Positions 1-64,000 of a stretch of DNA of 64,000 nt are shown piece by piece (position 1 is the stretch's first letter; every line of letters begins with the position of its first letter). The stretch is from a bacterium. GTDB taxonomy: Bacteria > Sysuimicrobiota > Sysuimicrobiia > Sysuimicrobiales > Segetimicrobiaceae. The notes beneath the pieces are model-generated. The model searched no databases. It was not told the origin of the DNA and saw only the letters and a list, made by a program, of their open reading frames with translations. Location of the stretch: NCBI GenBank assembly GCA_035308905.1, contig DATGFS010000006.1, positions 1 through 64,000 of the forward strand, given 5' to 3'. The position numbers and the translations under genes were made by a program.

Positions 1-47
1 ACGCGGATCCGTCGGGTGCCGCGCACCAGGCTCTGGTGAATCTGCAT
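1..47 (-). CDS. possible 5' end of a divergent gene (partial)
   Basis: An ATG on the minus strand at 47-45 opens a frame that stays open for 15 codons to the window edge (MQIHQSLVRGTRRIR). It is preceded by TATACT (complement of 54-59) and exactly six bases. The same -10 / six-base / start-codon layout is seen at two other genes in the window, which is the main reason to propose a leaderless gene here. Too little is visible to name a function, and the frame could be chance. Confidence 0.35.
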   Translation of the reverse strand, partial: MQIHQSLVRGTRRIR

Positions 48-207
48 GGGGCCAGTATAGCCATGGCCCAGCGGTTGATAGCGCCGAGTCCGTCGCGACA
101 CCCTTCAACGAGGGTCTTTCGGATCTATCTGAACCTGTACATAACACGGTACCCCTCTATTCAGATCCACCGGGACGGACGCGTGAACCGGCTGTTCCAA
201 TTCGGTA

Positions 208-213
208 TATAAT
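208..213 (+). promoter_or_regulatory. -10 box of a leaderless MFS transcript
   Basis: A perfect TATAAT lies at 208-213. Six bases (214-219) separate it from the GTG start at 220, so the expected transcription start falls on or next to the start codon. No Shine-Dalgarno is present and the -35 region (about 185-190) is weak. The rest of 48-207 shows no feature I can support. Confidence 0.5.
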
Positions 214-219
214 GGGCGG

Positions 220-1404
220 GTGCGTGAAGGCATCGGCCGCCGCGGTCTGCTCGTCCTCTTCCTTGCCATCTTCATCGTGATGATGGGGTTTGGCATTGTG
301 CTGCCCGTGCTGCAGTTCTACGCGCGCGGCGTCGGCGCCACGCCCCTCGAGATCGGCCTGCTGGCCACGAGCTACGCGGCAATGCAGTTTATCTTTGCGC
401 CGCTGTGGGGCGTGGCGAGCGACCGCGTCGGACGGAAGCCGGTGTTCTCCGTCGGCCTTCTTGGGTACGCGGTGTCCTTCGTGCTCTTCGGCCTCGCCCA
501 CCACGTCTGGCAGCTGTTCTTTGCCCGGCTCCTCGGCGGCGTGCTGAGCGCGGCCACGCTGCCGACCGCGATGGCGTATATCGGCGACACGACGTCGGAA
601 GAGCGCCGCGGCGGGGGCATGGGCATGATGGGCGCGGCGATGGGCCTCGGGTTTACGATCGGCCCGGGCATCGGCGGCGTGCTCGGGCGCCTCAACCTCT
701 CGCTGCCGTTCTTCGTGGGCGCGGCGCTCGCGCTCGTGACTCTCGCGCTGAGCTGGGGGGCGCTGCCCGAGCCGATCCGGCACGACTCGTCCGCCGAGCG
801 CCCGTCGCGCGCGGCCGCGTTTCGCCTCGCGCTCGGAGGTCCGCTCGCATACTTCTTCCTCGTCACGCTTACCGGCGCGTTCGCGCTCGCCGCGCTCGAA
901 GCCACCTACGCGCTGTTCGCGCAGGACCGGCTGCACCTGACGAGCCGGGGCGGCGCGGGGGCGATCGGGGTCGTGTTCGTCGTCGTCGGGCTCGTTCAGG
1001 CGGCCATCCTCGGAGGACTGGTGGGCCGCCTCATCAACCGGGTGGGCGAAGAACGGCTCACCGTCGGCGGACTCATCCTCGCGGCGGCCGGCTACGTGCT
1101 GATCACCCAAACACATACGATCGCCGAGCTGGCCCTCTACGCCGCGATCGCCGGGGCCGGGCACTCGCTCATGCGCCCGAGCATCGCGTCCCTCATCTCG
1201 AAGCGCACGACCGCGGGACAGGGCCTCTCGATCGGCATCATGGATTCGTTCGACAGCCTCGGCCGCGTCCTCGGACCGGCCTGGGGCGGCTGGATCTACC
1301 ACCTCGGCATTGCCCTGCCCTACGCCTCGGCGGCCGCGGTCCTCCTCGTCACCGCGGCGCTCTCCGGCATGGCCGCGGGCCGGCACGTGGCGGTCCGCGT
1401 TTAG
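220..1404 (+). CDS. MFS transporter, drug-exporter type
   Basis: This 394-residue protein is a 12-helix major facilitator, probably a proton-driven exporter in the inner membrane. The loop between helices 2 and 3 carries the family signature (GVASDRVGRKPV, about residues 65-76), and helix 5 has a glycine-rich exporter-like segment (MGLGFTIGPGIGG). The GTG start at 220 is chosen because it lies six bases after a perfect TATAAT box and no ribosome binding site exists further in. The next gene begins three bases after the stop, so the two are likely co-transcribed. Substrate unknown. Confidence 0.85.
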   Translation: MREGIGRRGLLVLFLAIFIVMMGFGIVLPVLQFYARGVGATPLEIGLLATSYAAMQFIFAPLWGVASDRVGRKPVFSVGLLGYAVSFVLFGLAHHVWQLFFARLLGGVLSAATLPTAMAYIGDTTSEERRGGGMGMMGAAMGLGFTIGPGIGGVLGRLNLSLPFFVGAALALVTLALSWGALPEPIRHDSSAERPSRAAAFRLALGGPLAYFFLVTLTGAFALAALEATYALFAQDRLHLTSRGGAGAIGVVFVVVGLVQAAILGGLVGRLINRVGEERLTVGGLILAAAGYVLITQTHTIAELALYAAIAGAGHSLMRPSIASLISKRTTAGQGLSIGIMDSFDSLGRVLGPAWGGWIYHLGIALPYASAAAVLLVTAALSGMAAGRHVAVRV

Positions 1405-1407
1405 CCG

Positions 1408-2673
1408 ATGCAGCCGCCGGCCCCGGGACAAGGCCTCGAGTACCTGCCCCTCATCGAGCGCGCAGCGGTCTCGCTTCTCATCGGCGGAATGATCGGGATG
1501 GAGCGCGAATGGGCGCACAAGGACATCGGCGTCCGGACCTTCGCCTTGATCGCCCTGTCGTTCACGCTCGCGTGGACTATCTCCCCGACCACCGCCTACA
1601 TCCTGATGGCCGCGGTGATTCCGCTCCTCACCCTGATGAACTGGCGCTCGTTCGCACGCGACCGGTCGCTCGAGATGACGACGTCGGTCGCCGTGCTGGC
1701 CACCGCGCTGCTCGGCGTGCTGGTCGGGCAGGGCCTCTTGCTGCTGGCCGCGGCGTGCGGCGTGGTCGTCACGATGCTGCTCGCGTGGAAGGCGGAGATG
1801 GTGCGCTTCGCGGGCGAAGTCACGATCGACGAGATCCGCGGCGCGCTGCTGCTCGGCGTCATCGCCATCGTCGTCTACCCGTTGCTGCCGGTCGGCCCGG
1901 TGGACCCGTGGCACATCATCGACCTGCGCGCGGCCTGGACGGTCGTGCTCGTCATCTCCGCGATCGCCTTCACGAACTACGTGCTCCTCCGGCTGTACGG
2001 CACGCGCGGCATTCGCTGGACCGGGCTCCTCGGCGGGCTCGTCAACAGCACGGCCACGGTCGCGGAACTGGCGAGCCGCGCGCGGCGCGATCCGGGACGG
2101 CTCTCGATGTACTGCCTCCTCGGCATGCTGACCGCGGACACCGCGATGCTGCTGCGCAACGGCTTCATCCTCGGCGTCTTCGACGCGCGGGCGCTCTCCT
2201 ACGGCTGGGTCTCCGTGGGCGTCATGCTGGCGGCCAGCGCGGTCCTCGCGGCACGCGTCAACGTCGCCGACGCCGAAACCGCGCCGCTGCAGATGCAGTC
2301 GCCGATCTCGCTGCGCCACGCGCTCACCTTCGGCGTCGTGTTCGTCGCGATCACCCTCGCCGGACAGCTCATGTACCGCTGGCTCGGCCAGCCGGGGTTT
2401 CTTCTAGTCTCGATCCTGGGCGGTCTCGTGAGCAGCGCCTCGACGTCGGCGGCGGCCGGCATCCTGGCGGCGAAGGGCTCGCTCGCCCCGCAGGTCGCCG
2501 GCTACGGCGTCGTGCTCGCGTCGATGAGCAGCCTCGTCTTCCACATCCCGACGGCCAGAATGGCCGGCCTCGATCGCAACGACACGCGGCAGCTTGCCGT
2601 GCTCTCCGCGATCATCCTGGCCGTGGGCCTCGCCGGTCTCGCCGCGCAGGCCCTGTTCGTCGGCCGGCTCTAA
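1408..2673 (+). CDS. MgtC/SapB family membrane protein with DUF4010 domain
   Basis: The 421-residue protein starts with an MgtC/SapB-like membrane domain (about residues 15-150, with GGMIGMEREWAHKD and GVRTFALIAL motifs). A DUF4010 membrane domain follows (about 180-415, with the TGLLGGLVNSTATV and GLVSSASTSAAA repeats). Proteins of this architecture are inner-membrane proteins of unclear role; the MgtC family has been linked to survival at low magnesium. It follows the MFS gene by three bases and precedes the AI-2E permease by twelve, so the three are probably one transcript. The ATG start has little Shine-Dalgarno support and may depend on translational coupling. Confidence 0.85.
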   Translation: MQPPAPGQGLEYLPLIERAAVSLLIGGMIGMEREWAHKDIGVRTFALIALSFTLAWTISPTTAYILMAAVIPLLTLMNWRSFARDRSLEMTTSVAVLATALLGVLVGQGLLLLAAACGVVVTMLLAWKAEMVRFAGEVTIDEIRGALLLGVIAIVVYPLLPVGPVDPWHIIDLRAAWTVVLVISAIAFTNYVLLRLYGTRGIRWTGLLGGLVNSTATVAELASRARRDPGRLSMYCLLGMLTADTAMLLRNGFILGVFDARALSYGWVSVGVMLAASAVLAARVNVADAETAPLQMQSPISLRHALTFGVVFVAITLAGQLMYRWLGQPGFLLVSILGGLVSSASTSAAAGILAAKGSLAPQVAGYGVVLASMSSLVFHIPTARMAGLDRNDTRQLAVLSAIILAVGLAGLAAQALFVGRL

Positions 2674-2685
2674 CCCACGGGGCTC

Positions 2686-3735
2686 GTGACCCAGCGCGCC
2701 TTCATCGGCCGGGTCGTGACGGTGCTGGTCCTCCTAGGCATCGCGTGGATGATCATCTGGGTCGTCCGCCAGACGACCGAGATTCTCATCCTGCTGCTGG
2801 TGTCGGCGATCCTCGCATCGGGGTTTGCGCCGCTTGTCGAATGGATCGAGCGGTGGCCGCTGCCGCGCGGTGCCAGGTTCTCCCGCGGCATCGCGATCTT
2901 CATCCTATACCTGGGCCTCTTCGTGGCCATCGGCATCATCCTCTCTGCGATCCTCGTGCCGGCGGCGGCCGAGGGACGCGTATTTGTGCAGCATCTGCCG
3001 CAGGAATTGAGCGCGATCCAGGCCTGGCTCTTGGATCTCGAGGCGCGGTACCCATGGCTGCCGGACTTCTCGGGCCAGATCAGCCGGCTGCCTCAGCAGA
3101 TGACCGGCCTCGGCCGGTACGGCGCCAGCGCGGCGTCCGTGGCGTTCTCGTTCCTCGGCGGGCTCACCTCGACGATCACCTTCCTCGTCTTCACTTTCTA
3201 CATGCTGCTCGAGCACGCGATCATCAAGCACGCCTTTCTCTCCATACTGCCCCCCGCCGAGCGGCCGCGCGGGGCGCTGGTGCTCGAGCGGATCGGCACG
3301 AAGTTCGGCGGCTGGTTCCGCGGCCAGTTTCTGCTGTCGTTCACGATCGCGGTGACGGTGTCGATCGCCCTGCTCGCGATCGGCCTGCCCTACCCGTTCC
3401 TGCTCGGCATTATCGCGGGGCTCGGCGAGCTCGTGCCGATGGTCGGCCTGTGGATCGGCGCGACCGTGGCGGTGCTGGTTGGCCTGTCCCAGCCGGCGTG
3501 GAGGCTCTTCGCCACGATCGCCTTCTACGTCGTCATCATGAACGTCGAACCGCACTGGCTCGTTCCCCGGATCATGTCCCGCGCGGTCGGCCTGTCGCCG
3601 CTGTTCACGATTATCGCGCTGCTCGTCGGCATCAAGCTGCTCGGCATCATCGGCGGGCTGCTGGCGGTGCCCGTGGCGGCGGCGCTGCAGGTCATCGTCG
3701 CCGAGATCGCCGCCGAGATCCAGACGAACCACTAG
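2686..3735 (+). CDS. AI-2E family transporter (PerM-like permease)
   Basis: A 349-residue polytopic membrane protein of the AI-2E/PerM family. It has a typical N-terminal helix pair and a soluble loop rich in charged residues (about 90-140). The C-terminal helices include the family signature GLPYPFLLGIIAGLGELVPMVG (spread over about residues 234-255) and a C-terminal GGLLAVPVAAALQV. Members export small molecules or act as sodium/proton antiporters, so the AI-2 label should not be taken literally. It begins with GTG shortly after the MgtC-like gene and is probably its operon partner. Confidence 0.9.
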   Translation: MTQRAFIGRVVTVLVLLGIAWMIIWVVRQTTEILILLLVSAILASGFAPLVEWIERWPLPRGARFSRGIAIFILYLGLFVAIGIILSAILVPAAAEGRVFVQHLPQELSAIQAWLLDLEARYPWLPDFSGQISRLPQQMTGLGRYGASAASVAFSFLGGLTSTITFLVFTFYMLLEHAIIKHAFLSILPPAERPRGALVLERIGTKFGGWFRGQFLLSFTIAVTVSIALLAIGLPYPFLLGIIAGLGELVPMVGLWIGATVAVLVGLSQPAWRLFATIAFYVVIMNVEPHWLVPRIMSRAVGLSPLFTIIALLVGIKLLGIIGGLLAVPVAAALQVIVAEIAAEIQTNH

Positions 3736-3831
3736 GGTCGGGGTCCCGCCCCGCGCCCGGCCGCCCGCGGGCCGTTTGAAGGGTTTGCGGCGCGGCCCTG
3801 CCAATTGGTCGGTGCTTCGCACCTCGCGGCC

Positions 3832-4575
3832 ATGGCGATTCTCGAAACGCACGGCCTCACGATGGAATTTCGGGGCTTTCGCGCTCTGGACGGCGTCGAT
3901 CTGCGCGTGGAAGCCGGCGCGCTGCATGCGATCATCGGCCCGAACGGCGCCGGCAAGACGACCCTGTTCAACCTGCTGAGCGGCCTGCTGCGGCCGACGG
4001 CCGGCCGGATCGAATTCGACGGGCGCGAGATTACGGGGCTGTCCGCCCACGAGCTCGCCCGGCGCGGGATCGCCCGATCGTTCCAGATCACGAGCGTCTT
4101 CCCGCACCTCACGGTGCTGGCCAACGTGGAGCTCGCGCTGCAGGCCCGCACGCCGCTCGGGTACGTGTGGTGGCGCTCGGATCGGTCGCTGCGCCGGTTT
4201 GACGGCCGGGCGCACGAGATCCTCGCCGCGATCGGCCTCGGCGACCTGGCGGGCCGGGAGGCCGCGACGCTGCCGTACGGTCACAAGCGCGTGCTCGAGA
4301 TCGGCCTCGCGATCGCGCTCGAGCCGACCCTGCTGCTGCTCGACGAGCCGACGGCGGGGCTGAGCGTCGACGACGCGGTGCGGATCGTCGACGTCGTGCG
4401 GCGGGTGGCGCAGGGCCGCACGATCGTCCTCGTCGAGCACAACATGGGCGTCGTCGCCCAGTTGTCCCAGCAGATCACGGTGCTGCAGCGCGGCCGGGTG
4501 CTCGCGGAAGGCACATACGAATCCCTTCGGAGCAACCCCGCCGTAATCGAAGCGTACCTGGGGGGCGCGGCGTAG
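3832..4575 (+). CDS. livG: branched-chain amino acid-type ABC transporter ATPase LivG
   Basis: A 247-residue ABC ATPase, the larger of the two that energise a LivHM permease. Visible motifs are Walker A GPNGAGKT (about residues 34-41), the LivG-type degenerate signature LPYGHKR, Walker B LLLLDEPTAGLS and the switch histidine in VEHNMG. The frame stays open upstream to 3805, but the ATG at 3832 gives the usual N-terminus (MAILETHGLTMEF) and is preferred. It abuts livF with no gap and opens the operon G-F-binding protein-H-M. The 96 bases before it hold GC-rich sequence without a clear promoter. The real substrate (branched-chain amino acid, amide, urea or other) is set by the binding protein and is unknown. 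Confidence 0.9.
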   Translation: MAILETHGLTMEFRGFRALDGVDLRVEAGALHAIIGPNGAGKTTLFNLLSGLLRPTAGRIEFDGREITGLSAHELARRGIARSFQITSVFPHLTVLANVELALQARTPLGYVWWRSDRSLRRFDGRAHEILAAIGLGDLAGREAATLPYGHKRVLEIGLAIALEPTLLLLDEPTAGLSVDDAVRIVDVVRRVAQGRTIVLVEHNMGVVAQLSQQITVLQRGRVLAEGTYESLRSNPAVIEAYLGGAA

Positions 4576-5268
4576 ATGCTGCGCGTCGAGGGTCTCCACG
4601 CCTGGTACGGAGAAAGCCACGTGCTCCACGGCGTGGATCTCGAAGTGCCCGCGGGCGAGATCGTGACGCTCGTCGGACGCAACGGCATGGGCAAGACCAC
4701 GGCCCTGCGGTGCATCATGGGCCTGCATCGCGCAAAGCAGGGCCGGATCACGGTCGACGGCCGCGACATCACCCGCCTCGCCCCGCAGCAGATCGCGCGG
4801 CTCGGCGTCGGCTGGGTTCAGGACGACCGGGGGATCTACAGCCGCCTCACGGTGCTCGAACACCTGCGGCTCCCGCCCGTCGTCGGCGACCAGGCGTGGA
4901 GCCTCGACCGGATTTTCGAGGCGTTCCCGATCTTGCGGGAACGCGCGGGGACGCCCGGGAGCAAGCTCTCCGGCGGGGAGCAGCAGGTCCTCGCCGTGGC
5001 GCGCGTGCTGCGCATGGGCGCGCGTCTCCTGTTGATGGATGAACCGACCGAAGGCCTCGCGCCGATGGTCGTGCGCCGCGTCGGCGAGATCCTCGGCGAC
5101 ATCAAGGCGCACGGGCTGACCGTGCTCCTCGTCGAGCAGAACCTCCGGTTCGCGACCATGGTGGCGAACCGGCACTACCTCATCGTGAACGGGCGGACCG
5201 TCAGCACGCTGACCAACCAGGAGGCCGCCCGTCAGGAGCAGGAACTGTTGGCGTATCTCGGCGTTTGA
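4576..5268 (+). CDS. livF: branched-chain amino acid-type ABC transporter ATPase LivF
   Basis: A 230-residue ABC ATPase, the partner of LivG. It shows Walker A GRNGMGKTT (about residues 36-44), a canonical signature LSGGEQQVLAVARVL, Walker B LLLMDEPTEGLAP and a switch histidine position replaced by glutamine in LVEQN, as is normal for LivF. The ATG follows the livG stop directly, so translation is probably coupled. The gene ends 91 bases before the binding-protein gene, a gap holding a perfect 22-base palindrome. Confidence 0.9.
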   Translation: MLRVEGLHAWYGESHVLHGVDLEVPAGEIVTLVGRNGMGKTTALRCIMGLHRAKQGRITVDGRDITRLAPQQIARLGVGWVQDDRGIYSRLTVLEHLRLPPVVGDQAWSLDRIFEAFPILRERAGTPGSKLSGGEQQVLAVARVLRMGARLLLMDEPTEGLAPMVVRRVGEILGDIKAHGLTVLLVEQNLRFATMVANRHYLIVNGRTVSTLTNQEAARQEQELLAYLGV

Positions 5269-5278
5269 ACAGGCAAGG

Positions 5279-5300
5279 CCCGGCGCCGGCCGGCGCCGGG
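5279..5300 (+). repeat. perfect 22-base palindrome between livF and the binding-protein gene
   Basis: Two 11-base arms (CCCGGCGCCGG and its exact complement) meet with no spacer. In RNA this folds into a very stable GC-only hairpin just after the livF stop. No T-run follows, so it is not a classical terminator. It may act as an attenuator or as an end-protecting structure that lets the binding protein be made in excess over the ATPases. Confidence 0.6.
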
Positions 5301-5359
5301 CGACGACGGCGTCCCGGACGACCGACGGCATGTCCGGGTGACAACGAAGGAGGTGCGGA

Positions 5360-6610
<1,251 letters not shown>

Positions 6611-6632
6611 CGCCTCGTTAAGTCCCGCAGGC

Positions 6633-6672
6633 AGAGGGCGGGCATGGCTAGGACTCCCCGGACCCGCCCTCT
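6633..6672 (+). terminator. intercistronic stem-loop after the binding-protein gene
   Basis: Exact 10-base arms AGAGGGCGGG (6633-6642) and CCCGCCCTCT (6663-6672) enclose a 20-base loop. A short pyrimidine stretch follows, but there is no T-run. Such hairpins between a binding-protein gene and its permease genes commonly cause partial termination or protect the upstream message; which applies here is inference. Confidence 0.6.
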
Positions 6673-6690
6673 CCTCACCCGGTCCCCGGC

Positions 6691-7556
<866 letters not shown>

Positions 7557-7560
<4 letters not shown>

Positions 7561-8537
7561 TGCGCCGCGCGCTCGGCTGGGCCGCGCTCGCCGCCGTCGC
7601 GCTCGCGCTGCCGTGGATCATGTACCCTGTGCTGGCCACCGACATCGTGACGTGGGGGCTGTTTGCCGCGGCCTTTGACATCCTGCTCGGGTATACGGGG
7701 CTGCTTTCGTTCGGACAGGCCGCCTACTTCGGCGGCGGGGCCTACGCCGCGGCCCTGCTCGCGCAGCGCGCCGGCGTGCCTTTTCCGCTGAACGCGCTGG
7801 CGGCAGGGCTGATCGCCGCGGTGATGGCCGTGCCGCTGATGGGCCTCGCCATCCGCCGGCGCGGCATCTACTTCGCGATGATCACGCTCGCGTTCGCGGA
7901 GATGGTCTTCTACGTCATCAACGAATGGCGCAGCCTCACCGGCGGCGAGAACGGCGTCCAGGGCATCCCGCGCGTCGCGCCGGGGGGCTTCTCCCTTACG
8001 TCGCCGCTGGTCTACTATTACGCGGCCCTGCCGCTCGCCGTGCTCGGCCTGCTGCTGTGCTGGCGCATCGTCCGGTCGCCGTTCGGACGGGTGCTGCTCG
8101 CGATCCGCGAGAACGAAGTGCGGACCGAGATGCTCGGCTACCCGGTGGGCCGGTACAAGCTGATCGCCGCGGTGCTCTCGTGTGCGATCTCCGGCTTCGC
8201 CGGAGGGCTGTGGGTCATCAACCACGGCTTCGTGGCGCTCGACGCGGTACACTGGAGCACGTCCGGTCTCGTTCTCACGATGGTACTGCTCGGCGGGATC
8301 GGAACCCGCCTCGGCCCGCTGGCGGGCGCGGCGCTCGTGCTGTATCTGCGGGACTTCCTGTCGACGTGGACGGACGCGTGGGGCGTCGTCACGGGGCTCA
8401 TCTTCATCGCCGTCATCTTGATCTTCCGGCGCGGAATCGTCGGCACGCTCGAACCGCTGCTCGTCCGCGGCCCGACGGCCGATCGCGCTTCACCGGCTCC
8501 GGCGGGGCTCTCGCCGCAGGGAGGGCCCGTCCCCTAG
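7557..8537 (+). CDS. livM: branched-chain amino acid-type ABC permease LivM
   Basis: A 326-residue permease, the second membrane subunit of the transporter. Motifs include DILLGYTGLLSFGQAAYFGGGAY near the N-terminus (about residues 38-60), an FAMITLAFAEM helix, the coupling region LLAIRENEVRTEMLGY and VLLGGIGTRLGPLAGA. The start at 7557 overlaps the livH stop; two consecutive ATGs occur there. The stop codon lies inside the CCTAGG duplicated by the IS481-type insertion. Because TAG is rebuilt in the left copy, the protein end is unchanged. The C-terminal tail after about residue 300 is proline- and alanine-rich. Confidence 0.9.
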
Positions 8538-8538
8538 G
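8533..8538. repeat. left target-site duplication of the IS element (CCTAGG)
   Basis: CCTAGG occurs at 8533-8538 and again at 9538-9543, immediately outside the inverted repeats. The sequence fits the NCTAGN target known for IS481 itself. The TAG inside it is the livM stop codon. Confidence 0.75.
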
Positions 8539-9537
8539 TCTAAAACTGCAGGACATCCGTGACACATGGGGTAGCACCGCCAGAGCCTAGAGGGGGGTGC
8601 CCATGGCGGATGACCGCGCCGTTCATCGACGGTTGGGCTGGTTTCGGCACGTCGACGAGGTTACTCACAATGTCGCCAAGACCTGTCGGTACTTTGGGAT
8701 CAGCCGCCAGACGTACTATCGCTGGTACCGACGCTACGGCAAGCTGGGCGAAGCCGGGCTCCGGGACGGATCCTCGCGGCCACTCCGCTCTCCGCGTGCC
8801 ACGCCCGCGGACGTCGTCGAAAAGGTGCTCTACCTGCGGCGGTACTACCATTTCGGGCCGGCCAGGATTTGCATGTACCTGCGGCGCTATCACGCGCTCA
8901 CGATCAGCCAGTCCGGCATCTGGCGGCTGCTGAAGCGGGCGGGTGTGAGCCGGCTCCCCTCCAATATGCGGTACCAGAGCCGGGAACAGCGTTTCAAGCG
9001 CTACGAGAAGCCGCTGCCCGGCCACCAGCTGCAGATCGACGTCAAATTCCTGGCCCCCGTCGTCGGCCGCACCCGGAAGTACTACCAGTACACCGCCATC
9101 GACGACTGTACGCGCATCCGGATCCTGAAGATCTTTGATGCGAACACTCAGCAGATGGCGGTCGCGTTCGTCGACTACGTCCTGTCCAAACTCCCCTTCA
9201 AGGTCGAATGCATTCAGACCGACAACGGGGCTGAGTTTGGCCCGCAGTTCCACTGGCACGTCCTTGATAAGGGCATTCAGCACCGCTACATCCGACCGCG
9301 GCGGCCCTACTTGAACGGGAAGACCGAGCGGTCCCATCGAATCGACGACGAGGAGTTCTACCGGCAGCTCGACGGCGTCGTCATTTCCTCCGTCGCGGAG
9401 TTCAACGACCTGCTTCAAGAGTGGGAACGCTTTTACAACTACGCACGGCCACACGGCAGCCTTCAGGGGCAGACCCCCTACGAGCGGCTCCGTGAGAAAC
9501 TGCAAGTCATGTGTCACGGATGATCGGCCAACCTACA
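8539..9537 (+). mobile_element. IS481-family insertion sequence, complete, 999 bp
   Basis: The element is bounded by imperfect terminal inverted repeats of about 34 bases (8539-8572 and 9504-9537). They share an exact 15-base core CATCCGTGACACATG (8554-8568, inverted at 9508-9522) and begin TCTA/TGTA, like the TGT ends of the family. It carries a single intact transposase gene. A six-base direct repeat CCTAGG flanks it. The intact frame and clean duplication suggest a recent insertion. The right inverted repeat overlaps the transposase C-terminus and stop. Confidence 0.85.
8603..9523 (+). CDS. IS481-family transposase
   Basis: A 306-residue DDE transposase. The N-terminus has a helix-turn-helix (about residues 15-60, with CRYFGISRQTYYRWYRRYG). 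The integrase core follows, with the catalytic aspartates in LQIDVKFL and IQTDNGAEF and the glutamate in GKTERSHRIDDEEFY. The C-terminus has the conserved YNYARPHGSLQGQTPYE. A GTG two codons upstream is possible, but the ATG at 8603 has a purine-rich GAGGGGGG five to six bases before it. The gene looks complete and functional. Confidence 0.92.
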   Translation: MADDRAVHRRLGWFRHVDEVTHNVAKTCRYFGISRQTYYRWYRRYGKLGEAGLRDGSSRPLRSPRATPADVVEKVLYLRRYYHFGPARICMYLRRYHALTISQSGIWRLLKRAGVSRLPSNMRYQSREQRFKRYEKPLPGHQLQIDVKFLAPVVGRTRKYYQYTAIDDCTRIRILKIFDANTQQMAVAFVDYVLSKLPFKVECIQTDNGAEFGPQFHWHVLDKGIQHRYIRPRRPYLNGKTERSHRIDDEEFYRQLDGVVISSVAEFNDLLQEWERFYNYARPHGSLQGQTPYERLREKLQVMCHG

Positions 9538-9543
9538 CCTAGG
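9538..9543. repeat. right target-site duplication of the IS element (CCTAGG)
   Basis: This is the second copy of the six-base direct repeat that flanks the element; the first is at 8533-8538. In the uninterrupted sequence the livM stop would have been followed directly by GGGGCGGCC. Confidence 0.75.
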
Positions 9544-9610
9544 GGGCGGCCGGAGGGCCGCGGGACATCCCGCGCTAGACGGGATGATTCGCTTCAAGGA
9601 GGCGCCAAGG

Positions 9611-11392
9611 ATGGCGACAGTCACCTCGACCGACCATGAGAAAGCGCTCTGCGACGCCGTCTCCGCGTCCAAACTGATGCAGTTCACACGCGGTGTGTCG
9701 AAGTGGGTGAGACTGTCCGGCAGCGAGGACGAGTCGAAGGCCTTCGACTACGTCGAGGAGACGCTGCGCGGATTCGGCCTGGACGTGCTGCGGGAAACGC
9801 ACGATGCGCTGGTGTCCTGGCCCGGCCCGGCCTCGCTGGAGACGCTCGGGCCGGCCGCCGGCGAAGCCGCCGCGGCCGGCCGGGTCGAGTGCATCACGCA
9901 CGCGTTCGCGGCCTCCACGCCGCCGGAGGGCATCGAGGGCGAGGTGGTCGATGCCGGCCGGCCCGGCGCCGGCCTCCGCGGGAAGATCGCCCTCGTCGAC
10001 GGCCTCGCGATGCCGGCCAAGGCGCGCGCCGTCGAGGACGCCGGGGCCATCGGGGCGATTTTCATCAACCCCGCGCACCTGCACGAGATGATCATCTCCA
10101 GCGTGTGGGGCGCGCCCACCCCGGAGACGATCGGCGCGCTGCCCCGCCTCGTCGCCATCTCCGTTCGCGAGTCCGACGGCGCCGTGCTCCGCGCCCGCGC
10201 CCGCGAGGGCGGCCTGCGGGTGCGCATTCGCGCCGAGGTGGACACGCGGTGGCGAAAGACGCCGCTCCTCACCGCCGATCTGACGGCCCAGGAGGATCGC
10301 TACGTCCTCTTCAGCGGCCATATCGACTCGTGGCACTACGGCGCCATGGACAACGGCAGCGCGAACGCCGTCATGCTCGAGATGGCCCGCCTGATGAGCC
10401 GGCGCCGCCGGCGGCTCCGGCGCGGCATCCGCTTCGCCTTCTGGTCGGGCCACTCGCACGGCCGCTACTCCGGCTCAACCTGGTACGCGGACACGCACTG
10501 GAACGACCTCTACCGCCGCGCGGTCCTCCACCTCAACATCGACTCCTCCGGCGCGAAGGGCGCGACTGTCCTGAACGGCGGGCTGACGATGGCGGAGACG
10601 TGGCCCCTCGCCGCCGACTGCGTCCGATCTGTCGCCGGGCAGGATCTCGATCGGCGGCGCGTCACCCGGATGGGCGACCAGTCATTCTGGGGCGTCGGCC
10701 TGCCCTCGCTGTTCGTCGGCGTCTCCGAGCAGCCGGCCGGGGACTCCGCGGCCGGCGCGGCGCTCGCGACACTCAGCGGCGGCCCCGCCACCGGCGGCCT
10801 CGGCTGGTGGTGGCACACGACGGAGGACACGATCGACAAGATCGATCGGGACAATCTCGCGCGCGACGCGCAGATCTACGCCCGGGCGCTGTGGCGGTGG
10901 TGCACGGCGCCGGTCCTTCCGCTGGACTACCGCGCGACCGCGGCGGAGTTTCAGGAGACGCTGCGGCAGATTCAACGCGCCGCGGGCGGCGCGTTCGACC
11001 TTGGGCCGGCCCTCGCGGCCGCGGACCGGCTGGCCTTGGCCGCGGAGCCGCTCGCGGCCAAGGCGGCGGCGCTCACCGATGCGCTCGGCCACGCGCGCGG
11101 TACGCGCCGCCAGCGCGACGCGGCGGAGGCGATCAACACGGCGCTGATGCGCGCCGGCCGCGCCCTCATTCCGGTCAACTACACCCTCACCGGTTCGTTC
11201 GACCACGACCGCGCGCTGCCGGTCGCACCGATCCCATCGCTGCAGCCCGCCGCGGGGCTCGGGATGCTGCCCGACGGCAGCATGGAGCGCCACGCGCTAG
11301 CGACGCGCCTGCTGCGCGAGCGGAACAAGGTCACGCACGCGGTCGAGACCGCGGCGGAGGTGTTCGAAGAGACGCTCGCCCGCCTCTCCTAA
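9611..11392 (+). CDS. M28-family peptidase-like protein with altered active site
   Basis: A 593-residue protein with a PA-type insertion domain (about residues 90-210) followed by an M28 zinc-peptidase fold. The first ligand motif SGHIDSW (H237, D239), the bridging aspartate in AMDNGS (D247), LNIDSSG and the last histidine in WHTTEDT are present. The usual Gly-Glu-Glu that supplies the catalytic base and a zinc ligand reads Gly-His-Ser-His-Gly (about 280-284). The protein may therefore bind metal differently or have another reaction. No signal peptide is visible. The start at 9611 is set by AAGGAGG eight bases upstream. A helical C-terminal extension (about 440-593) resembles the dimerisation part of some M28 proteins. 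It follows the IS element and could once have been downstream of livM. Confidence 0.8.
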   Translation: MATVTSTDHEKALCDAVSASKLMQFTRGVSKWVRLSGSEDESKAFDYVEETLRGFGLDVLRETHDALVSWPGPASLETLGPAAGEAAAAGRVECITHAFAASTPPEGIEGEVVDAGRPGAGLRGKIALVDGLAMPAKARAVEDAGAIGAIFINPAHLHEMIISSVWGAPTPETIGALPRLVAISVRESDGAVLRARAREGGLRVRIRAEVDTRWRKTPLLTADLTAQEDRYVLFSGHIDSWHYGAMDNGSANAVMLEMARLMSRRRRRLRRGIRFAFWSGHSHGRYSGSTWYADTHWNDLYRRAVLHLNIDSSGAKGATVLNGGLTMAETWPLAADCVRSVAGQDLDRRRVTRMGDQSFWGVGLPSLFVGVSEQPAGDSAAGAALATLSGGPATGGLGWWWHTTEDTIDKIDRDNLARDAQIYARALWRWCTAPVLPLDYRATAAEFQETLRQIQRAAGGAFDLGPALAAADRLALAAEPLAAKAAALTDALGHARGTRRQRDAAEAINTALMRAGRALIPVNYTLTGSFDHDRALPVAPIPSLQPAAGLGMLPDGSMERHALATRLLRERNKVTHAVETAAEVFEETLARLS

Positions 11393-11494
11393 TCGCGGAC
11401 GCTCTCGATCGCGGGTTCAGTAGACGGCGCCGGGCAACTATGCCCGCTTCGACCTGCTGATTCCGAGGTATAGGTTATCAGGGAACGTGACAGC

Positions 11495-12391
11495 ATGACG
11501 AAGCCGCCGGCACGTCGCATCGGGTTCCTGGGGCTGGGATACATGGGCTCCCGGATGGCCCGCAGACTGCTCGACGCCCATCATCGGGTAACGGTGTACA
11601 ATCGGAGCGCGGACAAAGCGCGGCCGCTCGTGGACGCGGGAGCATCGCGTGCCGAGACGCCGAGAGCGGTGGCCGAAGAATCCGATGTGATCCTGTACTC
11701 GCTGGCCGACGACGCGGCCGTGCGGGACGTAATCCTCGGGCCGGACGGGGTGCTCGCGGGGGTGCGCCGCGGCGGCACCCTCATCGATCTCAGCACAGTT
11801 CTGCCCGACACGTCGCGCGCCGTCTCGACGGCCGCGCTTTCAAAAGGGGCGGCGGCGATCGATGCGCCTGTATCGGGCAGCACCGTCCAGGCGGAGCAAG
11901 GAACGCTGATCATCTTCGTCGGCGGCGACCGAGAGGCGTATACATCGAGCGCCTCGATTTTGGACACGCTCGGCCGTCACGAGTACATGGGGGCCAGCGG
12001 GGCCGGCGCGACGATGAAACTGGTGACCAACACGCTCCTCGGCCTGGGGATTCAGGCGCTCGCCGAGGCCGTCGCGCTCGGACGCAAGGCCGGGCTGGAT
12101 ACGGCGCTCATGCTGGGCGTCCTGGGGTCGACGTCCGTTGTATCCGCCGCCCAGAAGGGAAAGTTCGACAACATTACACGCGGCGAGTTCCCCACCGCCT
12201 TCGCACTGCGAATGATGTCCAAGGACTTCGGCTTGATCCTTCGGCTGGCGGAGTCGCTCGCGGTCGCCATGCCCGCCGCCGCAGTGGCCAAGCAGATCGA
12301 TACCGTGGAGCAGGCCCGGCGCCCGGGACGTGAGGAGGATTTCTCAGCGGTCGTTCGCACGATCCAGGAGCTGTCGGGCATCGGCAATTAG
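11495..12391 (+). CDS. NAD(P)-dependent beta-hydroxyacid dehydrogenase (3-hydroxyisobutyrate dehydrogenase-like)
   Basis: A 298-residue enzyme of the beta-hydroxyacid dehydrogenase family. The N-terminal Rossmann motif is GFLGLGYMGSRMA (about residues 9-21), the substrate-binding stretch is DAPVSGSTVQAEQGTL, and the catalytic lysine lies in GAGATMKLVTNTLLG (about residue 172). Members reduce or oxidise 3-hydroxyisobutyrate, tartronate semialdehyde or succinic semialdehyde, and the sequence alone does not choose. A TATAGGTTAT-like sequence at about 11469-11478 may be its promoter. It converges with the sensor kinase gene, leaving ten bases between stops. Confidence 0.85.
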   Translation: MTKPPARRIGFLGLGYMGSRMARRLLDAHHRVTVYNRSADKARPLVDAGASRAETPRAVAEESDVILYSLADDAAVRDVILGPDGVLAGVRRGGTLIDLSTVLPDTSRAVSTAALSKGAAAIDAPVSGSTVQAEQGTLIIFVGGDREAYTSSASILDTLGRHEYMGASGAGATMKLVTNTLLGLGIQALAEAVALGRKAGLDTALMLGVLGSTSVVSAAQKGKFDNITRGEFPTAFALRMMSKDFGLILRLAESLAVAMPAAAVAKQIDTVEQARRPGREEDFSAVVRTIQELSGIGN

Positions 12392-12401
12392 GACAAAGCC
12401 C

Positions 12402-14201
12402 TCAGCGCACGATCCCCGCCTCTGCCGCCGCTACCGGCAGCGTGAAGGTAAACACACTGCCCCGGCCGACCCGGCTGGTCACGGCGATGCGCCCGCCGTG
12501 AGCCTCCACAATGTGCTTGGCGATGGCGAGACCAAGACCCGTGCCGCCGGCGTCCCGGCTGCGCGAGCGATCGACGCGGTAGAAACGGTCGAAGATCCTC
12601 GGCAGATCGTCCGCCGGGATGCCGCGCCCGGAGTCCGAGACCGAGACCACCGCGTCGTGACGATCCGTCCGAAGGCCGACCTCGACCCAACCGGCGTCGG
12701 GCGTGAACTTGATCGCATTGTCGATCAAGTTGGTCAATACCTGAAGGATAGGGTCGGCGTCGGCGATGACGGTGACGGCGGGGGAGGGCGCGGACCGCAG
12801 GACGATCCGGTGCCGCTCCGCCTGCGGCCGCATGCGATCCGCCGCTTCCGCGACGAGCGAGTCCAGCCTGACCGGCGCCAAGTCCATGTGGGCGGCACGC
12901 GACTCGAACCGCGACAGCGCCATGAGGTCGTCCACCAGCGTCATCAACCGTGTGGCCTCGGCGTCGATGATCGTGAGGAAGTGCCGGCACGTGGCTTCAT
13001 CCGCCAACGCTCCGGCGAGCAGGGTTTCGGTGAAGCCTTTGATGGACGTGAGCGGTGTCCGCAGCTCGTGAGAAACGTTCGCCGTGAGTTCGCGGCGCAG
13101 CCGCTCCATGCGCCGGAGCTCGGTGACTTCGCGCATCACCACCACCGCCCCCGAGGTGCGGCCGGGGCCGGCTCGCAGCGGCGCCGCATTCAGATGGAAC
13201 AAGCGCTCCTCGGCGCGGTGCTTGACGGTGAATTCTTCCGCCGTGTCGGCTCCCTGGTGCGCGCTGCGCTCCAGCGCCCGCCGGACGGGGTGGCCGCCGA
13301 GCAGCTCGTCGATCGGGCGTCCCAGGTCCTCGGGGCCGAGTCCGAGCAGCTCCTGCGCCGCCCCATTCAGCAACAGCAGGCGGCTGGCGCGGTCGGTCGC
13401 GACGACCGCGTCGCTCATGGAACTGATAATCGCCTCGATCTTTGTCCGCTCGTCGGTGAGCGCGATGATCTGCCGCTGCAGCTGCTCCGCGACCGTGTTG
13501 AAGGCGCGCGCCAGGCGTCCGATCTCATCGCTGCCGCCTGGGGCGGCACGGCCGTCCAGGTCGCCCCGGGAAATCCGATCGGCGGCGCGGGCGAGGGCCT
13601 GCACCGGGGCCGATAACCCGCGCGCGCGCCAGGCGCCAAAGAACCACGCCGCCCCCAGGCCGAGCAGAAGCGCGCTTCCCAGCGCCTCCCAGACGCGGTG
13701 CACCACGGCGCCCATCCAGGACCGGGGGACGCTCACCTGCACGACCCCGGCGACGCGGCCGTGCGACATGAGGGGCGCCGCGGCGTAGAGGCGTACGTCG
13801 TGAAGCACCGGGTCATACCGGACGTCCACCGGGCTGCCGCGGCCAAGGAGAGCCGACGTCACCTCGGGCGGGACGGGACCGTTGCCGGCCCAGCGGCTGG
13901 TCTCCGGCGACCGGCCCCGGGCGTCCTTGACGCCGATGTACTCTTCTTTACGCCAGGTCAACGAGTCGGCGATCTCGTCGAGCTGGGCCACCGTCAGACC
14001 TTTCTCCTGGTAGCGTCCAAGCATTCGCGCCGCCATTCGCGCCTGGTTGAGCACACTCTGCTGATACCGATCCGTCTGCAACCGCGCCAAGACGGGCACA
14101 AGATACGCCGCCACGACGGCCAGCGTAAGCACAGCCAACATGAGGTGGCTGACGGTCAGTTTCCGCCGCAATGCTTCCAACCCGTCCGCGCACGAGAGCA
14201 T
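12402..14201 (-). CDS. membrane sensor histidine kinase (HAMP-PAS-HisKA-HATPase)
   Basis: A 599-residue sensor kinase. Helix 1 (about 20-39) and helix 2 (about 172-191) enclose an extracytoplasmic sensor domain. HAMP (about 192-245), PAS (about 252-360), HisKA with the phospho-accepting H378 in [10 protein letters not shown], and HATPase_c with DNAIKF, DSGRGIP and [11 protein letters not shown] follow. The layout matches PhoR/WalK-type kinases. No response regulator is adjacent, so the partner lies elsewhere. It is 34 bases downstream of a secreted-protein gene on the same strand and may be co-transcribed with the envelope cluster, suggesting it senses envelope conditions. No clear Shine-Dalgarno precedes the ATG. 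Confidence 0.92.
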
Positions 14202-14235
14202 GTGAACGCGATTCCGGAACGCGGACAGCGTCTCA

Positions 14236-14763
14236 TCAGTTCATCCCCTCCGGTGAAGGAGCGGTCCAACTCCGAACTGACGTGAGTCCGGGTTTCGCCA
14301 CGAACCATTTACCGTACAGCCCGTTGCCGGCAGCCTGACCCGGCGCCGTATCGCCCGAGTACCTGTACAATAGGTGACCGTTGTAACTCACCTGGCGGCC
14401 GTTGGCGTCATTCACGACGCCGAACTTGCCGGACAGCGCGACGGCATGGGTAGGCATGGCCTTGCTCAACAGGGGCGGCCACGTCTTCGCGCATCCTCCC
14501 GTGCAGGCAGCCTTGGTGGGCGTATCCGGCGTGAAATAGTAAAGGGCCATACCCTTGGCATCGGTCAAGATCTGCTCCCGCTTACCCTGAACCGTCGCCA
14601 TAGCCACATTCACCGTATAACCGGTCGCCGGTTTGACCGACTGGCTGGGCGCGGGGGCCGGTTGAGGCGTTGTCGGGGACCCGTAGTTATATTGAGCGAA
14701 CGCGACACCTGCGGAGACCATCAGGAACACCACCGCGCTGACGATCGTACGGCCCATTCGCAT
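14236..14763 (-). CDS. secreted protein with two PF03640-type repeats
   Basis: A 175-residue exported protein. A signal peptide ends near AFAQ (about residues 1-25) and a short proline/alanine/glutamine linker follows. Two copies of the secreted repeat of unknown function (PF03640 type) come next: [16 protein letters not shown] with a cysteine pair CTGGC, and [22 protein letters not shown]. The frame is open far upstream, but the ATG at 14763 has AAGGAGG nine bases before it and gives a proper signal peptide. It is a paralogue of the protein at 18336-18881. The family has no established biochemical function; the paired cysteines suggest a disulfide or redox role (inference). Confidence 0.85.
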
Positions 14764-14900
14764 CGCCACATCCCTCCTTGGAACTTCATACGCCGAGAAT
14801 CCGCCTTGCCGTTCACGGTCTCGTCGCCGGTCGATAACGGATGTGTACCAATGGTCGCCTCGGTGAAAAACCGGGGGCCTGCCCCATGCACGGCCCGCTG

Positions 14901-16145
14901 CTACGGTGCGCCGAATACGAGCGACGCGTTGATACCGCCGAATCCGAAGGAATTGCTCAGCACGTATCGCAGCGGCATCTCGCGGCCGCGGGCGGTGACG
15001 TAGTCGAGGTCGCACGCCTCGTCCGGCTCTCGTAGATTTAGGGTCGGCGGCACATAACCGTGCCGGAGACCGACGAAAGAAATTGCCGCTTCGATCGCGC
15101 CGGCCGCGCCCAGGGAGTGTCCGTGCATCGCCTTCGTCGCGCTGACCGGGATCCGGTACGCGTGGTCGCCGAGCACCTGCTTGATCGCCAGCGTTTCCGT
15201 CGCATCGTTGAGGGGTGTGCCGCTGCCGTGGGCGTTGATGCAGTCCACCTCCTCCGGGGCGATGCCGGCCTCGGCCAGCGCGAGGCGCATCGCTCTCGCC
15301 GCCTGCTCCCCCGAAGGTAGCGGGGCCGTCATATGGTACGCGTCGTTGGAGAACCCGAAGCCCGGGACGGTCCCGTAGATGGGCGCCTCCCGGCGCCGGG
15401 CGTGCTCGAGGCTCTCAAGGACGAGGAACGCGCCGCCTTCGGCCATGACGAACCCATTGCGCGTCCGATCGAACGGCCGGCACGCGCGGTCGGGTTCGTC
15501 GTTGTGCGTCGACATGGCATGGATCAGATCGAACGCCCCGAACGTCAGCGGCGCGAGCGGCGCTTCGATCCCGCCCGCAAGCATCACGTCCGCGTACCCG
15601 TCGCGCACGACCCGGAACGCATGCCCGATCGCGATCGCGCCGCTCGAGCAGCTGTCCGAGTTGGCGCTGGCCGGTCCACGCAGGTCGTACTCGATCGCCA
15701 CGTTGCACGACCCCGCCCCGCAGAACACCGACAGCGCGAGCGTCGGCCGGACGTGCCGCGCCCCTTCCGTCAGGAACACGGCATATTGCTCCTCGGCGAA
15801 CGCCACGCCGCCGAGCGCCGAACCGACGAAACAGCCGATCGCGTCGCGGTTTTCCTTGTCCAGGCGCAGGCCGGCGTCGTCGATCGCCAGCCGCGCACAT
15901 ACGACCGCCATCTGCGCGTATCGGTCCAGTCGCCGGAGCCGCCGCGGTGCGATATACGCGGCAGGATCGAAATCGACCACCTCTCCCGCCACCTGGGAAG
16001 AGAACGACGAGGGATCGAATCGGGTCACCCGGGTGATGGCCGAGCGCTCGCGGCGGACGCCCTCGTAGAGGGCGCCGCCGCCTCCGGACCCGATCGGCGT
16101 CACCGCGCCGACCCCCGTGACCACCACCTGCCGCCTGTCGCTCAT
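14901..16145 (-). CDS. beta-ketoacyl-ACP synthase II-like condensing enzyme (FabF family)
   Basis: A 414-residue ketosynthase of the thiolase superfamily. It has the N-terminal VVVTGVGAVTPIG, the nucleophile C166 in NSDSCSSGAIAIG, the two catalytic histidines in NAHGSGTPLND and MHGHSLGAAGAIEA, and the C-terminal SNSFGFGGINASL. The residues around the cysteine (Ser-Asp-Ser-Cys) differ from the usual Thr-Ala-Cys. No other fatty acid genes (ACP, FabD, FabG) are near, so it may make a specialised acyl chain for the envelope cluster in which it lies. It starts 12 bases after the upstream coiled-coil gene stop, consistent with one transcript. Confidence 0.85.
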   Translation of the reverse strand: MSDRRQVVVTGVGAVTPIGSGGGGALYEGVRRERSAITRVTRFDPSSFSSQVAGEVVDFDPAAYIAPRRLRRLDRYAQMAVVCARLAIDDAGLRLDKENRDAIGCFVGSALGGVAFAEEQYAVFLTEGARHVRPTLALSVFCGAGSCNVAIEYDLRGPASANSDSCSSGAIAIGHAFRVVRDGYADVMLAGGIEAPLAPLTFGAFDLIHAMSTHNDEPDRACRPFDRTRNGFVMAEGGAFLVLESLEHARRREAPIYGTVPGFGFSNDAYHMTAPLPSGEQAARAMRLALAEAGIAPEEVDCINAHGSGTPLNDATETLAIKQVLGDHAYRIPVSATKAMHGHSLGAAGAIEAAISFVGLRHGYVPPTLNLREPDEACDLDYVTARGREMPLRYVLSNSFGFGGINASLVFGAP

Positions 16146-16157
16146 CGATCCGGCCGC

Positions 16158-16610
16158 TCAGAACAAGAGGGCGGCGTGCACGATCTTTTGCGTCATCCGG
16201 CCGATGTCCGCCTCCATGGTGCGGAGCGAGCCCTGCATCCCGCCGAGCAGATCTTGCATCCGGTTGAGTCCTTGGTTCGTCCTGTCCGCCGCCGCCAGCG
16301 CGGTCGTCAGTTTCGCGTTAGACGTCCGCAGCAAGGTGTTCGTCATCTCGAGCTTGCGGTTGGTTTCGGTAAGTTTGCCGTTCATGCCGTCGAGGGTCGT
16401 GTTCATGGCGGTGAGCGTGTCGAGCTTCTCGTTCATCGTTTGAAGGGCATTGAGCTGTGTGGTCAGGCGCGATAAATGCTCTGACATGTCGTGGATTTGG
16501 ACGAGCAGGTAGATGCCCCCCACGACGAGCGCCACGACGACGGCGAATGCCGCGGCCGCCACAACGGGCCACACACGTGTTTCCGGAACACTCGGAGAAG
16601 CGATGCGCAT
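16158..16610 (-). CDS. single-pass membrane protein with long coiled coil
   Basis: A 150-residue protein of unknown function. One transmembrane helix (about residues 12-36, WPVVAAAAFAVVVALVVGGI) is followed by a long heptad-type helix (about 40-140) rich in Leu, Met, Asn and Thr. It contains near-repeats of the form LTxxNxKLxxxN (for example NEKLDTLTAMNTTLDGMNGKL). The ATG at 16610 is chosen because GAGGTGA lies five bases upstream; the frame runs open to 16658. The layout suggests a membrane-anchored spacer or scaffold. It lies immediately upstream of the FabF-like gene. Confidence 0.75.
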   Translation of the reverse strand: MRIASPSVPETRVWPVVAAAAFAVVVALVVGGIYLLVQIHDMSEHLSRLTTQLNALQTMNEKLDTLTAMNTTLDGMNGKLTETNRKLEMTNTLLRTSNAKLTTALAAADRTNQGLNRMQDLLGGMQGSLRTMEADIGRMTQKIVHAALLF

Positions 16611-16657
16611 AGCGGTCACCTCGTAACTCCGCCCTTCCCCTACATCTTTCCCGCCCA

Positions 16658-16664
16658 TGTCACA
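16658..16664. promoter_or_regulatory. TGTCACA half-site upstream of the coiled-coil gene
   Basis: A single TGTCACA lies 48 bases before the ATG at 16610. It matches the half-sites seen at 17529-17546 and 18218-18246. Alone it is weak evidence; it is listed because of the pattern. The rest of 16611-16775 shows nothing else I can support. Confidence 0.25.
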
Positions 16665-16775
16665 AAACGGTATCCGACGCCGGGACGGCGGGCACGCACA
16701 TTCGCCGGAACCAATAGAAAAGGGGCCCGGCGCAATATGCGGCGGACCCCGAAGACGTCGACTGCGGGCCGAGTA

Positions 16776-17426
16776 TCAAAACTTGCCGGGGAATTGCTTC
16801 GCGATGCCATCCGCGAGGGCGTCCGAAATCGTATAGACGTGCTTCACCATCGGATCCCACATGTCGGCCTCGGCGCTCCAATCCTTTTTCGCCGTGGCAT
16901 CAATCGACATGATGTGCTGCTGCCCGTGCGTGAGCAGTAGACCGTACACGGTGCCCTTCGGCAAATTCGGGTTGGCCGAACTGACGAACGCGGCGATCGC
17001 GGAAGCGTTCTGCGTCAATTGAGCCGCCGCCGCTTTCTTGCCCGCAGCGTTGCCTCGGAAGTTATTCGCGAACGCGGCCTGCATGTACGCCTTTACGGCG
17101 GAGTAGTGTCCTACGAACAACGTGGCGAACTTGTCGCCGGCGGCCTGGCCGTAGAACGGGGCGATCGACTGGCCTATGGCCTTGGCGTTCTTTTCGCCGT
17201 ATTCGTCGGCTTCGCTGACGGCGCCTTTCTCCCCGAGCCTCGTCGCGATTACGAGCGACCGTACCCAGAAGATGTGGTTGATGTAGAGGTCTCGCAGAGC
17301 CATTTTCAGCGCGGCGACTTTGGCCGGATTCGGTTCGGCGGCCTGACTGTGCGCCGGGGGCAGTGTCGGAGCCAAGAGCATGCCCGCCACCACGAAGACG
17401 CCCACGATCGTCCGAAGCACCCGCAT
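16776..17426 (-). CDS. secreted helical protein of unknown function
   Basis: A 216-residue exported protein. The signal peptide (about residues 1-27) ends near AHSQA. The mature part is all-helical and has the stretches LRDLYINHIFWVRSLVIAT, IAPFYGQAAGDKFATLFVGH and a C-terminal HVYTISDALADGI. I recall a recurring bacterial protein type with an LRxLWxxHxxWTR start and a PYYGxxAGxxLxxLLxxHI middle, and this looks like a member; its function is not known to me. The ATG at 17426 follows an AGGGAGGG ribosome site; the open frame upstream to 17579 is ignored. It is part of the minus-strand envelope cluster. Confidence 0.7.
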   Translation of the reverse strand: MRVLRTIVGVFVVAGMLLAPTLPPAHSQAAEPNPAKVAALKMALRDLYINHIFWVRSLVIATRLGEKGAVSEADEYGEKNAKAIGQSIAPFYGQAAGDKFATLFVGHYSAVKAYMQAAFANNFRGNAAGKKAAAAQLTQNASAIAAFVSSANPNLPKGTVYGLLLTHGQQHIMSIDATAKKDWSAEADMWDPMVKHVYTISDALADGIAKQFPGKF

Positions 17427-17528
17427 GATCCGTCCCTCCCTTTGCTCAACCCCTTTGCTCACCATCGGCACGGCCAACGCACCTCGGAGGCAGGCTACTC
17501 GTGTAGGGTCACGCGCGCGTCGGGAAAG

Positions 17529-17546
17529 GGTAACAATCCTGTCACC
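17529..17546. promoter_or_regulatory. inverted-repeat candidate operator GGTAACA-N4-TGTCACC
   Basis: Two seven-base half-sites in inverted orientation (six of seven positions symmetric) are separated by ATCC. The site overlaps the end of the DoxX-like gene and lies about 103 bases upstream of the secreted helical gene. A second site with the same four-base spacing and nearly the same spacer (ATCG) lies at 18229-18246. Confidence 0.4.
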
Positions 17547-18138
17547 CCGTCCGGTCCGTTCGGACGTGAAACCCTTCAACGTCGAGCCGGGGCTCTCGAG
17601 GCCACCGCAGCAGGATGAGACGGTCGAATCCGTAGTATCCGGCGACCTTCCACGACATGATCAACAGGATCTCACCGATGATCATGAGGGGATTCAGGCT
17701 GACGGATCCCGCCATGAGATAGTTCCAACTCATGAACGTTCCGGCAAGCGCCGCTGCGCCGACCGCCGCGCCGGCGATCAGGGCGATGCCGACCGTCAAC
17801 TCACCGTATGCGATCACCCGGCCCATGAACGGCGCCGCGTGACTGCCGAGCAGCCAGATGAGAAAATCACGGTACCAATCAAACGGCACTCGGGGCGGCC
17901 CGTGGTGCGGCACGATCACGGCGGTTTGCCAGAACCTTTGAATTGCGATTCCGCTTTGGACCCAGGCGGGATTGCCGACTTTGTGCAGGGATGCGGCGAT
18001 CCACTGATACCCCACCCAGACCCTCAGGATGCCCCACAGCCAGGCCAGCTGCGTTGAGCTGAACAGCAGCTTGATGGCCAGAGGGTCGTCGAGATAGCGA
18101 ACATTTCGCCCGGAAACGTTCACCGCGATTTCACGCAT
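17542..18138 (-). CDS. DoxX-like membrane protein
   Basis: A membrane protein of the DoxX / thiosulfate:quinone oxidoreductase small-subunit type, 198 residues from the ATG at 18138. Four or more helices are visible, with family-like stretches WGILRVWVGYQWIAASLHKVGNPAW, GRVIAYGELTVGIALIAGA and GTFMSWNYLMAGSVSLNP. The family DoxX signature of a GxxKL-like turn appears as SLHKVGN. Function in the family is uncertain, with quinone-linked redox roles proposed. The start is unclear: neither 18138 nor the GTG at 18249 (which would add a TTWATTWAK repeat stretch) has a good ribosome site. It is divergent from a PF03640-type secreted protein. Confidence 0.75.
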   Translation of the reverse strand: MREIAVNVSGRNVRYLDDPLAIKLLFSSTQLAWLWGILRVWVGYQWIAASLHKVGNPAWVQSGIAIQRFWQTAVIVPHHGPPRVPFDWYRDFLIWLLGSHAAPFMGRVIAYGELTVGIALIAGAAVGAAALAGTFMSWNYLMAGSVSLNPLMIIGEILLIMSWKVAGYYGFDRLILLRWPREPRLDVEGFHVRTDRTG

Positions 18139-18176
18139 CGGCAGCACCGTCGGTTCTGTGCCCACGTCCGTTTTCG

Positions 18177-18200
18177 CCCACGTTGTCGCCCACGTTGTCG
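18177..18200. repeat. 12-base exact tandem duplication upstream of the DoxX-like gene
   Basis: CCCACGTTGTCG occurs twice head to tail (18177-18188 and 18189-18200), with a third degraded unit just before it. If the longer start of the DoxX-like gene is used, the repeat encodes a duplicated TTWA; otherwise it lies in the divergent leader. Confidence 0.6.
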
Positions 18201-18217
18201 CTTGGTTTCCCCTCGGC

Positions 18218-18246
18218 TGTAACACCCCGGTCACAATCGTGTTACA
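18218..18246. promoter_or_regulatory. cluster of three operator-like half-sites in a divergent promoter region
   Basis: TGTAACA (18218), GGTCACA (18229) and TGTTACA (18240) are spaced exactly 11 bases apart, about one helical turn. The outer pair also forms a perfect 8-base inverted repeat (TGTAACAC / GTGTTACA). The region lies between the divergent DoxX-like and PF03640-type genes. GGTCACA-ATCG-TGTTACA closely matches the site at 17529-17546. Confidence 0.5.
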
Positions 18247-18335
18247 CACGCGTCACCCTCCCCGCCCCCGGCCGGCAACACCACCTCGCGGGGGTAGAAG
18301 TGCACTGGGCGGGAATCACAATAGGAGGCTCAACC

Positions 18336-18881
18336 ATGTGGTACACGGCACGACGGATTCTGACTTTGACATTTCTGGCGGTGGTGATCTCGGTGGGGGC
18401 CGCGTCGGCGCAGTATAACGCGCCCGCGGCGCCGTCCGCGCCTGCGGCACCCGCGCCGTCCGCGCCCGCACCCGCGCCGTCCGCGCCCGCGACGGGCATG
18501 CCCGGTCCCACCGGCGTGTATCCGTTTGCGGTCAACGTGGCGTTCGCACCGGCAGGCTCCGGGCAGAAGGTCATCTTGACCGACGCACAGGGGATGACGC
18601 TCTACTATCTTCGGAACGAGTACTCGACGGCCACAATGTGCACGGGGACATGCGCCTCCGTGTGGCCGCCCGCGCTGGCACCCGCCGTCGCGATGGCTGA
18701 TCCCGCGCTCAGCCCGGTGGTGGTGATCAACAACGTGAACGGTCCGCAAATGACGTACCACGGTCACTTGCTTTACCGGTTCTCGAAGGATGCGGCGCCG
18801 GGACAGCTCAACGGCGACGGCGCCGTCGACACGTGGGGAAGGTGGGCGGCTGCCACGCCGGACCTCTACTATCAGCCGTAA
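18336..18881 (+). CDS. secreted protein with two PF03640-type repeats, Ala/Pro-rich linker
   Basis: A 181-residue exported protein, paralogous to that at 14236-14763. The signal peptide ends near ASAQ (about residue 26). A long linker of APSAPA repeats (about 30-58) would hold the folded part away from the surface. Two repeats follow: ILTDAQGMTLYYLRNE with CTGTC, and INNVNGPQMTYHGHLLYRFSKD. The ATG at 18336 has AGGAGG seven to eight bases upstream. It is the only plus-strand gene of the cluster and is divergent from the DoxX-like gene. A strong bidirectional terminator follows it. Confidence 0.85.
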   Translation: MWYTARRILTLTFLAVVISVGAASAQYNAPAAPSAPAAPAPSAPAPAPSAPATGMPGPTGVYPFAVNVAFAPAGSGQKVILTDAQGMTLYYLRNEYSTATMCTGTCASVWPPALAPAVAMADPALSPVVVINNVNGPQMTYHGHLLYRFSKDAAPGQLNGDGAVDTWGRWAAATPDLYYQP

Positions 18882-18913
18882 GTGCCGCGTTCGGGGGGAA
18901 CGAAACGAAATCG

Positions 18914-18948
18914 GAGTAGGGAGTGAGATCGTGCCTCACTCCCTACTC
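18914..18948. terminator. strong bidirectional terminator-type hairpin
   Basis: Exact 14-base arms GAGTAGGGAGTGAG (18914-18927) and CTCACTCCCTACTC (18935-18948) enclose a seven-base loop. It lies between convergent genes (the secreted protein ending at 18881 and guaB ending at 18955). A short CCCTTT follows on the plus strand. Confidence 0.8.
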
Positions 18949-18954
18949 GACCCT

Positions 18955-20394
18955 TTAGGTCAGCGTGTCGACGTCGTGGGGCATGCTCTCCCGGACGCCG
19001 GCGTCGGTCATGCGGATGAAGCGCGCGTTGGCCCGTAATTCCGCCACGGTGGTGGCGCCGCAGTAGCTCATTCCTGACCGCAGCCCGCCCACCAGCTGCG
19101 CGAGTACGCCCGCCACCCGGCCGCGGTACGGGACGAGCGCCTCGACGCCTTCGGGCACGATCTCCGAGAGCAGGTCGTCCTCCTGCGGCATGTCGCGCCG
19201 CTCCGCCGACGCCCACAAACTCGCCATGCCGCGATACAGCTTGAACTGGCGGCCGTTGCGGTTGACGCTCGCGCCGGGGCTCTCCTCGGTGCCGGCGAGC
19301 AGGTTCCCGAGCATCACCGTCGCGGCGCCCGCGGCGAGCGCCTTCACGAGATCCCCGGAGCCGCGGATTCCGCCGTCGCCGATCACGGGCACGCCGGAGC
19401 CGGCCGCGGCCTGCGCGCACTCGAGGATCGCCGTCAGCTGCGGCACGCCCGCGCCGGTGACCACTCGCGTCGTGCAGGTCGATCCCGGCCCCACCCCGAC
19501 CTTCACCCCGTCCACGCCGCGGGCGATGAGGTCGCGCGTGCCCTCGGCGGTCGCGACGTTCCCCGCGATCAGCGGCACGTTGCCGCAGCGCTTCCGCACC
19601 GCCTCGATCGTCGCAAACGAGAGATCGGAGTGTCCGTGCGCGATGTCGATCACAAGCGTGTCGACCTCCGCGGCCACCAGCGCCTCCGCCCGCTCCAGGT
19701 AGTCCCCGCGCACGCCGATCGCGGCGCCGACGCGAAGGCGGCCCCGCGCGTCCTTGGTCGCTTGGGGAAAGCGGAGGCGGCTCTGGATGTCGCGGCTCGA
19801 GATGAGGCCGACGAGCCGGCCGGCCTGGTCGATGAGCGGCAGCTTCTCGATCCGGTGGCGGTGGAGGATCTGCTTGGCTTCCTCGACCGGCGTGCCGGCG
19901 GGCGCCGTGATGAGGCGCTCGCGCGGCGTCATCACGGTCGTGATCGGACGGCCGGCGGCGCCGTCCTCGAACAGCACGTCGCGCGCGGTCACGATGCCGA
20001 GGACCCGCCGCTCGCGGTCGATCACGAGGATGCCGGCCGAGCCGTGCTCGTCCATGAAGGCGGCGGCCTGGCCCACCGTGGCGTCCGGAGGCAGCGTGTA
20101 CGGCGCGTCGATCACGACGCTCTCCGCCCGCTTGACGCGCCGTACCTCGGCCACGTGCTCCTCGACCGGCAGGAACCGGTGGATGATCCCGATGCCGCCC
20201 TCGCGGGCCATCGCGATCGCCATCGTCCCCTCGGTCACGGTGTCCATGCTGGCGCTGACGACCGGAATCGCAAGCTCGATGCCGCGGCACAACTGCGTGC
20301 GCGTGCTGACCTGCCGCCGCGTGCTCACCGTCGAGCGGTGAGGCACCAGCAGCACGTCGTCGAATGTCAGGCCGATCTCAAACGGTTCGGTCAT
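18955..20394 (-). CDS. guaB: IMP dehydrogenase
   Basis: A 479-residue enzyme that oxidises IMP to XMP with NAD, the committed step of GMP synthesis. The TIM barrel (about residues 8-90 and 210-470) is interrupted by two CBS domains (about 95-205). The catalytic cysteine lies in GPGSTCTTR (usual GPGSICTTR), the IMP-binding segment is [10 protein letters not shown], and the flap end is [24 protein letters not shown]. The ATG at 20394 follows GAGGCGACGT. A perfect TATAAT on the minus strand (20443-20438) gives a leader of about 40 bases. The long open frame upstream is a GC artefact. Confidence 0.96.
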
Positions 20395-20436
20395 ACGTCG
20401 CCTCGCAGTCTCGGTCACCGGTTTCGCGTCCGATGC

Positions 20437-20446
20437 TATTATAAAA
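20437..20446. promoter_or_regulatory. symmetric bidirectional promoter core (guaB / MFS)
   Basis: TATTATAAAA reads as TATTAT on the plus strand (20437-20442) with an extended -10 TGC in front. It reads as TATAAT on the minus strand (20443-20438). The plus-strand start codon GTG lies six bases downstream, giving a leaderless message; guaB lies 43 bases away on the other side with a normal ribosome site. Confidence 0.55.
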
Positions 20447-20448
20447 GG

Positions 20449-21810
20449 GTGAGAGGCGGTTCGTTCATCCCTTCCCGGTACGGCTCGATGCCCCCGCCCG
20501 GCGGGCGGCGCCGTGTCTTCGCCGCCCTGCGCCACCGCAACTTCCGTCTGTTTTTCATCGGCCAGTTCATTTCGCTGGTCGGCACGTGGATGCAGCGGAT
20601 CGCGCAGGCGTGGCTGGTCCTGAACATCACCCACTCGCCGTTCCTGCTCGGCCTGGTCGGCGCGCTGCAGTGGCTGCCCGTGTTGTTCCTCTCGCTGGTG
20701 GGCGGCGTCCTGGCCGACCGCGTCAGCAAACGCTCCGTCCTCGTCGTCACCCAGAGCGCCCAGATGGGCCAGGCGTTCATCCTGGGCGTGCTGGTCCTGA
20801 CCGGCACGATCCAGTACTGGCACGTCGTGGTGCTGGCCTGCGCGCTCGGCTTCACGTCGGCGTTCGACATCCCGACGCGCCAGGCGTTCGTGTTCGAGAT
20901 GGTCGAGGGCGAGGACACGATGAACGCCGTCGCGATGAACTCGACCATCTTCAACGGGGCCCGGTTGTTCGGGCCCGCGGTCGCCGGCGTGGCCATCGGC
21001 ACCCTCGGCATGGGCTGGGCGTTCATGGCGAACGGCGTGAGCTTCATCGCGGTGATCATCGCGCTCTTGATGATGAACGTCCGGCCGGTCGAGCCCATCA
21101 CCAGCGGCGGCCTTCTCGACCATCTGCAAGAAGGCGTCGCGTACGTGCGGCAGACGCCCACCGCGCTGCAGGTGGTCGTGCTCGTCGCGTTGATGAGCGT
21201 CTTCGCGATGAACTTCAATATTCTCGTCCCGGTGCTGGCCAAGGACGTGCTCCACGAGGAGGCGGCGGGATTCGGCTTCCTTACGTCCGCCCAGGGCATC
21301 GGCGCGCTCATCGGGGCGCTGTGGGTCGCGTCGATCAGCCACCTCGGGCCGCGCCCCTCGCTGCTGCTCGGCGGCGCGGCGGTGCTGTCCGTCTCGAGTT
21401 TCCTGCTCGCCGACGCGCGGCACTTCGCGGTCGCCGCGGCGCTGCTCGCGATCGCCGGCGGCAGCATGGTGACGTTTACGGCAATGGCCAACACGAGCCT
21501 GCAGCTGACGGCGCCCGACCATCTGCGGGGCCGCGTCATGTCGGTGTACGCGATCGTCATGGGGGGAATGACGCCGGCGGGCGCCCTCGTCGCCGGCACT
21601 CTCGCGCAATTTTGGGGAGCCCCCGGCGCCTTCGCCGTGGCAGGGCTCGTCGGGATTCTGTCGGTATTGATGGTATGGCGCTGGCGCGCCGCGACGCGCC
21701 TCACGCCGGAGCCGATCGCGGGCGCGGCGCAGAACGACCGCGGCCGGCCGGATCGCGGCATGACCGCGGGCGACGGCGGCTTCGGACCGGCGCCGGCGGA
21801 CGAGGAGTAA
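20449..21810 (+). CDS. MFS transporter (enterobactin-exporter type, MFS_3)
   Basis: A 453-residue 12-helix major facilitator. The N-terminus [31 protein letters not shown] is characteristic of the MFS_3/EntS-like group. The loop 2-3 motif is [13 protein letters not shown], and the helix 4-5 stretch [15 protein letters not shown] is also typical. The GTG at 20449 is preferred because it lies six bases after an extended -10 box, as in the first MFS gene of the window. An ATG at 20488 would drop 13 residues and lacks a ribosome site too. It ends 23 bases before the nitrile hydratase alpha gene and might export a related compound, but that is inference. Confidence 0.85.
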
Positions 21811-21833
21811 ACGCGCACGAGGAGGCGGTGGGT

Positions 21834-22484
21834 ATGGACCACGACGGCCACGAGCACGGTCACGAGCACGGCCACGCCCATCAGGTCGTGCCGTCGGACC
21901 TCGCGCTGCGCGTCAAGGCGCTCGAGTCTCTGCTGGTCGAGAAAGGTCTGGTGGATCCGGCCGCGCTCGATGAGGTCGTCGACACGTACGAGCGCAAGAT
22001 CGGGCCGCGCAACGGGGCGCGCGTCGTGGCGCGGGCGTGGGCCGACCCCGCCTACAAACGGCGCCTGCTCACCGATGCGACCGCGGCGATGGCGGAGTTC
22101 GGCTACGGGGGCGCGCAGGGCGAGCACATGCTGGTGGTGGAGAATACGCCCGACGTGCACAATCTCGTCGTCTGTACGCTCTGCTCATGCTATCCCTGGT
22201 CGGTGCTCGGCCTCCCGCCCGTCTGGTACAAGTCCGCGGCCTACCGCTCGCGCGCGGTGATCGATCCGCGCGGGGTGCTGCGGGAGTTCGGGCTCGATCT
22301 ACCGGAGCACGTCGAGGTCAGGGTATGGGACAGCACGGCCGAGCTGCGCTATCTCGTGCTGCCGGAGCGGCCGGCCGGCAGCGACGGCCTCAGCGAGGAC
22401 GAGCTGGCCGCGCTGGTGACCCGCGACGCGATGGTCGGCGTCGCGAAGGTGACGTTGCCGGCCGCGGGCGCGCCCCGAGCATGA
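21834..22484 (+). CDS. nthA: nitrile hydratase alpha subunit, cobalt type
   Basis: A 216-residue subunit of nitrile hydratase, which hydrates nitriles to amides. The metal-binding claw is C114-T-L-C117-S-C119 within [11 protein letters not shown]. Threonine after the first cysteine marks the cobalt class (iron enzymes have serine). The N-terminus is unusually histidine-rich ([16 protein letters not shown], eight His in 16), which may help metal capture. A GAGGAGG site precedes the ATG. It overlaps the beta gene by four bases (ATGA). No amidase gene is adjacent, so the amide product must be handled elsewhere. Confidence 0.95.
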
Positions 22485-23140
22485 ACGGCGTGCACGATAT
22501 GGGCGGCATGCACGGCATGGGCCCGGTGCCCTACGAGCGCGACGAACCGGTGTTCCACGAACCGTGGGAAGCCCGGGTGTTCGCGCTCAACATCGGCATG
22601 CGGGCGTGGCGCAGGTGGAACATCGACGCCGGCCGCTACGAGATCGAGCTGATCCCGCCGGCGGAATACCTGCGCATGACGTATTATGAGCGATGGTTGG
22701 TCAGGCTGGTCGAACTGCTGGTCAAACGCGACCTGGTGACGCGGGACGAGATCGACGCCGGCGCCCCCGCGCCGGGCGCCCGCAAGGCGCAACCGGTCCT
22801 CACCGCGGAGCGCGTGGCGTCGGTCGTCCGAAACGGCGCCGCCGCGAGCCGCGACGTGCCCGCGGTCCCGCGCTTTGCGGTGAACCAGCGCGTCCGCGCG
22901 CGGACGATCAATCCGGCCGGCCATACGCGCCTTCCGCGGTACGTCCGCGGACGGACCGGCACAATCGCGCGCGACCACGGCGTCTACGTCTTTCCGGACA
23001 CCAACGCGCTCTTCCAGGGCGAGAAGCCCCAGCACGTCTACTCGGTGCGGTTCACGGCGCGCGAGCTCTGGGGAGAGCAGGCGCCGCCGCGCGACGCCGT
23101 CTATCTCGATCTCTGGGACGACTACCTTGAGCCGGCCTGA
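22481..23140 (+). CDS. nthB: nitrile hydratase beta subunit
   Basis: A 219-residue beta subunit. The N-terminus [16 protein letters not shown] is typical, as are [28 protein letters not shown] and the C-terminal SH3-like part (about residues 125-219: [43 protein letters not shown]). It provides residues that hold the metal claw of the alpha subunit and shape the active site. It overlaps nthA at its start and the activator gene at its end, so all three are translationally coupled. Confidence 0.95.
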
Positions 23141-23507
23141 CGCCGGCGCGGAGCGCCTCGCCGCTCTGCCCTCGCTCCCCCGTGATGCCGGAGGCCCGGT
23201 GTTCGCCGAGCCGTGGCAGGCGCAGGCCTTCGCGCTCGCGGTCAGCCTCTCGGAGCAGGGCTACTTCACCTGGAAAGAGTGGTCCGCCGCCCTCGCGGAC
23301 GAGCTCAAGGCCGCCGCAAACCGCGGCGAGCCGGACGACGGGTCACAGTACTATCGACACTGGCTCGCCGCGCTCGAGCGCCTCGTCACGGCCAAGGGGC
23401 TGACCGACCCGCCGGCGATGCTCGCCAGGAAAAACGCCTGGGCCGAGGCCTACCGCCGCACGCCGCACGGCAAGCCGGTCGAGCTGCGCGCCGCCGGCCC
23501 CCGATAG
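23127..23507 (+). CDS. nitrile hydratase activator / accessory protein
   Basis: A 126-residue protein homologous to the N-terminal half of beta subunits (GGPVFAEPWQAQAFALAVSLSEQGYFTWKEW and YYRHWLAALERLV). Cobalt-type enzymes need such an activator to insert the metal by subunit swapping. The best start is a TTG at 23127, overlapping the beta gene by 14 bases; no ATG or strong GTG allows the conserved N-terminus. The C-terminus is short and lacks the metal-rich tail some activators have. A histidine-rich stretch is found on the alpha subunit instead. Confidence 0.88.
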   Translation: MSRPDAGAERLAALPSLPRDAGGPVFAEPWQAQAFALAVSLSEQGYFTWKEWSAALADELKAAANRGEPDDGSQYYRHWLAALERLVTAKGLTDPPAMLARKNAWAEAYRRTPHGKPVELRAAGPR

Positions 23508-23584
23508 ACCGGGGGCGGAATATTTCCAACGCCCCGTCCGATCCCTTGTTAGACTGGTGACAATTTCGCGGGAGAGGGAGGCCC

Positions 23585-24916
23585 ATGCGGCTTCGCACCG
23601 GCACGCGCGACATAGGCCCATGGGCGGCCCGGGCTGCGGTTCTGCTGATGGCCGGCGCGCTGGCCGGCTGCGGCCCCCGAGCCCGCGGCCAAAACCCGGC
23701 CGCGGCGGCGTTCCCGCCGCCGGCCGTCATCGTCACCGAGGCGATTCAGGCCACCGTCCCCATCTACGAAGAGGCGGTCGCGCAGACCGTCGCGGTGCAA
23801 ACCGTCGCGCTGCGGGCGCAGATCGCCGGCACCCTCGAGCAGGTGTTGTTCAAGGAAGGCACCGCGGTCAGACGCGGTCAGACCGTGTTCATCGTCGATC
23901 AGCGGCCGTTCGTCGCGGCCCTGCAGTCCGCCCGGGCGCAGCTCGCGACCGCCCGCGCCAACCTGAATCAAGCCCTCGAGCAGGTCGCGCTGCGGCAGGC
24001 GCAGGCGCAGCTCGCCGCGCTCAAGGCGACGCTGGCCAACGCGCAGGTCCAGGTCAAGCGAGACCAGTACCTGGTGGCCCAAAAGGCCATCGCGCAGGAG
24101 CAGCTCGACAACGACGAGACGGCGATGAAGGCCGCGGCCGCGAACGTGGACGCGCAGGAGGCGGTGGTCAAGAACACCGCACTGTCCACCCAGACCGGGA
24201 TCGAGCAGGCCCGGGCCGGCGTGCAGCAGGCGGACGCCGCCGTGACGCAGGCGCAGCTCAACCTGGGCTACACCACCGTCCAGGCGCCCCTCGACGGGAT
24301 CATCAGCCTCCTCAACGTCGACCAGGGCAACCTCGTCGCCGTGAACCAGCAGCTCGCCACCCTCACGGCCGTGGATCCGATCATCGCCCAGATGTCCCTC
24401 AGTGAGGTTACCTTCCTCGATCTCGCCAAGCGCGCGGCGGCCGCCAACGGGCGGCCCGGCGCATCGGCGCCGGCGGCGCTCGGGTTTCAGCTCGTCCTGC
24501 CCGACGGCACCGTCTATCAGCATCCCGGCACGTTCCGCGCGGTCAACAACGCCGCGAACCCGCAGTCGGGGACCATTCTGGTCCAGGCGGCGTTCCCGAA
24601 CCCGGAGCGCCTCCTGCGCGCGGGCATGTACGCGCGGGTGCGCGTGCGGACGCAGGACCGGCCCAACACCGTGCTCGTGCCGCAGAGCGCGGTCCAAGAG
24701 ACGCAGGGCACGAGAACCGTTTTCGTCGTGGGTTCGGACAACTCGGTAGTGCTGCGAACGATTACCGACGGCGGAGCCTACGGTCCCTTCTTCGTCGTGC
24801 TCGACGGCGTCCGCCCCGGTGAGCGCGTGATCGTGGAAGGCATCCAAAAAGTCCGGCCGGGCGCGAAGGTGTCGCCGACGGTGCAGCCGGCGCCGCCCCT
24901 GCCCTCCGGGTCCTAG
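23585..24916 (+). CDS. RND efflux pump periplasmic adaptor lipoprotein
   Basis: A 443-residue membrane fusion protein of the AcrA/MexA type. The signal peptide ends in a lipobox LAGC (cysteine at about residue 28), so it is probably lipid-anchored. A long alpha-hairpin (about 110-215, rich in Ala, Gln and Asn) is followed by the lipoyl half VQAPLDGIISLLNVDQGNLV and a beta-barrel. GGGAGAGGGAGG lies just before the ATG. It is followed without a gap by the pump gene, forming an operon. No outer-membrane channel gene (TolC-type) is adjacent. Confidence 0.93.
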   Translation: MRLRTGTRDIGPWAARAAVLLMAGALAGCGPRARGQNPAAAAFPPPAVIVTEAIQATVPIYEEAVAQTVAVQTVALRAQIAGTLEQVLFKEGTAVRRGQTVFIVDQRPFVAALQSARAQLATARANLNQALEQVALRQAQAQLAALKATLANAQVQVKRDQYLVAQKAIAQEQLDNDETAMKAAAANVDAQEAVVKNTALSTQTGIEQARAGVQQADAAVTQAQLNLGYTTVQAPLDGIISLLNVDQGNLVAVNQQLATLTAVDPIIAQMSLSEVTFLDLAKRAAAANGRPGASAPAALGFQLVLPDGTVYQHPGTFRAVNNAANPQSGTILVQAAFPNPERLLRAGMYARVRVRTQDRPNTVLVPQSAVQETQGTRTVFVVGSDNSVVLRTITDGGAYGPFFVVLDGVRPGERVIVEGIQKVRPGAKVSPTVQPAPPLPSGS

Positions 24917-27900
24917 ATGCTCAGTCAGTTCTTCATCCACCGTCCGATCTTCGCGATGTCGATCGCGATGCTGCTCGTGCTGGTCGGCGCGCTCTCGTAC
25001 GCCGGCCTCCCCCGCGAGCAGTATCCGAGCATCAGCCCGCCGACGGTGACGGTCCAGACCACGTACGTCGGGGCGAGCGCCGCGGTCGTCGCGCAGAACG
25101 TCGCGGTGCCGATTGAAGAAGCGGTCAACGGCGTGTCCAGCGCGCTGTACATGCAGTCCCAGAGCACCGCGTCGGGGCAGTACACGCTCACGGTCACGTT
25201 CGCGCTCGGCACCAACCCGGACATCGACGCGGTCGCCGTGCAGAACCGGGTGAGCCAGGCCACGGGCAACCTCCCCGCCGCGGTCAACAGCTTCGGCGTC
25301 ACGGTCCGGAAGGCGTCGCCCAACTTCCTGATGGGCTTCGCCCTGTACTCGCCGCAAGACAGCTACGACCCCGCGTTCCTGGCCAACTACGCGCTGATCC
25401 ACGTCGTCGATCCGCTGCTGCGCGGACCGGGGGTCGGCAACAGCCTCGTCTTCCCGTCGCGCAGTTACGCGATCCGGGCGTGGCTCCGGCCGGACGCGCT
25501 CGGCGCGCTCGGCCTCACCGTAGGCGACGTGACCTCGGCGCTCACGGCGCAGAACTCGGTCGCCCCCGGCGGCCTCCTCGGCGAGCCGCCGCAGACCAAC
25601 CAGAACACACAGTTCCAGTACACCGTGAACACCAACAGCCAGCTCGCCGATCCGAGCCAGTTCGGCCGGGTCGTCGTCAAGACGCTCGCCGACGGCAGCG
25701 TGGTCCATCTGAGCGACGTCGCGCGCACGGAACTGGGCGCCCAGGACTACGTGACGTACGGCTACTGGAAGGCCCACCCCGCCGCGCTGGTCCTGTTGCT
25801 GCAGAGTCCCGGGTCCAACGCCCTGCAGGCGTCCCAGGCGGCGCGGGCCACGATGACCCAGCTCGTGAAGACGTTTCCGCCCGGCATCACGTACGACGTC
25901 ATCTTCGACACGACGAGCTTCATCACGGCGGCGCTCGGCGACGTGCAGCGGACGCTGCTGCAGGCGTTCCTGCTCGTGCTGCTCGTCGTGTTCGTCTTCC
26001 TGGGCACCGCGCGCGCGTCGCTCATTCCGATGCTGACGGTCCCCGTGGCGCTGATCGGCGCGTTCGCCGCCTTCGGCGCGCTCGGGTTCACCATCAACAT
26101 CCTCACGATGTTCGCGCTGATCCTGGCGATCGGGCTCGTCGTAGACGACGCGATCGTCGTGGTCGAGGCGGTCGAGCGCCACATCGAGGAGGGCAGCACC
26201 CCGGTCGCCGCGGCCGAGCAGGCGATGCGCGAAGTCTCGGGGCCGGTCATCGCAATCGCGCTGGTGCTGGACGCGGTCTTCGTCCCGACCGCGTTTATCG
26301 GCGGCATCACCGGACAATTGTACCGGCAGTTCGCGCTGACCCTCGCCGCGTCCGTGACGATCTCGGCCTTCATCGCGCTGACCCTCACGCCGGCGCTCTG
26401 CGCGCTGCTGCTGCGCGGCCGCGCGCCGGCGCGCAACCCGCTCGGACGAGGCCTCGCCGCGTTCAACGCCGGCTTCCGCCGGGTAACGAACGCGTACATC
26501 GGCGGGGTGCGCCGCGCGATCAGGATCCGGTGGGCACTGCTCGGTCTCCTCGTCCTGATCGGCTTTCTCACGTTGCAGCTGCTCAGAATTCTGCCGTCGA
26601 CGTTTGTGCCGATCGAGGACCAAGGGTTCTTCGTGTCGGCGTTCCGGCTGCCGGACGGCGCCTCCCAGGCGCGCGCGGAGGCCGTCGCCCGCAAAGCGAT
26701 CCAGGCGGTGCTCCAGATCCCCGGCGTCACCGGGGTCGCGACGGTCGGCGGCTACGACGTGCTGACCCAATCGATCAATTCGAACACGTTCGCGATGTTC
26801 GTCCTGCTCAAGCCGTGGGACCAGCGGCGGACTCCGGACACGCAGCTCTTTCCGATTCTGATCCGCGCGAACCGCGCCTTCGCCGGCTTTCCCGAGGCCG
26901 TCGGCTTCGCCTTTCCGCTGCCGCCGCTGCCGGGCGTCGGCAACACCAACGGATTCCAGTTCATGCTGGAGGACCTGAACGGCAGCGGCGACCTCAACCG
27001 TCTGGCCCAAACGACACAAAGCGTGCTCGCCGCGGCGGCCCGCCACCCCGAGGTCACCTCGCTGTCGACCGGGTTCAGCACGAACGTCCCCCAGTTCAAC
27101 GTTGAGGTGAATCGGGAAAAGGCCGGCACGTTCGGCGTCGCGGTGGACAGCGTCTTCCAGAGCGTCGGGGCGTTTCTCGGCGGGCTGCCGGTCAACAATG
27201 TGAACCTCTTCGGCCGCGTCTACAAGGTCATGATTCAGGCGGAGCCGGCGTACCGGATGACGCCGAGCGCGATCGGCGGACTCTACGTCCGCAACAGCAG
27301 CGGGGGCATGGTGCCGTTGAGCACGCTGGCCACCGTCACCCCCGGCACGGGCCCCAACCTGGTCACGCGCTACAACGGCTACTACGCAGCGGAGGTCGAT
27401 GGGCAGGCGCCGTTCGGGGCGAGTTCGGCGCGGGCGATCACCGCGATGGAATCCGTCGGCACCACGTTGCCGGCCGGCTACGGGTACGAGTGGACCGGGC
27501 TCGCGCTCCAGGAGAAGCTCGCCTCCGGCGCGCAGGCGCTGATCTTCGTCCTCGCGCTCGTGCTGGTCTTTCTGCTCCTCGCCGCGCTGTACGAGAGCTG
27601 GAACATCCCGCTCAGCGTCATCCTCGGCGTGCCGCTCGCGGCGTTCGGGTCGCTGCTCGCCGTTCTGCTGCGCGGCCTCTTCTTCCGCGACGTCCAGAGC
27701 GATGTGTACGTGCAGATCGGGCTGGTCATGCTGGTCGGGCTGGCCGCGAAGAACGCGATCCTGATCGTGGAGTTCGCGAAGGAGCGGCACGAGAAAGACG
27801 GCCTCTCGATCCAGGACGCCGCGGTCGCCGGCGCGCGGCTGCGCTTCCGCCCGATTCTGATGACCTCGCTCGCGTTCATCTTCGGGGCGCTGCCGCTGGT

Positions 27901-28090
27901 GTTCGCCTCCGGCGCCGGCGCCAACTCGCGCCACTCGCTCGGCACCGGCGTGGTCGGCGGGATGACCATGGCGACGGCGCTGGGTGTGTTCTTCATTCCG
28001 GTGCTGTACGTGCTCGTGTCCGGCCGGGACCGCCGCCGCGATGTTCGGCGTACGGCGGAAGCGTCCGCCGGCCCAGCAGGGCCGGAGTAA
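24917..28090 (+). CDS. RND efflux transporter, AcrB/MexB type (HAE1)
   Basis: A 1057-residue inner-membrane proton/drug antiporter of the hydrophobe/amphiphile RND family. It has twelve helices and two large periplasmic loops. The N-terminus [13 protein letters not shown], the [13 protein letters not shown] stretch and the proton-relay aspartate pair in [21 protein letters not shown] are classic, as are the second-half [16 protein letters not shown] and [19 protein letters not shown]. The length is normal. The ATG follows the adaptor stop directly. The operon implies multidrug or solvent export; the nitrile hydratase operon immediately upstream may be chance. Confidence 0.96.
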
Positions 28091-28092
28091 CC

Positions 28093-28905
28093 TCAACGGG
28101 CGTCCGCCAGCCGGGCCACCAGCGCCCGTTGCTCCGGCCCAAACCACGGCGAAGCGCCCGCCGCGGCGTTTTCGACCGCATGGGCCGCACTCGACGTCGC
28201 CGGAATGGCGACGTGGCAGCGGCGATCGCTCAAGATCCATTTCAACAGCGCGTGCGCCCACGTCGTGACGCCGAAGTCGCGAAGCGGCGCGAGCGCGGCC
28301 GCGTCCGGCGCCCGGCGCATAAGGGTACGCTCCCCGAACGGCCGCATCACGACGACGCCGAGCCCGAGATCGGCCGCGCGCGGCAGGATCTCGCGCTCGA
28401 CGTCCCGCTCGAGCGGGTTGTAGGGCACCTGGATCGCCGCGATCCGCCCGGTGTCCATCACCCGCCGCAGCTCGCCGAACGACGACGGACTGTAGTGCGT
28501 CGCGCCGATCGCCCCCACCTTGCCCTCGTCGCGCAGGCGCTCGAGCACCGGTAGGTGTTCCCGCCAGGCCACCAGATTGTGGATCTGGTACAAATCGACG
28601 CGTCCGCCGAACCACCCGAGGGCGCGCTCGATCTGCCGCCGGCCCTCGGCGGGCGAGTCCGTCCAGACCTTGGTGAAGACCAGGACGTCCGGGCGGTGCG
28701 GCGCGAGCGCGGCGCCGAGGACACGCTCGGCTTCGCCGTACATCGGCGACGAGTCGAACACCCGGGTGCCGGCGCGGGCCGCCGCCTCGACGACCTGATG
28801 CGCGTTGCGCTCGGGACCGGCGCCCCGCACGTCGAACGTGCGCCACGTCCCCATCCCGATCACGGGGACCCGCACCCCCGCCGTGCCGAGTGTGCGCTCC
28901 TCCAC
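28093..28905 (-). CDS. aldo/keto reductase
   Basis: A 270-residue NADPH-dependent aldo/keto reductase. The tetrad is visible: Asp and Tyr in FDSSPMYGEAERVLG, Lys in VFTKVWTD and His in GATHYSPSSFGEL. The start is a GTG at 28905, four bases after the APC permease stop on the same strand, so the two form an operon. The substrate is unknown. It converges with the RND pump, with only two bases between stops. Confidence 0.88.
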   Translation of the reverse strand: MEERTLGTAGVRVPVIGMGTWRTFDVRGAGPERNAHQVVEAAARAGTRVFDSSPMYGEAERVLGAALAPHRPDVLVFTKVWTDSPAEGRRQIERALGWFGGRVDLYQIHNLVAWREHLPVLERLRDEGKVGAIGATHYSPSSFGELRRVMDTGRIAAIQVPYNPLERDVEREILPRAADLGLGVVVMRPFGERTLMRRAPDAAALAPLRDFGVTTWAHALLKWILSDRRCHVAIPATSSAAHAVENAAAGASPWFGPEQRALVARLADAR

Positions 28906-28909
28906 GGCC

Positions 28910-30778
28910 CTAGACCCGAAGGTACCACGGAACCGTCATCACGCTGATCCGCTCGTTCCGCTTCAACACCAGGAGCGCCCGCAGCAATTCGGCTCTTTGA
29001 TTGTGCAGCGGGTAATGGTACCAGTGCGGCTCGACCAACTCGGGAATCAGCACCACGATCTGGCGGTCCGACTGTACGGCTTCCACCCTCGCGATGTACT
29101 CGAGGATCGGCAAGATGACGTACCGGTACGGCGACGGCAGCACGACGAGGCGCGGGACCGGGAGGCCGGCCCGTTCCGCCGGTTCTTCGACGAGCCGGGG
29201 CCACTGCCGCCGAAGCGTCTCCGGCGTCTCGTCGGCGTCCACGTGCACGACGTGTACGTCGGGCGACATGTTCATCGCGAAGTGCAGCGCCTTCTCCGCG
29301 ACCTTGTCCCAGCCCGCGACCGGCAGCACGACGATCGGTGGCTGGAGCCGCTGGATGTCGAGCGGCTTCGACGTGCCGACCTCCGCCCCAACCCGGCGGT
29401 AGTGGCGGTGGATGGCCAGCATCAGCGCGACGAGTCCCGGAATCAACACCACCGTCACCCACGCGCCGGCCGTGAACTTGGCGACCACCACGACGACGAC
29501 GGTGACCGCGGTGGCGGCGGCGCCCAGGCCGTTCACCAGCATGCTGACCTTCGCGTGCGGGCCTCCGATCCGGCGCCAGTGCACGACCATGCCCGCCTGC
29601 GACAGCGTAAACGCGAGAAAGGCCCCGACGGCGTAGAGCGGGATCAGCCGGTCGGTCACGCCGTCGAACACGATCAGCAGCAGGGCGCACAGCGCCGCGA
29701 GCGCGTAGATGCCGTAGGAGTAGACGAGCCGGCGGCCGCGCAGCGCCGCGGCCTGCGGCAGATAGCGGTTCACCGCGACGGCCCGGCAGACGCGCGGGAA
29801 GTCCGCAAACGCGGTGTTCGCCGACAGCACCAGCACGGACAGGATCGACGCCATCGCAACGTAGTAAAACACGCCCCGGCCCGCGACCGCCGCCAGGAGC
29901 AGCGACAGCACGCTCTGGTACCCTTCTTCTCCCGGCATCGTCGCGCCAATGTGGTAGACCCGCACGAGATACGCGATGCCGGCCAGCATCAGGATCAGGA
30001 TCGCGATGATGATGGTCAGCGTGCGCTGCGCGGTCTGCACCACCGGCTCGCGAAACGCCCGCACGCCGTTGCTCACCGCCTCCACGCCGGTCATGGCGGT
30101 GCAGCCGTTGGCAAACGCCTGCAGCAGCAGCCACGCGCCCAGCGCTTCCACGGGCGGCCGGAGCGGCGGCGGGGCGACGACTGCGGCGGGATGGCCCCCG
30201 CTCAGGATCGTCTTGAGGACGCCGACGCCGATGGCGCCGAGCAGGCTCGCGATGAACAGGTATGTCGGCAGCATGAACACCGAACCGGCCTGGCGCACGC
30301 CGCGCAGGTTAACGACCGTGATCCCGGCCAGGATCAGCAGGCACAGGCCCAGGGTGTGCCGCTGCAGGGACGGGACGGCGGACACGAGCGCGCCCACCCC
30401 GGCCGAAATGCCCACAGCGGCGGTGAGCACGTAGTCGATCAGCAGCGCCGCGGCCGCGAGCAGCCCGGCCTTGGCGCCGAGGTTCGCGCGGGCGACCGTG
30501 TAGGAACCGCCCCCGGTCGGGTACGCCGCGATCGTCTGGCGGTACGAGAAATAGACGATCGCGAGCAACACGATGATGCTGGCGCTGATCGGCGCCATGT
30601 AGGCAAGGCCGGCGGCGCCGAGCGGAATGAGCAGCGTGAGCGCGGCCTCCGGACCGTACGCCGCGGAGCTCAGCGCGTCGAGCCCGAAAATCCCGATGCC
30701 GCTGCCGGCGCCGACCCGCTCGGCGCGTTCTTCGGACGTCGCGAGCGGCTTTCCAAGAAGAACATCGGCCAGGGACAT
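28910..30778 (-). CDS. APC-family amino acid permease with C-terminal cytosolic domain
   Basis: A 622-residue permease. The first about 440 residues hold some 12 helices with APC/KUP-like features (GIGIFGLDALSSAAYGPEA, AYPTGGGSYTVARANLG, FANGCTAMTGVEAVSNGV). The last about 180 residues are soluble, with a VVLPVAGWDKVAEKALHFAM stretch like the USP-type tail of this permease group. The ATG at 30778 is chosen over a TTG four codons upstream; neither has a clear ribosome site. It is probably co-transcribed with the aldo/keto reductase. Confidence 0.85.
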   Translation of the reverse strand: MSLADVLLGKPLATSEERAERVGAGSGIGIFGLDALSSAAYGPEAALTLLIPLGAAGLAYMAPISASIIVLLAIVYFSYRQTIAAYPTGGGSYTVARANLGAKAGLLAAAALLIDYVLTAAVGISAGVGALVSAVPSLQRHTLGLCLLILAGITVVNLRGVRQAGSVFMLPTYLFIASLLGAIGVGVLKTILSGGHPAAVVAPPPLRPPVEALGAWLLLQAFANGCTAMTGVEAVSNGVRAFREPVVQTAQRTLTIIIAILILMLAGIAYLVRVYHIGATMPGEEGYQSVLSLLLAAVAGRGVFYYVAMASILSVLVLSANTAFADFPRVCRAVAVNRYLPQAAALRGRRLVYSYGIYALAALCALLLIVFDGVTDRLIPLYAVGAFLAFTLSQAGMVVHWRRIGGPHAKVSMLVNGLGAAATAVTVVVVVVAKFTAGAWVTVVLIPGLVALMLAIHRHYRRVGAEVGTSKPLDIQRLQPPIVVLPVAGWDKVAEKALHFAMNMSPDVHVVHVDADETPETLRRQWPRLVEEPAERAGLPVPRLVVLPSPYRYVILPILEYIARVEAVQSDRQIVVLIPELVEPHWYHYPLHNQRAELLRALLVLKRNERISVMTVPWYLRV

Positions 30779-30852
30779 CAGCGCAGGCAATTCAGCAGGC
30801 GCGGGGCGAAGCCTCCTCGGGAAATGACGCCGATGCCCGGGAGGGACAGACG

Positions 30853-31236
30853 ATGAAGCGTGAAGACGTCGCGGTTCGGGGGATGCATAAGACCACCGGC
30901 TACTCGCACGCGGCGAAGGCCGGCGGCCTCGTCTACGTGGCGGGGCAGATCGCGCAGGACATCGAGGGCAACCTGGTCGGCCGCGGCGACATCGAGGCGC
31001 AGGCGGTGCAGATCTTCGAGAACCTCAAGACCGTGCTCGCCTCCGCCGGCACGACGCTCGATCAGGTCGTAAAGCTCACAACCTTCGCGACCAGCGTCGT
31101 GTATCGTCAGAAGATCGCCGAGGTGCGCGCGCGGTACTTCGGCAACTACTTTCCGCCGAACACCTTCCTCGTCGTGGCCAGCCTCGCCACGCCGGACTAC
31201 CTGCTCGAGATCGAGGCCGTGGCGGCTTGTCCCTGA
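30853..31236 (+). CDS. RidA-family protein lacking the catalytic arginine
   Basis: A 127-residue YjgF/YER057c/UK114 (Rid) protein. Family features are YSHAAKAGGLVYVAGQIAQD, the central EAQAVQIFENLKTVLASAG and the C-terminal YLLEIEAVA. In archetypal RidA the arginine of a Pro-Ala-Arg-Thr motif drives imine hydrolysis. Here the aligned stretch reads Pro-Pro-Asn-Thr, so classical deaminase activity is doubtful, as in several Rid subfamilies. GGGAGGG precedes the ATG. It heads a run of genes ending in a FAD amine/amino acid oxidase, a common genomic neighbour. Confidence 0.87.
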   Translation: MKREDVAVRGMHKTTGYSHAAKAGGLVYVAGQIAQDIEGNLVGRGDIEAQAVQIFENLKTVLASAGTTLDQVVKLTTFATSVVYRQKIAEVRARYFGNYFPPNTFLVVASLATPDYLLEIEAVAACP

Positions 31237-31257
31237 CGGATCTTGGGGAGACGCGCG

Positions 31258-31680
31258 ATGGCGCAGATTCGCCGCATCGTTGAGAGCGACTTCGCAGCGG
31301 CGCACGGCCTGCTCGATCAGCTGATGCCGGCCGCCGTGGACCTCAGGCGGGCCATCTGGAACGATACCCTGGCCCACGGCAATTACGCCGCCTGGATCGC
31401 GGAGCTCGGCGGCCGGCCCGCCGGCTTCGTGGACCTCTTCGTCTTTCCCGACCTCGCGCACGGCCGCAACATCGCCCTCGTCAACAATCTCGTCGTGGAC
31501 GAGCGGTTCCGGCGGCGCGGGCTCGGCGAGGAACTGCTGCAGCAGGCGATCACCCACTGCAGGCTCCACGACGTCGTGGAGCTGCACCTCTGGACCGAAG
31601 CGAACAACACTCAGGCGCAACGCCTGTACGAACGGACCGGCTTTGTCCGGCGCGCGGTCCTCATGGAGCTCGAGATGTGA
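31258..31680 (+). CDS. GNAT-family N-acetyltransferase
   Basis: A 140-residue acetyltransferase. The acetyl-CoA-binding motif A is NNLVVDERFRRRGLGEELL (Q/R-x-x-G-x-G, about residues 80-98), followed by motif B LHLWTEANNTQAQRLYERTGF. The ATG at 31258 has GGGGAG about eight bases upstream and is preferred over the TTG at 31243. The acceptor substrate is unknown. It lies in the RidA / HAD / FAD-oxidase run. Confidence 0.88.
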   Translation: MAQIRRIVESDFAAAHGLLDQLMPAAVDLRRAIWNDTLAHGNYAAWIAELGGRPAGFVDLFVFPDLAHGRNIALVNNLVVDERFRRRGLGEELLQQAITHCRLHDVVELHLWTEANNTQAQRLYERTGFVRRAVLMELEM

Positions 31681-31715
31681 CCGGGAATTCCGTCGCCCCA
31701 TAGCGCGGAGGGCTC

Positions 31716-32393
31716 ATGGCCGCACCCGACACGGTTACGTTCGATTGTTACGGTACGCTCGTCGACTTCGATCTGGACCGCGTGACGCGGGACATCCTAA
31801 AGGAGCGCCTGCGGATCGACGGAGTCGACGAAGCGGAGTTTCTGCGCGACTTTCGCGTGATGCGGTTCCAGGCCGTGCTGGAAGAGTACCGGCCGTACAG
31901 AGACCTGCTCCGGGCAACCCTGGAACAGGCGATGCGGCTGCACGGCATGCCCTACCGTGGGCAGGACGGAGACGCGCTGGTTGCCGCCGTTCCCACGTTT
32001 GGCCCCTTCCCTGAAGTCCCGGGCGTCCTCGCGAGGCTGAAGCGACAGTACCGCATCGCGATCATCTCCAACACCGACGACGACCTCATCACAGGCAACG
32101 TTGAGCGGATCGGCGTCGGCTTCGACTTCGTGATCACGGCCGAGCAGGCACGGGCCTACAAACCGCAACGCGAGGCGTTCGACTTTGCCCTCCGCACGGT
32201 CGGCCGGGCGGCCGGCGAGGTAATCCACGTCGCGCAGGGATTCGAGTACGACATCATCCCGACGCACGGGAGCGGCATGCGCCGCATCTGGATCAATCGC
32301 AGCGGCCGGCGCGGCAGCAGCGCCGTCATGCCGTACGAAGAGCTCCCCGACATGTCCCGGCTGCCCGCGCTGCTCGGGCTTCCGTCGTCGTGA
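31716..32393 (+). CDS. HAD-superfamily hydrolase (haloacid dehalogenase type II-like)
   Basis: A 225-residue hydrolase. Motif I is FDCYGTLVDFD (nucleophilic Asp at about residue 9), motif II is IISNTDDD, the lysine lies in YKPQREAFDFAL and the last motif is HVAQGFEYDIIPTHGSGM. The helical cap between motif I and II is of the type seen in haloacid dehalogenases and phosphatases such as YjjG. GGAGGG precedes the ATG. The stop overlaps the next gene by four bases (GTGA). Confidence 0.88.
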   Translation: MAAPDTVTFDCYGTLVDFDLDRVTRDILKERLRIDGVDEAEFLRDFRVMRFQAVLEEYRPYRDLLRATLEQAMRLHGMPYRGQDGDALVAAVPTFGPFPEVPGVLARLKRQYRIAIISNTDDDLITGNVERIGVGFDFVITAEQARAYKPQREAFDFALRTVGRAAGEVIHVAQGFEYDIIPTHGSGMRRIWINRSGRRGSSAVMPYEELPDMSRLPALLGLPSS

Positions 32394-33667
32394 AGGACGT
32401 CCCCTACTGGATCGATACGGCGCCGGATTTCCCGGATCGCGCGGAGCGACCGCTGCCCGACGAGGTCGACGCCGCCATCGTCGGGGGCGGCATCACCGGC
32501 CTGAACGCGGCGATCGCGCTCGCGCGCAAGGGCGCCGCGGCCGTCGTGCTGGAGCAGGGCCGATTTGGGTCGGGCGCCGCGGGACGAAACGGCGGTATGT
32601 GCACCACCGGCGTCTCGGTCGGACCGGCGACGGCGGTGAAGCGGTACGGGCTCGCCGCCGCCCGAGCCTATCACAACGCCTACCGGGACGCCGTCGACTT
32701 CGTCGAATCGCTTGTACGGACGGAAGGGATCGACTGCGATTTCCGGCGCGCCGGCCGGCTGAGCGTTGCATTTCGACCGTCGCACCACGAACATCAACGC
32801 GCCACACAGAAGCTGTTGGCCGAGCAGTTCGGCCACGAGACGATCCTGATCAGCCCCGCCGACCTTCGAGCGGAACTCGGGTCCACGTACTACCACGGCG
32901 GCCTGCTCGATCCGCTGAGCGCCGGACTGCACCCCGGCAGGTACGTACGAGGACTTGCCGAGGTGGCGGAGCGGTCGGGGGCGCGGCTGCATGAGAAGAC
33001 GAAAGTCACCGCGGCGCGGCGAGGACCGAACGGCCGCTACCATATCGCCACGCCGCGCGGGCGGCTCTCCGCCCGGCAGGTCTTGCTCGCGACAGACGCC
33101 TACACCACCGGCATCTTTCCGAAACTGCAGCGGCGCATGGTCGTGGTCGGCAGCTTCATCGTCGTGACGGAGCCCCTCGGCGACGAACTCGCGCGGGAGA
33201 TCATCCCGCGCGGGCGGATGGTGGTGGACACCAAGAACATTGGTCACTACTTCCGGCTGACGCCGGACAACCGGCTGCTGTTCGGCGGACGGGCCCGCTT
33301 CGCCCTGTCCAACCCCGCATCTGACCGCAAGAGTGCCGCGATTCTCCATCGCGACATGATGACCGTTTTTCCGCAGCTCGCCGGAACGCGGATCGATTAC
33401 GTGTGGGGCGGTCACGTCGGCTTTCCCGTCGACCGGATGCCGCACGCCGGCCAGATGGACGGCCTGTTTTACTCGATGGGATATTCGGGCCACGGGGTGC
33501 AAATGGCATCGCTCATGGGCGCGAAGATGGCCGAAATTATGGACGGACATCCCGAGGCCAATCCGTGGCGAGACCTGAAGGCCCGGGCATTTCCGACCTA
33601 TGGCGGCACCGCCTGGTTCCTGCCGTTCGTCGGCGCGTACTATGGGCTCAAAGACCGGTTGGGCTGA
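32390..33667 (+). CDS. FAD-dependent amine/amino acid oxidase (DAO family, PuuB-like)
   Basis: A 425-residue flavoenzyme of the DadA/PuuB/glycine oxidase group. The dinucleotide-binding motif is AAIVGGGITGLNAAIALARKG (about residues 28-48, split over the Rossmann fold), with FGSGAAGRNGGM after it as in gamma-glutamylputrescine oxidases. A conserved C-terminal YSMGYSGHGVQMASLMGAKMAE also fits. The N-terminal PYWIDTAP matches PuuB-type enzymes. It begins with GTG overlapping the HAD gene. With RidA upstream the cluster is consistent with oxidative deamination of an amine or amino acid; the substrate is not known. Confidence 0.88.
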   Translation: MKDVPYWIDTAPDFPDRAERPLPDEVDAAIVGGGITGLNAAIALARKGAAAVVLEQGRFGSGAAGRNGGMCTTGVSVGPATAVKRYGLAAARAYHNAYRDAVDFVESLVRTEGIDCDFRRAGRLSVAFRPSHHEHQRATQKLLAEQFGHETILISPADLRAELGSTYYHGGLLDPLSAGLHPGRYVRGLAEVAERSGARLHEKTKVTAARRGPNGRYHIATPRGRLSARQVLLATDAYTTGIFPKLQRRMVVVGSFIVVTEPLGDELAREIIPRGRMVVDTKNIGHYFRLTPDNRLLFGGRARFALSNPASDRKSAAILHRDMMTVFPQLAGTRIDYVWGGHVGFPVDRMPHAGQMDGLFYSMGYSGHGVQMASLMGAKMAEIMDGHPEANPWRDLKARAFPTYGGTAWFLPFVGAYYGLKDRLG

Positions 33668-33756
33668 GCCCGGTCCGCGGCGGATGATGAAACAACCCGA
33701 GGCTGTTCGGACGTGCTAACTTTGAACTGACGAAGGACGCGCGGAGGAACCGCACC

Positions 33757-34038
33757 ATGAAAGCGACGTGGCAAGGTCAGGTCATCGCGCAGAGCGATCA
33801 CACCCTCGAAGTAGGCGGGTACTGGTACTTCCCGAGGGATGCGGTGCGTATGGACATGCTGCGGGCGACCCCCAAGACCCCGCACGATCAGGAGTGTCCG
33901 CACGGCGTGCAGTTCTATGACGTGGTCGCCGGCTCGGCATCCAGTCCGCGGGCGGCATGGTCGTACGAAGCGCCGCGGGACTCGATGAGGAAGGTCGACC
34001 ATTGGATCGGGTTCTGGGAGGACGTCGAAGTCGGCTAG
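33757..34038 (+). CDS. DUF427 protein
   Basis: A 93-residue single-domain protein of the DUF427 family. It has the typical opening KATWQGQVIAQSDHT, GGYWYFPRDAV, the Cys-Pro-His-Gly motif in QECPHGVQFYDV and the C-terminal AAWSYEAPRDS. Its function is unknown. GGAGGAACCGCACC leads into the ATG. The 89-base gap before it is GC-moderate and might hold a promoter of its own. It converges with the gamma-glutamyltransferase gene. Confidence 0.9.
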   Translation: MKATWQGQVIAQSDHTLEVGGYWYFPRDAVRMDMLRATPKTPHDQECPHGVQFYDVVAGSASSPRAAWSYEAPRDSMRKVDHWIGFWEDVEVG

Positions 34039-34050
34039 TCTCCGTCCCCC

Positions 34051-35658
34051 TCAGCCCACGAAACCGTGGGCCTCGCGGCGGGGATCGATCCCGAGGGACC
34101 GTACGCCGGTCACGGGATCGATTCCGATCATCTTTGCGCTCCCGGTCGTGACGGGGCCCGCGCCTTCGACCGACAGCTCGGCCCAGTCCGGGAGCACGGT
34201 CACGTCGTAGCCGGCCTCCCGCAGCGCCGCTCGAGCCCGTTCGGACAGCCGGCCTTCGACGAACATCGCCGAGAGCGACTCGTAGTGCAGGGCGCCGCCG
34301 ACGAGAAACCGCGGCGCCTCGACGGCCTCCTGCGGCGAGAAGCCGAAGTCGAGCAGATTCGAGAGCACCTGCACGTTCGTCTGGACCTGGCTGTGCCCGC
34401 CCGGCGTTCCGCCGAGTGCGACGAGCGCGCCGTCGCGCGTCGCCATGTAGGTGTGCAGCGTATAGACCGGCGTCTTGCCGCCGGCGATCGCGTCCGGGTG
34501 ATCGGGCCGGGCGCCCGCGGAGTTGAGGCGACCGTTGACGATAATGCCCGTGCCGGGGATGACGATGCCGGCGTCCGTCCAGAGGCTCTGGATCATCGAG
34601 ACGGCGTTCCCCGACGCGTCCACGACCGAGAGCGCCGTCGTATCGCCCGCCCGCTCGCCGAGCGCCGGGGCGGGGGGCCGGCGGGCGAGTCCCGCGCGGA
34701 TCTCGTCGAGACGGCCGGACGACAGCACGCGCTCGAGCGTGAAACCGGTGGACGGCGGATCGCCGAACCACCGATCCCGGTCTTCGAACGCCTGCCGGAT
34801 GGCGCCGGCGAGCGCCAACACCCGGTCCAGCGCATCGTACCCCGCATCGCGCAGATCGACGCCGTCCAGGGCGCTCAGCACCTGGGCGAGCATCCATCCC
34901 TGCGACATCGGCGGCTGCGTGTGGATCGCGTGACCGCGGTACGCACCCCGCACCGGTTCCCCCCACCTCGCGCCGTACGACGCGAGGTCGCCCGGGGTCA
35001 TCACCCCGCCCAGTTCGCCGAGGCCGTGCACGAACGCGGCCGCGAGATCGCCGTCGTAGAAGTCCCGCGCGCCGTCCCGCGCCAGCCGCCGGAGGGTGCG
35101 CGCAAGGTCGCGCTGCCGGAACACCGTCCCCGGGACAGGCGGCCGGCCTCCCGGCAGCAGCAGCGCCGCCGCCGCGGGGTTGGCGGCGTACTTGTCGCGA
35201 TACTTTGCGATCCAGGCGCTGAGCGACTCGTACATCGGAAAGCCGCGGTCCGCGAGCTCAACGGCGGGCTGCAGGACGTCGGCCCACGACAGGGTCCCGA
35301 AGCGTTCCAGCGCCTGCGCCCATCCGTCGAGGATCCCCGGCACCGTGGACAGCAGCGGCCCGCGGTCGGGCACGCCGCGCGGAAACCGCTCCAGGCCGAC
35401 CGCCGCGGGCGCCGGACCTCCGGCGTTGAGGGCGCTCACGCCGCGGGACGGCGCGTCGTAGATCAAGAAAAATCCGTCGCCGGCCACGCCGCACATATGC
35501 GGCCGAACGACCGCCACCGCGGCCGCCGTGGCGACGGCCGAGTCGACGGCGTTCCCGCCGCGGTCGAGGATCCGCGCTCCCGCGGCGACGGCGAGCGGAT
35601 GCCCGGCGACGATCGCGCCGCCCGTTCCGCGGATCGGCCGGTATCGTGTCGCCCGCAT
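34051..35658 (-). CDS. gamma-glutamyltransferase family protein
   Basis: A 535-residue Ntn-hydrolase precursor that is expected to cleave itself before the threonine in AGDTTALSVVDASGNAVS. It shows the N-terminal GGAIVAGHPLAVAAG, AVVRPHMCGVAGDGFFLIYD, SQGWMLAQVLS and the C-terminal GGTPGGHSQVQTNVQVLSN. There is no obvious signal peptide, so it may act in the cytoplasm on gamma-glutamyl compounds, or be a GGT-like acylase. The ATG at 35658 is followed upstream by the peptide-binding protein gene 14 bases away, so the two are co-transcribed. Confidence 0.9.
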   Translation of the reverse strand: MRATRYRPIRGTGGAIVAGHPLAVAAGARILDRGGNAVDSAVATAAAVAVVRPHMCGVAGDGFFLIYDAPSRGVSALNAGGPAPAAVGLERFPRGVPDRGPLLSTVPGILDGWAQALERFGTLSWADVLQPAVELADRGFPMYESLSAWIAKYRDKYAANPAAAALLLPGGRPPVPGTVFRQRDLARTLRRLARDGARDFYDGDLAAAFVHGLGELGGVMTPGDLASYGARWGEPVRGAYRGHAIHTQPPMSQGWMLAQVLSALDGVDLRDAGYDALDRVLALAGAIRQAFEDRDRWFGDPPSTGFTLERVLSSGRLDEIRAGLARRPPAPALGERAGDTTALSVVDASGNAVSMIQSLWTDAGIVIPGTGIIVNGRLNSAGARPDHPDAIAGGKTPVYTLHTYMATRDGALVALGGTPGGHSQVQTNVQVLSNLLDFGFSPQEAVEAPRFLVGGALHYESLSAMFVEGRLSERARAALREAGYDVTVLPDWAELSVEGAGPVTTGSAKMIGIDPVTGVRSLGIDPRREAHGFVG

Positions 35659-35672
35659 CCCGCCTCCCGCGC

Positions 35673-37226
35673 CTACGGGGCCAGCCATGCCGTCCGGAGA
35701 CGCATCATCCCATCCGGCACCTGGACGAACCCGTGCAGGCGCGTCGACACGAGCTTGTACTCCTTCGGAAAGAACAGCGGCACGTAGGGGACGTCGTCGG
35801 CGAGAATCTCGCTCGCCTGCCGGTACGCGCGCCGGCGCTGGCTCATGTCGTTCAGATAGCGTGCGGCGTCGAGGATGGTCTGCATCTTGTCGCCGGTGTA
35901 GCCGACGTAGTTGAAGGCCCCGATGCCGGACTGCGTCACGAACGGGTAGATGTCGAAATCCGGGTCCGGCCGGCCGCTCCATTCGATGACGCCGGACTGC
36001 GCCTGGATTTTCGTCACGTCGCTGACAAACGTGCCCTGCTCCTCGGTCTGGATCTTGGCGTGGATGCCCGCGTCCTCGGCCATCGCCTGGATCGCCTGGG
36101 CCAGCGCCACGCGCTGCTGGCCCGGCAGAATGATCAACGTAAACTCGAAGCCGCCGGGGTGGCCCGCGGCCGCGAGCCGCTCCTTCGCGGTGGCGATGCT
36201 GCGGGGCGGCAGCTTGAACGCCGGATCGTACGCCGCGGTGCCGTTCGGGAACAGCGAGTACGCCGGATAGGCGGCGCCCTGCAGCACGACGTTGGCGATC
36301 GCGTTGCGGTCGATCGTCGCCGCGAACGCCTGCCGCAGCAGCTTGTTGTCGAACGGCGGCTTGGTCACGTTCAGGGACAGCGCCGTCCATGCCATCGCGC
36401 CGCGCTCGATGATCTTGAACCGCGCGCCCGGCGCCGCCGCCTGCTGCGTGAGCGTCCGGACCTGGGGCAGCGGAACGAGATTGATGATGTCCACGTCGCC
36501 CGACTTGAGGTTCGCCACCCGGGCGTTGTCGTCGGTGATCGGCCGGAAGACGACCTCGTCGACGTAGGGCTGGCCCTTCACCCAGTAGTCGGGATTGCGT
36601 CGCAGGGTAAGGTGATCTTGGGGCACGCGCTCTACGTACGCGAACGGCCCCGTGCCGACGGGGTGCTGCGCGAAGTTCGTCCCGGCGGCCCGCGCGGCGG
36701 CGGGCGACACCATCATCCCTGCGCGGTCGGTCAGCACGTAGAGGAGCGGGCTGTACGGTCGCTCGAGCGAGATCGCGACCGTAGACGGATCGGGCGCCGC
36801 GACGCCGGTGACCGGCCGGATCTCGCTGCGGCGCACCGACGGAAACTTCGGGTCGAGCATCCGCTCGAAATTGTACTTCACCGCCTCCGCGTTGAAGGGC
36901 GTGCCGTCGTGAAACTTGACGCCCTGGCGGAGCTTGAACGTCACGGTCCGTCCGTCGGGGGAGATCGTCCACGAGGTCGCAAGCATCGGGACGACCGCGA
37001 GGTTCGCGTCGGTGTCGACCAGCTTGTCGTACAGGTTCTGATAGACCTGGCGGTCGACGGCGGAGCCCGACAGGTGCGGATCCATCGTCGGCGGATCGGC
37101 GTCGAGGCCCGCCCGCAGCGTGCCTCCGCGCCGCGCGCCCTGCGCCGACGCCATCGTGAGCAGGCCGCCGAGCAGCGCGGCAGCCACCACCAGCGCACAG
37201 CCTCTCCCCATCCCGCGCACTGCCAT
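35673..37226 (-). CDS. ABC transporter substrate-binding protein, family 5 (oligopeptide type)
   Basis: A 517-residue exported binding protein. The signal peptide (about residues 1-28) ends near ASAQ. The SBP_bac_5 fold is shown by GGTLRAGLDADPPTMDPH, the FKLRQGVKFHDGTPFNAEAVKYNFER signature (about 85-112) and GTGPFAYVERV. The ATG at 37226 sits right against a GGGGGGAGGG stretch, so an internal GTG or ATG (37220 or 37211) may be the true start. No permease or ATPase genes are next to it, so it must use a transporter elsewhere. Its operon with GGT suggests peptides or gamma-glutamyl compounds as cargo. Confidence 0.9.
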   Translation of the reverse strand: MAVRGMGRGCALVVAAALLGGLLTMASAQGARRGGTLRAGLDADPPTMDPHLSGSAVDRQVYQNLYDKLVDTDANLAVVPMLATSWTISPDGRTVTFKLRQGVKFHDGTPFNAEAVKYNFERMLDPKFPSVRRSEIRPVTGVAAPDPSTVAISLERPYSPLLYVLTDRAGMMVSPAAARAAGTNFAQHPVGTGPFAYVERVPQDHLTLRRNPDYWVKGQPYVDEVVFRPITDDNARVANLKSGDVDIINLVPLPQVRTLTQQAAAPGARFKIIERGAMAWTALSLNVTKPPFDNKLLRQAFAATIDRNAIANVVLQGAAYPAYSLFPNGTAAYDPAFKLPPRSIATAKERLAAAGHPGGFEFTLIILPGQQRVALAQAIQAMAEDAGIHAKIQTEEQGTFVSDVTKIQAQSGVIEWSGRPDPDFDIYPFVTQSGIGAFNYVGYTGDKMQTILDAARYLNDMSQRRRAYRQASEILADDVPYVPLFFPKEYKLVSTRLHGFVQVPDGMMRLRTAWLAP

Positions 37227-37292
37227 CCCTCCCCCCTCACGCCCGGAACGCCCGCGGCGCGAGGCGCCGCGGGGCCGTGGCGCGCCGTGCCG

Positions 37293-38846
37293 TCAGACGT
37301 ACCGGTGCGCGACGACCTTGGGCTGCAGGAAGTTGAGCAGGTAGTCCGGTCCGCCGGCCTTGCTGTCCGTCCCCGACATGTTGAAGCCGCCGAACGGATG
37401 CGAGCCGACCATGGCGCCGGTGGACTTGCGGTTGAGATAGAGGTTGCCGCACATGAACTCGCGGCGAGCCTTCGCGAGTTTCGCCGGGTTGAGCGAGTAC
37501 ACCGAGCCGGTGAGACCGAAGGCGGTGCCGTTCGCGATCCGCAGCGCGTCGTCGAAGTCGCGCGCGGGGATCGCGGCGACGACCGGCCCGAAGATCTCCT
37601 CCTGAGCGATGCGCGCCTCCGGCGCGACGTCGACGAACACGGTCGGCGCGATGTAGAAGCCGCCGTCGCGGGCCCGGCCGCCGCCGACCGCGAGCCTGCC
37701 TTCGCGCCGTCCGACCTCGACGTACTCGAGGATCTTGCGCTCAGCCGCCGCGTTGATGACCGGACCGACCGGAAAGTTCTCCGGCCCGGGGCCGACCTCG
37801 AGCGCGCGGGCGCGCTCGACGATCATTTCCGTCACACGGCCGTACGCGCCGGGGGTGGCGACGACGCGCGACGCGGCCGAGCACTTCTGTCCCTGGTAGC
37901 CGTAGCCCGACGCGACGATCCCGGCGACCGCGGCGTCGAGATCCGCCTCGTCGTCCACGATGATCGCGTTCTTGCCGCCCATCTCGGCGATGATGCGCTT
38001 GAGCCAGATCTGGCCCGGCGGCGTCTTCGCCGCCTGCTCGAAGAGGTGCGTCCCCACTTCCTTGGAGCCGGTGAAGGCGATCATCCGGACCTTCGGGTGG
38101 TTGGCGAGCGCCTCACCGACCACGCCGCCGGACCCAGGGATCATGTTGAGCACCCCGGGCGGCAGCCCGGCGTCCCGCAGCGCGTCTGCGATCTGGTACG
38201 CGGTGGCCGCGGAGTCGCTCGCCGGCTTCATGACGACGGTGTTGCCGGAGACGATCGCCCCGAGCGTCATCCCCGTCGGAATCGCCAGCGGGAAGTTCCA
38301 GGGCGAGATCACGGCGACGACGCCGAGCGGGATGTACTGGTACTCGCTCATCTCGCCGACGAGCGGCGGGAGCGCGGGGCCCTGCGCGTACCGGAGAATC
38401 TCGCGCGCGTAGTACTCCGTGAAGTCGATGGCCTCGGCCACGTCGCCGTCCGCCTCGGACCAGTTCTTCCCGACCTCGTAGGACATCCACGCCGCGGCCG
38501 TGAGCCGCCGGCGCCGCAGGATCGCCGCGGCGCGGAGGAAGAGCGCGCACCGCTCCTCCGCCGGCACCAAGCGCCACGACTCGTACGCGCGGAGCGCCGC
38601 CTGCACCGCCTGCTCGACGTGGTCCCCCGAGGCCTGCTGCACGACGGCGACCGTCTGATCCGCCTGGGACGGATTGATCGACCGAAATGTGGCGCCCGAC
38701 CGGACCTCACGTCCGTCGATGATCAGCGGAAATTCACGGCCGAGCTGCGAGGTAACGCCGCGAATGGCCTGCTCCATCGCCTGCCGCGCGGCGGATTGGG
38801 TGAAATCGGTCAGCGGTTCGGTTTGAAACGGCGTGACGGTCATCAT
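37293..38846 (-). CDS. pruA: L-glutamate gamma-semialdehyde (P5C) dehydrogenase, RocA/PruA type
   Basis: A 517-residue aldehyde dehydrogenase of the monofunctional P5C type that forms glutamate from proline or arginine degradation. Visible are the NAD-site PWNFPLAIPTGM, FTGSKEVGTHLFEQAAK, the general base glutamate in IIAEMGGKN, the nucleophile in GYQGQKCSAASR and EEIFGPVVAAI. The length matches RocA enzymes. No proline dehydrogenase is next to it. It lies between the aminotransferase and the peptide-binding gene on the same strand, fitting a glutamate-forming catabolic operon. Confidence 0.93.
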   Translation of the reverse strand: MMTVTPFQTEPLTDFTQSAARQAMEQAIRGVTSQLGREFPLIIDGREVRSGATFRSINPSQADQTVAVVQQASGDHVEQAVQAALRAYESWRLVPAEERCALFLRAAAILRRRRLTAAAWMSYEVGKNWSEADGDVAEAIDFTEYYAREILRYAQGPALPPLVGEMSEYQYIPLGVVAVISPWNFPLAIPTGMTLGAIVSGNTVVMKPASDSAATAYQIADALRDAGLPPGVLNMIPGSGGVVGEALANHPKVRMIAFTGSKEVGTHLFEQAAKTPPGQIWLKRIIAEMGGKNAIIVDDEADLDAAVAGIVASGYGYQGQKCSAASRVVATPGAYGRVTEMIVERARALEVGPGPENFPVGPVINAAAERKILEYVEVGRREGRLAVGGGRARDGGFYIAPTVFVDVAPEARIAQEEIFGPVVAAIPARDFDDALRIANGTAFGLTGSVYSLNPAKLAKARREFMCGNLYLNRKSTGAMVGSHPFGGFNMSGTDSKAGGPDYLLNFLQPKVVAHRYV

Positions 38847-38882
38847 CGGAGCACCCCCGGGTATCCCGTGCCGGCCGGCGGG

Positions 38883-40073
38883 CTAGACCCGCGCGGCGTA
38901 CGGCGACAGCGCCTTCGCGATGCGGTCGACGCCTTCCCGGATGCGGTCCATCGAGGTGGCGTAGGAGACGCGCAGGAACCCCGGGGCCTCGAAGGCCTCC
39001 CCGGGCACCAGCGCCACGTGTGCCTCGTCGAGCAGCCGCTCGGCGAGCGCGAGGGAGGTCGCCGGCGCCCCGGCGCGGCCGAGCAGCTCCTGGACGTCGG
39101 GAAAGGCGTAGAACGCGCCGCGCGGCATCCCGCAGCGAACGCCCGCGATCTCGTTGAGCCGGCCGACGACATAGCGGCGGCGGCGGTCGTACTCCGCGAC
39201 CATCTCCTTGAGGTCGACGTGCGCCGTCAGCGCGTGCAGCGCGGCCTTCTGCGAGATCGAACTCGGGTTGCCGGCGAGATGGCCCTGGAGGTTAGTGATC
39301 CCGTCGGCGATCGGGCGGGGCGCGGCCGCGAAGCCGATCCGCCACCCCGTCATCGCGTAGGTCTTCGACATCGAGTTCAGCAGCACGATGCGGTCCCGCG
39401 CCGCGGGCCACGCACCCGGGACGCAGATATGGTGGGCGCCGTCGTACACCATGCTCTCGTAGATCTCGTCGCTCAGCAGGTAGAAGCCGTGCCGGTCCGA
39501 GAGGCGTACGATGGCGTCGAGCGTCTCGCGGTCATAGACGGCGCCGGTCGGGTTGTGCGGCGAGGTGAGGATGATCGCGCGGGTGCGCGGCGACACCAGC
39601 GCCGCGACGCGGTCGGGCAGCGGCTGCCAGCCGGCGGCGGCGTCGGTCGGCACGAACACCGCCTTCGCGCCCACGAGCCGCACCTGCTCGGAGTACGACA
39701 CCCACGCCGGAATCGGAATCAGCACCTCGTCGCCGGGCTCGCAGATCGCCTGCAGCGTGTAGTACAGCGCCGGCTTCCCGCCGGCCGTGATGACGATCTC
39801 CTCGGCGGCGTAGGACGCGCCGTAGGTCTCCTTCAGGTGCGCGGCGACGGCGGCGCGCAGCTCGGGGATGCCCGCGGGTCCGGTATACTTCGTGAAGCCT
39901 TCGCGGATCGCCGCGATCGCCGCGTTCTTGACGGAGTCCGGGGTATCGAAGTCCGGCTCCCCCGCGGCGAAGCTGAGCACGTCGACACCCTGCCGCCGGA
40001 GCTGCCGGGCCCGATCGTCCATCGCGATGGTCATGGACGGGGTGATGCCGCGTACTGCCTCGGAAAGGTGCAT
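38883..40073 (-). CDS. class I PLP-dependent aminotransferase (aspartate aminotransferase-like)
   Basis: A 396-residue transaminase of the I-gamma type. The N-terminus carries the SMTIAMDDRARQLRRQG helix and SFAAGEPDFDTP, the PLP aspartate/asparagine region SPHNPTGAVYDRE, the Schiff-base lysine in NSMSKTYAMTGWRIGFAAAP, and the C-terminal substrate arginine in FLRVSYATSMD. It probably moves amino groups between amino acids and 2-oxoglutarate. GGAGGAGA precedes the ATG. It is the first gene of a minus-strand run aminotransferase, P5C dehydrogenase, peptide-binding protein, GGT. A possible -10 (TACTAT, complement of 40213-40218) gives a leader of about 130 bases. Confidence 0.92.
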   Translation of the reverse strand: MHLSEAVRGITPSMTIAMDDRARQLRRQGVDVLSFAAGEPDFDTPDSVKNAAIAAIREGFTKYTGPAGIPELRAAVAAHLKETYGASYAAEEIVITAGGKPALYYTLQAICEPGDEVLIPIPAWVSYSEQVRLVGAKAVFVPTDAAAGWQPLPDRVAALVSPRTRAIILTSPHNPTGAVYDRETLDAIVRLSDRHGFYLLSDEIYESMVYDGAHHICVPGAWPAARDRIVLLNSMSKTYAMTGWRIGFAAAPRPIADGITNLQGHLAGNPSSISQKAALHALTAHVDLKEMVAEYDRRRRYVVGRLNEIAGVRCGMPRGAFYAFPDVQELLGRAGAPATSLALAERLLDEAHVALVPGEAFEAPGFLRVSYATSMDRIREGVDRIAKALSPYAARV

Positions 40074-40211
40074 CGAGTCTCCTCCTGCCTGTTCCCTATG
40101 AGGCGCTAATATTCGTCGCGGACGCCGCCGCCCCCCGCCCCCGGACGCGCCACGTGCCCGCCGCGGGTGGGACTTGGGACATTCTCGCTTGATCAGACGA
40201 ACCGGCGATCG

Positions 40212-40235
40212 TATAGTAAGTGCGACTACTATAAT
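40212..40235. promoter_or_regulatory. palindrome overlapping a perfect -10 box
   Basis: TATAGTA (40212-40218) and TACTATA (40227-40233) form exact seven-base arms around an eight-base loop. TATAAT at 40230-40235 overlaps the right arm and could serve the plus-strand membrane gene. The left arm reads TACTAT on the minus strand and could serve the aminotransferase. This is either an operator overlapping the promoter or a pair of symmetric divergent -10 boxes. The remaining intergenic sequence (40074-40325) is AT-richer than its surroundings. Confidence 0.45.
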
Positions 40236-40325
40236 TTGTGCATCAAGAAGTCAAGTCAACTCCCATCGCCGTCAGCTTGAAAGGTTCTCGAATCGACTTC
40301 AAGAGGTTCCGTCGTGAGGTGCGAG

Positions 40326-41453
40326 ATGTCTCATCGTCGTGCGCCGCGACCTTTGTCCGTCATCCCGCTACAATTCTCCCCGTGGCAATATGCCGCGGCG
40401 GCGTTTGCGGCATTCGCCCTAAATGACTGTATTGCTTTCAGTGTGCTGCACTCTAGATGGATGAATGACCACAGCAGCCGGGTACTCGCCGGTTTGTTTG
40501 TCCTGCCGCCCGCCAAGGGCGCCGATCCACTGCTCGTGAGCTTTCACGTGCTCCAAGCATACGGCTTTATTCCGTGGATCGTGGCTTTTTGGGCCTGGCT
40601 CGGTCGCGCCCCGGCCGTCCTCCTCAGGCAACTCTCGGCAGCGAAGGTTTTCGCCGGGGAAAGCAACAACGCGCCCGTCACCCTCGAAGACTACCGCGAG
40701 TACCGCTTCAACGATAATGTTTGGGCGCTCTTGTCTCTCGGTAGTATCATTGTGGCTCTCGCCATTCCAGCCTCTCAATGGCGTAATCCTCCCGGGTGGG
40801 ACATCGCGAGCAGACAGTATGCGCAAATTCTCCTGCCCATGGATGGGTTTGTGCTGTATTTGGCCCTGGCCCTAATTCTGTGCATGGTGGCCGAGGCAAT
40901 CCTTGTCCTGAAGAAGATTTTCCAACAACCCGGAGTCCGGTTGTGTCTTCGCCCCTATCATCCCGACCACGTCGGTGGCCTTGGACCGCTGAAGCGATAT
41001 GCCGGGCGCTTGGTCTGGTTCTTTGCCGGACTAGGAGGGTATCTCCTGATCGATGTCCTGCAAGGCTATCGCACGCAACAATTCGCACGGGACATAGTAC
41101 TGCATGACTTCCTGTGGGCATATGTTTTCTTGGTTCCGCTTTGCTTCATTGGTAGTTTGTGGTTTGGTCATTTGGCGATGGTACGCGAACGAGACAGGAT
41201 ACTTTTGTCACTGATTCCCGCATCCGCCGACACCATATCGGTGTTGTCGTCCAATCCCGCCGATGATTCTGCCCGCGCGAAACTGCAACTTGATAACATC
41301 AAGACAATGCAGGAACTGCGCGATGCCGTTATGCAGTTCCCCGAATGGCCGTACGACTCCGGAAGCGTCCGCCATGTTCTGACAGTCGCGTTGGCCCCGA
41401 CGCTTCCAGTAATTCCTGACCTCTTGAAATCGGCAATAACGCGCTTCCTGTAG
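40326..41453 (+). CDS. low-GC polytopic membrane protein of unknown function
   Basis: A 375-residue membrane protein with five to six helices, for example YAAAAFAAFALNDCIAF near the N-terminus, ALLSLGSIIVALAIPA, GFVLYLALALILCMVAEAIL and a FLWAYVFLVPLCFIGSLWFG helix. Between them lies a soluble loop with LRPYHPDHVGGLGPLKRY, an HPDxxGGLG motif I associate with uncharacterised membrane proteins. The C-terminal 80 residues are soluble. The ATG at 40326 follows GAGGT five bases upstream; a GTG at 40314 is the alternative. Base composition is clearly lower in GC (a sample line has 26 of 60) than in the flanks, suggesting horizontal transfer. It is a lone gene between two minus-strand operons. Confidence 0.75.
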   Translation: MSHRRAPRPLSVIPLQFSPWQYAAAAFAAFALNDCIAFSVLHSRWMNDHSSRVLAGLFVLPPAKGADPLLVSFHVLQAYGFIPWIVAFWAWLGRAPAVLLRQLSAAKVFAGESNNAPVTLEDYREYRFNDNVWALLSLGSIIVALAIPASQWRNPPGWDIASRQYAQILLPMDGFVLYLALALILCMVAEAILVLKKIFQQPGVRLCLRPYHPDHVGGLGPLKRYAGRLVWFFAGLGGYLLIDVLQGYRTQQFARDIVLHDFLWAYVFLVPLCFIGSLWFGHLAMVRERDRILLSLIPASADTISVLSSNPADDSARAKLQLDNIKTMQELRDAVMQFPEWPYDSGSVRHVLTVALAPTLPVIPDLLKSAITRFL

Positions 41454-41491
41454 GGGGATCGAAGGTCGCGTACGACCACTGGTCACGGCCG

Positions 41492-42442
41492 CTAGGCCGC
41501 CGTACGGACCTCGTCAGGGCGCCTGCGTCGCGCCAGCTGCGCCGCCGCGCGGACAAAACCGATCAGGCCCGGCGGATACAGCCGCATCACCGCGAGCACG
41601 ACGAGCGCGAAGATCACCATGCGGATCTGGCCGTACGCGCGCAGCGCCTCGGACATCACCTCGACCGTCAGCGCGCCGAGGACCGGCCCGGCGATCGTCC
41701 GTTGGCCCCCCAGGATCACCATGATGATGATGAGCGCCATCTCGTCGAACTTCATCGCCGCGGGGCTCAGAAGGCCGATGTAGTGGCCGTAAAGCGCGCC
41801 GATGGCGCCGGCGGCGCCGCTTGCGACGGCAAAGGCGAAGCGCTTCCAGCGCACGGTGTTGACTCCGGCGGCCCGCGCCGCGCCCTCGTCGTCGCGGATC
41901 GCCCGGAGGCGATAGCCGATCCGCGAGCGCAGCAGCCACGCGAGACCGGCCGTCGCGGCAACCGCGCAGGCGAGGAAGACCTCGTAGTACGGCGCCGGCC
42001 CGGCGCCCGGAAAGAGCTTCGGCACCGCGAGGCCGAGATCGCCGCGCGTGAGCCCGTATTCCATCGACACCGCCACGCGCGTCGATTCGGCGAAGGCCCA
42101 CGTCGCGAGCGCCAGGTAGAGGGTCCGCAGGCGCAGCGTCACGCTCCCGAGCGCGAACCCGACCGCGCAGGCGAGCGCGCCGCCCGCGGCCACACCAGCC
42201 GGAATCGGCAGGCCGGCGCGCAGCACGAGCAGCGCCGACGTGTAGGCGCCGATGCCGGCGAAGACGTGATGCGCGAGCGAGAATAGGCCGGTGTAGCCGG
42301 CCAGCAGATTCCACGAGGACGCGAGCACGACATAGTACAGCGCCACCGTGAGCACGTGCACGTGGTAGGCGCCGAGCGCGAGGGGCAGCAGCGCCGCGGC
42401 CCCGAGGCCGGTTGCGCCGAGCGCTCTACGCGTTGCGGTCAC
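41492..42442 (-). CDS. livM: branched-chain amino acid-type ABC permease LivM (second operon)
   Basis: A 316-residue permease. LivM features are SWNLLAGYTGLFSLAHHVFAGIGAY, LYLALATWAFAE, the coupling stretch YRLRAIRDDEGAARAAGV and IIMVILGGQRTIAGPVLGA. The GTG start at 42442 overlaps the livH stop by four bases (GTGA). It is the last gene of the minus-strand liv operon and stops 38 bases from the low-GC membrane gene. Confidence 0.9.
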   Translation of the reverse strand: MTATRRALGATGLGAAALLPLALGAYHVHVLTVALYYVVLASSWNLLAGYTGLFSLAHHVFAGIGAYTSALLVLRAGLPIPAGVAAGGALACAVGFALGSVTLRLRTLYLALATWAFAESTRVAVSMEYGLTRGDLGLAVPKLFPGAGPAPYYEVFLACAVAATAGLAWLLRSRIGYRLRAIRDDEGAARAAGVNTVRWKRFAFAVASGAAGAIGALYGHYIGLLSPAAMKFDEMALIIIMVILGGQRTIAGPVLGALTVEVMSEALRAYGQIRMVIFALVVLAVMRLYPPGLIGFVRAAAQLARRRRPDEVRTAA

Positions 42443-43329
42443 GCCTCGCGCGCCCGCTCGCCCCAGAGCCCGGTCGGGCGCAGCATGAGGATCAGCAGCA
42501 GGGCGCCGAACCCGTAGACGTCCCGGAACGACGGCGACAGCAGCACGGAGCCGAGACTCTCCACGAGGCCCAGCAGCAGGCCGCCGGCGATGCTGCCCGG
42601 CAGCGAGCCAAGCCCGCCGATCACGATGATCTCGAAGCCTTTGACGGTGCTGAGGGCGCCGCTCTCCGGATAGACGAGAAACACCGGCGCGAGCAGCGCC
42701 CCGGCCGCCCCGGCCAGGCCGACCCCGATCCCGAACGCCAGCATGTCCATGCGCCCGAGGTCGACGCCCGCCGCGACGGCGCCGAGGCGGTTCTGCGCCA
42801 CGCCGCGAAGCGCCAGGCCGAACCACGTGCGGCGAACGACGACCGCGAAGAAGCCGAGGAGCACGACCGCGCCGAGAAAGGCGACGAACCGGCTGCCGTT
42901 GAGCGGCAGGGGGCCGAGCTGGACCGGGGCCGCGTAGTCCCGGGGCGAGAACTGGTACGGACCGAAGAGCACGATCGCGAGGTTGCGGAAGAGGACCGTC
43001 AGCGCGATCGTCACGATCGTCGCGTACTCGTCGAGCCGCTCGAGCGTGCCGGTGAACATCGGCCGCAGCAGCACCCGCTGCACGGCCATCCCGAGGAGGG
43101 CGACCGTGACCGCGGCGAGCGGTACCGCGAGGTACCAGCGGTGCGGGCCGAGCCAGGACTCGAGCAGCACGTACTGAACGTATCCGCCGATCATGTAGAA
43201 CTCGCCCATCGCCCAGTTGATCATCCGGACGACGCTGTAGATGAAGGTGATCCCCACCGCCATCAGGCAGTAGATGACCCCGATGACGAGCCCCGCGAGC
43301 ACGTACTGCGTGAGGAGGGTGGAATCCAC
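42439..43329 (-). CDS. livH: branched-chain amino acid-type ABC permease LivH (second operon)
   Basis: A 296-residue permease with the standard opening TQYVLAGLVIGVIYCLMAVGITFIY, VVRMINWAMGEFYMIGGY, LRGVAQNRLGAVAAGVDLGRM as coupling region and IIVIGGLGSLPGSIAGGLLLG. It follows the binding-protein gene by 20 bases and overlaps livM, as in the first operon. Its cargo is unknown. Confidence 0.92.
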   Translation of the reverse strand: MDSTLLTQYVLAGLVIGVIYCLMAVGITFIYSVVRMINWAMGEFYMIGGYVQYVLLESWLGPHRWYLAVPLAAVTVALLGMAVQRVLLRPMFTGTLERLDEYATIVTIALTVLFRNLAIVLFGPYQFSPRDYAAPVQLGPLPLNGSRFVAFLGAVVLLGFFAVVVRRTWFGLALRGVAQNRLGAVAAGVDLGRMDMLAFGIGVGLAGAAGALLAPVFLVYPESGALSTVKGFEIIVIGGLGSLPGSIAGGLLLGLVESLGSVLLSPSFRDVYGFGALLLILMLRPTGLWGERAREA

Positions 43330-43349
43330 CGCCGCGCCGGCGGCCGGCC

Positions 43350-44594
43350 CTACCGGCCCGGCGTGTATGCGCCCGTCTTCATCGTCGACGGAAAGAGAAT
43401 CTGCGCCTGATCGTACGTCTCATCCACCTTCGTGTACTGAAGAATCAGCAGCGGCGGCGACCACTGGTGCCAGGCCAGCCCCGCGGCCCGCGGGAAGGTG
43501 ACGCCGCTGCCGATCCACGTGTCGAACCGGCCCCGCTCGAGCTGCGCGATGATGCGCTTCGGATCGGCGCTGCACGCCTGGTTCATCGCCTCGGCGAGGA
43601 TGATCGCGTCGCCGAACGAGTTCAGGTTTGCGTAGATCGCGGTGTCGTGGTACCGCTTCGCGTACTCGACGGCCGCCCACTTGCCGAGGGGCGAGAGCGC
43701 CATCCGCGGATGGTAGTACGAGATGAACAGCATGTAGTTGCCGGCCGGGCCGAGGTTCTTCCAGAATTCCGGGCGCACCGGGAAGTCGTACGAGCCCAGC
43801 ATCGCCGTCTGCGGGAAGAGGCCGACGTCGTGCGCCTGCTTCGCGATGAGATACGCCGGCGTCCCCACGCCCACGTTCAGCACGATGTCCGGGCGCTCGG
43901 CCTTGAACTTGAGGAGCTGCGGGGTCAAATCCGCGGAGGTGCGGTCGAAGAGCACGCCGTCGAGCGTGATCGGGAGCTTGCGCGCGGCGATCTCCGACTT
44001 GGTCGCCTCGATGAGACCGATGCCGTAGTCGGTGTTCTCTGCCAGCATCGCGACCTTGCGCCAGCCCTGCGCCTGAATGAACCCCAGCCACGCGCGGGCG
44101 CGGTCGGGATCGATCGGGTGCGTGCGAAACACCGCGGCGAAGTGCTTCCCGGTGATGTCCGCGGTGGACGCCGCCGTCGAGATGAACGGCACGCCGAGCT
44201 CGTCCGCGAGCGGGGCGGCCGCAAGCATCGCGGAACTGTGGAACTGGCCCCACACGCCCACCGCGTGGTCCTCCGTGGCGAGCCGCCGGAAGCCGGCGAC
44301 GGCCTTCTCCGGGGTGCCGGCGTCGTCTTCGACCGCGAGGCGCACCGGCGTCGCCGGCAGGCCGCACGACGTCTTGGGTCCGAACACGCCGCCCATCACG
44401 CCGTTGATGTAGGCTGCGCCCAGGTCGGCGCCGCGCGAGATCAGCTGGCCCGCGGACGCGTCGCCGGGGGGCGACAGCGGCGTCAGCACCCCGAGCGTGA
44501 TCGGCGCCGGCGCCGCCCGCCCGGCGTCGCGCACCTGACCGGCGACCGCCGCGGCGAGCGCCGCCGCGATGACGAGCAGCACAACGCGCTTCAT
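43350..44594 (-). CDS. ABC transporter substrate-binding protein, type 1 (second liv operon)
   Basis: A 414-residue exported binding protein with a signal peptide (about residues 1-22, VVLLVIAAALAAAVAG) and the type 1 fold: ITLGVLTPLSPPGD, LAVEDDAGTPEKAVAGFRRL, GVPFISTAASTADI and KVAMLAENTDYGIGL. Only distantly like the binding protein at 5360-6610, so the two transporters likely carry different substrates. The ATG at 44594 has GGAGG ten bases upstream and overlaps the livF stop by four bases. Confidence 0.92.
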   Translation of the reverse strand: MKRVVLLVIAAALAAAVAGQVRDAGRAAPAPITLGVLTPLSPPGDASAGQLISRGADLGAAYINGVMGGVFGPKTSCGLPATPVRLAVEDDAGTPEKAVAGFRRLATEDHAVGVWGQFHSSAMLAAAPLADELGVPFISTAASTADITGKHFAAVFRTHPIDPDRARAWLGFIQAQGWRKVAMLAENTDYGIGLIEATKSEIAARKLPITLDGVLFDRTSADLTPQLLKFKAERPDIVLNVGVGTPAYLIAKQAHDVGLFPQTAMLGSYDFPVRPEFWKNLGPAGNYMLFISYYHPRMALSPLGKWAAVEYAKRYHDTAIYANLNSFGDAIILAEAMNQACSADPKRIIAQLERGRFDTWIGSGVTFPRAAGLAWHQWSPPLLILQYTKVDETYDQAQILFPSTMKTGAYTPGR

Positions 44595-45403
44595 TGCGCC
44601 CCACCTCCGTCCGGTTGGTCTGTCTGCCTTCCCTCTTCCGCGCCGACGAGCGCCGAGCGGACGATGCCGACCAGGTCCGCCGCGAACGACGCCCGGGGCC
44701 CCTCGCGCTGGACCCGGCCCATCCCGAACAAGTAGACGTCGTCGGCGACGCGCACCGCCTCGACGATGTTCTGGTCGACGAGCAGCACCGTGATCCCCAA
44801 CGTCCGGCTGTGCTCGAGGAGCGCGTAGACCTCCCCGGCCACACGCGGCGCCAGTCCCGCCGTCGGCTCGTCGACGAGCAGGAGCGACGGCATCACGACA
44901 AGCTCTTTGGCCACGGAAAGCAGCCGCAGCTGCCCGCCGCTCAACTCCGCCGCCCGCCGGCGGCGCAGCGGCACGAGCGCGGGGAACAGCTCGTACGCGC
45001 GGGCGAGCCGTTCGCGCAGCGCGGCCGGGTGCCGGCGCAGCGTCCATCCGCCGAGCCGGAGGGTTTCGTCCACCGTCATCTGCGGAAAGGTGCTGCCGCC
45101 CTGGGGGACGTAGCCGATTCCCAGCCGCTTGCGGACGTCGGGCCTGAGGCCGGCGAGATCCCGCCCGTCGAGCAACACGCGGCCGGCGCGCGCCGGCAGC
45201 AGCCCGAACACGACGCGCAGCAGGGTCGACTTGCCGGCTCCGTTGGCCCCGATGACGGCCGTGATCCGGCCCGGCGCGGCGGCGAGCGTGACGCCGTCGA
45301 GAATGTTGATCTCCGGCTGGTACCCGGCGACGACCTGCTCGACGCGCAGCGCGGCGCCGGCGTGGGCCCGGACGGTGTGTCCGCGGGGATCGGCCGCGTT
45401 CAT
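44591..45403 (-). CDS. livF: branched-chain amino acid-type ABC transporter ATPase LivF (second operon)
   Basis: A 270-residue ABC ATPase. Walker A is GANGAGKST, the signature LSGGQLRLLSVAKEL, Walker B LLLVDEPTAGLAP, and LVDQN replaces the switch histidine as usual in LivF. About 15 extra residues at the N-terminus and a polar tail of about 25 residues exceed the normal length. It overlaps livG at its start and the binding-protein gene at its end by four bases each. Confidence 0.9.
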   Translation of the reverse strand: MNAADPRGHTVRAHAGAALRVEQVVAGYQPEINILDGVTLAAAPGRITAVIGANGAGKSTLLRVVFGLLPARAGRVLLDGRDLAGLRPDVRKRLGIGYVPQGGSTFPQMTVDETLRLGGWTLRRHPAALRERLARAYELFPALVPLRRRRAAELSGGQLRLLSVAKELVVMPSLLLVDEPTAGLAPRVAGEVYALLEHSRTLGITVLLVDQNIVEAVRVADDVYLFGMGRVQREGPRASFAADLVGIVRSALVGAEEGRQTDQPDGGGAQ

Positions 45404-46158
45404 CGCATCTGCCCGGCGAGGCCCGCGCCGGCCGTCCCGAGGTACGCTTCGATGACCCGCGGGTCACCGGCCACCTCGTCGAGCGGCCCGTCGGCGATGC
45501 GCTCGCCGTTGTGCATGACCGAGATGCGCGGGGCGAGCCGCCCGAGCGTGGGCATCTCGTGGCTGACCACGAGAAACGTCACGTCCCGGGTGCGGTTCAT
45601 CTCGTGGATCGCCTCGACCATCACGTCCTTGATCGCGGGGTGCACGCCCGCGAACGGCTCGTCGAGCAGGCACAGGACGAGCGGCTCCTGCGCGAGGCAG
45701 CGGGCGAGTTGCAGCAGCATCGCCTGGCCGCCCGAGAGCGTCCGCCCCTCGGCGCCGGCCAGTCCGTCGAGGCGCGTGAGGCGCAGGAGATCCTCCGCGC
45801 GGCGGTGCGCGGCCGGTCCGTCCGCCCGGCGGTGGTCCGCCGAGGCCGGGACCAGCAGGTTTTCCAGCACCGTCATCGAGCGGAACACCCGCGGGAGCTG
45901 GAACGTGCGCGCGACTCCGCGGGCCGCGAGCGCGTCGGGGGCGAGCGTGCCGGTGGGCCGGCCGTCGAGCCGGATGTCGCCCCGGTCCGGCCGTTCCTGA
46001 CCGCCGATCAGGTTGAGGAGCGTGGTCTTGCCGGAGCCGTTCGGACCGATCAGCCCCCGGATCTCGCCCCGCACCAGGTCGAGCGACACGTCGCGAACAG
46101 CCGCCACGCCACCGAAGGACTTGGAGACGCGACTGACCGAGAGGAGGGCGCCGGCCAT
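45400..46158 (-). CDS. livG: branched-chain amino acid-type ABC transporter ATPase LivG (second operon)
   Basis: A 252-residue ABC ATPase. Walker A is GPNGSGKTT, the signature [15 protein letters not shown], Walker [16 protein letters not shown], with the H-loop in VSHEMPTLG. The LivG-specific region [21 protein letters not shown] is present. It begins 33 bases after the stop of the TPP-enzyme gene. No Shine-Dalgarno precedes the ATG. Confidence 0.9.
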
Positions 46159-46191
46159 GTGGAAAGCTTCGACGGCCGGCTCGGGATTGCT

Positions 46192-47847
46192 CTAGCCGCG
46201 ATACCCCGGCCGCAGCACCGGCCGCATGTCCGGCATCGCGGGCACCGGCACCTCGATCACCACAGGCGCCTGCTGCCGGAGCGCCCAGCCGACCGCCTCC
46301 CGCAGCTGTTCCGGGCTCTCCGCGCGGCGGCCCGCCGCGCCGAACGACTCGGCCAGCTGGACGAAGTCCGGGTTGAGCAGGTCGGACGCGATGTAGCGCC
46401 CGCCGAAAAGCTCCTTCTGCATCCGCTTGACGTTGCCGTAGGCGCCGTCGTTGAAGACGACCGCGACGGGTTTCAAGCCGTGGCGGACCGCGGTCGAGAG
46501 TTCGGGGGCCTGGTACATGAAGCCCCCGTCGCCGCTGATCAGGACGACGGGGCGGCCGCCCGCGCCGACGTACGCGCCGAGCGCGACGCCGTACCCGGCG
46601 CCAAGCGCGCCCTGGTAGCCCATCGTGAGATACGTGCGCGGCCGGTAGACCGGGAAGCCGATGTTCGACCAGTAGCCGACCTGGGTCATCTCGCTCACGA
46701 CGACGCCGTCTTCAGGGAGCGCGTCGCGAATCGCGTTCCCGTAGGCCGCCTGGGGCAGCACCGAATCGACCCGCTCGCGCATGCGGCGGTGGAACGCCGT
46801 GAGATCGTCCTTGCGCGACGGGCGGGATCGGTTGTGCTTCTCGAGCCGTTCGGCCAGGGCCGTGAGCGCCGCCGACGCGTCCGCGACGATGCCGACCGCG
46901 GCCGGCCGGTTGCGGCCGATCTCGTCCGGGTCGATGTCGATCTGCACGCACGGCTGCTCCCGCGGCGCCCAATCGGACACCGACGGCTGGTAGAACCGCG
47001 TGCCCACGATCAGGATCGCGTCCGCGGACGGGGCCAGTTCCGGCCCCGCCGCGAGCGGCTCGGCGAGATAGTGACGGTCCGAGATCGCGCCCTTGCCGTT
47101 GGACGAGACGAGGACCGGGGCCTCCAGCATCTCCGCGACCCGGACGAGCGCGTCCGTAGCATCCGAGGCGACGATGCCGCCGCCGGCGAAGATCAGCGGC
47201 CGCTGCGCCGCGCCCAGGAGGCGCGCCGCGCGCTCGACCGCATCGGGATCGGGCGCCGGCACGGTCCGCGACACCGGCGCATCCTCGGCCGGCATCTCCG
47301 CCGCCTCCCGCAGCACGTCGGGCGGAATCTCGATCGCGACGGGCCGCTGATGGCCGCTCAGCAGCTGGCGAAATGCCTCGCGCACGACGCCCGGGACGGC
47401 GTCCGGCCGCAGCGCGCTGCCGGTCCACTTGGTCACGCAGTCCGCGGCGTTCATCTGCTGTTTGATCTCGTGAAGGAGGCCACGCTCCTTGCCGATCTGC
47501 GCGGCCGGAATCTGGCCCGTGATACACAGTACCGGCGAGGAGCACGAGTACGCCGTCGCGAGGCCGGCCAGCGCGTTCAAGAGTCCCGGCCCGGGCACCA
47601 TGAGGCAGACGCCGGGACGGCCCGTGACGCGGGCGTAGCCGTCCGCCATATACGAGAGCGCCTGCTCGTGACGCGCGTGGATGAGCCGGACCGCGTCGCG
47701 CGCTTCGTAGAGCGCGTCGAACGCCCAGTCCATCTGCACGCCGGGCAGCCCAAAGACCACGTCGACGCCCTGCGTCCGAAGACCCCGCACGAGAGCCTGT
47801 CCGCCCGTCAGCGTCGCCGTCGCCGCCAGCTCCTGCCGTGCAGTCAC
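46192..47847 (-). CDS. thiamine pyrophosphate-dependent enzyme (acetolactate synthase / decarboxylase-like)
   Basis: A 551-residue TPP enzyme of the POX/AHAS superfamily. The catalytic glutamate is in [21 protein letters not shown] (about residues 50-70). A central FAD/ADP-like domain follows. The cofactor motif [19 protein letters not shown] ... [10 protein letters not shown] has the GDG-x(n)-N spacing. No acetolactate synthase small subunit is nearby, so a 2-oxoacid decarboxylase, 2-hydroxyacyl-CoA lyase or related carboligase is as likely as acetolactate synthase. A GTG at 47847 lies seven bases after GGAGGT. It sits 33 bases upstream of the second liv operon and may act on what that transporter brings in. 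Confidence 0.85.
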
Positions 47848-47884
47848 GCGTCGCACCTCCAGATCGTCATCACGACGGCCCCCA

Positions 47885-48682
47885 TCATAACATCCTGGCC
47901 GCGGGCCGCACACTGCCGCCGCGCCCGGTGTCCCGCCACAAGATCACGTTCAAAAGGATGAGCACCGGGATCAGGTACATCATCTGGCCCATCACCCACA
48001 TCAGCACGCCGCCGAGACGCAGGTCGTCGAGCGCCGAGAGGCCCCATAGGCGCGGCACAGCCGTGTACGCGGCGTAGAAGGGGTGGCCGGCGAACGTCAG
48101 CGTGAACCCGAGGATGAAGTTGATGATGTCGGCGCCGATGAGCAGCGCAAAGCGCATGCCGAGCGGCGCGCGCACGAGTACCGGCGCCGGCGAGACGATC
48201 ACGCCCCAAAAAATTACGCCCGTAACGAGGAAGCTGACGTGCTCGACGGCGTGCACCCATGGAATCCGCAGCGTCGCGTCGTACGCGGCGGGGATGTGCC
48301 AGGCCAGCAGCGTGCCATTAAAGAGCACGAACGCCGGCGCGGGACTCCAGATCGCCCGCAGCACCCGGCGGACCGCCGGACGGCCGTAGGCCCACCCGAT
48401 CAGGCCGGGCGGCGTGGCGAGCGCGAAGAGCGCCGCCGCGACGAGCATCAACAGCATGTGCTGCAGCATGTGCAGCGTGAAAAGGAACGCCGCCCCCGCG
48501 TCGAGCGGCGACAGCAGCGCCACGATCAGTGTCAGCTCTCCGGCCCAAAACGCGAGCGGCTGCCGCCCTCGCGGGGGGAACCTCCGCGAGATCGCCAGAT
48601 ACGCGGCGCAGGACGCGGCGAGTGATGCGATGATCCAGGGATCCGTGGACCAGTCGGTCCAGCGGAGGGTGGCGGACGGCAC
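47885..48682 (-). CDS. ctaG: cytochrome c oxidase assembly protein, CtaG/Caa3 type
   Basis: A 265-residue membrane protein of the caa3_CtaG family with about seven helices. The signature histidines and helices FTLHMLQHMLLMLVAAALFALATPP, LLAWHIPAAYDATLR, VHAVEHVSFLVTGVIFWG and GHPFYAAYTAVPRLWG are present. It is needed in some bacteria for Cu(A)/haem-copper oxidase assembly. No oxidase subunits are next to it in the window. It starts with GTG and lies between pyrB (20 bases) and the TPP enzyme (37 bases) in a minus-strand run. Confidence 0.85.
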   Translation of the reverse strand: MPSATLRWTDWSTDPWIIASLAASCAAYLAISRRFPPRGRQPLAFWAGELTLIVALLSPLDAGAAFLFTLHMLQHMLLMLVAAALFALATPPGLIGWAYGRPAVRRVLRAIWSPAPAFVLFNGTLLAWHIPAAYDATLRIPWVHAVEHVSFLVTGVIFWGVIVSPAPVLVRAPLGMRFALLIGADIINFILGFTLTFAGHPFYAAYTAVPRLWGLSALDDLRLGGVLMWVMGQMMYLIPVLILLNVILWRDTGRGGSVRPAARML

Positions 48683-48702
48683 GACGGGTGGAGCCCTGGT
48701 GG

Positions 48703-49722
48703 TTAGCGCCCGGACCAGCCGCGCGAGCGGTCTGCCGCGCAGGCGAGCTTGAGCAGCGCCATCCGGACGTACATGCCCGCTTCGGTCTGGTCGAAGATCA
48801 CGACGCGCGGATCGGCGTCGACCGAGACCGGCAGCTCCGAGTGCTCGCCTTCGACGCGCGGCAGGGGGTGCATCACGATCGCGTGCGGCGGAAGTTCTGC
48901 GAGGATCTCCGGCGTCACCGCGAATTCGTTGCGGATCCGCTCGTACGCCGCCGCGTTGGCCTCGCCGAACCGTTCCTTCTGGATGCGCGTGACGTACAGC
49001 ACGTCCGCCCCGCGCACGCCGCCGCGGAGATCTTCGGTTTGGATGAACGGCACCTTGTGCCGGCGCAGGTACGCCAGGAGGTCTTCCTTCATTTGAACCG
49101 GCTTCGGCGCGATCATCCGGATCGAGACGCCGGGATATTTGGCCAGCAGGTAGCAGAGCGAGCGGGCGGTCCGGCCGTACAGGAGATCGCCCGCGACCGC
49201 GATCGTGACGCCGTCCAGCGTTCCGCGCGTGCGCCAGATCGTGTAGGCGTCGAGGAGCGCCTGCGTGGGGTGCTGCCCCGGTCCGTCGCCGGCGTTGAAC
49301 ACGGGGATCGGCCGCCCCTTCTGGGATTCGACCGCCACCGCCGCCGCCCGCTCCGCGGCGCCTTCCTCATAGTGGCGCATGACGATCGCGGACGGCCGGT
49401 AGCGGCTTACGACGCGGATCGTGTCCTCGATCGACTCGCCCTTCGCCGCGGACGAGAACTCGCGCGCGGCCTCCGAGGACAGCACGCGGCCGCCGAGATG
49501 GTAGGTCGCAAACTCGAAGGACAGCCGGGTGCGCGTGCTCGGCTCGTAGAACAGCGTGAGGACGATCTTGCCCTTGAGGAGGTTGCTGCCGCCGCTGTTG
49601 ACGATCTCCTCGGCAAGCTTTGCCTCACGGAAGACGCAGTCGAGCGCGGGGGGATCGAACTGCTGGGCGCGCAACACATGCGGCCACCCCGTCCACAGGT
49701 GGAGCGTCGCCGGTGCCGCCAT
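48703..49722 (-). CDS. pyrB: aspartate carbamoyltransferase catalytic subunit
   Basis: A 339-residue enzyme that joins aspartate and carbamoyl phosphate in pyrimidine synthesis. The carbamoyl phosphate loop is FYEPSTRTRLSFE, followed by AKGESIEDT, VMRHYEEGAAE, NAGDGPGQHPTQALLDAYT and the aspartate-side MHPLPRV. It is slightly longer than the classic 310 residues. The ATG at 49722 has AAGGGGG seven to eight bases upstream; the frame open to 49821 is ignored. No other pyr genes are adjacent. It heads a run of eight minus-strand genes down to livM at 41492. Confidence 0.94.
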   Translation of the reverse strand: MAAPATLHLWTGWPHVLRAQQFDPPALDCVFREAKLAEEIVNSGGSNLLKGKIVLTLFYEPSTRTRLSFEFATYHLGGRVLSSEAAREFSSAAKGESIEDTIRVVSRYRPSAIVMRHYEEGAAERAAAVAVESQKGRPIPVFNAGDGPGQHPTQALLDAYTIWRTRGTLDGVTIAVAGDLLYGRTARSLCYLLAKYPGVSIRMIAPKPVQMKEDLLAYLRRHKVPFIQTEDLRGGVRGADVLYVTRIQKERFGEANAAAYERIRNEFAVTPEILAELPPHAIVMHPLPRVEGEHSELPVSVDADPRVVIFDQTEAGMYVRMALLKLACAADRSRGWSGR

Positions 49723-49895
49723 GATAGTCCCCCTTCGCGTCCGCGCCGGGCGACGCCTGCGCATCCCGCAGGCTAGTCCCCGCAAGGGGGACCCGCCCTG
49801 CCCGACCGCATAGAGGGACAAGGCGCGCCCGCCGCATACCTAAATAGTGCCGCACAGCCGGAGTTCGGGGACGGCATCCCCAGGAGGCATACGGC

Positions 49896-50288
49896 ATGAC
49901 CCCGGCGCCCGGGGGCAACGCGCATCACGATCTCTTGGTGGCCCACATCGCCGCGTGGAGCCGCCACGACCTCGATGCGATCATGGAAATGATGACCACG
50001 GAGTGCGTGTACGAATCGTCCGGCGGCGAGGACCCATGGGGACGCCGCTATACCGGCGCGGCCCAGGTCCGGGAAGCGTACGCGGACCTCCTCGAACTCC
50101 TGCCCGACATCCGGTTCCAGAACGCCCGGCATTTCGTCGCCGGCGACCGCGGCGTCTCGGAATGGACGATGCTCGCCACCCGCCCCGACGGCACCCGGAT
50201 CGAGTCGCGCGGCTGCGACCTGTTCGAGTTTCGCGCCGGCAAGATTCACCGGCGGGATTCCTACCGTAAGCGGCGGATCGCCCGGTAA
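49896..50288 (+). CDS. NTF2-like / SnoaL-like protein
   Basis: A 130-residue single-domain protein of the NTF2/SnoaL fold. The opening LLVAHIAAWSRHDLDAIMEMMTTECVYESSGG, GRRYTGAAQVREAYADLLELLPD and the final LFEFRAGKIHRRDSY are typical. The role may be an isomerase/hydrolase or just ligand binding. AGGAGG lies eight bases before the ATG. It stands alone between divergent and convergent neighbours. Confidence 0.85.
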   Translation: MTPAPGGNAHHDLLVAHIAAWSRHDLDAIMEMMTTECVYESSGGEDPWGRRYTGAAQVREAYADLLELLPDIRFQNARHFVAGDRGVSEWTMLATRPDGTRIESRGCDLFEFRAGKIHRRDSYRKRRIAR

Positions 50289-50343
50289 AAAGGGACCGAC
50301 GCGGTCGAGCGGCTCTTCGTGCCTTGGACGCCGCGCCGCTCAG

Positions 50344-50511
50344 TCAGTGCGGGAGGGAACTGAACGTCACCCCGAGATAGTAGGGCCACAGCACGATGGC
50401 GAGCACCCCTTTCCAGAACGCCAGGTGCAGAAACCCGATGGTAAACAGCCATCCGGCGACCCAGAGAATCCCCAGGGACCCCGGCGCAGATTGGACCCGC
50501 GCTTTCTCCAC
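50344..50511 (-). CDS. small membrane protein
   Basis: A 55-residue protein with one or two helices (LGILWVAGWLFTIGFLHLAFWKGVLAI and PYYLGVTFSS). The GTG at 50511 follows GGGGAGGGG seven bases upstream, which supports translation. I do not recognise a family. Many high-GC bacteria carry such small Trp/Leu-rich proteins. The 54 bases between its end and the gene at 50288 hold a weak inverted repeat (GAGCGGC / GCCGCTC) that might be a terminator. Confidence 0.6.
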   Translation of the reverse strand: MEKARVQSAPGSLGILWVAGWLFTIGFLHLAFWKGVLAIVLWPYYLGVTFSSLPH

Positions 50512-50575
50512 GACAACTCCCCTCCCCGGCACTGCCCCGCGATTGATGCCGCTCTCACGGTACGCCGCCGACCGA

Positions 50576-51337
50576 TCAGCCTCGTCCGACGAACGGCATC
50601 TTCGTCGCCATCACGGTCAGAAACAGCACGTTCGTGTCCAACGGCAGTCCCGCCATGTAAACCACCGCGTCGGCGACGTACTTCGGATCGATGCGTGGCT
50701 CGGGCCGCACCGAGCCGTCGGCCTGCGTCACGCCCTGCACCATGCGCTCGGTCATCGGCGTGATCGCGTTGCCGATGTCGACCTGCCCGCAGGCGATGTC
50801 GTACTTTCGCCCGTCGAGCGCGGTCGACTTCGTGAGCCCGGTGACCGCGTGCTTCGTCGACGTGTAGGGCGCCGAGTTCGGACGCGGCGCGTGCGCGGAA
50901 ATCGACCCGTTGTTGATGATCCGTCCGCCGCGGGGAGTCTGGCTCTTCATGATCCGGAAGGCCTCCTGCGTGCACAGGAAGGTGCCGGTGAGGTTCACGT
51001 TGACCACCGACGTCCACTGCTCGTAGCTGAGGTCTTCGAGGGGAATGCCCGGCGCGTTGAGCCCGGCGTTGTTGAAGAGGAGGTCGAGCCGCCCGAACTG
51101 CTTCTTCGTCTTCGCGAACAGGCTCCGCACCGACGCGTGATCGCCGATATCGGTCGGGACGATCAACCTGCGGGACGCGGGTGCCTTCGACGCGCGCGCG
51201 GTCGCCTCGAGCGGCGCCCGGCGGCGGCCGGCCAGCGTGACCGCGTAGCCTTCATCTAAAAGCGCGCGCGCCACGGCCCTCCCGACGCCGGTCCCCGCGC
51301 CGGTGACAATCGCAACCTTGGTCGACCGCGAAGGCAT
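50576..51337 (-). CDS. short-chain dehydrogenase/reductase
   Basis: A 253-residue SDR. The cofactor motif is [13 protein letters not shown] (residues 11-23), the NNAG motif is LLFNNAGLN, the catalytic serine is in [10 protein letters not shown] and the Tyr-x-x-x-Lys pair in [11 protein letters not shown]. The ATG at 51337 is used; upstream codons add a spurious tail. An arginine in [10 protein letters not shown] suggests NADPH preference. The substrate is unknown. The 177 bases upstream to 51515 have nothing I can name. Confidence 0.88.
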
Positions 51338-51514
51338 CCTGCGCACCCCCCCGATGCCCGCCGGCCGATCGAGCGCGGCGCAACGGGCGGCTCGCAACCC
51401 TTGCTTCGTGTCAGGACGGCTTATTTCTGCGGTGCCGAACGGGGGCGTCCCTCCCTGCCGCGTGGGTCGGCGGGAAGGAGTGACTCGTACAGCCTCTCTA
51501 CCTCAGGGGGAGCG

Positions 51515-51868
51515 TCAGTGATCGTCCGACGGCCGCGTCAGCGCCCGGCCTAATATCTTCGGGAGATTCAACAACGCGTTGGCGACCTGTTTGATCGTCG
51601 TCCCGGCAGATCCCGCCGCGGGTGACGCCTGCACCGGCGCGTGACGGAGCGGCTGGGGCTGCGGTGCCGGCGGCAATCCCTTGAGGGGCGGGGTAGGCGG
51701 CACCGGCTTGACCGGCGGCCAGACGGCCGGCCGGTCCGGGATGGCCGTCACCTGGGTTGGGCCGCGATGAGAAGACCGCGCGCCGAAGAGGCTATGATCC
51801 TGCATCGCCAGCACGAGGACAACGGCCAGCGTGACCAGTCCGCAGACGATCGTCAGACGTCGCATCAT
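51515..51868 (-). CDS. small proline-rich protein with N-terminal signal/anchor helix
   Basis: A 117-residue protein of unknown function. Residues 5-22 (LTIVCGLVTLAVVLVLAM) form a signal or anchor helix. A proline-rich stretch (about 45-80, with PPVKPVPPTPPLKGLPP) follows, then a short helix (VANALLNLPKIL). AGGTGA precedes the double ATG. It is probably exported. It ends 49 bases before ilvD and is on the same strand, just downstream of it. Confidence 0.6.
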   Translation of the reverse strand: MMRRLTIVCGLVTLAVVLVLAMQDHSLFGARSSHRGPTQVTAIPDRPAVWPPVKPVPPTPPLKGLPPAPQPQPLRHAPVQASPAAGSAGTTIKQVANALLNLPKILGRALTRPSDDH

Positions 51869-51917
51869 CGCCGGTTCACCTGCTGAGGTTTTACCCGGCG
51901 AAACAGGCTTTCAATAC

Positions 51918-53603
51918 CTAGGGCAGGACGACCGCGCCCTGCGCCGCCGACCTGACGAGACGCGCGTATTTGGCGAGCGCGCCGGTCTTGTACCGCGGTT
52001 CCGGCGCCTTCCAGGCCCCGAGCCGCCGCTTGACCTCCTCGGCCGGCACGTCCAGGTCGAGGCGCCGCCGCGGCAGGTCGATCACGATCGTGTCACCGTC
52101 CCGCACGACGGCCATCGGGCCGCCGTGCGCCGCTTCCGGCGCCACGTGGCCGATCGCAAACCCCCGGGTCCCGCCGGAGAACCGTCCGTCGGTGATCAGC
52201 GCAACCTCCTCGCCGAGCCCCACGCCGCCGAGCGCGCCGGTCACGGCCAGCATTTCGCGCATGCCCGGTCCGCCCTTCGGCCCCTCGTAGCGGATCACGA
52301 GTACCTCGCCGGCGGCGATCCGCCGCGTGGTGATCGCCTCCAGCGCGTCCTCCTCGCGCTCGAAGACGCGCGCGGGACCACGGAAGGTCTCCCGCTTCAC
52401 GCCGGCCGTCTTGATGACGGCGCCTTCGGGCGCCAGCGTCCCGGTAAGCACCGCGAGCGTGCCCCGCGGCGCGATCGGGGAGGCAAGGGCGCGAACGACG
52501 TCCTGCCCGGCCGGCCGCTGCACCCCGGCCAGGTTCTCCGCCATCGTCTTGCCGGTCACAGTCATGGCGCCGCCGTGGAGGAGCCCGCCGTCGAGCAGTT
52601 CCCGCAGCACGACGCTGATGCCGCCGACGCGATCGAGATCCACCATCATGTACTTGCCGCCCGGGTGCATGTCCGCGATGTGGGGCGTCCGCCGCGCGAT
52701 CGCGTCGAAGTCGCCGAGCGCGAGCGGGACGCCGGCCTCCTGCGCCAGCGCAAGCAGGTGCAGCACCGCGTTGGTCGAGCCGCCGGTGGCCACCTCGGAG
52801 GAGATCGCGTTTTCGAACGCCTGCCGCGTCAGGATGTCCCGCGGCCGGATGCCCTCCCGCAGCATGTGCATGGCGGCTTCGCCGCTCCGCCGGCAGATCT
52901 CGGCGCGGCGCGGATCGAGCGCGGGGATCGACTCGCTGCCCGGCAGCGCAAGGCCCAGCGCGACCGAGCACGACGCCATCGTGTTGGCGGTGTACATGCC
53001 GCCGCACGATCCCGCCCCCGGACACGCGGCGCACTCGAGCTGGTAGAGCTGTTCCGGCGTCATCCTCCCCGCGGCGACCTTGCCGACCGCCTCAAAGACG
53101 TCGACGATGGACACGTCGCGGCCTTCGAACTTGCCCGGCATGATCGTCCCGCCGTAGAGAAACACCGACGGCACGTTGAGGCGCGCCATCGCCATCATCA
53201 TCCCGGGCAGGCTCTTGTCGCAGCCCGCGATGGTGACGAGGCCGTCGAAGCCCTCCGCGAGCGTCTCGAGTTCGACGGAGTCCGCGATCAGATCGCGGCT
53301 GACGAGCGACGCCTTCATGCCTTCGTAGCCCATCGAGATCCCGTCGCTGACCGCGATCGTCGTGAACTCGATCGGCGTCCCGCCGGCCGCGCGGATGCCG
53401 TCCTTGACGTGGCGCGCCAGCACGTTGAGGTGGAGGTTGCACGGGGTGACCTCGTTCCAGGACGAGGCGACGCCGATCAGCGGCTTCCGCAGGGCCTCGT
53501 CGTCGAGGCCGGTCGCCCGCAGCATCGCGCGCGCCGGGGCGCGGTTCGGCCCTTCCGTCACCGCGGCCGACCGCCGGTTCAGCTTGGAAAGCGTCTTGGC
53601 CAT
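51918..53603 (-). CDS. ilvD: dihydroxy-acid dehydratase
   Basis: A 561-residue IlvD/Edd-family Fe-S dehydratase of valine and isoleucine synthesis. Cluster-ligand cysteines are in [11 protein letters not shown] and [18 protein letters not shown], the first near residue 55 lies in VTPCNLHL. The substrate lysine region [15 protein letters not shown] and the C-terminal [15 protein letters not shown] are present. AAGGAGG precedes the ATG. No other ilv genes are in the window except, possibly, the TPP enzyme at 46192-47847. Confidence 0.95.
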
Positions 53604-53675
53604 GCCGATGAGCCTCCTTGGGCCGGCCCGGTCACCCGTCCCGAACCTTGCCCTATCATAATTCTTTGGCGCGAG

Positions 53676-54680
53676 TTATGTGGCCGCGCGCCGCCCGGCC
53701 TTCGGCCGGAACAACCTCCGCAGCGCCGAGCGCACCAGCAGGCCGGCGTGTAGGTCCCAGCAGTTGACGATCGCGACACGGAACCCGCCCGGCGGCATCG
53801 CGTGCTGATCGAGCGGGATCGATTCGTCGAATGTGATCTGGATGCTCGAGATGCCGTCGACCAAGCGCAGGGCCTCGACGTCTCCGGGGTCGATCGTATA
53901 CCGCCGGCCGTGCGGCGCGAACAGCGCCACGCTGTAGCCGGTGCGCCGGGGGTGGTCGCGAAACCGCCAGCGCTCGTTCGCGTACAGATCGACGACGGCC
54001 TCGAGCCAGCCCGGACCGTTCAGGTCGAGCCACTGCTCGGCCATGCGCAGATGGCACTCGATGATGACCCCGCCGATCGATTCGATGTTGATCACGCCGC
54101 TGAATCCGCGCAGGTAGCGGTCCAGCCACGCGCCGAGGTAGCGCTCGAGCACAGGCAGGGGCTCGGCCGTGACCGTCCAGTAGTCGAAGGTCCCCCCGTC
54201 CATCTGCCGGCCGATCGTGTGCCGCCACCAGCGCGCCCGTCCGCCGGCGAGCGCGATGTCGGTGCTGACGTGGCGGCCGCGCATCAGCCGCATCCACAGA
54301 TGCCCGGGGGTAAAGTGTGCTTTCATATCGTCCGCCGAGCGGACGACATACCCCTGGGCGCCCATGCCGTGCAGATTCATGATCGGCTTGCTGAAGACGG
54401 GGTAGCGCCGGGGCATCTCGCCGTGCGGTCCGTACGGCACACCCTGGCTCGCGCAGACGAACAGTTTGTCGTAGACGAGACGATGCGCGGGGTACAGCCG
54501 CCACGCGGTGGGATCGTCGACCGGCACCACGGTGCCGCGGGGGACGTGGACGCCTTCGAAGTACTGCCAGCGCCAGACGTCCACCCCGGGGAATCGGGGA
54601 CCGCCGCCCGGCGGCATGTCGCGTTGGATGTGGTGAAGCCGCAGCCGCCTCGACCGGCGGGCCGGACTTGTTGGCGTCAC
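53676..54680 (-). CDS. unknown protein resembling the ATP-grasp fold
   Basis: A 334-residue protein without a family I can name. Several stretches look like ATP-grasp enzymes. PVFSKPIMNLHGMGAQGYVV resembles the ATP-binding Lys-Pro plus glycine-rich loop. STDIALAGGRARWWR resembles the third strand set. GVINIESIGGVIIECHLRMAE resembles the G-hhhEhhhxxG-hhhEhNxR metal-binding end, with His in place of Asn. This would make it a ligase-like enzyme or a dead homologue. The GTG at 54680 overlaps the upstream carboxymuconolactone decarboxylase-type gene by four bases, so the two are coupled. An internal ATG (MPPGGG) is an alternative start. Confidence 0.55.
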   Translation of the reverse strand: MTPTSPARRSRRLRLHHIQRDMPPGGGPRFPGVDVWRWQYFEGVHVPRGTVVPVDDPTAWRLYPAHRLVYDKLFVCASQGVPYGPHGEMPRRYPVFSKPIMNLHGMGAQGYVVRSADDMKAHFTPGHLWMRLMRGRHVSTDIALAGGRARWWRHTIGRQMDGGTFDYWTVTAEPLPVLERYLGAWLDRYLRGFSGVINIESIGGVIIECHLRMAEQWLDLNGPGWLEAVVDLYANERWRFRDHPRRTGYSVALFAPHGRRYTIDPGDVEALRLVDGISSIQITFDESIPLDQHAMPPGGFRVAIVNCWDLHAGLLVRSALRRLFRPKAGRRAAT

Positions 54681-55249
54681 GCCTCGACGTCCACCTCGAG
54701 CGGCACGAGCACGCATCCGACGAGATGGTACCAGCCGACCGTCAGCGTGAGATCGACGATCTGCGCCGGGCTGAAGTGCGCGCGCAGCGCGTCGAAGGCG
54801 CCGTCCGAGGCGCGACGTGTGGTCGCGATCTCGTGCGCGTACGCCATGGCCGCCCGCTCGGCCGCGTCGAAGGCGGCACTCCCCTGCCACGCCGGGAACG
54901 CGGCCAGTTTGGTGTCCGGCACGCCCGCGCGCCGGGCGATGTCCATGTGATGCACCTGCTCGTATCGGACGCCGAGCGCGTGCGCGGTCGCAAGAATCGT
55001 CAGTTCGCGGAGCGGCGCGGGAAGCGTGCTGTCGTCGCGGATGTAGCGCGACATGCCGAGGAACGCCCGGAGGGCCGGCGGCTGGTTGGCCAGGACGCGG
55101 TAGAGGTTGAGCAGCGGCCGGCCGAGGCGCCGGACTTCGCCGAAAGCCGCCGCCACCTCGGCCTCGGCCGGCTGGGACGCCCATCCCGGTGGGGCCGGCC
55201 GGCATCCTCTTCGCGGAGTCGGATCGTCGACGTAGGGCAGTCTCGCCAT
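54677..55249 (-). CDS. carboxymuconolactone decarboxylase / AhpD-like protein without the CxxC
   Basis: A 190-residue AhpD-like protein with the family helix region LRELTILATAHALGVRYEQVHHMDIARRAGV (about residues 94-124, listed here in parts: ELTILATAHA, RYEQVHH). The redox CxxC of AhpD is absent; instead Tyr-Glu and two histidines occupy it, as in decarboxylase-like members. The ATG at 55249 gives a sensible start. It overlaps the ATP-grasp-like gene and is divergent from the alcohol dehydrogenase gene at 55371. Confidence 0.78.
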   Translation of the reverse strand: MARLPYVDDPTPRRGCRPAPPGWASQPAEAEVAAAFGEVRRLGRPLLNLYRVLANQPPALRAFLGMSRYIRDDSTLPAPLRELTILATAHALGVRYEQVHHMDIARRAGVPDTKLAAFPAWQGSAAFDAAERAAMAYAHEIATTRRASDGAFDALRAHFSPAQIVDLTLTVGWYHLVGCVLVPLEVDVEA

Positions 55250-55370
55250 GGTGGTCCGGTTCGATGACGCGGCGCGGGCGGCCTCCACAGCCGTCGCGGA
55301 CAGGAAGGCCCCGCGCGCGGCGAGAAGGGCGGACGTCGCAGCGCTCAGCACGCGCAACGAGGAGGTGTCC

Positions 55371-56399
55371 ATGGCGGAAATGCGCGCCGCGCTCATCCAC
55401 CAAGCCCGGGACATCCGCGTGGCGACGGTCCCGCGGCCGGAGCCGAAGGACGGCGAGCTGCTGCTCCGCGTCCGGACGGTGGGCGTGTGCGGCAGCGACC
55501 TTCATTATTATCGCGAGGGCAGCGTCGGCACGGCGACCATCACATCGCCGACGATCCTCGGCCACGAGTTCTCGGCCGAGGTGGCGGACGATCGGGGGGC
55601 GGCTCACGGCCTGCCGCGCGGCACGCTGGTGGCGGTCGACCCGGCGCGGCCCTGCGGCCGGTGCGAATGGTGTCTTCACGGCCACCAAAACCTGTGCCCC
55701 GACGTGATGTTCGCGGGCTCACCCGGGCTGGCGGGCGGCCTCGCCGAGTTCCACACCGCGCCGCCGGAGGCACTGTTCGCCGTGCCGAAGGATTTCGACG
55801 CGGCAACCACGGCGATGCTCGAGCCGCTCGGCGTGGCGATCTTTACGCTCGACCTCGCGCGCCTCCGGCCGATGGAAAATGTCGCGGTGATCGGCGCGGG
55901 ACCGATCGGACAATTGCTGATCCAAGTGGCACGGGAGGCCGGCGCGGGGCACGTCTGGGTCGTCGATCCGATCGCCTATCGCGTGGACGCCGCGAAGCGC
56001 GCCGGCGCCGACGAGGCGTCGACGGACGCCGCGGCGGTGGACCGCTGGACCGGCGGCCGGGGCGCCGACGTGGTGTTGGAGGCGACCAACTCGCCGACCG
56101 GGCCGGAGACCGCCGTGGCCTGCGCGCGGGTCGGCGGCCGCATCGTCCTCGTGGGCATCCCCGACGGCGACCGCTTCAGCCTCGCCGCCTCGGCGGTGCG
56201 CGGCAAGGCCTTGACGATCAAATGGCAGAAGCGGATGGGCCACGTCTATCCGCGCGCGATTCAGATGGTCCGGGCCGGCCGCGTCAAGTTCGACCCGATC
56301 ATGACGCACACGTTCGCGCTCGACCGCGTGCCGGACGCCTTCCGGTTCCAGAACGCGTACCAGGAAGGCGTGCTGAAAACGATGATCGAGGTCGGCTAG
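55371..56399 (+). CDS. zinc-dependent alcohol dehydrogenase (sorbitol/idonate dehydrogenase-like)
   Basis: A 342-residue MDR dehydrogenase. The catalytic zinc cysteine is in VGVCGSDLHYY with GHEFSAEV, the structural zinc site is CGRCEWCLHGHQNLC (four Cys) and the NAD motif is VIGAGPIGQLLI. The combination points to polyol or L-idonate 5-dehydrogenase-type enzymes. GAGGAGGTGTCC leads into the ATG at 55371; the open frame back to 55248 overlaps the divergent gene and is ignored. Confidence 0.9.
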   Translation: MAEMRAALIHQARDIRVATVPRPEPKDGELLLRVRTVGVCGSDLHYYREGSVGTATITSPTILGHEFSAEVADDRGAAHGLPRGTLVAVDPARPCGRCEWCLHGHQNLCPDVMFAGSPGLAGGLAEFHTAPPEALFAVPKDFDAATTAMLEPLGVAIFTLDLARLRPMENVAVIGAGPIGQLLIQVAREAGAGHVWVVDPIAYRVDAAKRAGADEASTDAAAVDRWTGGRGADVVLEATNSPTGPETAVACARVGGRIVLVGIPDGDRFSLAASAVRGKALTIKWQKRMGHVYPRAIQMVRAGRVKFDPIMTHTFALDRVPDAFRFQNAYQEGVLKTMIEVG

Positions 56400-56409
56400 G
56401 CCGCCCCGA

Positions 56410-57105
56410 TCACAGCGTCGTTCCGGTATCGAGCACCGCGATCACCGGCCGGAGCCGCTCGTAGAGCAGCGCCGTCACGCGGGCGTCGTCGAGACAGTAG
56501 CGCGCGATCTCGTCGAACCGGCCTTCGCGGTACATGCCGCCCACGTCGGCGCCGCGCATGCCGTCCTTCGACGACGGAAGGCCGAACTGGCAGCACCAGA
56601 ATTCGAGGCCGCCCCGCATCCGGCTCGCGTTCCAAAACGTCAGCACGTCGTACAGATCGCAGTGGCTGCTCAACCGGTAGCGCGGGCCCATGAGGTTGCG
56701 CGACGGCGGGACGCCGAGGATCGCGGAGCGCAGCATCAGGTAGGGCGCGTCGAACGCCCGGCCGTTGAAGGTGACGACGAGGGGCGAGTCCTTCGCGATC
56801 GCGTTCCAGAACTCGCCGACGAGCGCCGCCTCGGGCCCGCGGAAGACCTCCGCGTCCTCGCCGAACGCGGCCCAGCCGGAGCCGTCCCCATCGACCAGGA
56901 CGCGGCCGCGGGCGGTGTCCAGATTCCACAGCCCGATCGCGACGATGCGGCCGGTCGCGGCGTGGAGCGACAGCTTCTCCTTGGCGGCGTCGACGTCGGG
57001 CTCGCCCTTCGGAGCCTCGCTGAGATACGTCTGCACGCGCGGCGACAGCGTCTCCCAGTCCTGGCCGACGGTCTCGATATCCAGGCCGATCACGGGTCTC
57101 GGCAC
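56410..57105 (-). CDS. DEDD-type 3'-5' exonuclease-like protein (PolB-like exonuclease family)
   Basis: A 231-residue predicted nuclease of the RNase H fold. Acidic motifs are GLDIET (D and E near residues 9-11), TFNGRAFDAPYL and YCLDDARVTALLY, in the order ExoI, ExoII, ExoIII. The SHCDLYDVLTFWNASRM stretch fits predicted 3'-5' exonucleases of the PolB-like type. The GTG at 57105 follows GAGGGGGACGG. It may trim DNA or RNA ends; the substrate is unknown. Confidence 0.78.
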   Translation of the reverse strand: MPRPVIGLDIETVGQDWETLSPRVQTYLSEAPKGEPDVDAAKEKLSLHAATGRIVAIGLWNLDTARGRVLVDGDGSGWAAFGEDAEVFRGPEAALVGEFWNAIAKDSPLVVTFNGRAFDAPYLMLRSAILGVPPSRNLMGPRYRLSSHCDLYDVLTFWNASRMRGGLEFWCCQFGLPSSKDGMRGADVGGMYREGRFDEIARYCLDDARVTALLYERLRPVIAVLDTGTTL

Positions 57106-57140
57106 CGTTCCGTCCCCCTCGGTGTGGCGTCGCGGCCGCG

Positions 57141-57470
57141 CTACCGCGCGCGGCCCGGATCGCCTATCCGTTCGTACATCACGCGCTTCCGGTTGAAGGT
57201 GTGCGGGCGGATCTTGTGCGGCCACGTGCCGCTGTCCGCGGCCGCGTTGAAGGCCTCGCCGTCCGGGATGTCCGGCCGGTCCATCTCGTAGACGGCGGCA
57301 TACTTGGGCACGCCCTCCGTGTTCGTGCGGTACCGCGCAGCGCTGCGTACGCCCGGCACTTTGAGCAGGGCCGGGATGTGCTCTTCGTCGTAAACCTCGT
57401 TAAACGCCGCTTCGACCTCGGGCGCGACGTCCATCATCACGACGAACAGATACTTGGACTGTGCGGCCAT
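57141..57470 (-). CDS. DUF4286-like small protein (dimeric alpha/beta barrel)
   Basis: A 109-residue protein with the pattern of dimeric ferredoxin-like barrels: YLFVVMMDVAPEVEAAFNEVYDEEHIPALLKVPGV, SAARYRTN and YAAVYEMDRPDI. This resembles the DUF4286/EthD-like group, small proteins often linked to degradation pathways. Function unknown. GGAGG precedes the ATG. Confidence 0.75.
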   Translation of the reverse strand: MAAQSKYLFVVMMDVAPEVEAAFNEVYDEEHIPALLKVPGVRSAARYRTNTEGVPKYAAVYEMDRPDIPDGEAFNAAADSGTWPHKIRPHTFNRKRVMYERIGDPGRAR

Positions 57471-57571
57471 GAGGCGCGCCTCCGTTTCGTGATCCGGCGC
57501 GTCCCGCGGTCTTCACTTACACGGTGGCCCGCCGCAAAGTCGGCGGGCGCGGGAGGCCGGGAGGATATGCC

Positions 57572-58165
57572 GTGAAACCACGGTGGCTGGTGCTGGGTCC
57601 GCGGGAGGGTGAGGCGCTGCGGCTGCGGCCGCCGTCGCGCAGCGGCAACGTGACGATCAAGGTGGACCGGCGGCGTGCCGGATCGCCGCTCCTCGCCGTG
57701 GGCCACCAACGCCTCGGTCCGGGAGCCTCGATTCCGGTGCACCTGCACGAGCATCAGGACGAGGTCCTCTTCGTACACGCCGGGCGCGGAACGGCCGTCT
57801 TCGACGGCCGGCGGGTGCCCGTCCGAACGCGCAGCACCGTCTTCGTGCGCCGCGGCGTCTGGCACGGCGTGGACAACACGAGCCGCGCCGACCTGCACCT
57901 CATCTGGATCATCTCGCCGCCCGGGCTCGAGGAAATGTTCCGCGACATCAGCGTCCGCCGGGGCGGGCGCCCCGAGCCGATGACGCGCGACGAATTCGCC
58001 GCCCTCGTCCGCCGCCACCGCATGCACGTCCGGGCGGCGGCGCATCCTACGCGAGCAGGTGGGGCGCCTGCCGCTCGACGTCCGGCCGCATCTCGCGCAG
58101 CGCGTCCCCGACCGCGCCGGCGCACGCCTCAATCTCGGCGTCGGTCATCGGCGCGCAGAGGCTGA
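57572..58165 (+). CDS. cupin-domain protein
   Basis: A 197-residue protein with a central cupin fold. The metal motif is PVHLHEHQDEVLFVHAGRGTAVFDG (His-x-His-x(n)-Glu), and the second motif is RRGVWHGVDNTSR. The GTG start follows GGGAGGATATGCC. The cupin ends near residue 158 (about 58045). The remaining residues are Arg/Ala-rich and are read through the 3' end of the opposite-strand aminotransferase (overlap 58047-58165), so the true C-terminus may be different or altered by a lost stop codon. Confidence 0.78.
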   Translation: MKPRWLVLGPREGEALRLRPPSRSGNVTIKVDRRRAGSPLLAVGHQRLGPGASIPVHLHEHQDEVLFVHAGRGTAVFDGRRVPVRTRSTVFVRRGVWHGVDNTSRADLHLIWIISPPGLEEMFRDISVRRGGRPEPMTRDEFAALVRRHRMHVRAAAHPTRAGGAPAARRPAASRAARPRPRRRTPQSRRRSSARRG

Positions 58166-59402
58166 AAGCGCCCCGCGACATCGAGTACACGCCACGGTTC
58201 AAGAGGTGCAGGTGCAGCAGCGACTGCAGCGCCGCCGGGATCGCGGCCTTCGACCGGTAGTCCGTGACCGGCTTGTCGGTCAGCAGCACGCTGGAGAACG
58301 AGCCGACCCCGGTGACCTGCGCGCGAATCCCCGACGCGCGCACCGTCTCAGAGAGGCCGGCCCGCAGGCGGTCGCCGAGCGCGTTGAGCCGGTCGATCTG
58401 CGGCTGGTCGAGGATTTTCAAGACCGCCTGCCCCGCGACCATCGTCGCCCGGTTGCCGTTGAAGGTCCCGGAGTGATGGAGATGGCCGGGCCGGTTCGGG
58501 TCGAACAGATCCATCACGTCGCGGCGTCCGCCGAAGGCGCCGACGGGAAATCCGCCGCCGATGATCTTGCCCATCGCCGTGAGATCGGGCGTGACCCGGA
58601 AGAGTTCCTGCGCGCCGCCGCGGCTGAGCCGCAGCGTCTGGATCTCGTCGAAGATCAGGAGCGCCCCGTTCTTGCGCGTGACCTCGCGCAGCCCGGCGAG
58701 GTAGCCCGGGGCCGGCGGAATGTAGCTCAGCCCGCCGGGAACGGGTTCCACGATCAGCGCGCCGATCTCGCCGGGATGCCGCGCAAACGCGCGCTCGGCC
58801 GCGGCGACGTCGTTGAAGGGCACGATCACCACGTCGTCGGCCACGTGCGGCGGCAGGCCGGCGGAATCCGGGACCGGACGCGGATCGCCCGCCGGTCCCG
58901 CCGACGCGAGGTCGGGCGAGACGCTCACCTCGACCGCGTCGTGGGTGCCGTGGAAGCCGCCTTCGATCTTGATGAACCGCGGCCGGCCGGTGAGTGCGCG
59001 GGCCGCCCGCAGCGCGAACAGCGTGGCCTCGGTGCCCGAGTTGCAGAAGCGCACCGTCTCGAGCGAGGGCACACGCTCCACCAGCATCTCGGCCAGCGCG
59101 ATCTGCGGGACCAGCGGCGCGGCGTAGGCGGTGCCGCGCGCCAGTTCGCGGGTCACGGCCTCGAGCACCGCGGGATGCGCGTGGCCGAGAATGAGCGACG
59201 TGTAGTTGTTGACGAAGTCCACGTACGGGTGGCCGTCCGCGTCCCAGAGGCGGCATCCTTCGCCGCGCTCCACGAACACCGGGTAGGGCGCCCAATAGGC
59301 GGAGGTCCGGGTGTCGCCGCCCGGCATGACGCGGCGCGCCCGCTCGTGAAGGCGCCGGGATTCGGCCGTGCGGCTGAGGTAGGTCTCGAGGGCGCTGGTC
59401 AT
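58047..59402 (-). CDS. class III aminotransferase (glutamate-1-semialdehyde aminomutase-like)
   Basis: A 451-residue PLP enzyme of the class III group. It shows RRVMPGGDTRTSAYWAPYPVF, DADGHPYVDFVNNYTSLILGHAHP, FCNSGTEATLFALRAAR, the aspartate in LLIFDEIQTLRL and the Schiff-base lysine in AMGKIIGGGFPVGAFGG. The fold is that of HemL, but the substrate-specific segments do not allow a HemL call, and tetrapyrrole genes are absent nearby. It is divergent from the MBL hydrolase gene at 59475. Confidence 0.88.
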   Translation of the reverse strand: MTSALETYLSRTAESRRLHERARRVMPGGDTRTSAYWAPYPVFVERGEGCRLWDADGHPYVDFVNNYTSLILGHAHPAVLEAVTRELARGTAYAAPLVPQIALAEMLVERVPSLETVRFCNSGTEATLFALRAARALTGRPRFIKIEGGFHGTHDAVEVSVSPDLASAGPAGDPRPVPDSAGLPPHVADDVVIVPFNDVAAAERAFARHPGEIGALIVEPVPGGLSYIPPAPGYLAGLREVTRKNGALLIFDEIQTLRLSRGGAQELFRVTPDLTAMGKIIGGGFPVGAFGGRRDVMDLFDPNRPGHLHHSGTFNGNRATMVAGQAVLKILDQPQIDRLNALGDRLRAGLSETVRASGIRAQVTGVGSFSSVLLTDKPVTDYRSKAAIPAALQSLLHLHLLNRGVYSMSRGAFSLCAPMTDAEIEACAGAVGDALREMRPDVERQAPHLLA

Positions 59403-59474
59403 GAGAGGACGTTCTGCCGGGGCCGCCCAAGTCCTCCGCATCGCCGGTCCCGTCAGCCGATCGGGAGGTCGTTC

Positions 59475-60347
59475 ATGGAGATCCGATTGATCCGGCACGC
59501 GACGCTGCTCCTCACCTTCCACGGACGGCGCCTGCTCGTCGACCCGATGCTGGCCGACGCCGGCACCGCGCCGCCCATCGCGAACTCGCCCAACCCGCGT
59601 CCGAACCCGCTCGTGCCGCTGCCGGTGCCGGCCGGCGACGTCGTCGCCGGCGTGGACGCCGTGCTGGTCACGCACACGCACCGCGATCACTGGGACGACG
59701 CGGCCGCGGCGGCGCTGCCGAAGGCGCTGCCGCTCTTCTGTCAGCCGGAGGACGAGGCGAAATTCCGCGACGCCGGCTTCACCGAGGCACGGCCGGTGCG
59801 CGGCGTCGCGCACTGGGACGGGATCGCGATCCACCGCACCGGAGGACAGCACGGCAGCGGCGAGCTGGCCCGGCGCCTCGCGCCCGTATCGGGTTTCGTG
59901 CTGCGGGCAGGAGGCGCATCTTTGGCCCGCGCCGCAGGCCCAGACGCGGCCGGAGGTCCTGCGCCAGACGGGGCCGCGGACGAGCCGGTCCTCTACATCG
60001 CCGGCGACACGATCTGGTGCGCCGACGTCGAGGAGGCGCTGCGCGAGTACGATCCCGCGGTCACGGTCCTGAACGCCGGCGGGGCGCAGTTCCTCGAAGG
60101 CGGCCCGATCACGATGACGGCGGAGGACGTCGCGGCGGTCGCGCGCGCGGCGCCGTCCACGCGCATCGTCGCGGTGCACATGGAGTCGATCAACCACTGC
60201 GTCGTGCGCCGGGCCGATCTGGCCGCGGCGCTCGAACGGGCCGGCCTCACGCCCCGCGTGGCGATTCCGGGGGACGGCGAGCACGTGCCGGCGGGGCCGC
60301 CCCGCCCCGCGCAACCACGGCCGCGCCGCCCCGCGAAGTCGGGGTAG
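59475..60347 (+). CDS. metallo-beta-lactamase fold hydrolase (UlaG-like)
   Basis: A 290-residue metallohydrolase. The motif is VLVTHTHRDHWDD (HxHxDH), with other ligands in HGSGEL, IAGDTIW and HMESINHC. The start MEIRLIRHATLLLTFHGRRLLVDP is typical of UlaG-like/YtkL proteins. A loop of about 25 residues before IAGDT (PDAAGGPAPDGA) is atypical. GGGAGGTC lies seven bases before the ATG. The tail is proline/arginine-rich. Substrate unknown. Confidence 0.87.
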   Translation: MEIRLIRHATLLLTFHGRRLLVDPMLADAGTAPPIANSPNPRPNPLVPLPVPAGDVVAGVDAVLVTHTHRDHWDDAAAAALPKALPLFCQPEDEAKFRDAGFTEARPVRGVAHWDGIAIHRTGGQHGSGELARRLAPVSGFVLRAGGASLARAAGPDAAGGPAPDGAADEPVLYIAGDTIWCADVEEALREYDPAVTVLNAGGAQFLEGGPITMTAEDVAAVARAAPSTRIVAVHMESINHCVVRRADLAAALERAGLTPRVAIPGDGEHVPAGPPRPAQPRPRRPAKSG

Positions 60348-60350
60348 GCG

Positions 60351-61577
60351 TCAGGCGTCCCGCGGACGGCCCATCTCGTCCGCGAAGCGGGTCATGATGC
60401 CGGCGGCGCCGAGGAAAATCACCGCGCCGGCGTAGAACGCCGGCTCCAGGCGCTGCGCGGTGCTGACCGCGCCGAAGATCAGCGGGCTCACGATCGTCGA
60501 CACGCGCTGCACGCTCTGCCGGATCCCGAGCGCCACGCCCCAAAACTCCGCGGTCACGCATTCCACGAGGAGGCTCATGGTGAGGGGCTGCGTGAAGCCC
60601 ACGCTCGAGCCCATGAGAATGGAGACGCCGATGAGCGCCCAGAAGGTGTGCGTCAGCGGCGCGAGCACAAACCCGGCGGCCGCGACGAGCATCGAGATCA
60701 GCAGCGCCCGGCCGCTGCCGAGGATCGCCACGCCGGCCGAGAGCAGCGAGCGGACGGCCATGGTCGCGGTGCTGACCGCCGCCACGAGGATCCCGATCAG
60801 CGGCGCCGCCATGCCGATCTGATGCAGGTAGAGAGGATAGAACGTGTTCTGCAGCTGCTGCGCGCAGACCATCATCCCCGAGACGAACAGCACCGCGCCG
60901 ACGCCCCGCTCGCGGAGAATCGTCCCGACGAGGCGGTGCGCCGCCGCCAGCGGCACGGCATGCCGCGTCGGCGCCGGCACCCCGCGCAGCCCGGCCACGG
61001 CCACCAGGCACGGCAGCATCAGGATCCACAGCCCGGAGAAGGCGCCCCGATAGCCGAATCGCGCCGCGATGAACCCGCCGGCGATGGGCCCCACCACGGC
61101 GCCCGCGGAGTTCCAGAGCGAGTAGTATCCGTAGTTGCGGATCCGGGTGTCGTCCGTACTCGCCGCGGCGACGATGGCCTGGGCCGCGACGGCAAATCCG
61201 ATGTTGGCGATCGTCATCAGCCCGTACCCGACCCCCGCGGCCGGAATGCCGCGCAGGGTGGCGAGGATGATGCCGCCGGCGCCGAACAGCACCACCGAGG
61301 CGCCGTAGACGCCGACCGGTCCCCGCTCGTCGACCAGCGCGCCGGCGTGGATGGAAACGGCGAGCGGCACGATTCCGGCGAGTCCGACGACCGTGCCCAC
61401 GACGCCCGTGGACGCGCCCTGCGAGACGAGGTAGAGGGGGAAGAACGGGATCGCGACGTACCAGGCGCCGTTCGAGAGAAACTGGAGCGTGTTGTTGAGC
61501 CGGAGGGCAGTCCGGGGATCGCCGACGGTCCCGCCGCCGTGCGGGCCCCTCGTGGAAGATTCCTGTGCAATCCCCAT
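60351..61577 (-). CDS. MFS transporter
   Basis: A 408-residue 12-helix major facilitator. The helix 1-2 region is LNNTLQFLSNGAWYVAIPFFPLYLV, the loop 2-3 motif GALVDERGPVGVY is degenerate, and helix 4-5 carries GYYSLWNSAGAVVGPIAGGF. The ATG at 61577 follows GGAG six bases upstream; the open frame to 62087 is ignored. It converges with the MBL gene with three bases between stops and is divergent from the unknown gene at 61707. Confidence 0.85.
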   Translation of the reverse strand: MGIAQESSTRGPHGGGTVGDPRTALRLNNTLQFLSNGAWYVAIPFFPLYLVSQGASTGVVGTVVGLAGIVPLAVSIHAGALVDERGPVGVYGASVVLFGAGGIILATLRGIPAAGVGYGLMTIANIGFAVAAQAIVAAASTDDTRIRNYGYYSLWNSAGAVVGPIAGGFIAARFGYRGAFSGLWILMLPCLVAVAGLRGVPAPTRHAVPLAAAHRLVGTILRERGVGAVLFVSGMMVCAQQLQNTFYPLYLHQIGMAAPLIGILVAAVSTATMAVRSLLSAGVAILGSGRALLISMLVAAAGFVLAPLTHTFWALIGVSILMGSSVGFTQPLTMSLLVECVTAEFWGVALGIRQSVQRVSTIVSPLIFGAVSTAQRLEPAFYAGAVIFLGAAGIMTRFADEMGRPRDA

Positions 61578-61706
61578 CGCGTTCTCCGTGGCCTTTCTCT
61601 GAGACCGCGGCGGGACCCTGCGATTGTCTTCCCGGGGCCGCAAATGGGCATGACGTACAAGGACGGATGCCCAGAAGGTCCCGGAAGGGAGCGGCGAAGA
61701 GCCCCG

Positions 61707-62969
61707 ATGGAGTTCGACTCTTTCGAGTATAAGTTCTCCGCCGACGGCGCCGGCCGGGCCCGGCGCATCGCGTCGATGCTGGCCGAGCAAGGGTACCACA
61801 GCCTGCAGCGGGATGCGCTCGACCTCCTGCGGCGGTATCTTCCGAACGCGACTCCCGAGGGCCACGCCGACGAACCCCCGGCGGGCGCCCGGACCGTCGA
61901 CGTGCTCGTCCCGGCGACCGATCGCACGGCGCGCATTCTGGTGTGCGAACGGCCCGGCGCCGACAGCGGAATCACGGTCACGGTGGTCGCCGTCGGCCGG
62001 ACGCCGGAGGAGGCGAACCGCGGCCGCACCGCGGCAAAACTCGCGCTCGACTCGAAAGGCAGCGGCGACACCAGTCTGGCCGGACATCTCGCCGCCGACA
62101 ACGGCCGCGTCCGTCAGCCCCGGTTCCGCGAGGAGTGGGCGCGTGCCCTCGGTCTCGTGCAGGCGGGCTCGCAGGAGCCGGCCGGATCTCCGCCGCGGCC
62201 GCTCGCATCGTCGCAGGCGCTGTTCGCCCTGCAGGGCGCGCAGACGATCCTCGGCCGCCCGTCGCTGCTGCGGTCCAAGCTTGGCACTAACGGCGTGCGC
62301 GCGTTCGATCCCTCACAGCTGGAGGGACTCTCGACCGAAGGCCTGATCGACCGCAGCTTCGTGCTGATGTGCCGCGAGAGCGGCCAGATCGTCGGGGTCG
62401 GCAAGGACGCGGCGGAGGTGCAGGCGGCAATGCAGTTGTCGCTCCGCTGCCCGCACTGCCGCCGGCCGCTCAGCGAAGAGACCCAGGACGTGCTGTACAG
62501 TCTGAGCCCGCAGGGCGAAGAGTTCATCAAGAGCACGCGGTGGATACGGGACGCGGTGGAATCCTCGCTGCGCCGGCGGAACTGCGACGCCGTCGTCTTG
62601 TCCGACGCGCCGAACAGCCGCGTCGACGGCGCCGCCTACTTCAGAGACGCGGTGCTGCTGTTCCGCCTTCGGGAGAACGCGCCGGGCGACGAGGACCTTC
62701 GCACGCTGCAGCAGGCAGGGGCGGACTTCGAGAAAGTCGCGCCCGGCGTGCCCGTGCGCAGCGTCATCGTGACGGCGCAGCCGGCGCCGGCCGCGGAGTC
62801 GTCGACCGGCGGCCGCGCGCCCTACCTGTTCCTCAACGCGTCCCAACTTGAAGACAGCATGGACCGTCTGCTCGAAGACCTGAAGCGGGACGCCTTCACC
62901 CGTCTGACCGGCACGACCTTCGAGTTCATGCGGCCCGATCCGACCACCCTGCTCTCGCGTCCGGGCTGA
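61707..62969 (+). CDS. unknown protein with a CPHC motif
   Basis: A 420-residue cytoplasmic-looking protein that I do not recognise. It is charged, without helices long enough for a membrane. The middle holds a short zinc-knuckle-like C248-P-H-C251 (SLRCPHCRRPLSEE). The C-terminal third (RNCDAVVLSDAPNSRVDGAAYFRDAVLLFRLRE) has an alternating beta pattern. The ATG at 61707 is chosen for the clean N-terminus (MEFDSFEYKFSADGAGRARRIASMLAEQGYH); an ATG at about 61644 is possible. It is followed 22 bases later by the DivIVA-like gene on the same strand, so the two likely work together. Confidence 0.6.
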   Translation: MEFDSFEYKFSADGAGRARRIASMLAEQGYHSLQRDALDLLRRYLPNATPEGHADEPPAGARTVDVLVPATDRTARILVCERPGADSGITVTVVAVGRTPEEANRGRTAAKLALDSKGSGDTSLAGHLAADNGRVRQPRFREEWARALGLVQAGSQEPAGSPPRPLASSQALFALQGAQTILGRPSLLRSKLGTNGVRAFDPSQLEGLSTEGLIDRSFVLMCRESGQIVGVGKDAAEVQAAMQLSLRCPHCRRPLSEETQDVLYSLSPQGEEFIKSTRWIRDAVESSLRRRNCDAVVLSDAPNSRVDGAAYFRDAVLLFRLRENAPGDEDLRTLQQAGADFEKVAPGVPVRSVIVTAQPAPAAESSTGGRAPYLFLNASQLEDSMDRLLEDLKRDAFTRLTGTTFEFMRPDPTTLLSRPG

Positions 62970-62991
62970 GCATGTGTGAGGGGGAGACGCG

Positions 62992-63705
62992 ATGAGTGGA
63001 CTCTTTGATTCGCTTGGCTTCAGCGTGGCATTCGCGGGAGTCGTCATCACGCTGGCCGGCCTGTTCTTGACGCCGATGCGCGGCGTGGTCCTGCGCGCGA
63101 TGCGCGCCCCTCTCGACGGGCGCGGGCAGCAGCCGGCGGACGTGCCCGACACGCAGGCGGAACCGGCGGCCGCGGCGCCGGCCGGGCCGGTCTCTCGGCG
63201 GGCACCCGCGCCGACGGCGCACGGCGCCGCCGGTCCGCGCGGCATCGACTATCGTGAGCACGAGGCGTTGTTCGCCCGCACGCTGCTCACGGCCCAGAAG
63301 ACCGCGGAGGATCTCGTCCGGAACGCGCAGGCCGAGGCGCAGGACATCATCGCACGCGCCGAGGCCGCCGCCGCCGAGAACGTCCGCGTCAGCCGGAAGA
63401 ACGCGTCGGAGATTACACAGAAGGCTCAGGGGGACGCCGACGTCATCGTCGCCAGCGCCAAGCAGAAGGCCACCGCGTGGCTCGCGCTGCTGCAGGCCGA
63501 AGCCGACAAGCTGGCCGTCGACGCGCATCACGCGTTCCAGGGCGCGCAGCGCGCCGTCGAACAGAACGTCGCGACGCTGGCCGCGCGGTTCGAGCGCCGC
63601 ATGGCGGAGTGGGACGCCGATCCATGGGAGCAGCAGCGGGCTCCCGCGGGTCGCGACGGCGCCGCCGGATCGGCGGCGGAGCCTCAGGCGGCCCGGATCG
63701 CGTAG
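62992..63705 (+). CDS. membrane-anchored DivIVA-like coiled-coil protein
   Basis: A 237-residue protein. One N-terminal helix (about residues 9-28, LGFSVAFAGVVITLAGLFLT) is followed by a proline/alanine-rich linker (about 40-80). A coiled coil (about 85-205) resembles the DivIVA C-terminal half (TAQKTAEDLVRNAQAEAQDIIARAEAAAAENV). The tail is charged and glycine/alanine-rich. GGGGAGA precedes the ATG. A role in cell division or envelope scaffolding is inference. The gene before it (61707-62969) is probably its partner. Confidence 0.7.
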   Translation: MSGLFDSLGFSVAFAGVVITLAGLFLTPMRGVVLRAMRAPLDGRGQQPADVPDTQAEPAAAAPAGPVSRRAPAPTAHGAAGPRGIDYREHEALFARTLLTAQKTAEDLVRNAQAEAQDIIARAEAAAAENVRVSRKNASEITQKAQGDADVIVASAKQKATAWLALLQAEADKLAVDAHHAFQGAQRAVEQNVATLAARFERRMAEWDADPWEQQRAPAGRDGAAGSAAEPQAARIA

Positions 63706-63718
63706 GCTTCGACCCCGT

Positions 63719-64000
63719 TCAGTACAGCGGAGCCGCGTCCAGGTCGAAGTACACCCAGTAGGGCCAGAACGCCGGAAACGTATAGAAGGGCTGCAGGAAG
63801 CGCGTATGACGCTCCGGCGCCGTGTCCAGAATTCGAAAGCGCGCCGGCCCCACCTGAACGAGCCGGTCCGCCGGGTCGGCACCGCCCTCCAGGACGAACG
63901 GCCGCCGGCAGCACGCTTCGTCCTGGGCCAACACGATCGGCCCCCAGAGGATCGCGGCGCGGTTCGGATGCCGACGGTCGACCGGCGAGGTCCGCAGCCG
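63719..64000 (-). CDS. C-terminus of a GH127/DUF1680-like glycosidase (partial, runs off the window)
   Basis: An open frame enters from the right edge and stops at 63719; 93 residues are visible. NRAAILWGPIVLAQDE and FLQPFYTFPAFWPYWVYFDLD match the C-terminal ends of DUF1680 beta-L-arabinofuranosidases (GH127), where a GPLVLA strand and a PFY...YxVYF tail recur. The start and active site lie outside the window, so the enzyme cannot be confirmed. It converges with the DivIVA-like gene, with 13 bases between stops. Confidence 0.6.
   Translation of the reverse strand, partial: RLRTSPVDRRHPNRAAILWGPIVLAQDEACCRRPFVLEGGADPADRLVQVGPARFRILDTAPERHTRFLQPFYTFPAFWPYWVYFDLDAAPLY

Follow-up and report, generated by a model that had tools for sequence, protein, structure and literature searches.

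Two overlapping genes in a 64,000-nucleotide stretch of bacterial DNA, referred to here as the window, raise the question of what the larger product, a protein that bears no family name, does, and whether its neighbour, a carboxymuconolactone-decarboxylase (CMD)-family protein, acts together with it (Table 1). A reading-frame check gave 334 codons plus a stop from a GTG start for the larger gene and 190 codons plus a stop for the smaller one. The two genes share the four bases GTGA at 54677-54680, and the same GTGA with an in-frame GTG was found in both other fetched genomes of the genus (3/3; start codons inferred), confirming the four-base overlap of two real genes that an earlier note on this DNA had described. 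The larger gene is present as a single copy in the window's genome, with a dehydratase gene of the IlvD/EDD type 72 bases downstream of it and a divergent zinc alcohol-dehydrogenase-type gene upstream of the pair.

Table 1. Positions of the genes and predicted active-site features in the window, with two phage gene examples. Residue numbers are those of 53679-54617; 21 is added to count from the GTG start.
Feature	Position	Strand	Remark
IlvD/EDD-type dehydratase	51918..53603	(-)	PF00920, E 8.4e-132
Short ATP-grasp-fold protein (predicted)	53676..54680	(-)	334 aa from GTG start
CMD-family protein without CxxC, local neighbour	54677..55249	(-)	190 aa, PF02627
Linker lysine K51, putative ATP-grasp feature 1	54465..54467	(-)	start of model helix 51-57
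K77-P78, putative second ATP-binding lysine	54384..54389	(-)	end of model strand 74-78
Gly-Met-Gly loop, residues 84-86	54360..54368	(-)	alignment and model
G-x-H-x-S-x-D, residues 114-120	54258..54278	(-)	first strand of second half; alignment and model
N-x-E, residues 177-179, putative acidic metal site	54081..54089	(-)	centre of model strand 174-181
E-x-H-x-R, residues 187-191	54045..54059	(-)	end of model strand 184-189
Small S-adenosylmethionine decarboxylase gene, example	L195:4604-4945		
Small S-adenosylmethionine decarboxylase gene, example	L165:4629-4955		

Sequence-level searches gave the larger protein no name. Pfam and NCBIfam returned no match to it at E 10, no Pfam ATP-grasp family was matched at E 1 by any of 81 members of its family, and the PDB sequences yielded no match with family alignment A1 at E 10 and only three capsid-protein sequences with family alignment A2 at E 0.2. 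A search of the open literature by enzyme class, phage and neighbours, rather than by PHROG number, found no description of the family.

The earlier note had read an ATP-grasp protein from sequence motifs and had named structure prediction and profile-profile comparison as checks. AlphaFold2 with 81 sequences, phage rows included, predicted an ATP-grasp fold, with a pLDDT of 89.7 and a pTM of 0.88 for the best of five models (pLDDT 77.6-89.7). When 11 sequences were used, the best model reached a pLDDT of 71.9 and the other four 46-53, and the same class of structure matches was returned. The best 50 Foldseek matches listed were all ATP-grasp enzymes by title (E 4.8e-12), as were the best 50 listed by VIA-align (Z 20.7, rmsd 3.4, 286 aligned). 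Foldseek placed L-amino acid ligases (4wd3, 3vot) first, followed by PylC, biotin carboxylase, PurK and GAR synthetase, and pyruvate carboxylases and PurT were also among the titles from the two programs. The RAGNYA plus kinase-like fold of the ATP-grasp superfamily is present in the predicted model and in the fold matches. The 11-sequence model had its best predicted viral match in a Caudovirales protein of 197 aa that is uncharacterised (E 1.3e-8).

The predicted structure seems to lack the usual pre-ATP-grasp domain. The model has no strand before residue 62, no pre-ATP-grasp domain of the usual size was seen in it, and in the phage forms the linker lysine lies at a median position of 23, leaving little N-terminal sequence for such a domain. 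In the VIA alignments the matched range starts with residue 5 of the model and residue 6 of the chain, which means that some residues near the N-terminus are superposed on the pre-ATP-grasp region. According to the consulted part of PMC4431377, this domain is found in most ATP-grasp members and is not strict.

The profile-profile comparison did not show the ATP-grasp link. We ran hhalign against five ATP-grasp sets, namely Ddl, biotin carboxylase (BC), PurK, CarB and a Ddl-like set, and against ten control sets; the PurK, BC, Ddl and CarB sets had been named from their sequences after PF02222 and PF13535 searches. The probability to the ATP-grasp sets was at most 14% throughout, on narrow target profiles of 3 to 40 rows, and the scores were mixed against the controls. 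With the 34 bacterial rows, the five ATP-grasp sets scored 21.0-32.5 and the controls no more than 19.1; when seven phage rows were added to the bacterial ones, the scores were 19.5-21.8 and the control maximum was 19.0. With the seven phage rows alone, the best control (17.7) was exceeded by PurK (22.4), BC (21.5) and Ddl (18.1) but not by CarB or the Ddl-like set. When 104 rows were used, scores above the best control, EgtD (20.1), were obtained for Ddl (26.3), the Ddl-like set (21.6) and CarB (20.8), whereas PurK (15.2) and BC (15.7) fell below several controls. The reading of the earlier note is supported by the predicted fold and the placement of the motifs but not by this comparison; on the former two, assignment of the larger protein to the ATP-grasp enzymes is very probable.

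Motif placement was assessed against the marks listed by Burroughs and colleagues (PMC4431377). According to the consulted part of that paper, the linker carries a positive residue, RAGNYA strand 2 ends with a second one, a GbG loop is present, kinase-like strand 4 holds an acid and strand 5 closes with ExN. As far as they are set out there, these marks are matched by linker K51, K77 at the end of strand 2, G84-M85-G86, E179 in strand 4 and E187 at the end of strand 5. Conservation was counted in 34 bacterial rows, from which proteins called shorter than 280 aa (L026, L095, L096 and L097) were left out, and in 70 phage representatives. The latter were derived from 170 ORF matches in 164 of 165 contigs, reduced to 155 complete ORFs of at least 170 aa and then to 70 at 75% identity, so that shorter or split phage ORFs are absent from the counts. 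N177 and E179 were identical in all rows of both groups (34/34 and 70/70), as was R191, while E187 was kept in 32/34 bacterial and 70/70 phage rows, and K51 in 33/34 and 69/70, with Arg in the remainder. Residue 77 is Lys in every bacterial row; in the phage rows it is Arg in 64/70 and Lys in 6/70. The bacterial rows that depart at the listed key sites are L091 (D187), L101 (R51, R116, G187) and L103 (Q116). The order of Lys-Pro, glycine-rich loop and Glu-x-His-x-Arg that the earlier note had claimed was found in the sequence, at K77-P78, 84-86 and 187-191, and because N177, E179, H189 and R191 are near-invariant across bacteria and phages, this order is more than chance.

The third residue of ExN is His189 rather than Asn in 34/34 bacterial and 69/70 phage rows, so the replacement that the earlier note had pointed out is real and nearly invariant. 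However, the site is not always Asn in other ATP-grasp proteins: the PurK set from related genomes carries Glu-x-Ala-x-Arg (10/10). The consulted part of PMC4431377 likewise describes this Asn as typical and on occasion substituted. Of the other sets from related genomes, BC has Glu-x-Asn-x-Arg (5/5) and Ddl has E-x-N-x-x-P-G (40/40), so that the Arg, found in the PurK and BC sets, brings the short family closer to the type represented by PurK and biotin carboxylase. In the alignment and model, the first kinase-like strand (116-124) begins with a His and contains no invariant Arg, whereas most peptide ligases, according to the same part of PMC4431377, have a conserved Arg there.

We considered whether the protein might instead be a catalytically dead ATP-grasp fold serving as a binding protein. 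The putative hinge Glu is present in only 4/34 bacterial rows versus 67/70 phage rows, and this loss, together with the Arg at position 77 of most phage sequences, counts against an active ATP-grasp enzyme; replacement of the Asn of ExN could be read in the same way. But E179, E187, H189 and R191 are near-invariant over both bacteria and phages, and a dead fold is improbable. This near-invariance of the key sites argues for activity, and the protein is probably, on the predicted fold, an active, compact, ligase-type ATP-using enzyme, whose family is unnamed in the libraries searched and has a still shorter form in many phages.

Relatives were found in 10/11 other genomes of the window's bacterial family, the one without being 68% complete (G011), and in a sample of 386 genomes drawn around the window none was found in the 374 genomes beyond that family. 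Of 11 loci obtained by scanning genome contigs, eight were titled Alphaproteobacteria, Rhodospirillales or Rhodospirillaceae, one Proteobacteria and one Bacillota, and the last was a partial match titled Bordetella. In the class that includes the genome of one alphaproteobacterial relative (L021), 20/385 genomes had the gene, three of them already known, and in one order 6/23, all already known.

The family is also common in phages. The profile phrog_3577 of PHROG (function unknown) matched 11/11 bacterial members (best E 1.8e-10), and hhalign of a seven-row phage set to the bacterial set gave a probability of 98.7 and an E-value of 3.5e-16. The tblastn search found 45 Synechococcus phage records, the best 40 at about 28% identity (E 1e-4 to 3e-3), and a phage protein used as query matched 50 phage records, all from Synechococcus phages. 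In viral contigs, relatives were encoded in 293/388 pattern-matched stretches (80 kept) and, in a second scan, in at least 295/600 (80 kept), the overlap between the two scans being uncounted. A viral scan with alignment A1 gave no relative among 56 pattern matches, which we attribute to the choice of pattern because the A2 and A3 scans found many, and a search of plasmids gave no match. The phage representatives are 195-272 aa long, typically about 200 aa, and are without most of the C-terminal part of the bacterial proteins. In six viral contigs (L176-L181) the phage gene was matched as two separate ORFs, and the match in phage S-SRM01 was joined from two pieces.

Among proteins of known structure, the top fold matches are the L-amino acid ligases, with VIA Z values of 20.7 for that of Bacillus licheniformis (3vot), 17.5 for RizA (4wd3) and 19.3 for both BacD/YwfE entries (3vmm and 3wnz). 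In contrast to these, the window protein has no sequence match and no usual-size pre-ATP-grasp domain, and its metal-site Asn is replaced by His. The predicted fold is also that of PurK, biotin carboxylase, PurT and GAR synthetase (VIA Z 17 to 20.5), but the window protein has a shorter N-terminal part and again no sequence match to them; PurK, BC and the short family share Glu-x-x-x-Arg at the end of strand 5 and differ in the middle residue of the metal motif, Ala, Asn and His, respectively. The R2K clade (CDC123, DUF4343) is likewise described in the consulted part of PMC4431377 as a divergent ATP-grasp family with phage members, and R2K ligases occur in jumbo phages according to part of PMC7824862. 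As characterized in that part of PMC4431377, R2K has no linker Lys, and its second positive residue, Lys or Arg, sits in a loop that lacks GbG, whereas the short family has K51 and GMG. No R2K Pfam family was matched by the 81 members at E 1, and membership in R2K, as delimited there, was rejected.

Fold and residue conservation were computed, and from them we infer the reaction. It is reasonably likely that the protein is an active, stand-alone ATP-grasp enzyme, lacking the usual N-terminal pre-ATP-grasp domain, that has an open acceptor side and activates a carboxylate, most likely as an acyl-phosphate. K51 and K77 would hold ATP under the Gly-Met-Gly loop, and E179 and E187 would hold Mg2+, with H189 in the place of Asn. 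ATP would phosphorylate the carboxylate to an acyl-phosphate. In biotin carboxylase and PurK an arginine serves the acyl- or carboxy-phosphate, and R191, lying at the place of that arginine, would stabilise the same intermediate, whose phosphate an amine (or thiol) would then displace. The acceptor may be large, perhaps a peptide, protein or polymer, because no pre-ATP-grasp domain would wall the acceptor site. The AhpD-like neighbour would not be needed for such a reaction, and no conserved partner pointing to the substrate was seen among the loci examined. Two more specific explanations, a protein or peptide ligase and a small-molecule ligase, are narrower versions of the active-enzyme reading, so their likelihoods overlap with that given to it.

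The first would make the protein a bacterial branch of a phage-borne modification enzyme that acts on proteins or peptides, for which the absence of an acceptor domain and the length of the phage forms would both be suitable. Two clusters of baseplate wedge genes (one member of each tested) lie within four genes of the phage gene in 20/70 and 21/70 representative loci, and such genes are also near it in 3/4 named phage records, from three cyanophage genera. In addition, the bacterial copy at L021 (L021:4197-6897) lies one base behind a class II tRNA-synthetase-type gene, which we take to be EpmA-like, and this pair is divergent from an EF-P gene. However, no such baseplate genes were found near the phage gene in the remaining loci, where some contigs are cut, or in phage BUCT-ZZ01, and the EpmA/EF-P case is a single locus, so we regard a modifying ligase as possible but unlikely. 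Other genes near the phage form include a cluster of unknown function (L309:701-1522; phrog_1574 in the member tested), which lies within four genes upstream in 20/70 loci and has no Pfam match, and a small S-adenosylmethionine decarboxylase gene, which follows the phage gene in 3/70 loci and in Synechococcus phage S-SRM01.

Bacterial neighbours raise the second explanation, a ligase forming small-molecule amides or thiol metabolites in clade-specific clusters. A gene of the EgtB cluster (TIGR03440 in the member tested) lies directly beside the ATP-grasp gene or two genes away in six loci (L015, L016, L095, L096, L097 and L100), a CocE/S15 hydrolase gene lies directly downstream in four (L089, L090, L093 and L094), whose ATP-grasp proteins are 56-61% identical, and a Ddl-like ATP-grasp gene lies within three genes in four (L091, L093, L094 and L098). 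Yet each of these partners occurs in a minority of loci and was chosen after all neighbours had been viewed, several of the supporting loci are of common ancestry, and none of the clusters appeared in those stretches that were retrieved for the window's family, making a small-molecule ligase a tentative and rather doubtful assignment. EgtD-cluster genes (TIGR03438 in the member tested) are near in five alphaproteobacterial-type loci and CitMHS-type transporter genes in three. One or two members of each neighbour cluster were profile-tested, and the EgtB, CocE, Ddl-like and CitMHS neighbours were picked after inspection of many families; together with EgtD, they are clade-bound leads and not a universal partner. 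At L091:4601-6493, the Ddl-like ATP-grasp carries a fused SAM-dependent methyltransferase domain, and its gene lies immediately before that of the short ATP-grasp protein.

In the window's own family, the IlvD cluster adjoins the ATP-grasp gene in three genera, and in genome G001 (L026) two called genes lie between them. We read this linkage as shared synteny because it occurs in one family only and more of the neighbourhood is also kept. In a fourth genus, the ATP-grasp gene precedes genes that we take, by eye, to be secE, nusG and ribosomal genes.

The active-enzyme reading would make a testable enzyme of a protein that bears no family name and would give a predicted function class to the phage family phrog_3577 and its wider relatives, which occur in hundreds of viral contigs. 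We would advance only tentatively, with doubt prevailing, the broader proposal that this family, which has no name in Pfam or NCBIfam, is a distinct one among the ATP-grasp enzymes and that its catalytic core alone (about 200 aa in phages) ligates a macromolecular acceptor, that it is common in phages, including cyanophages, as a host- or virion-modifying enzyme, and that the bacterial proteins are a longer, cellular form with a C-terminal part of their own. If true, a catalytic core that lacks the pre-ATP-grasp domain and carries His in its metal motif would indicate how little of the ATP-grasp scaffold suffices.

As for the second gene, its product is a PF02627 protein (E 2.1e-15; 56.9 bits against a cut-off of 23), and the absence of the AhpD redox cysteines noted earlier was borne out by an alignment with two AhpD-like paralogues, in which Val and Glu occupy the CxxC columns where the paralogues carry Cys and an in-frame TGA. 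A two-enzyme pathway, in which the ATP-grasp protein ligates a product made or consumed by the AhpD-like protein, had been suggested by the overlap of the two genes, which is kept throughout the genus. However, a CMD gene adjoins the ATP-grasp gene in only 3/39 loci (427 called genes), all from the window's genus; among the 39, several loci are short or truncated where a contig ends, L025 and L026 come from one genome and L023 is a partial match. A search for the CMD gene in 9/12 genomes of the family gave best matches in two further genera, G007 (69%) and G003 (50%), that do not share a contig with the ATP-grasp gene. Because the linkage is confined to one genus and the best matches lie elsewhere in two others, the recurring linkage and two-step pathway proposed in the earlier note are not supported. 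A conserved ATP-grasp/CMD pair was rejected, the pathway is very improbable, and the CMD gene appears to be no more than a local neighbour of the ATP-grasp gene. In the consulted part of PMC8417944, the CMD gene and the ATP-grasp genes of that study are in separate clusters.

The two AhpD-like paralogues, both in the window's own genome, are L320 (G000:C32:105493-105984, -) and L321 (G000:C48:33921-34337, -). In each, a single in-frame TGA occupies the second position within a C-x-x-C-like motif. One in-frame TGA was present in 16/33 CMD match rows, its place having been checked in these two. A TGA within such a motif resembles known AhpD-like selenoproteins.
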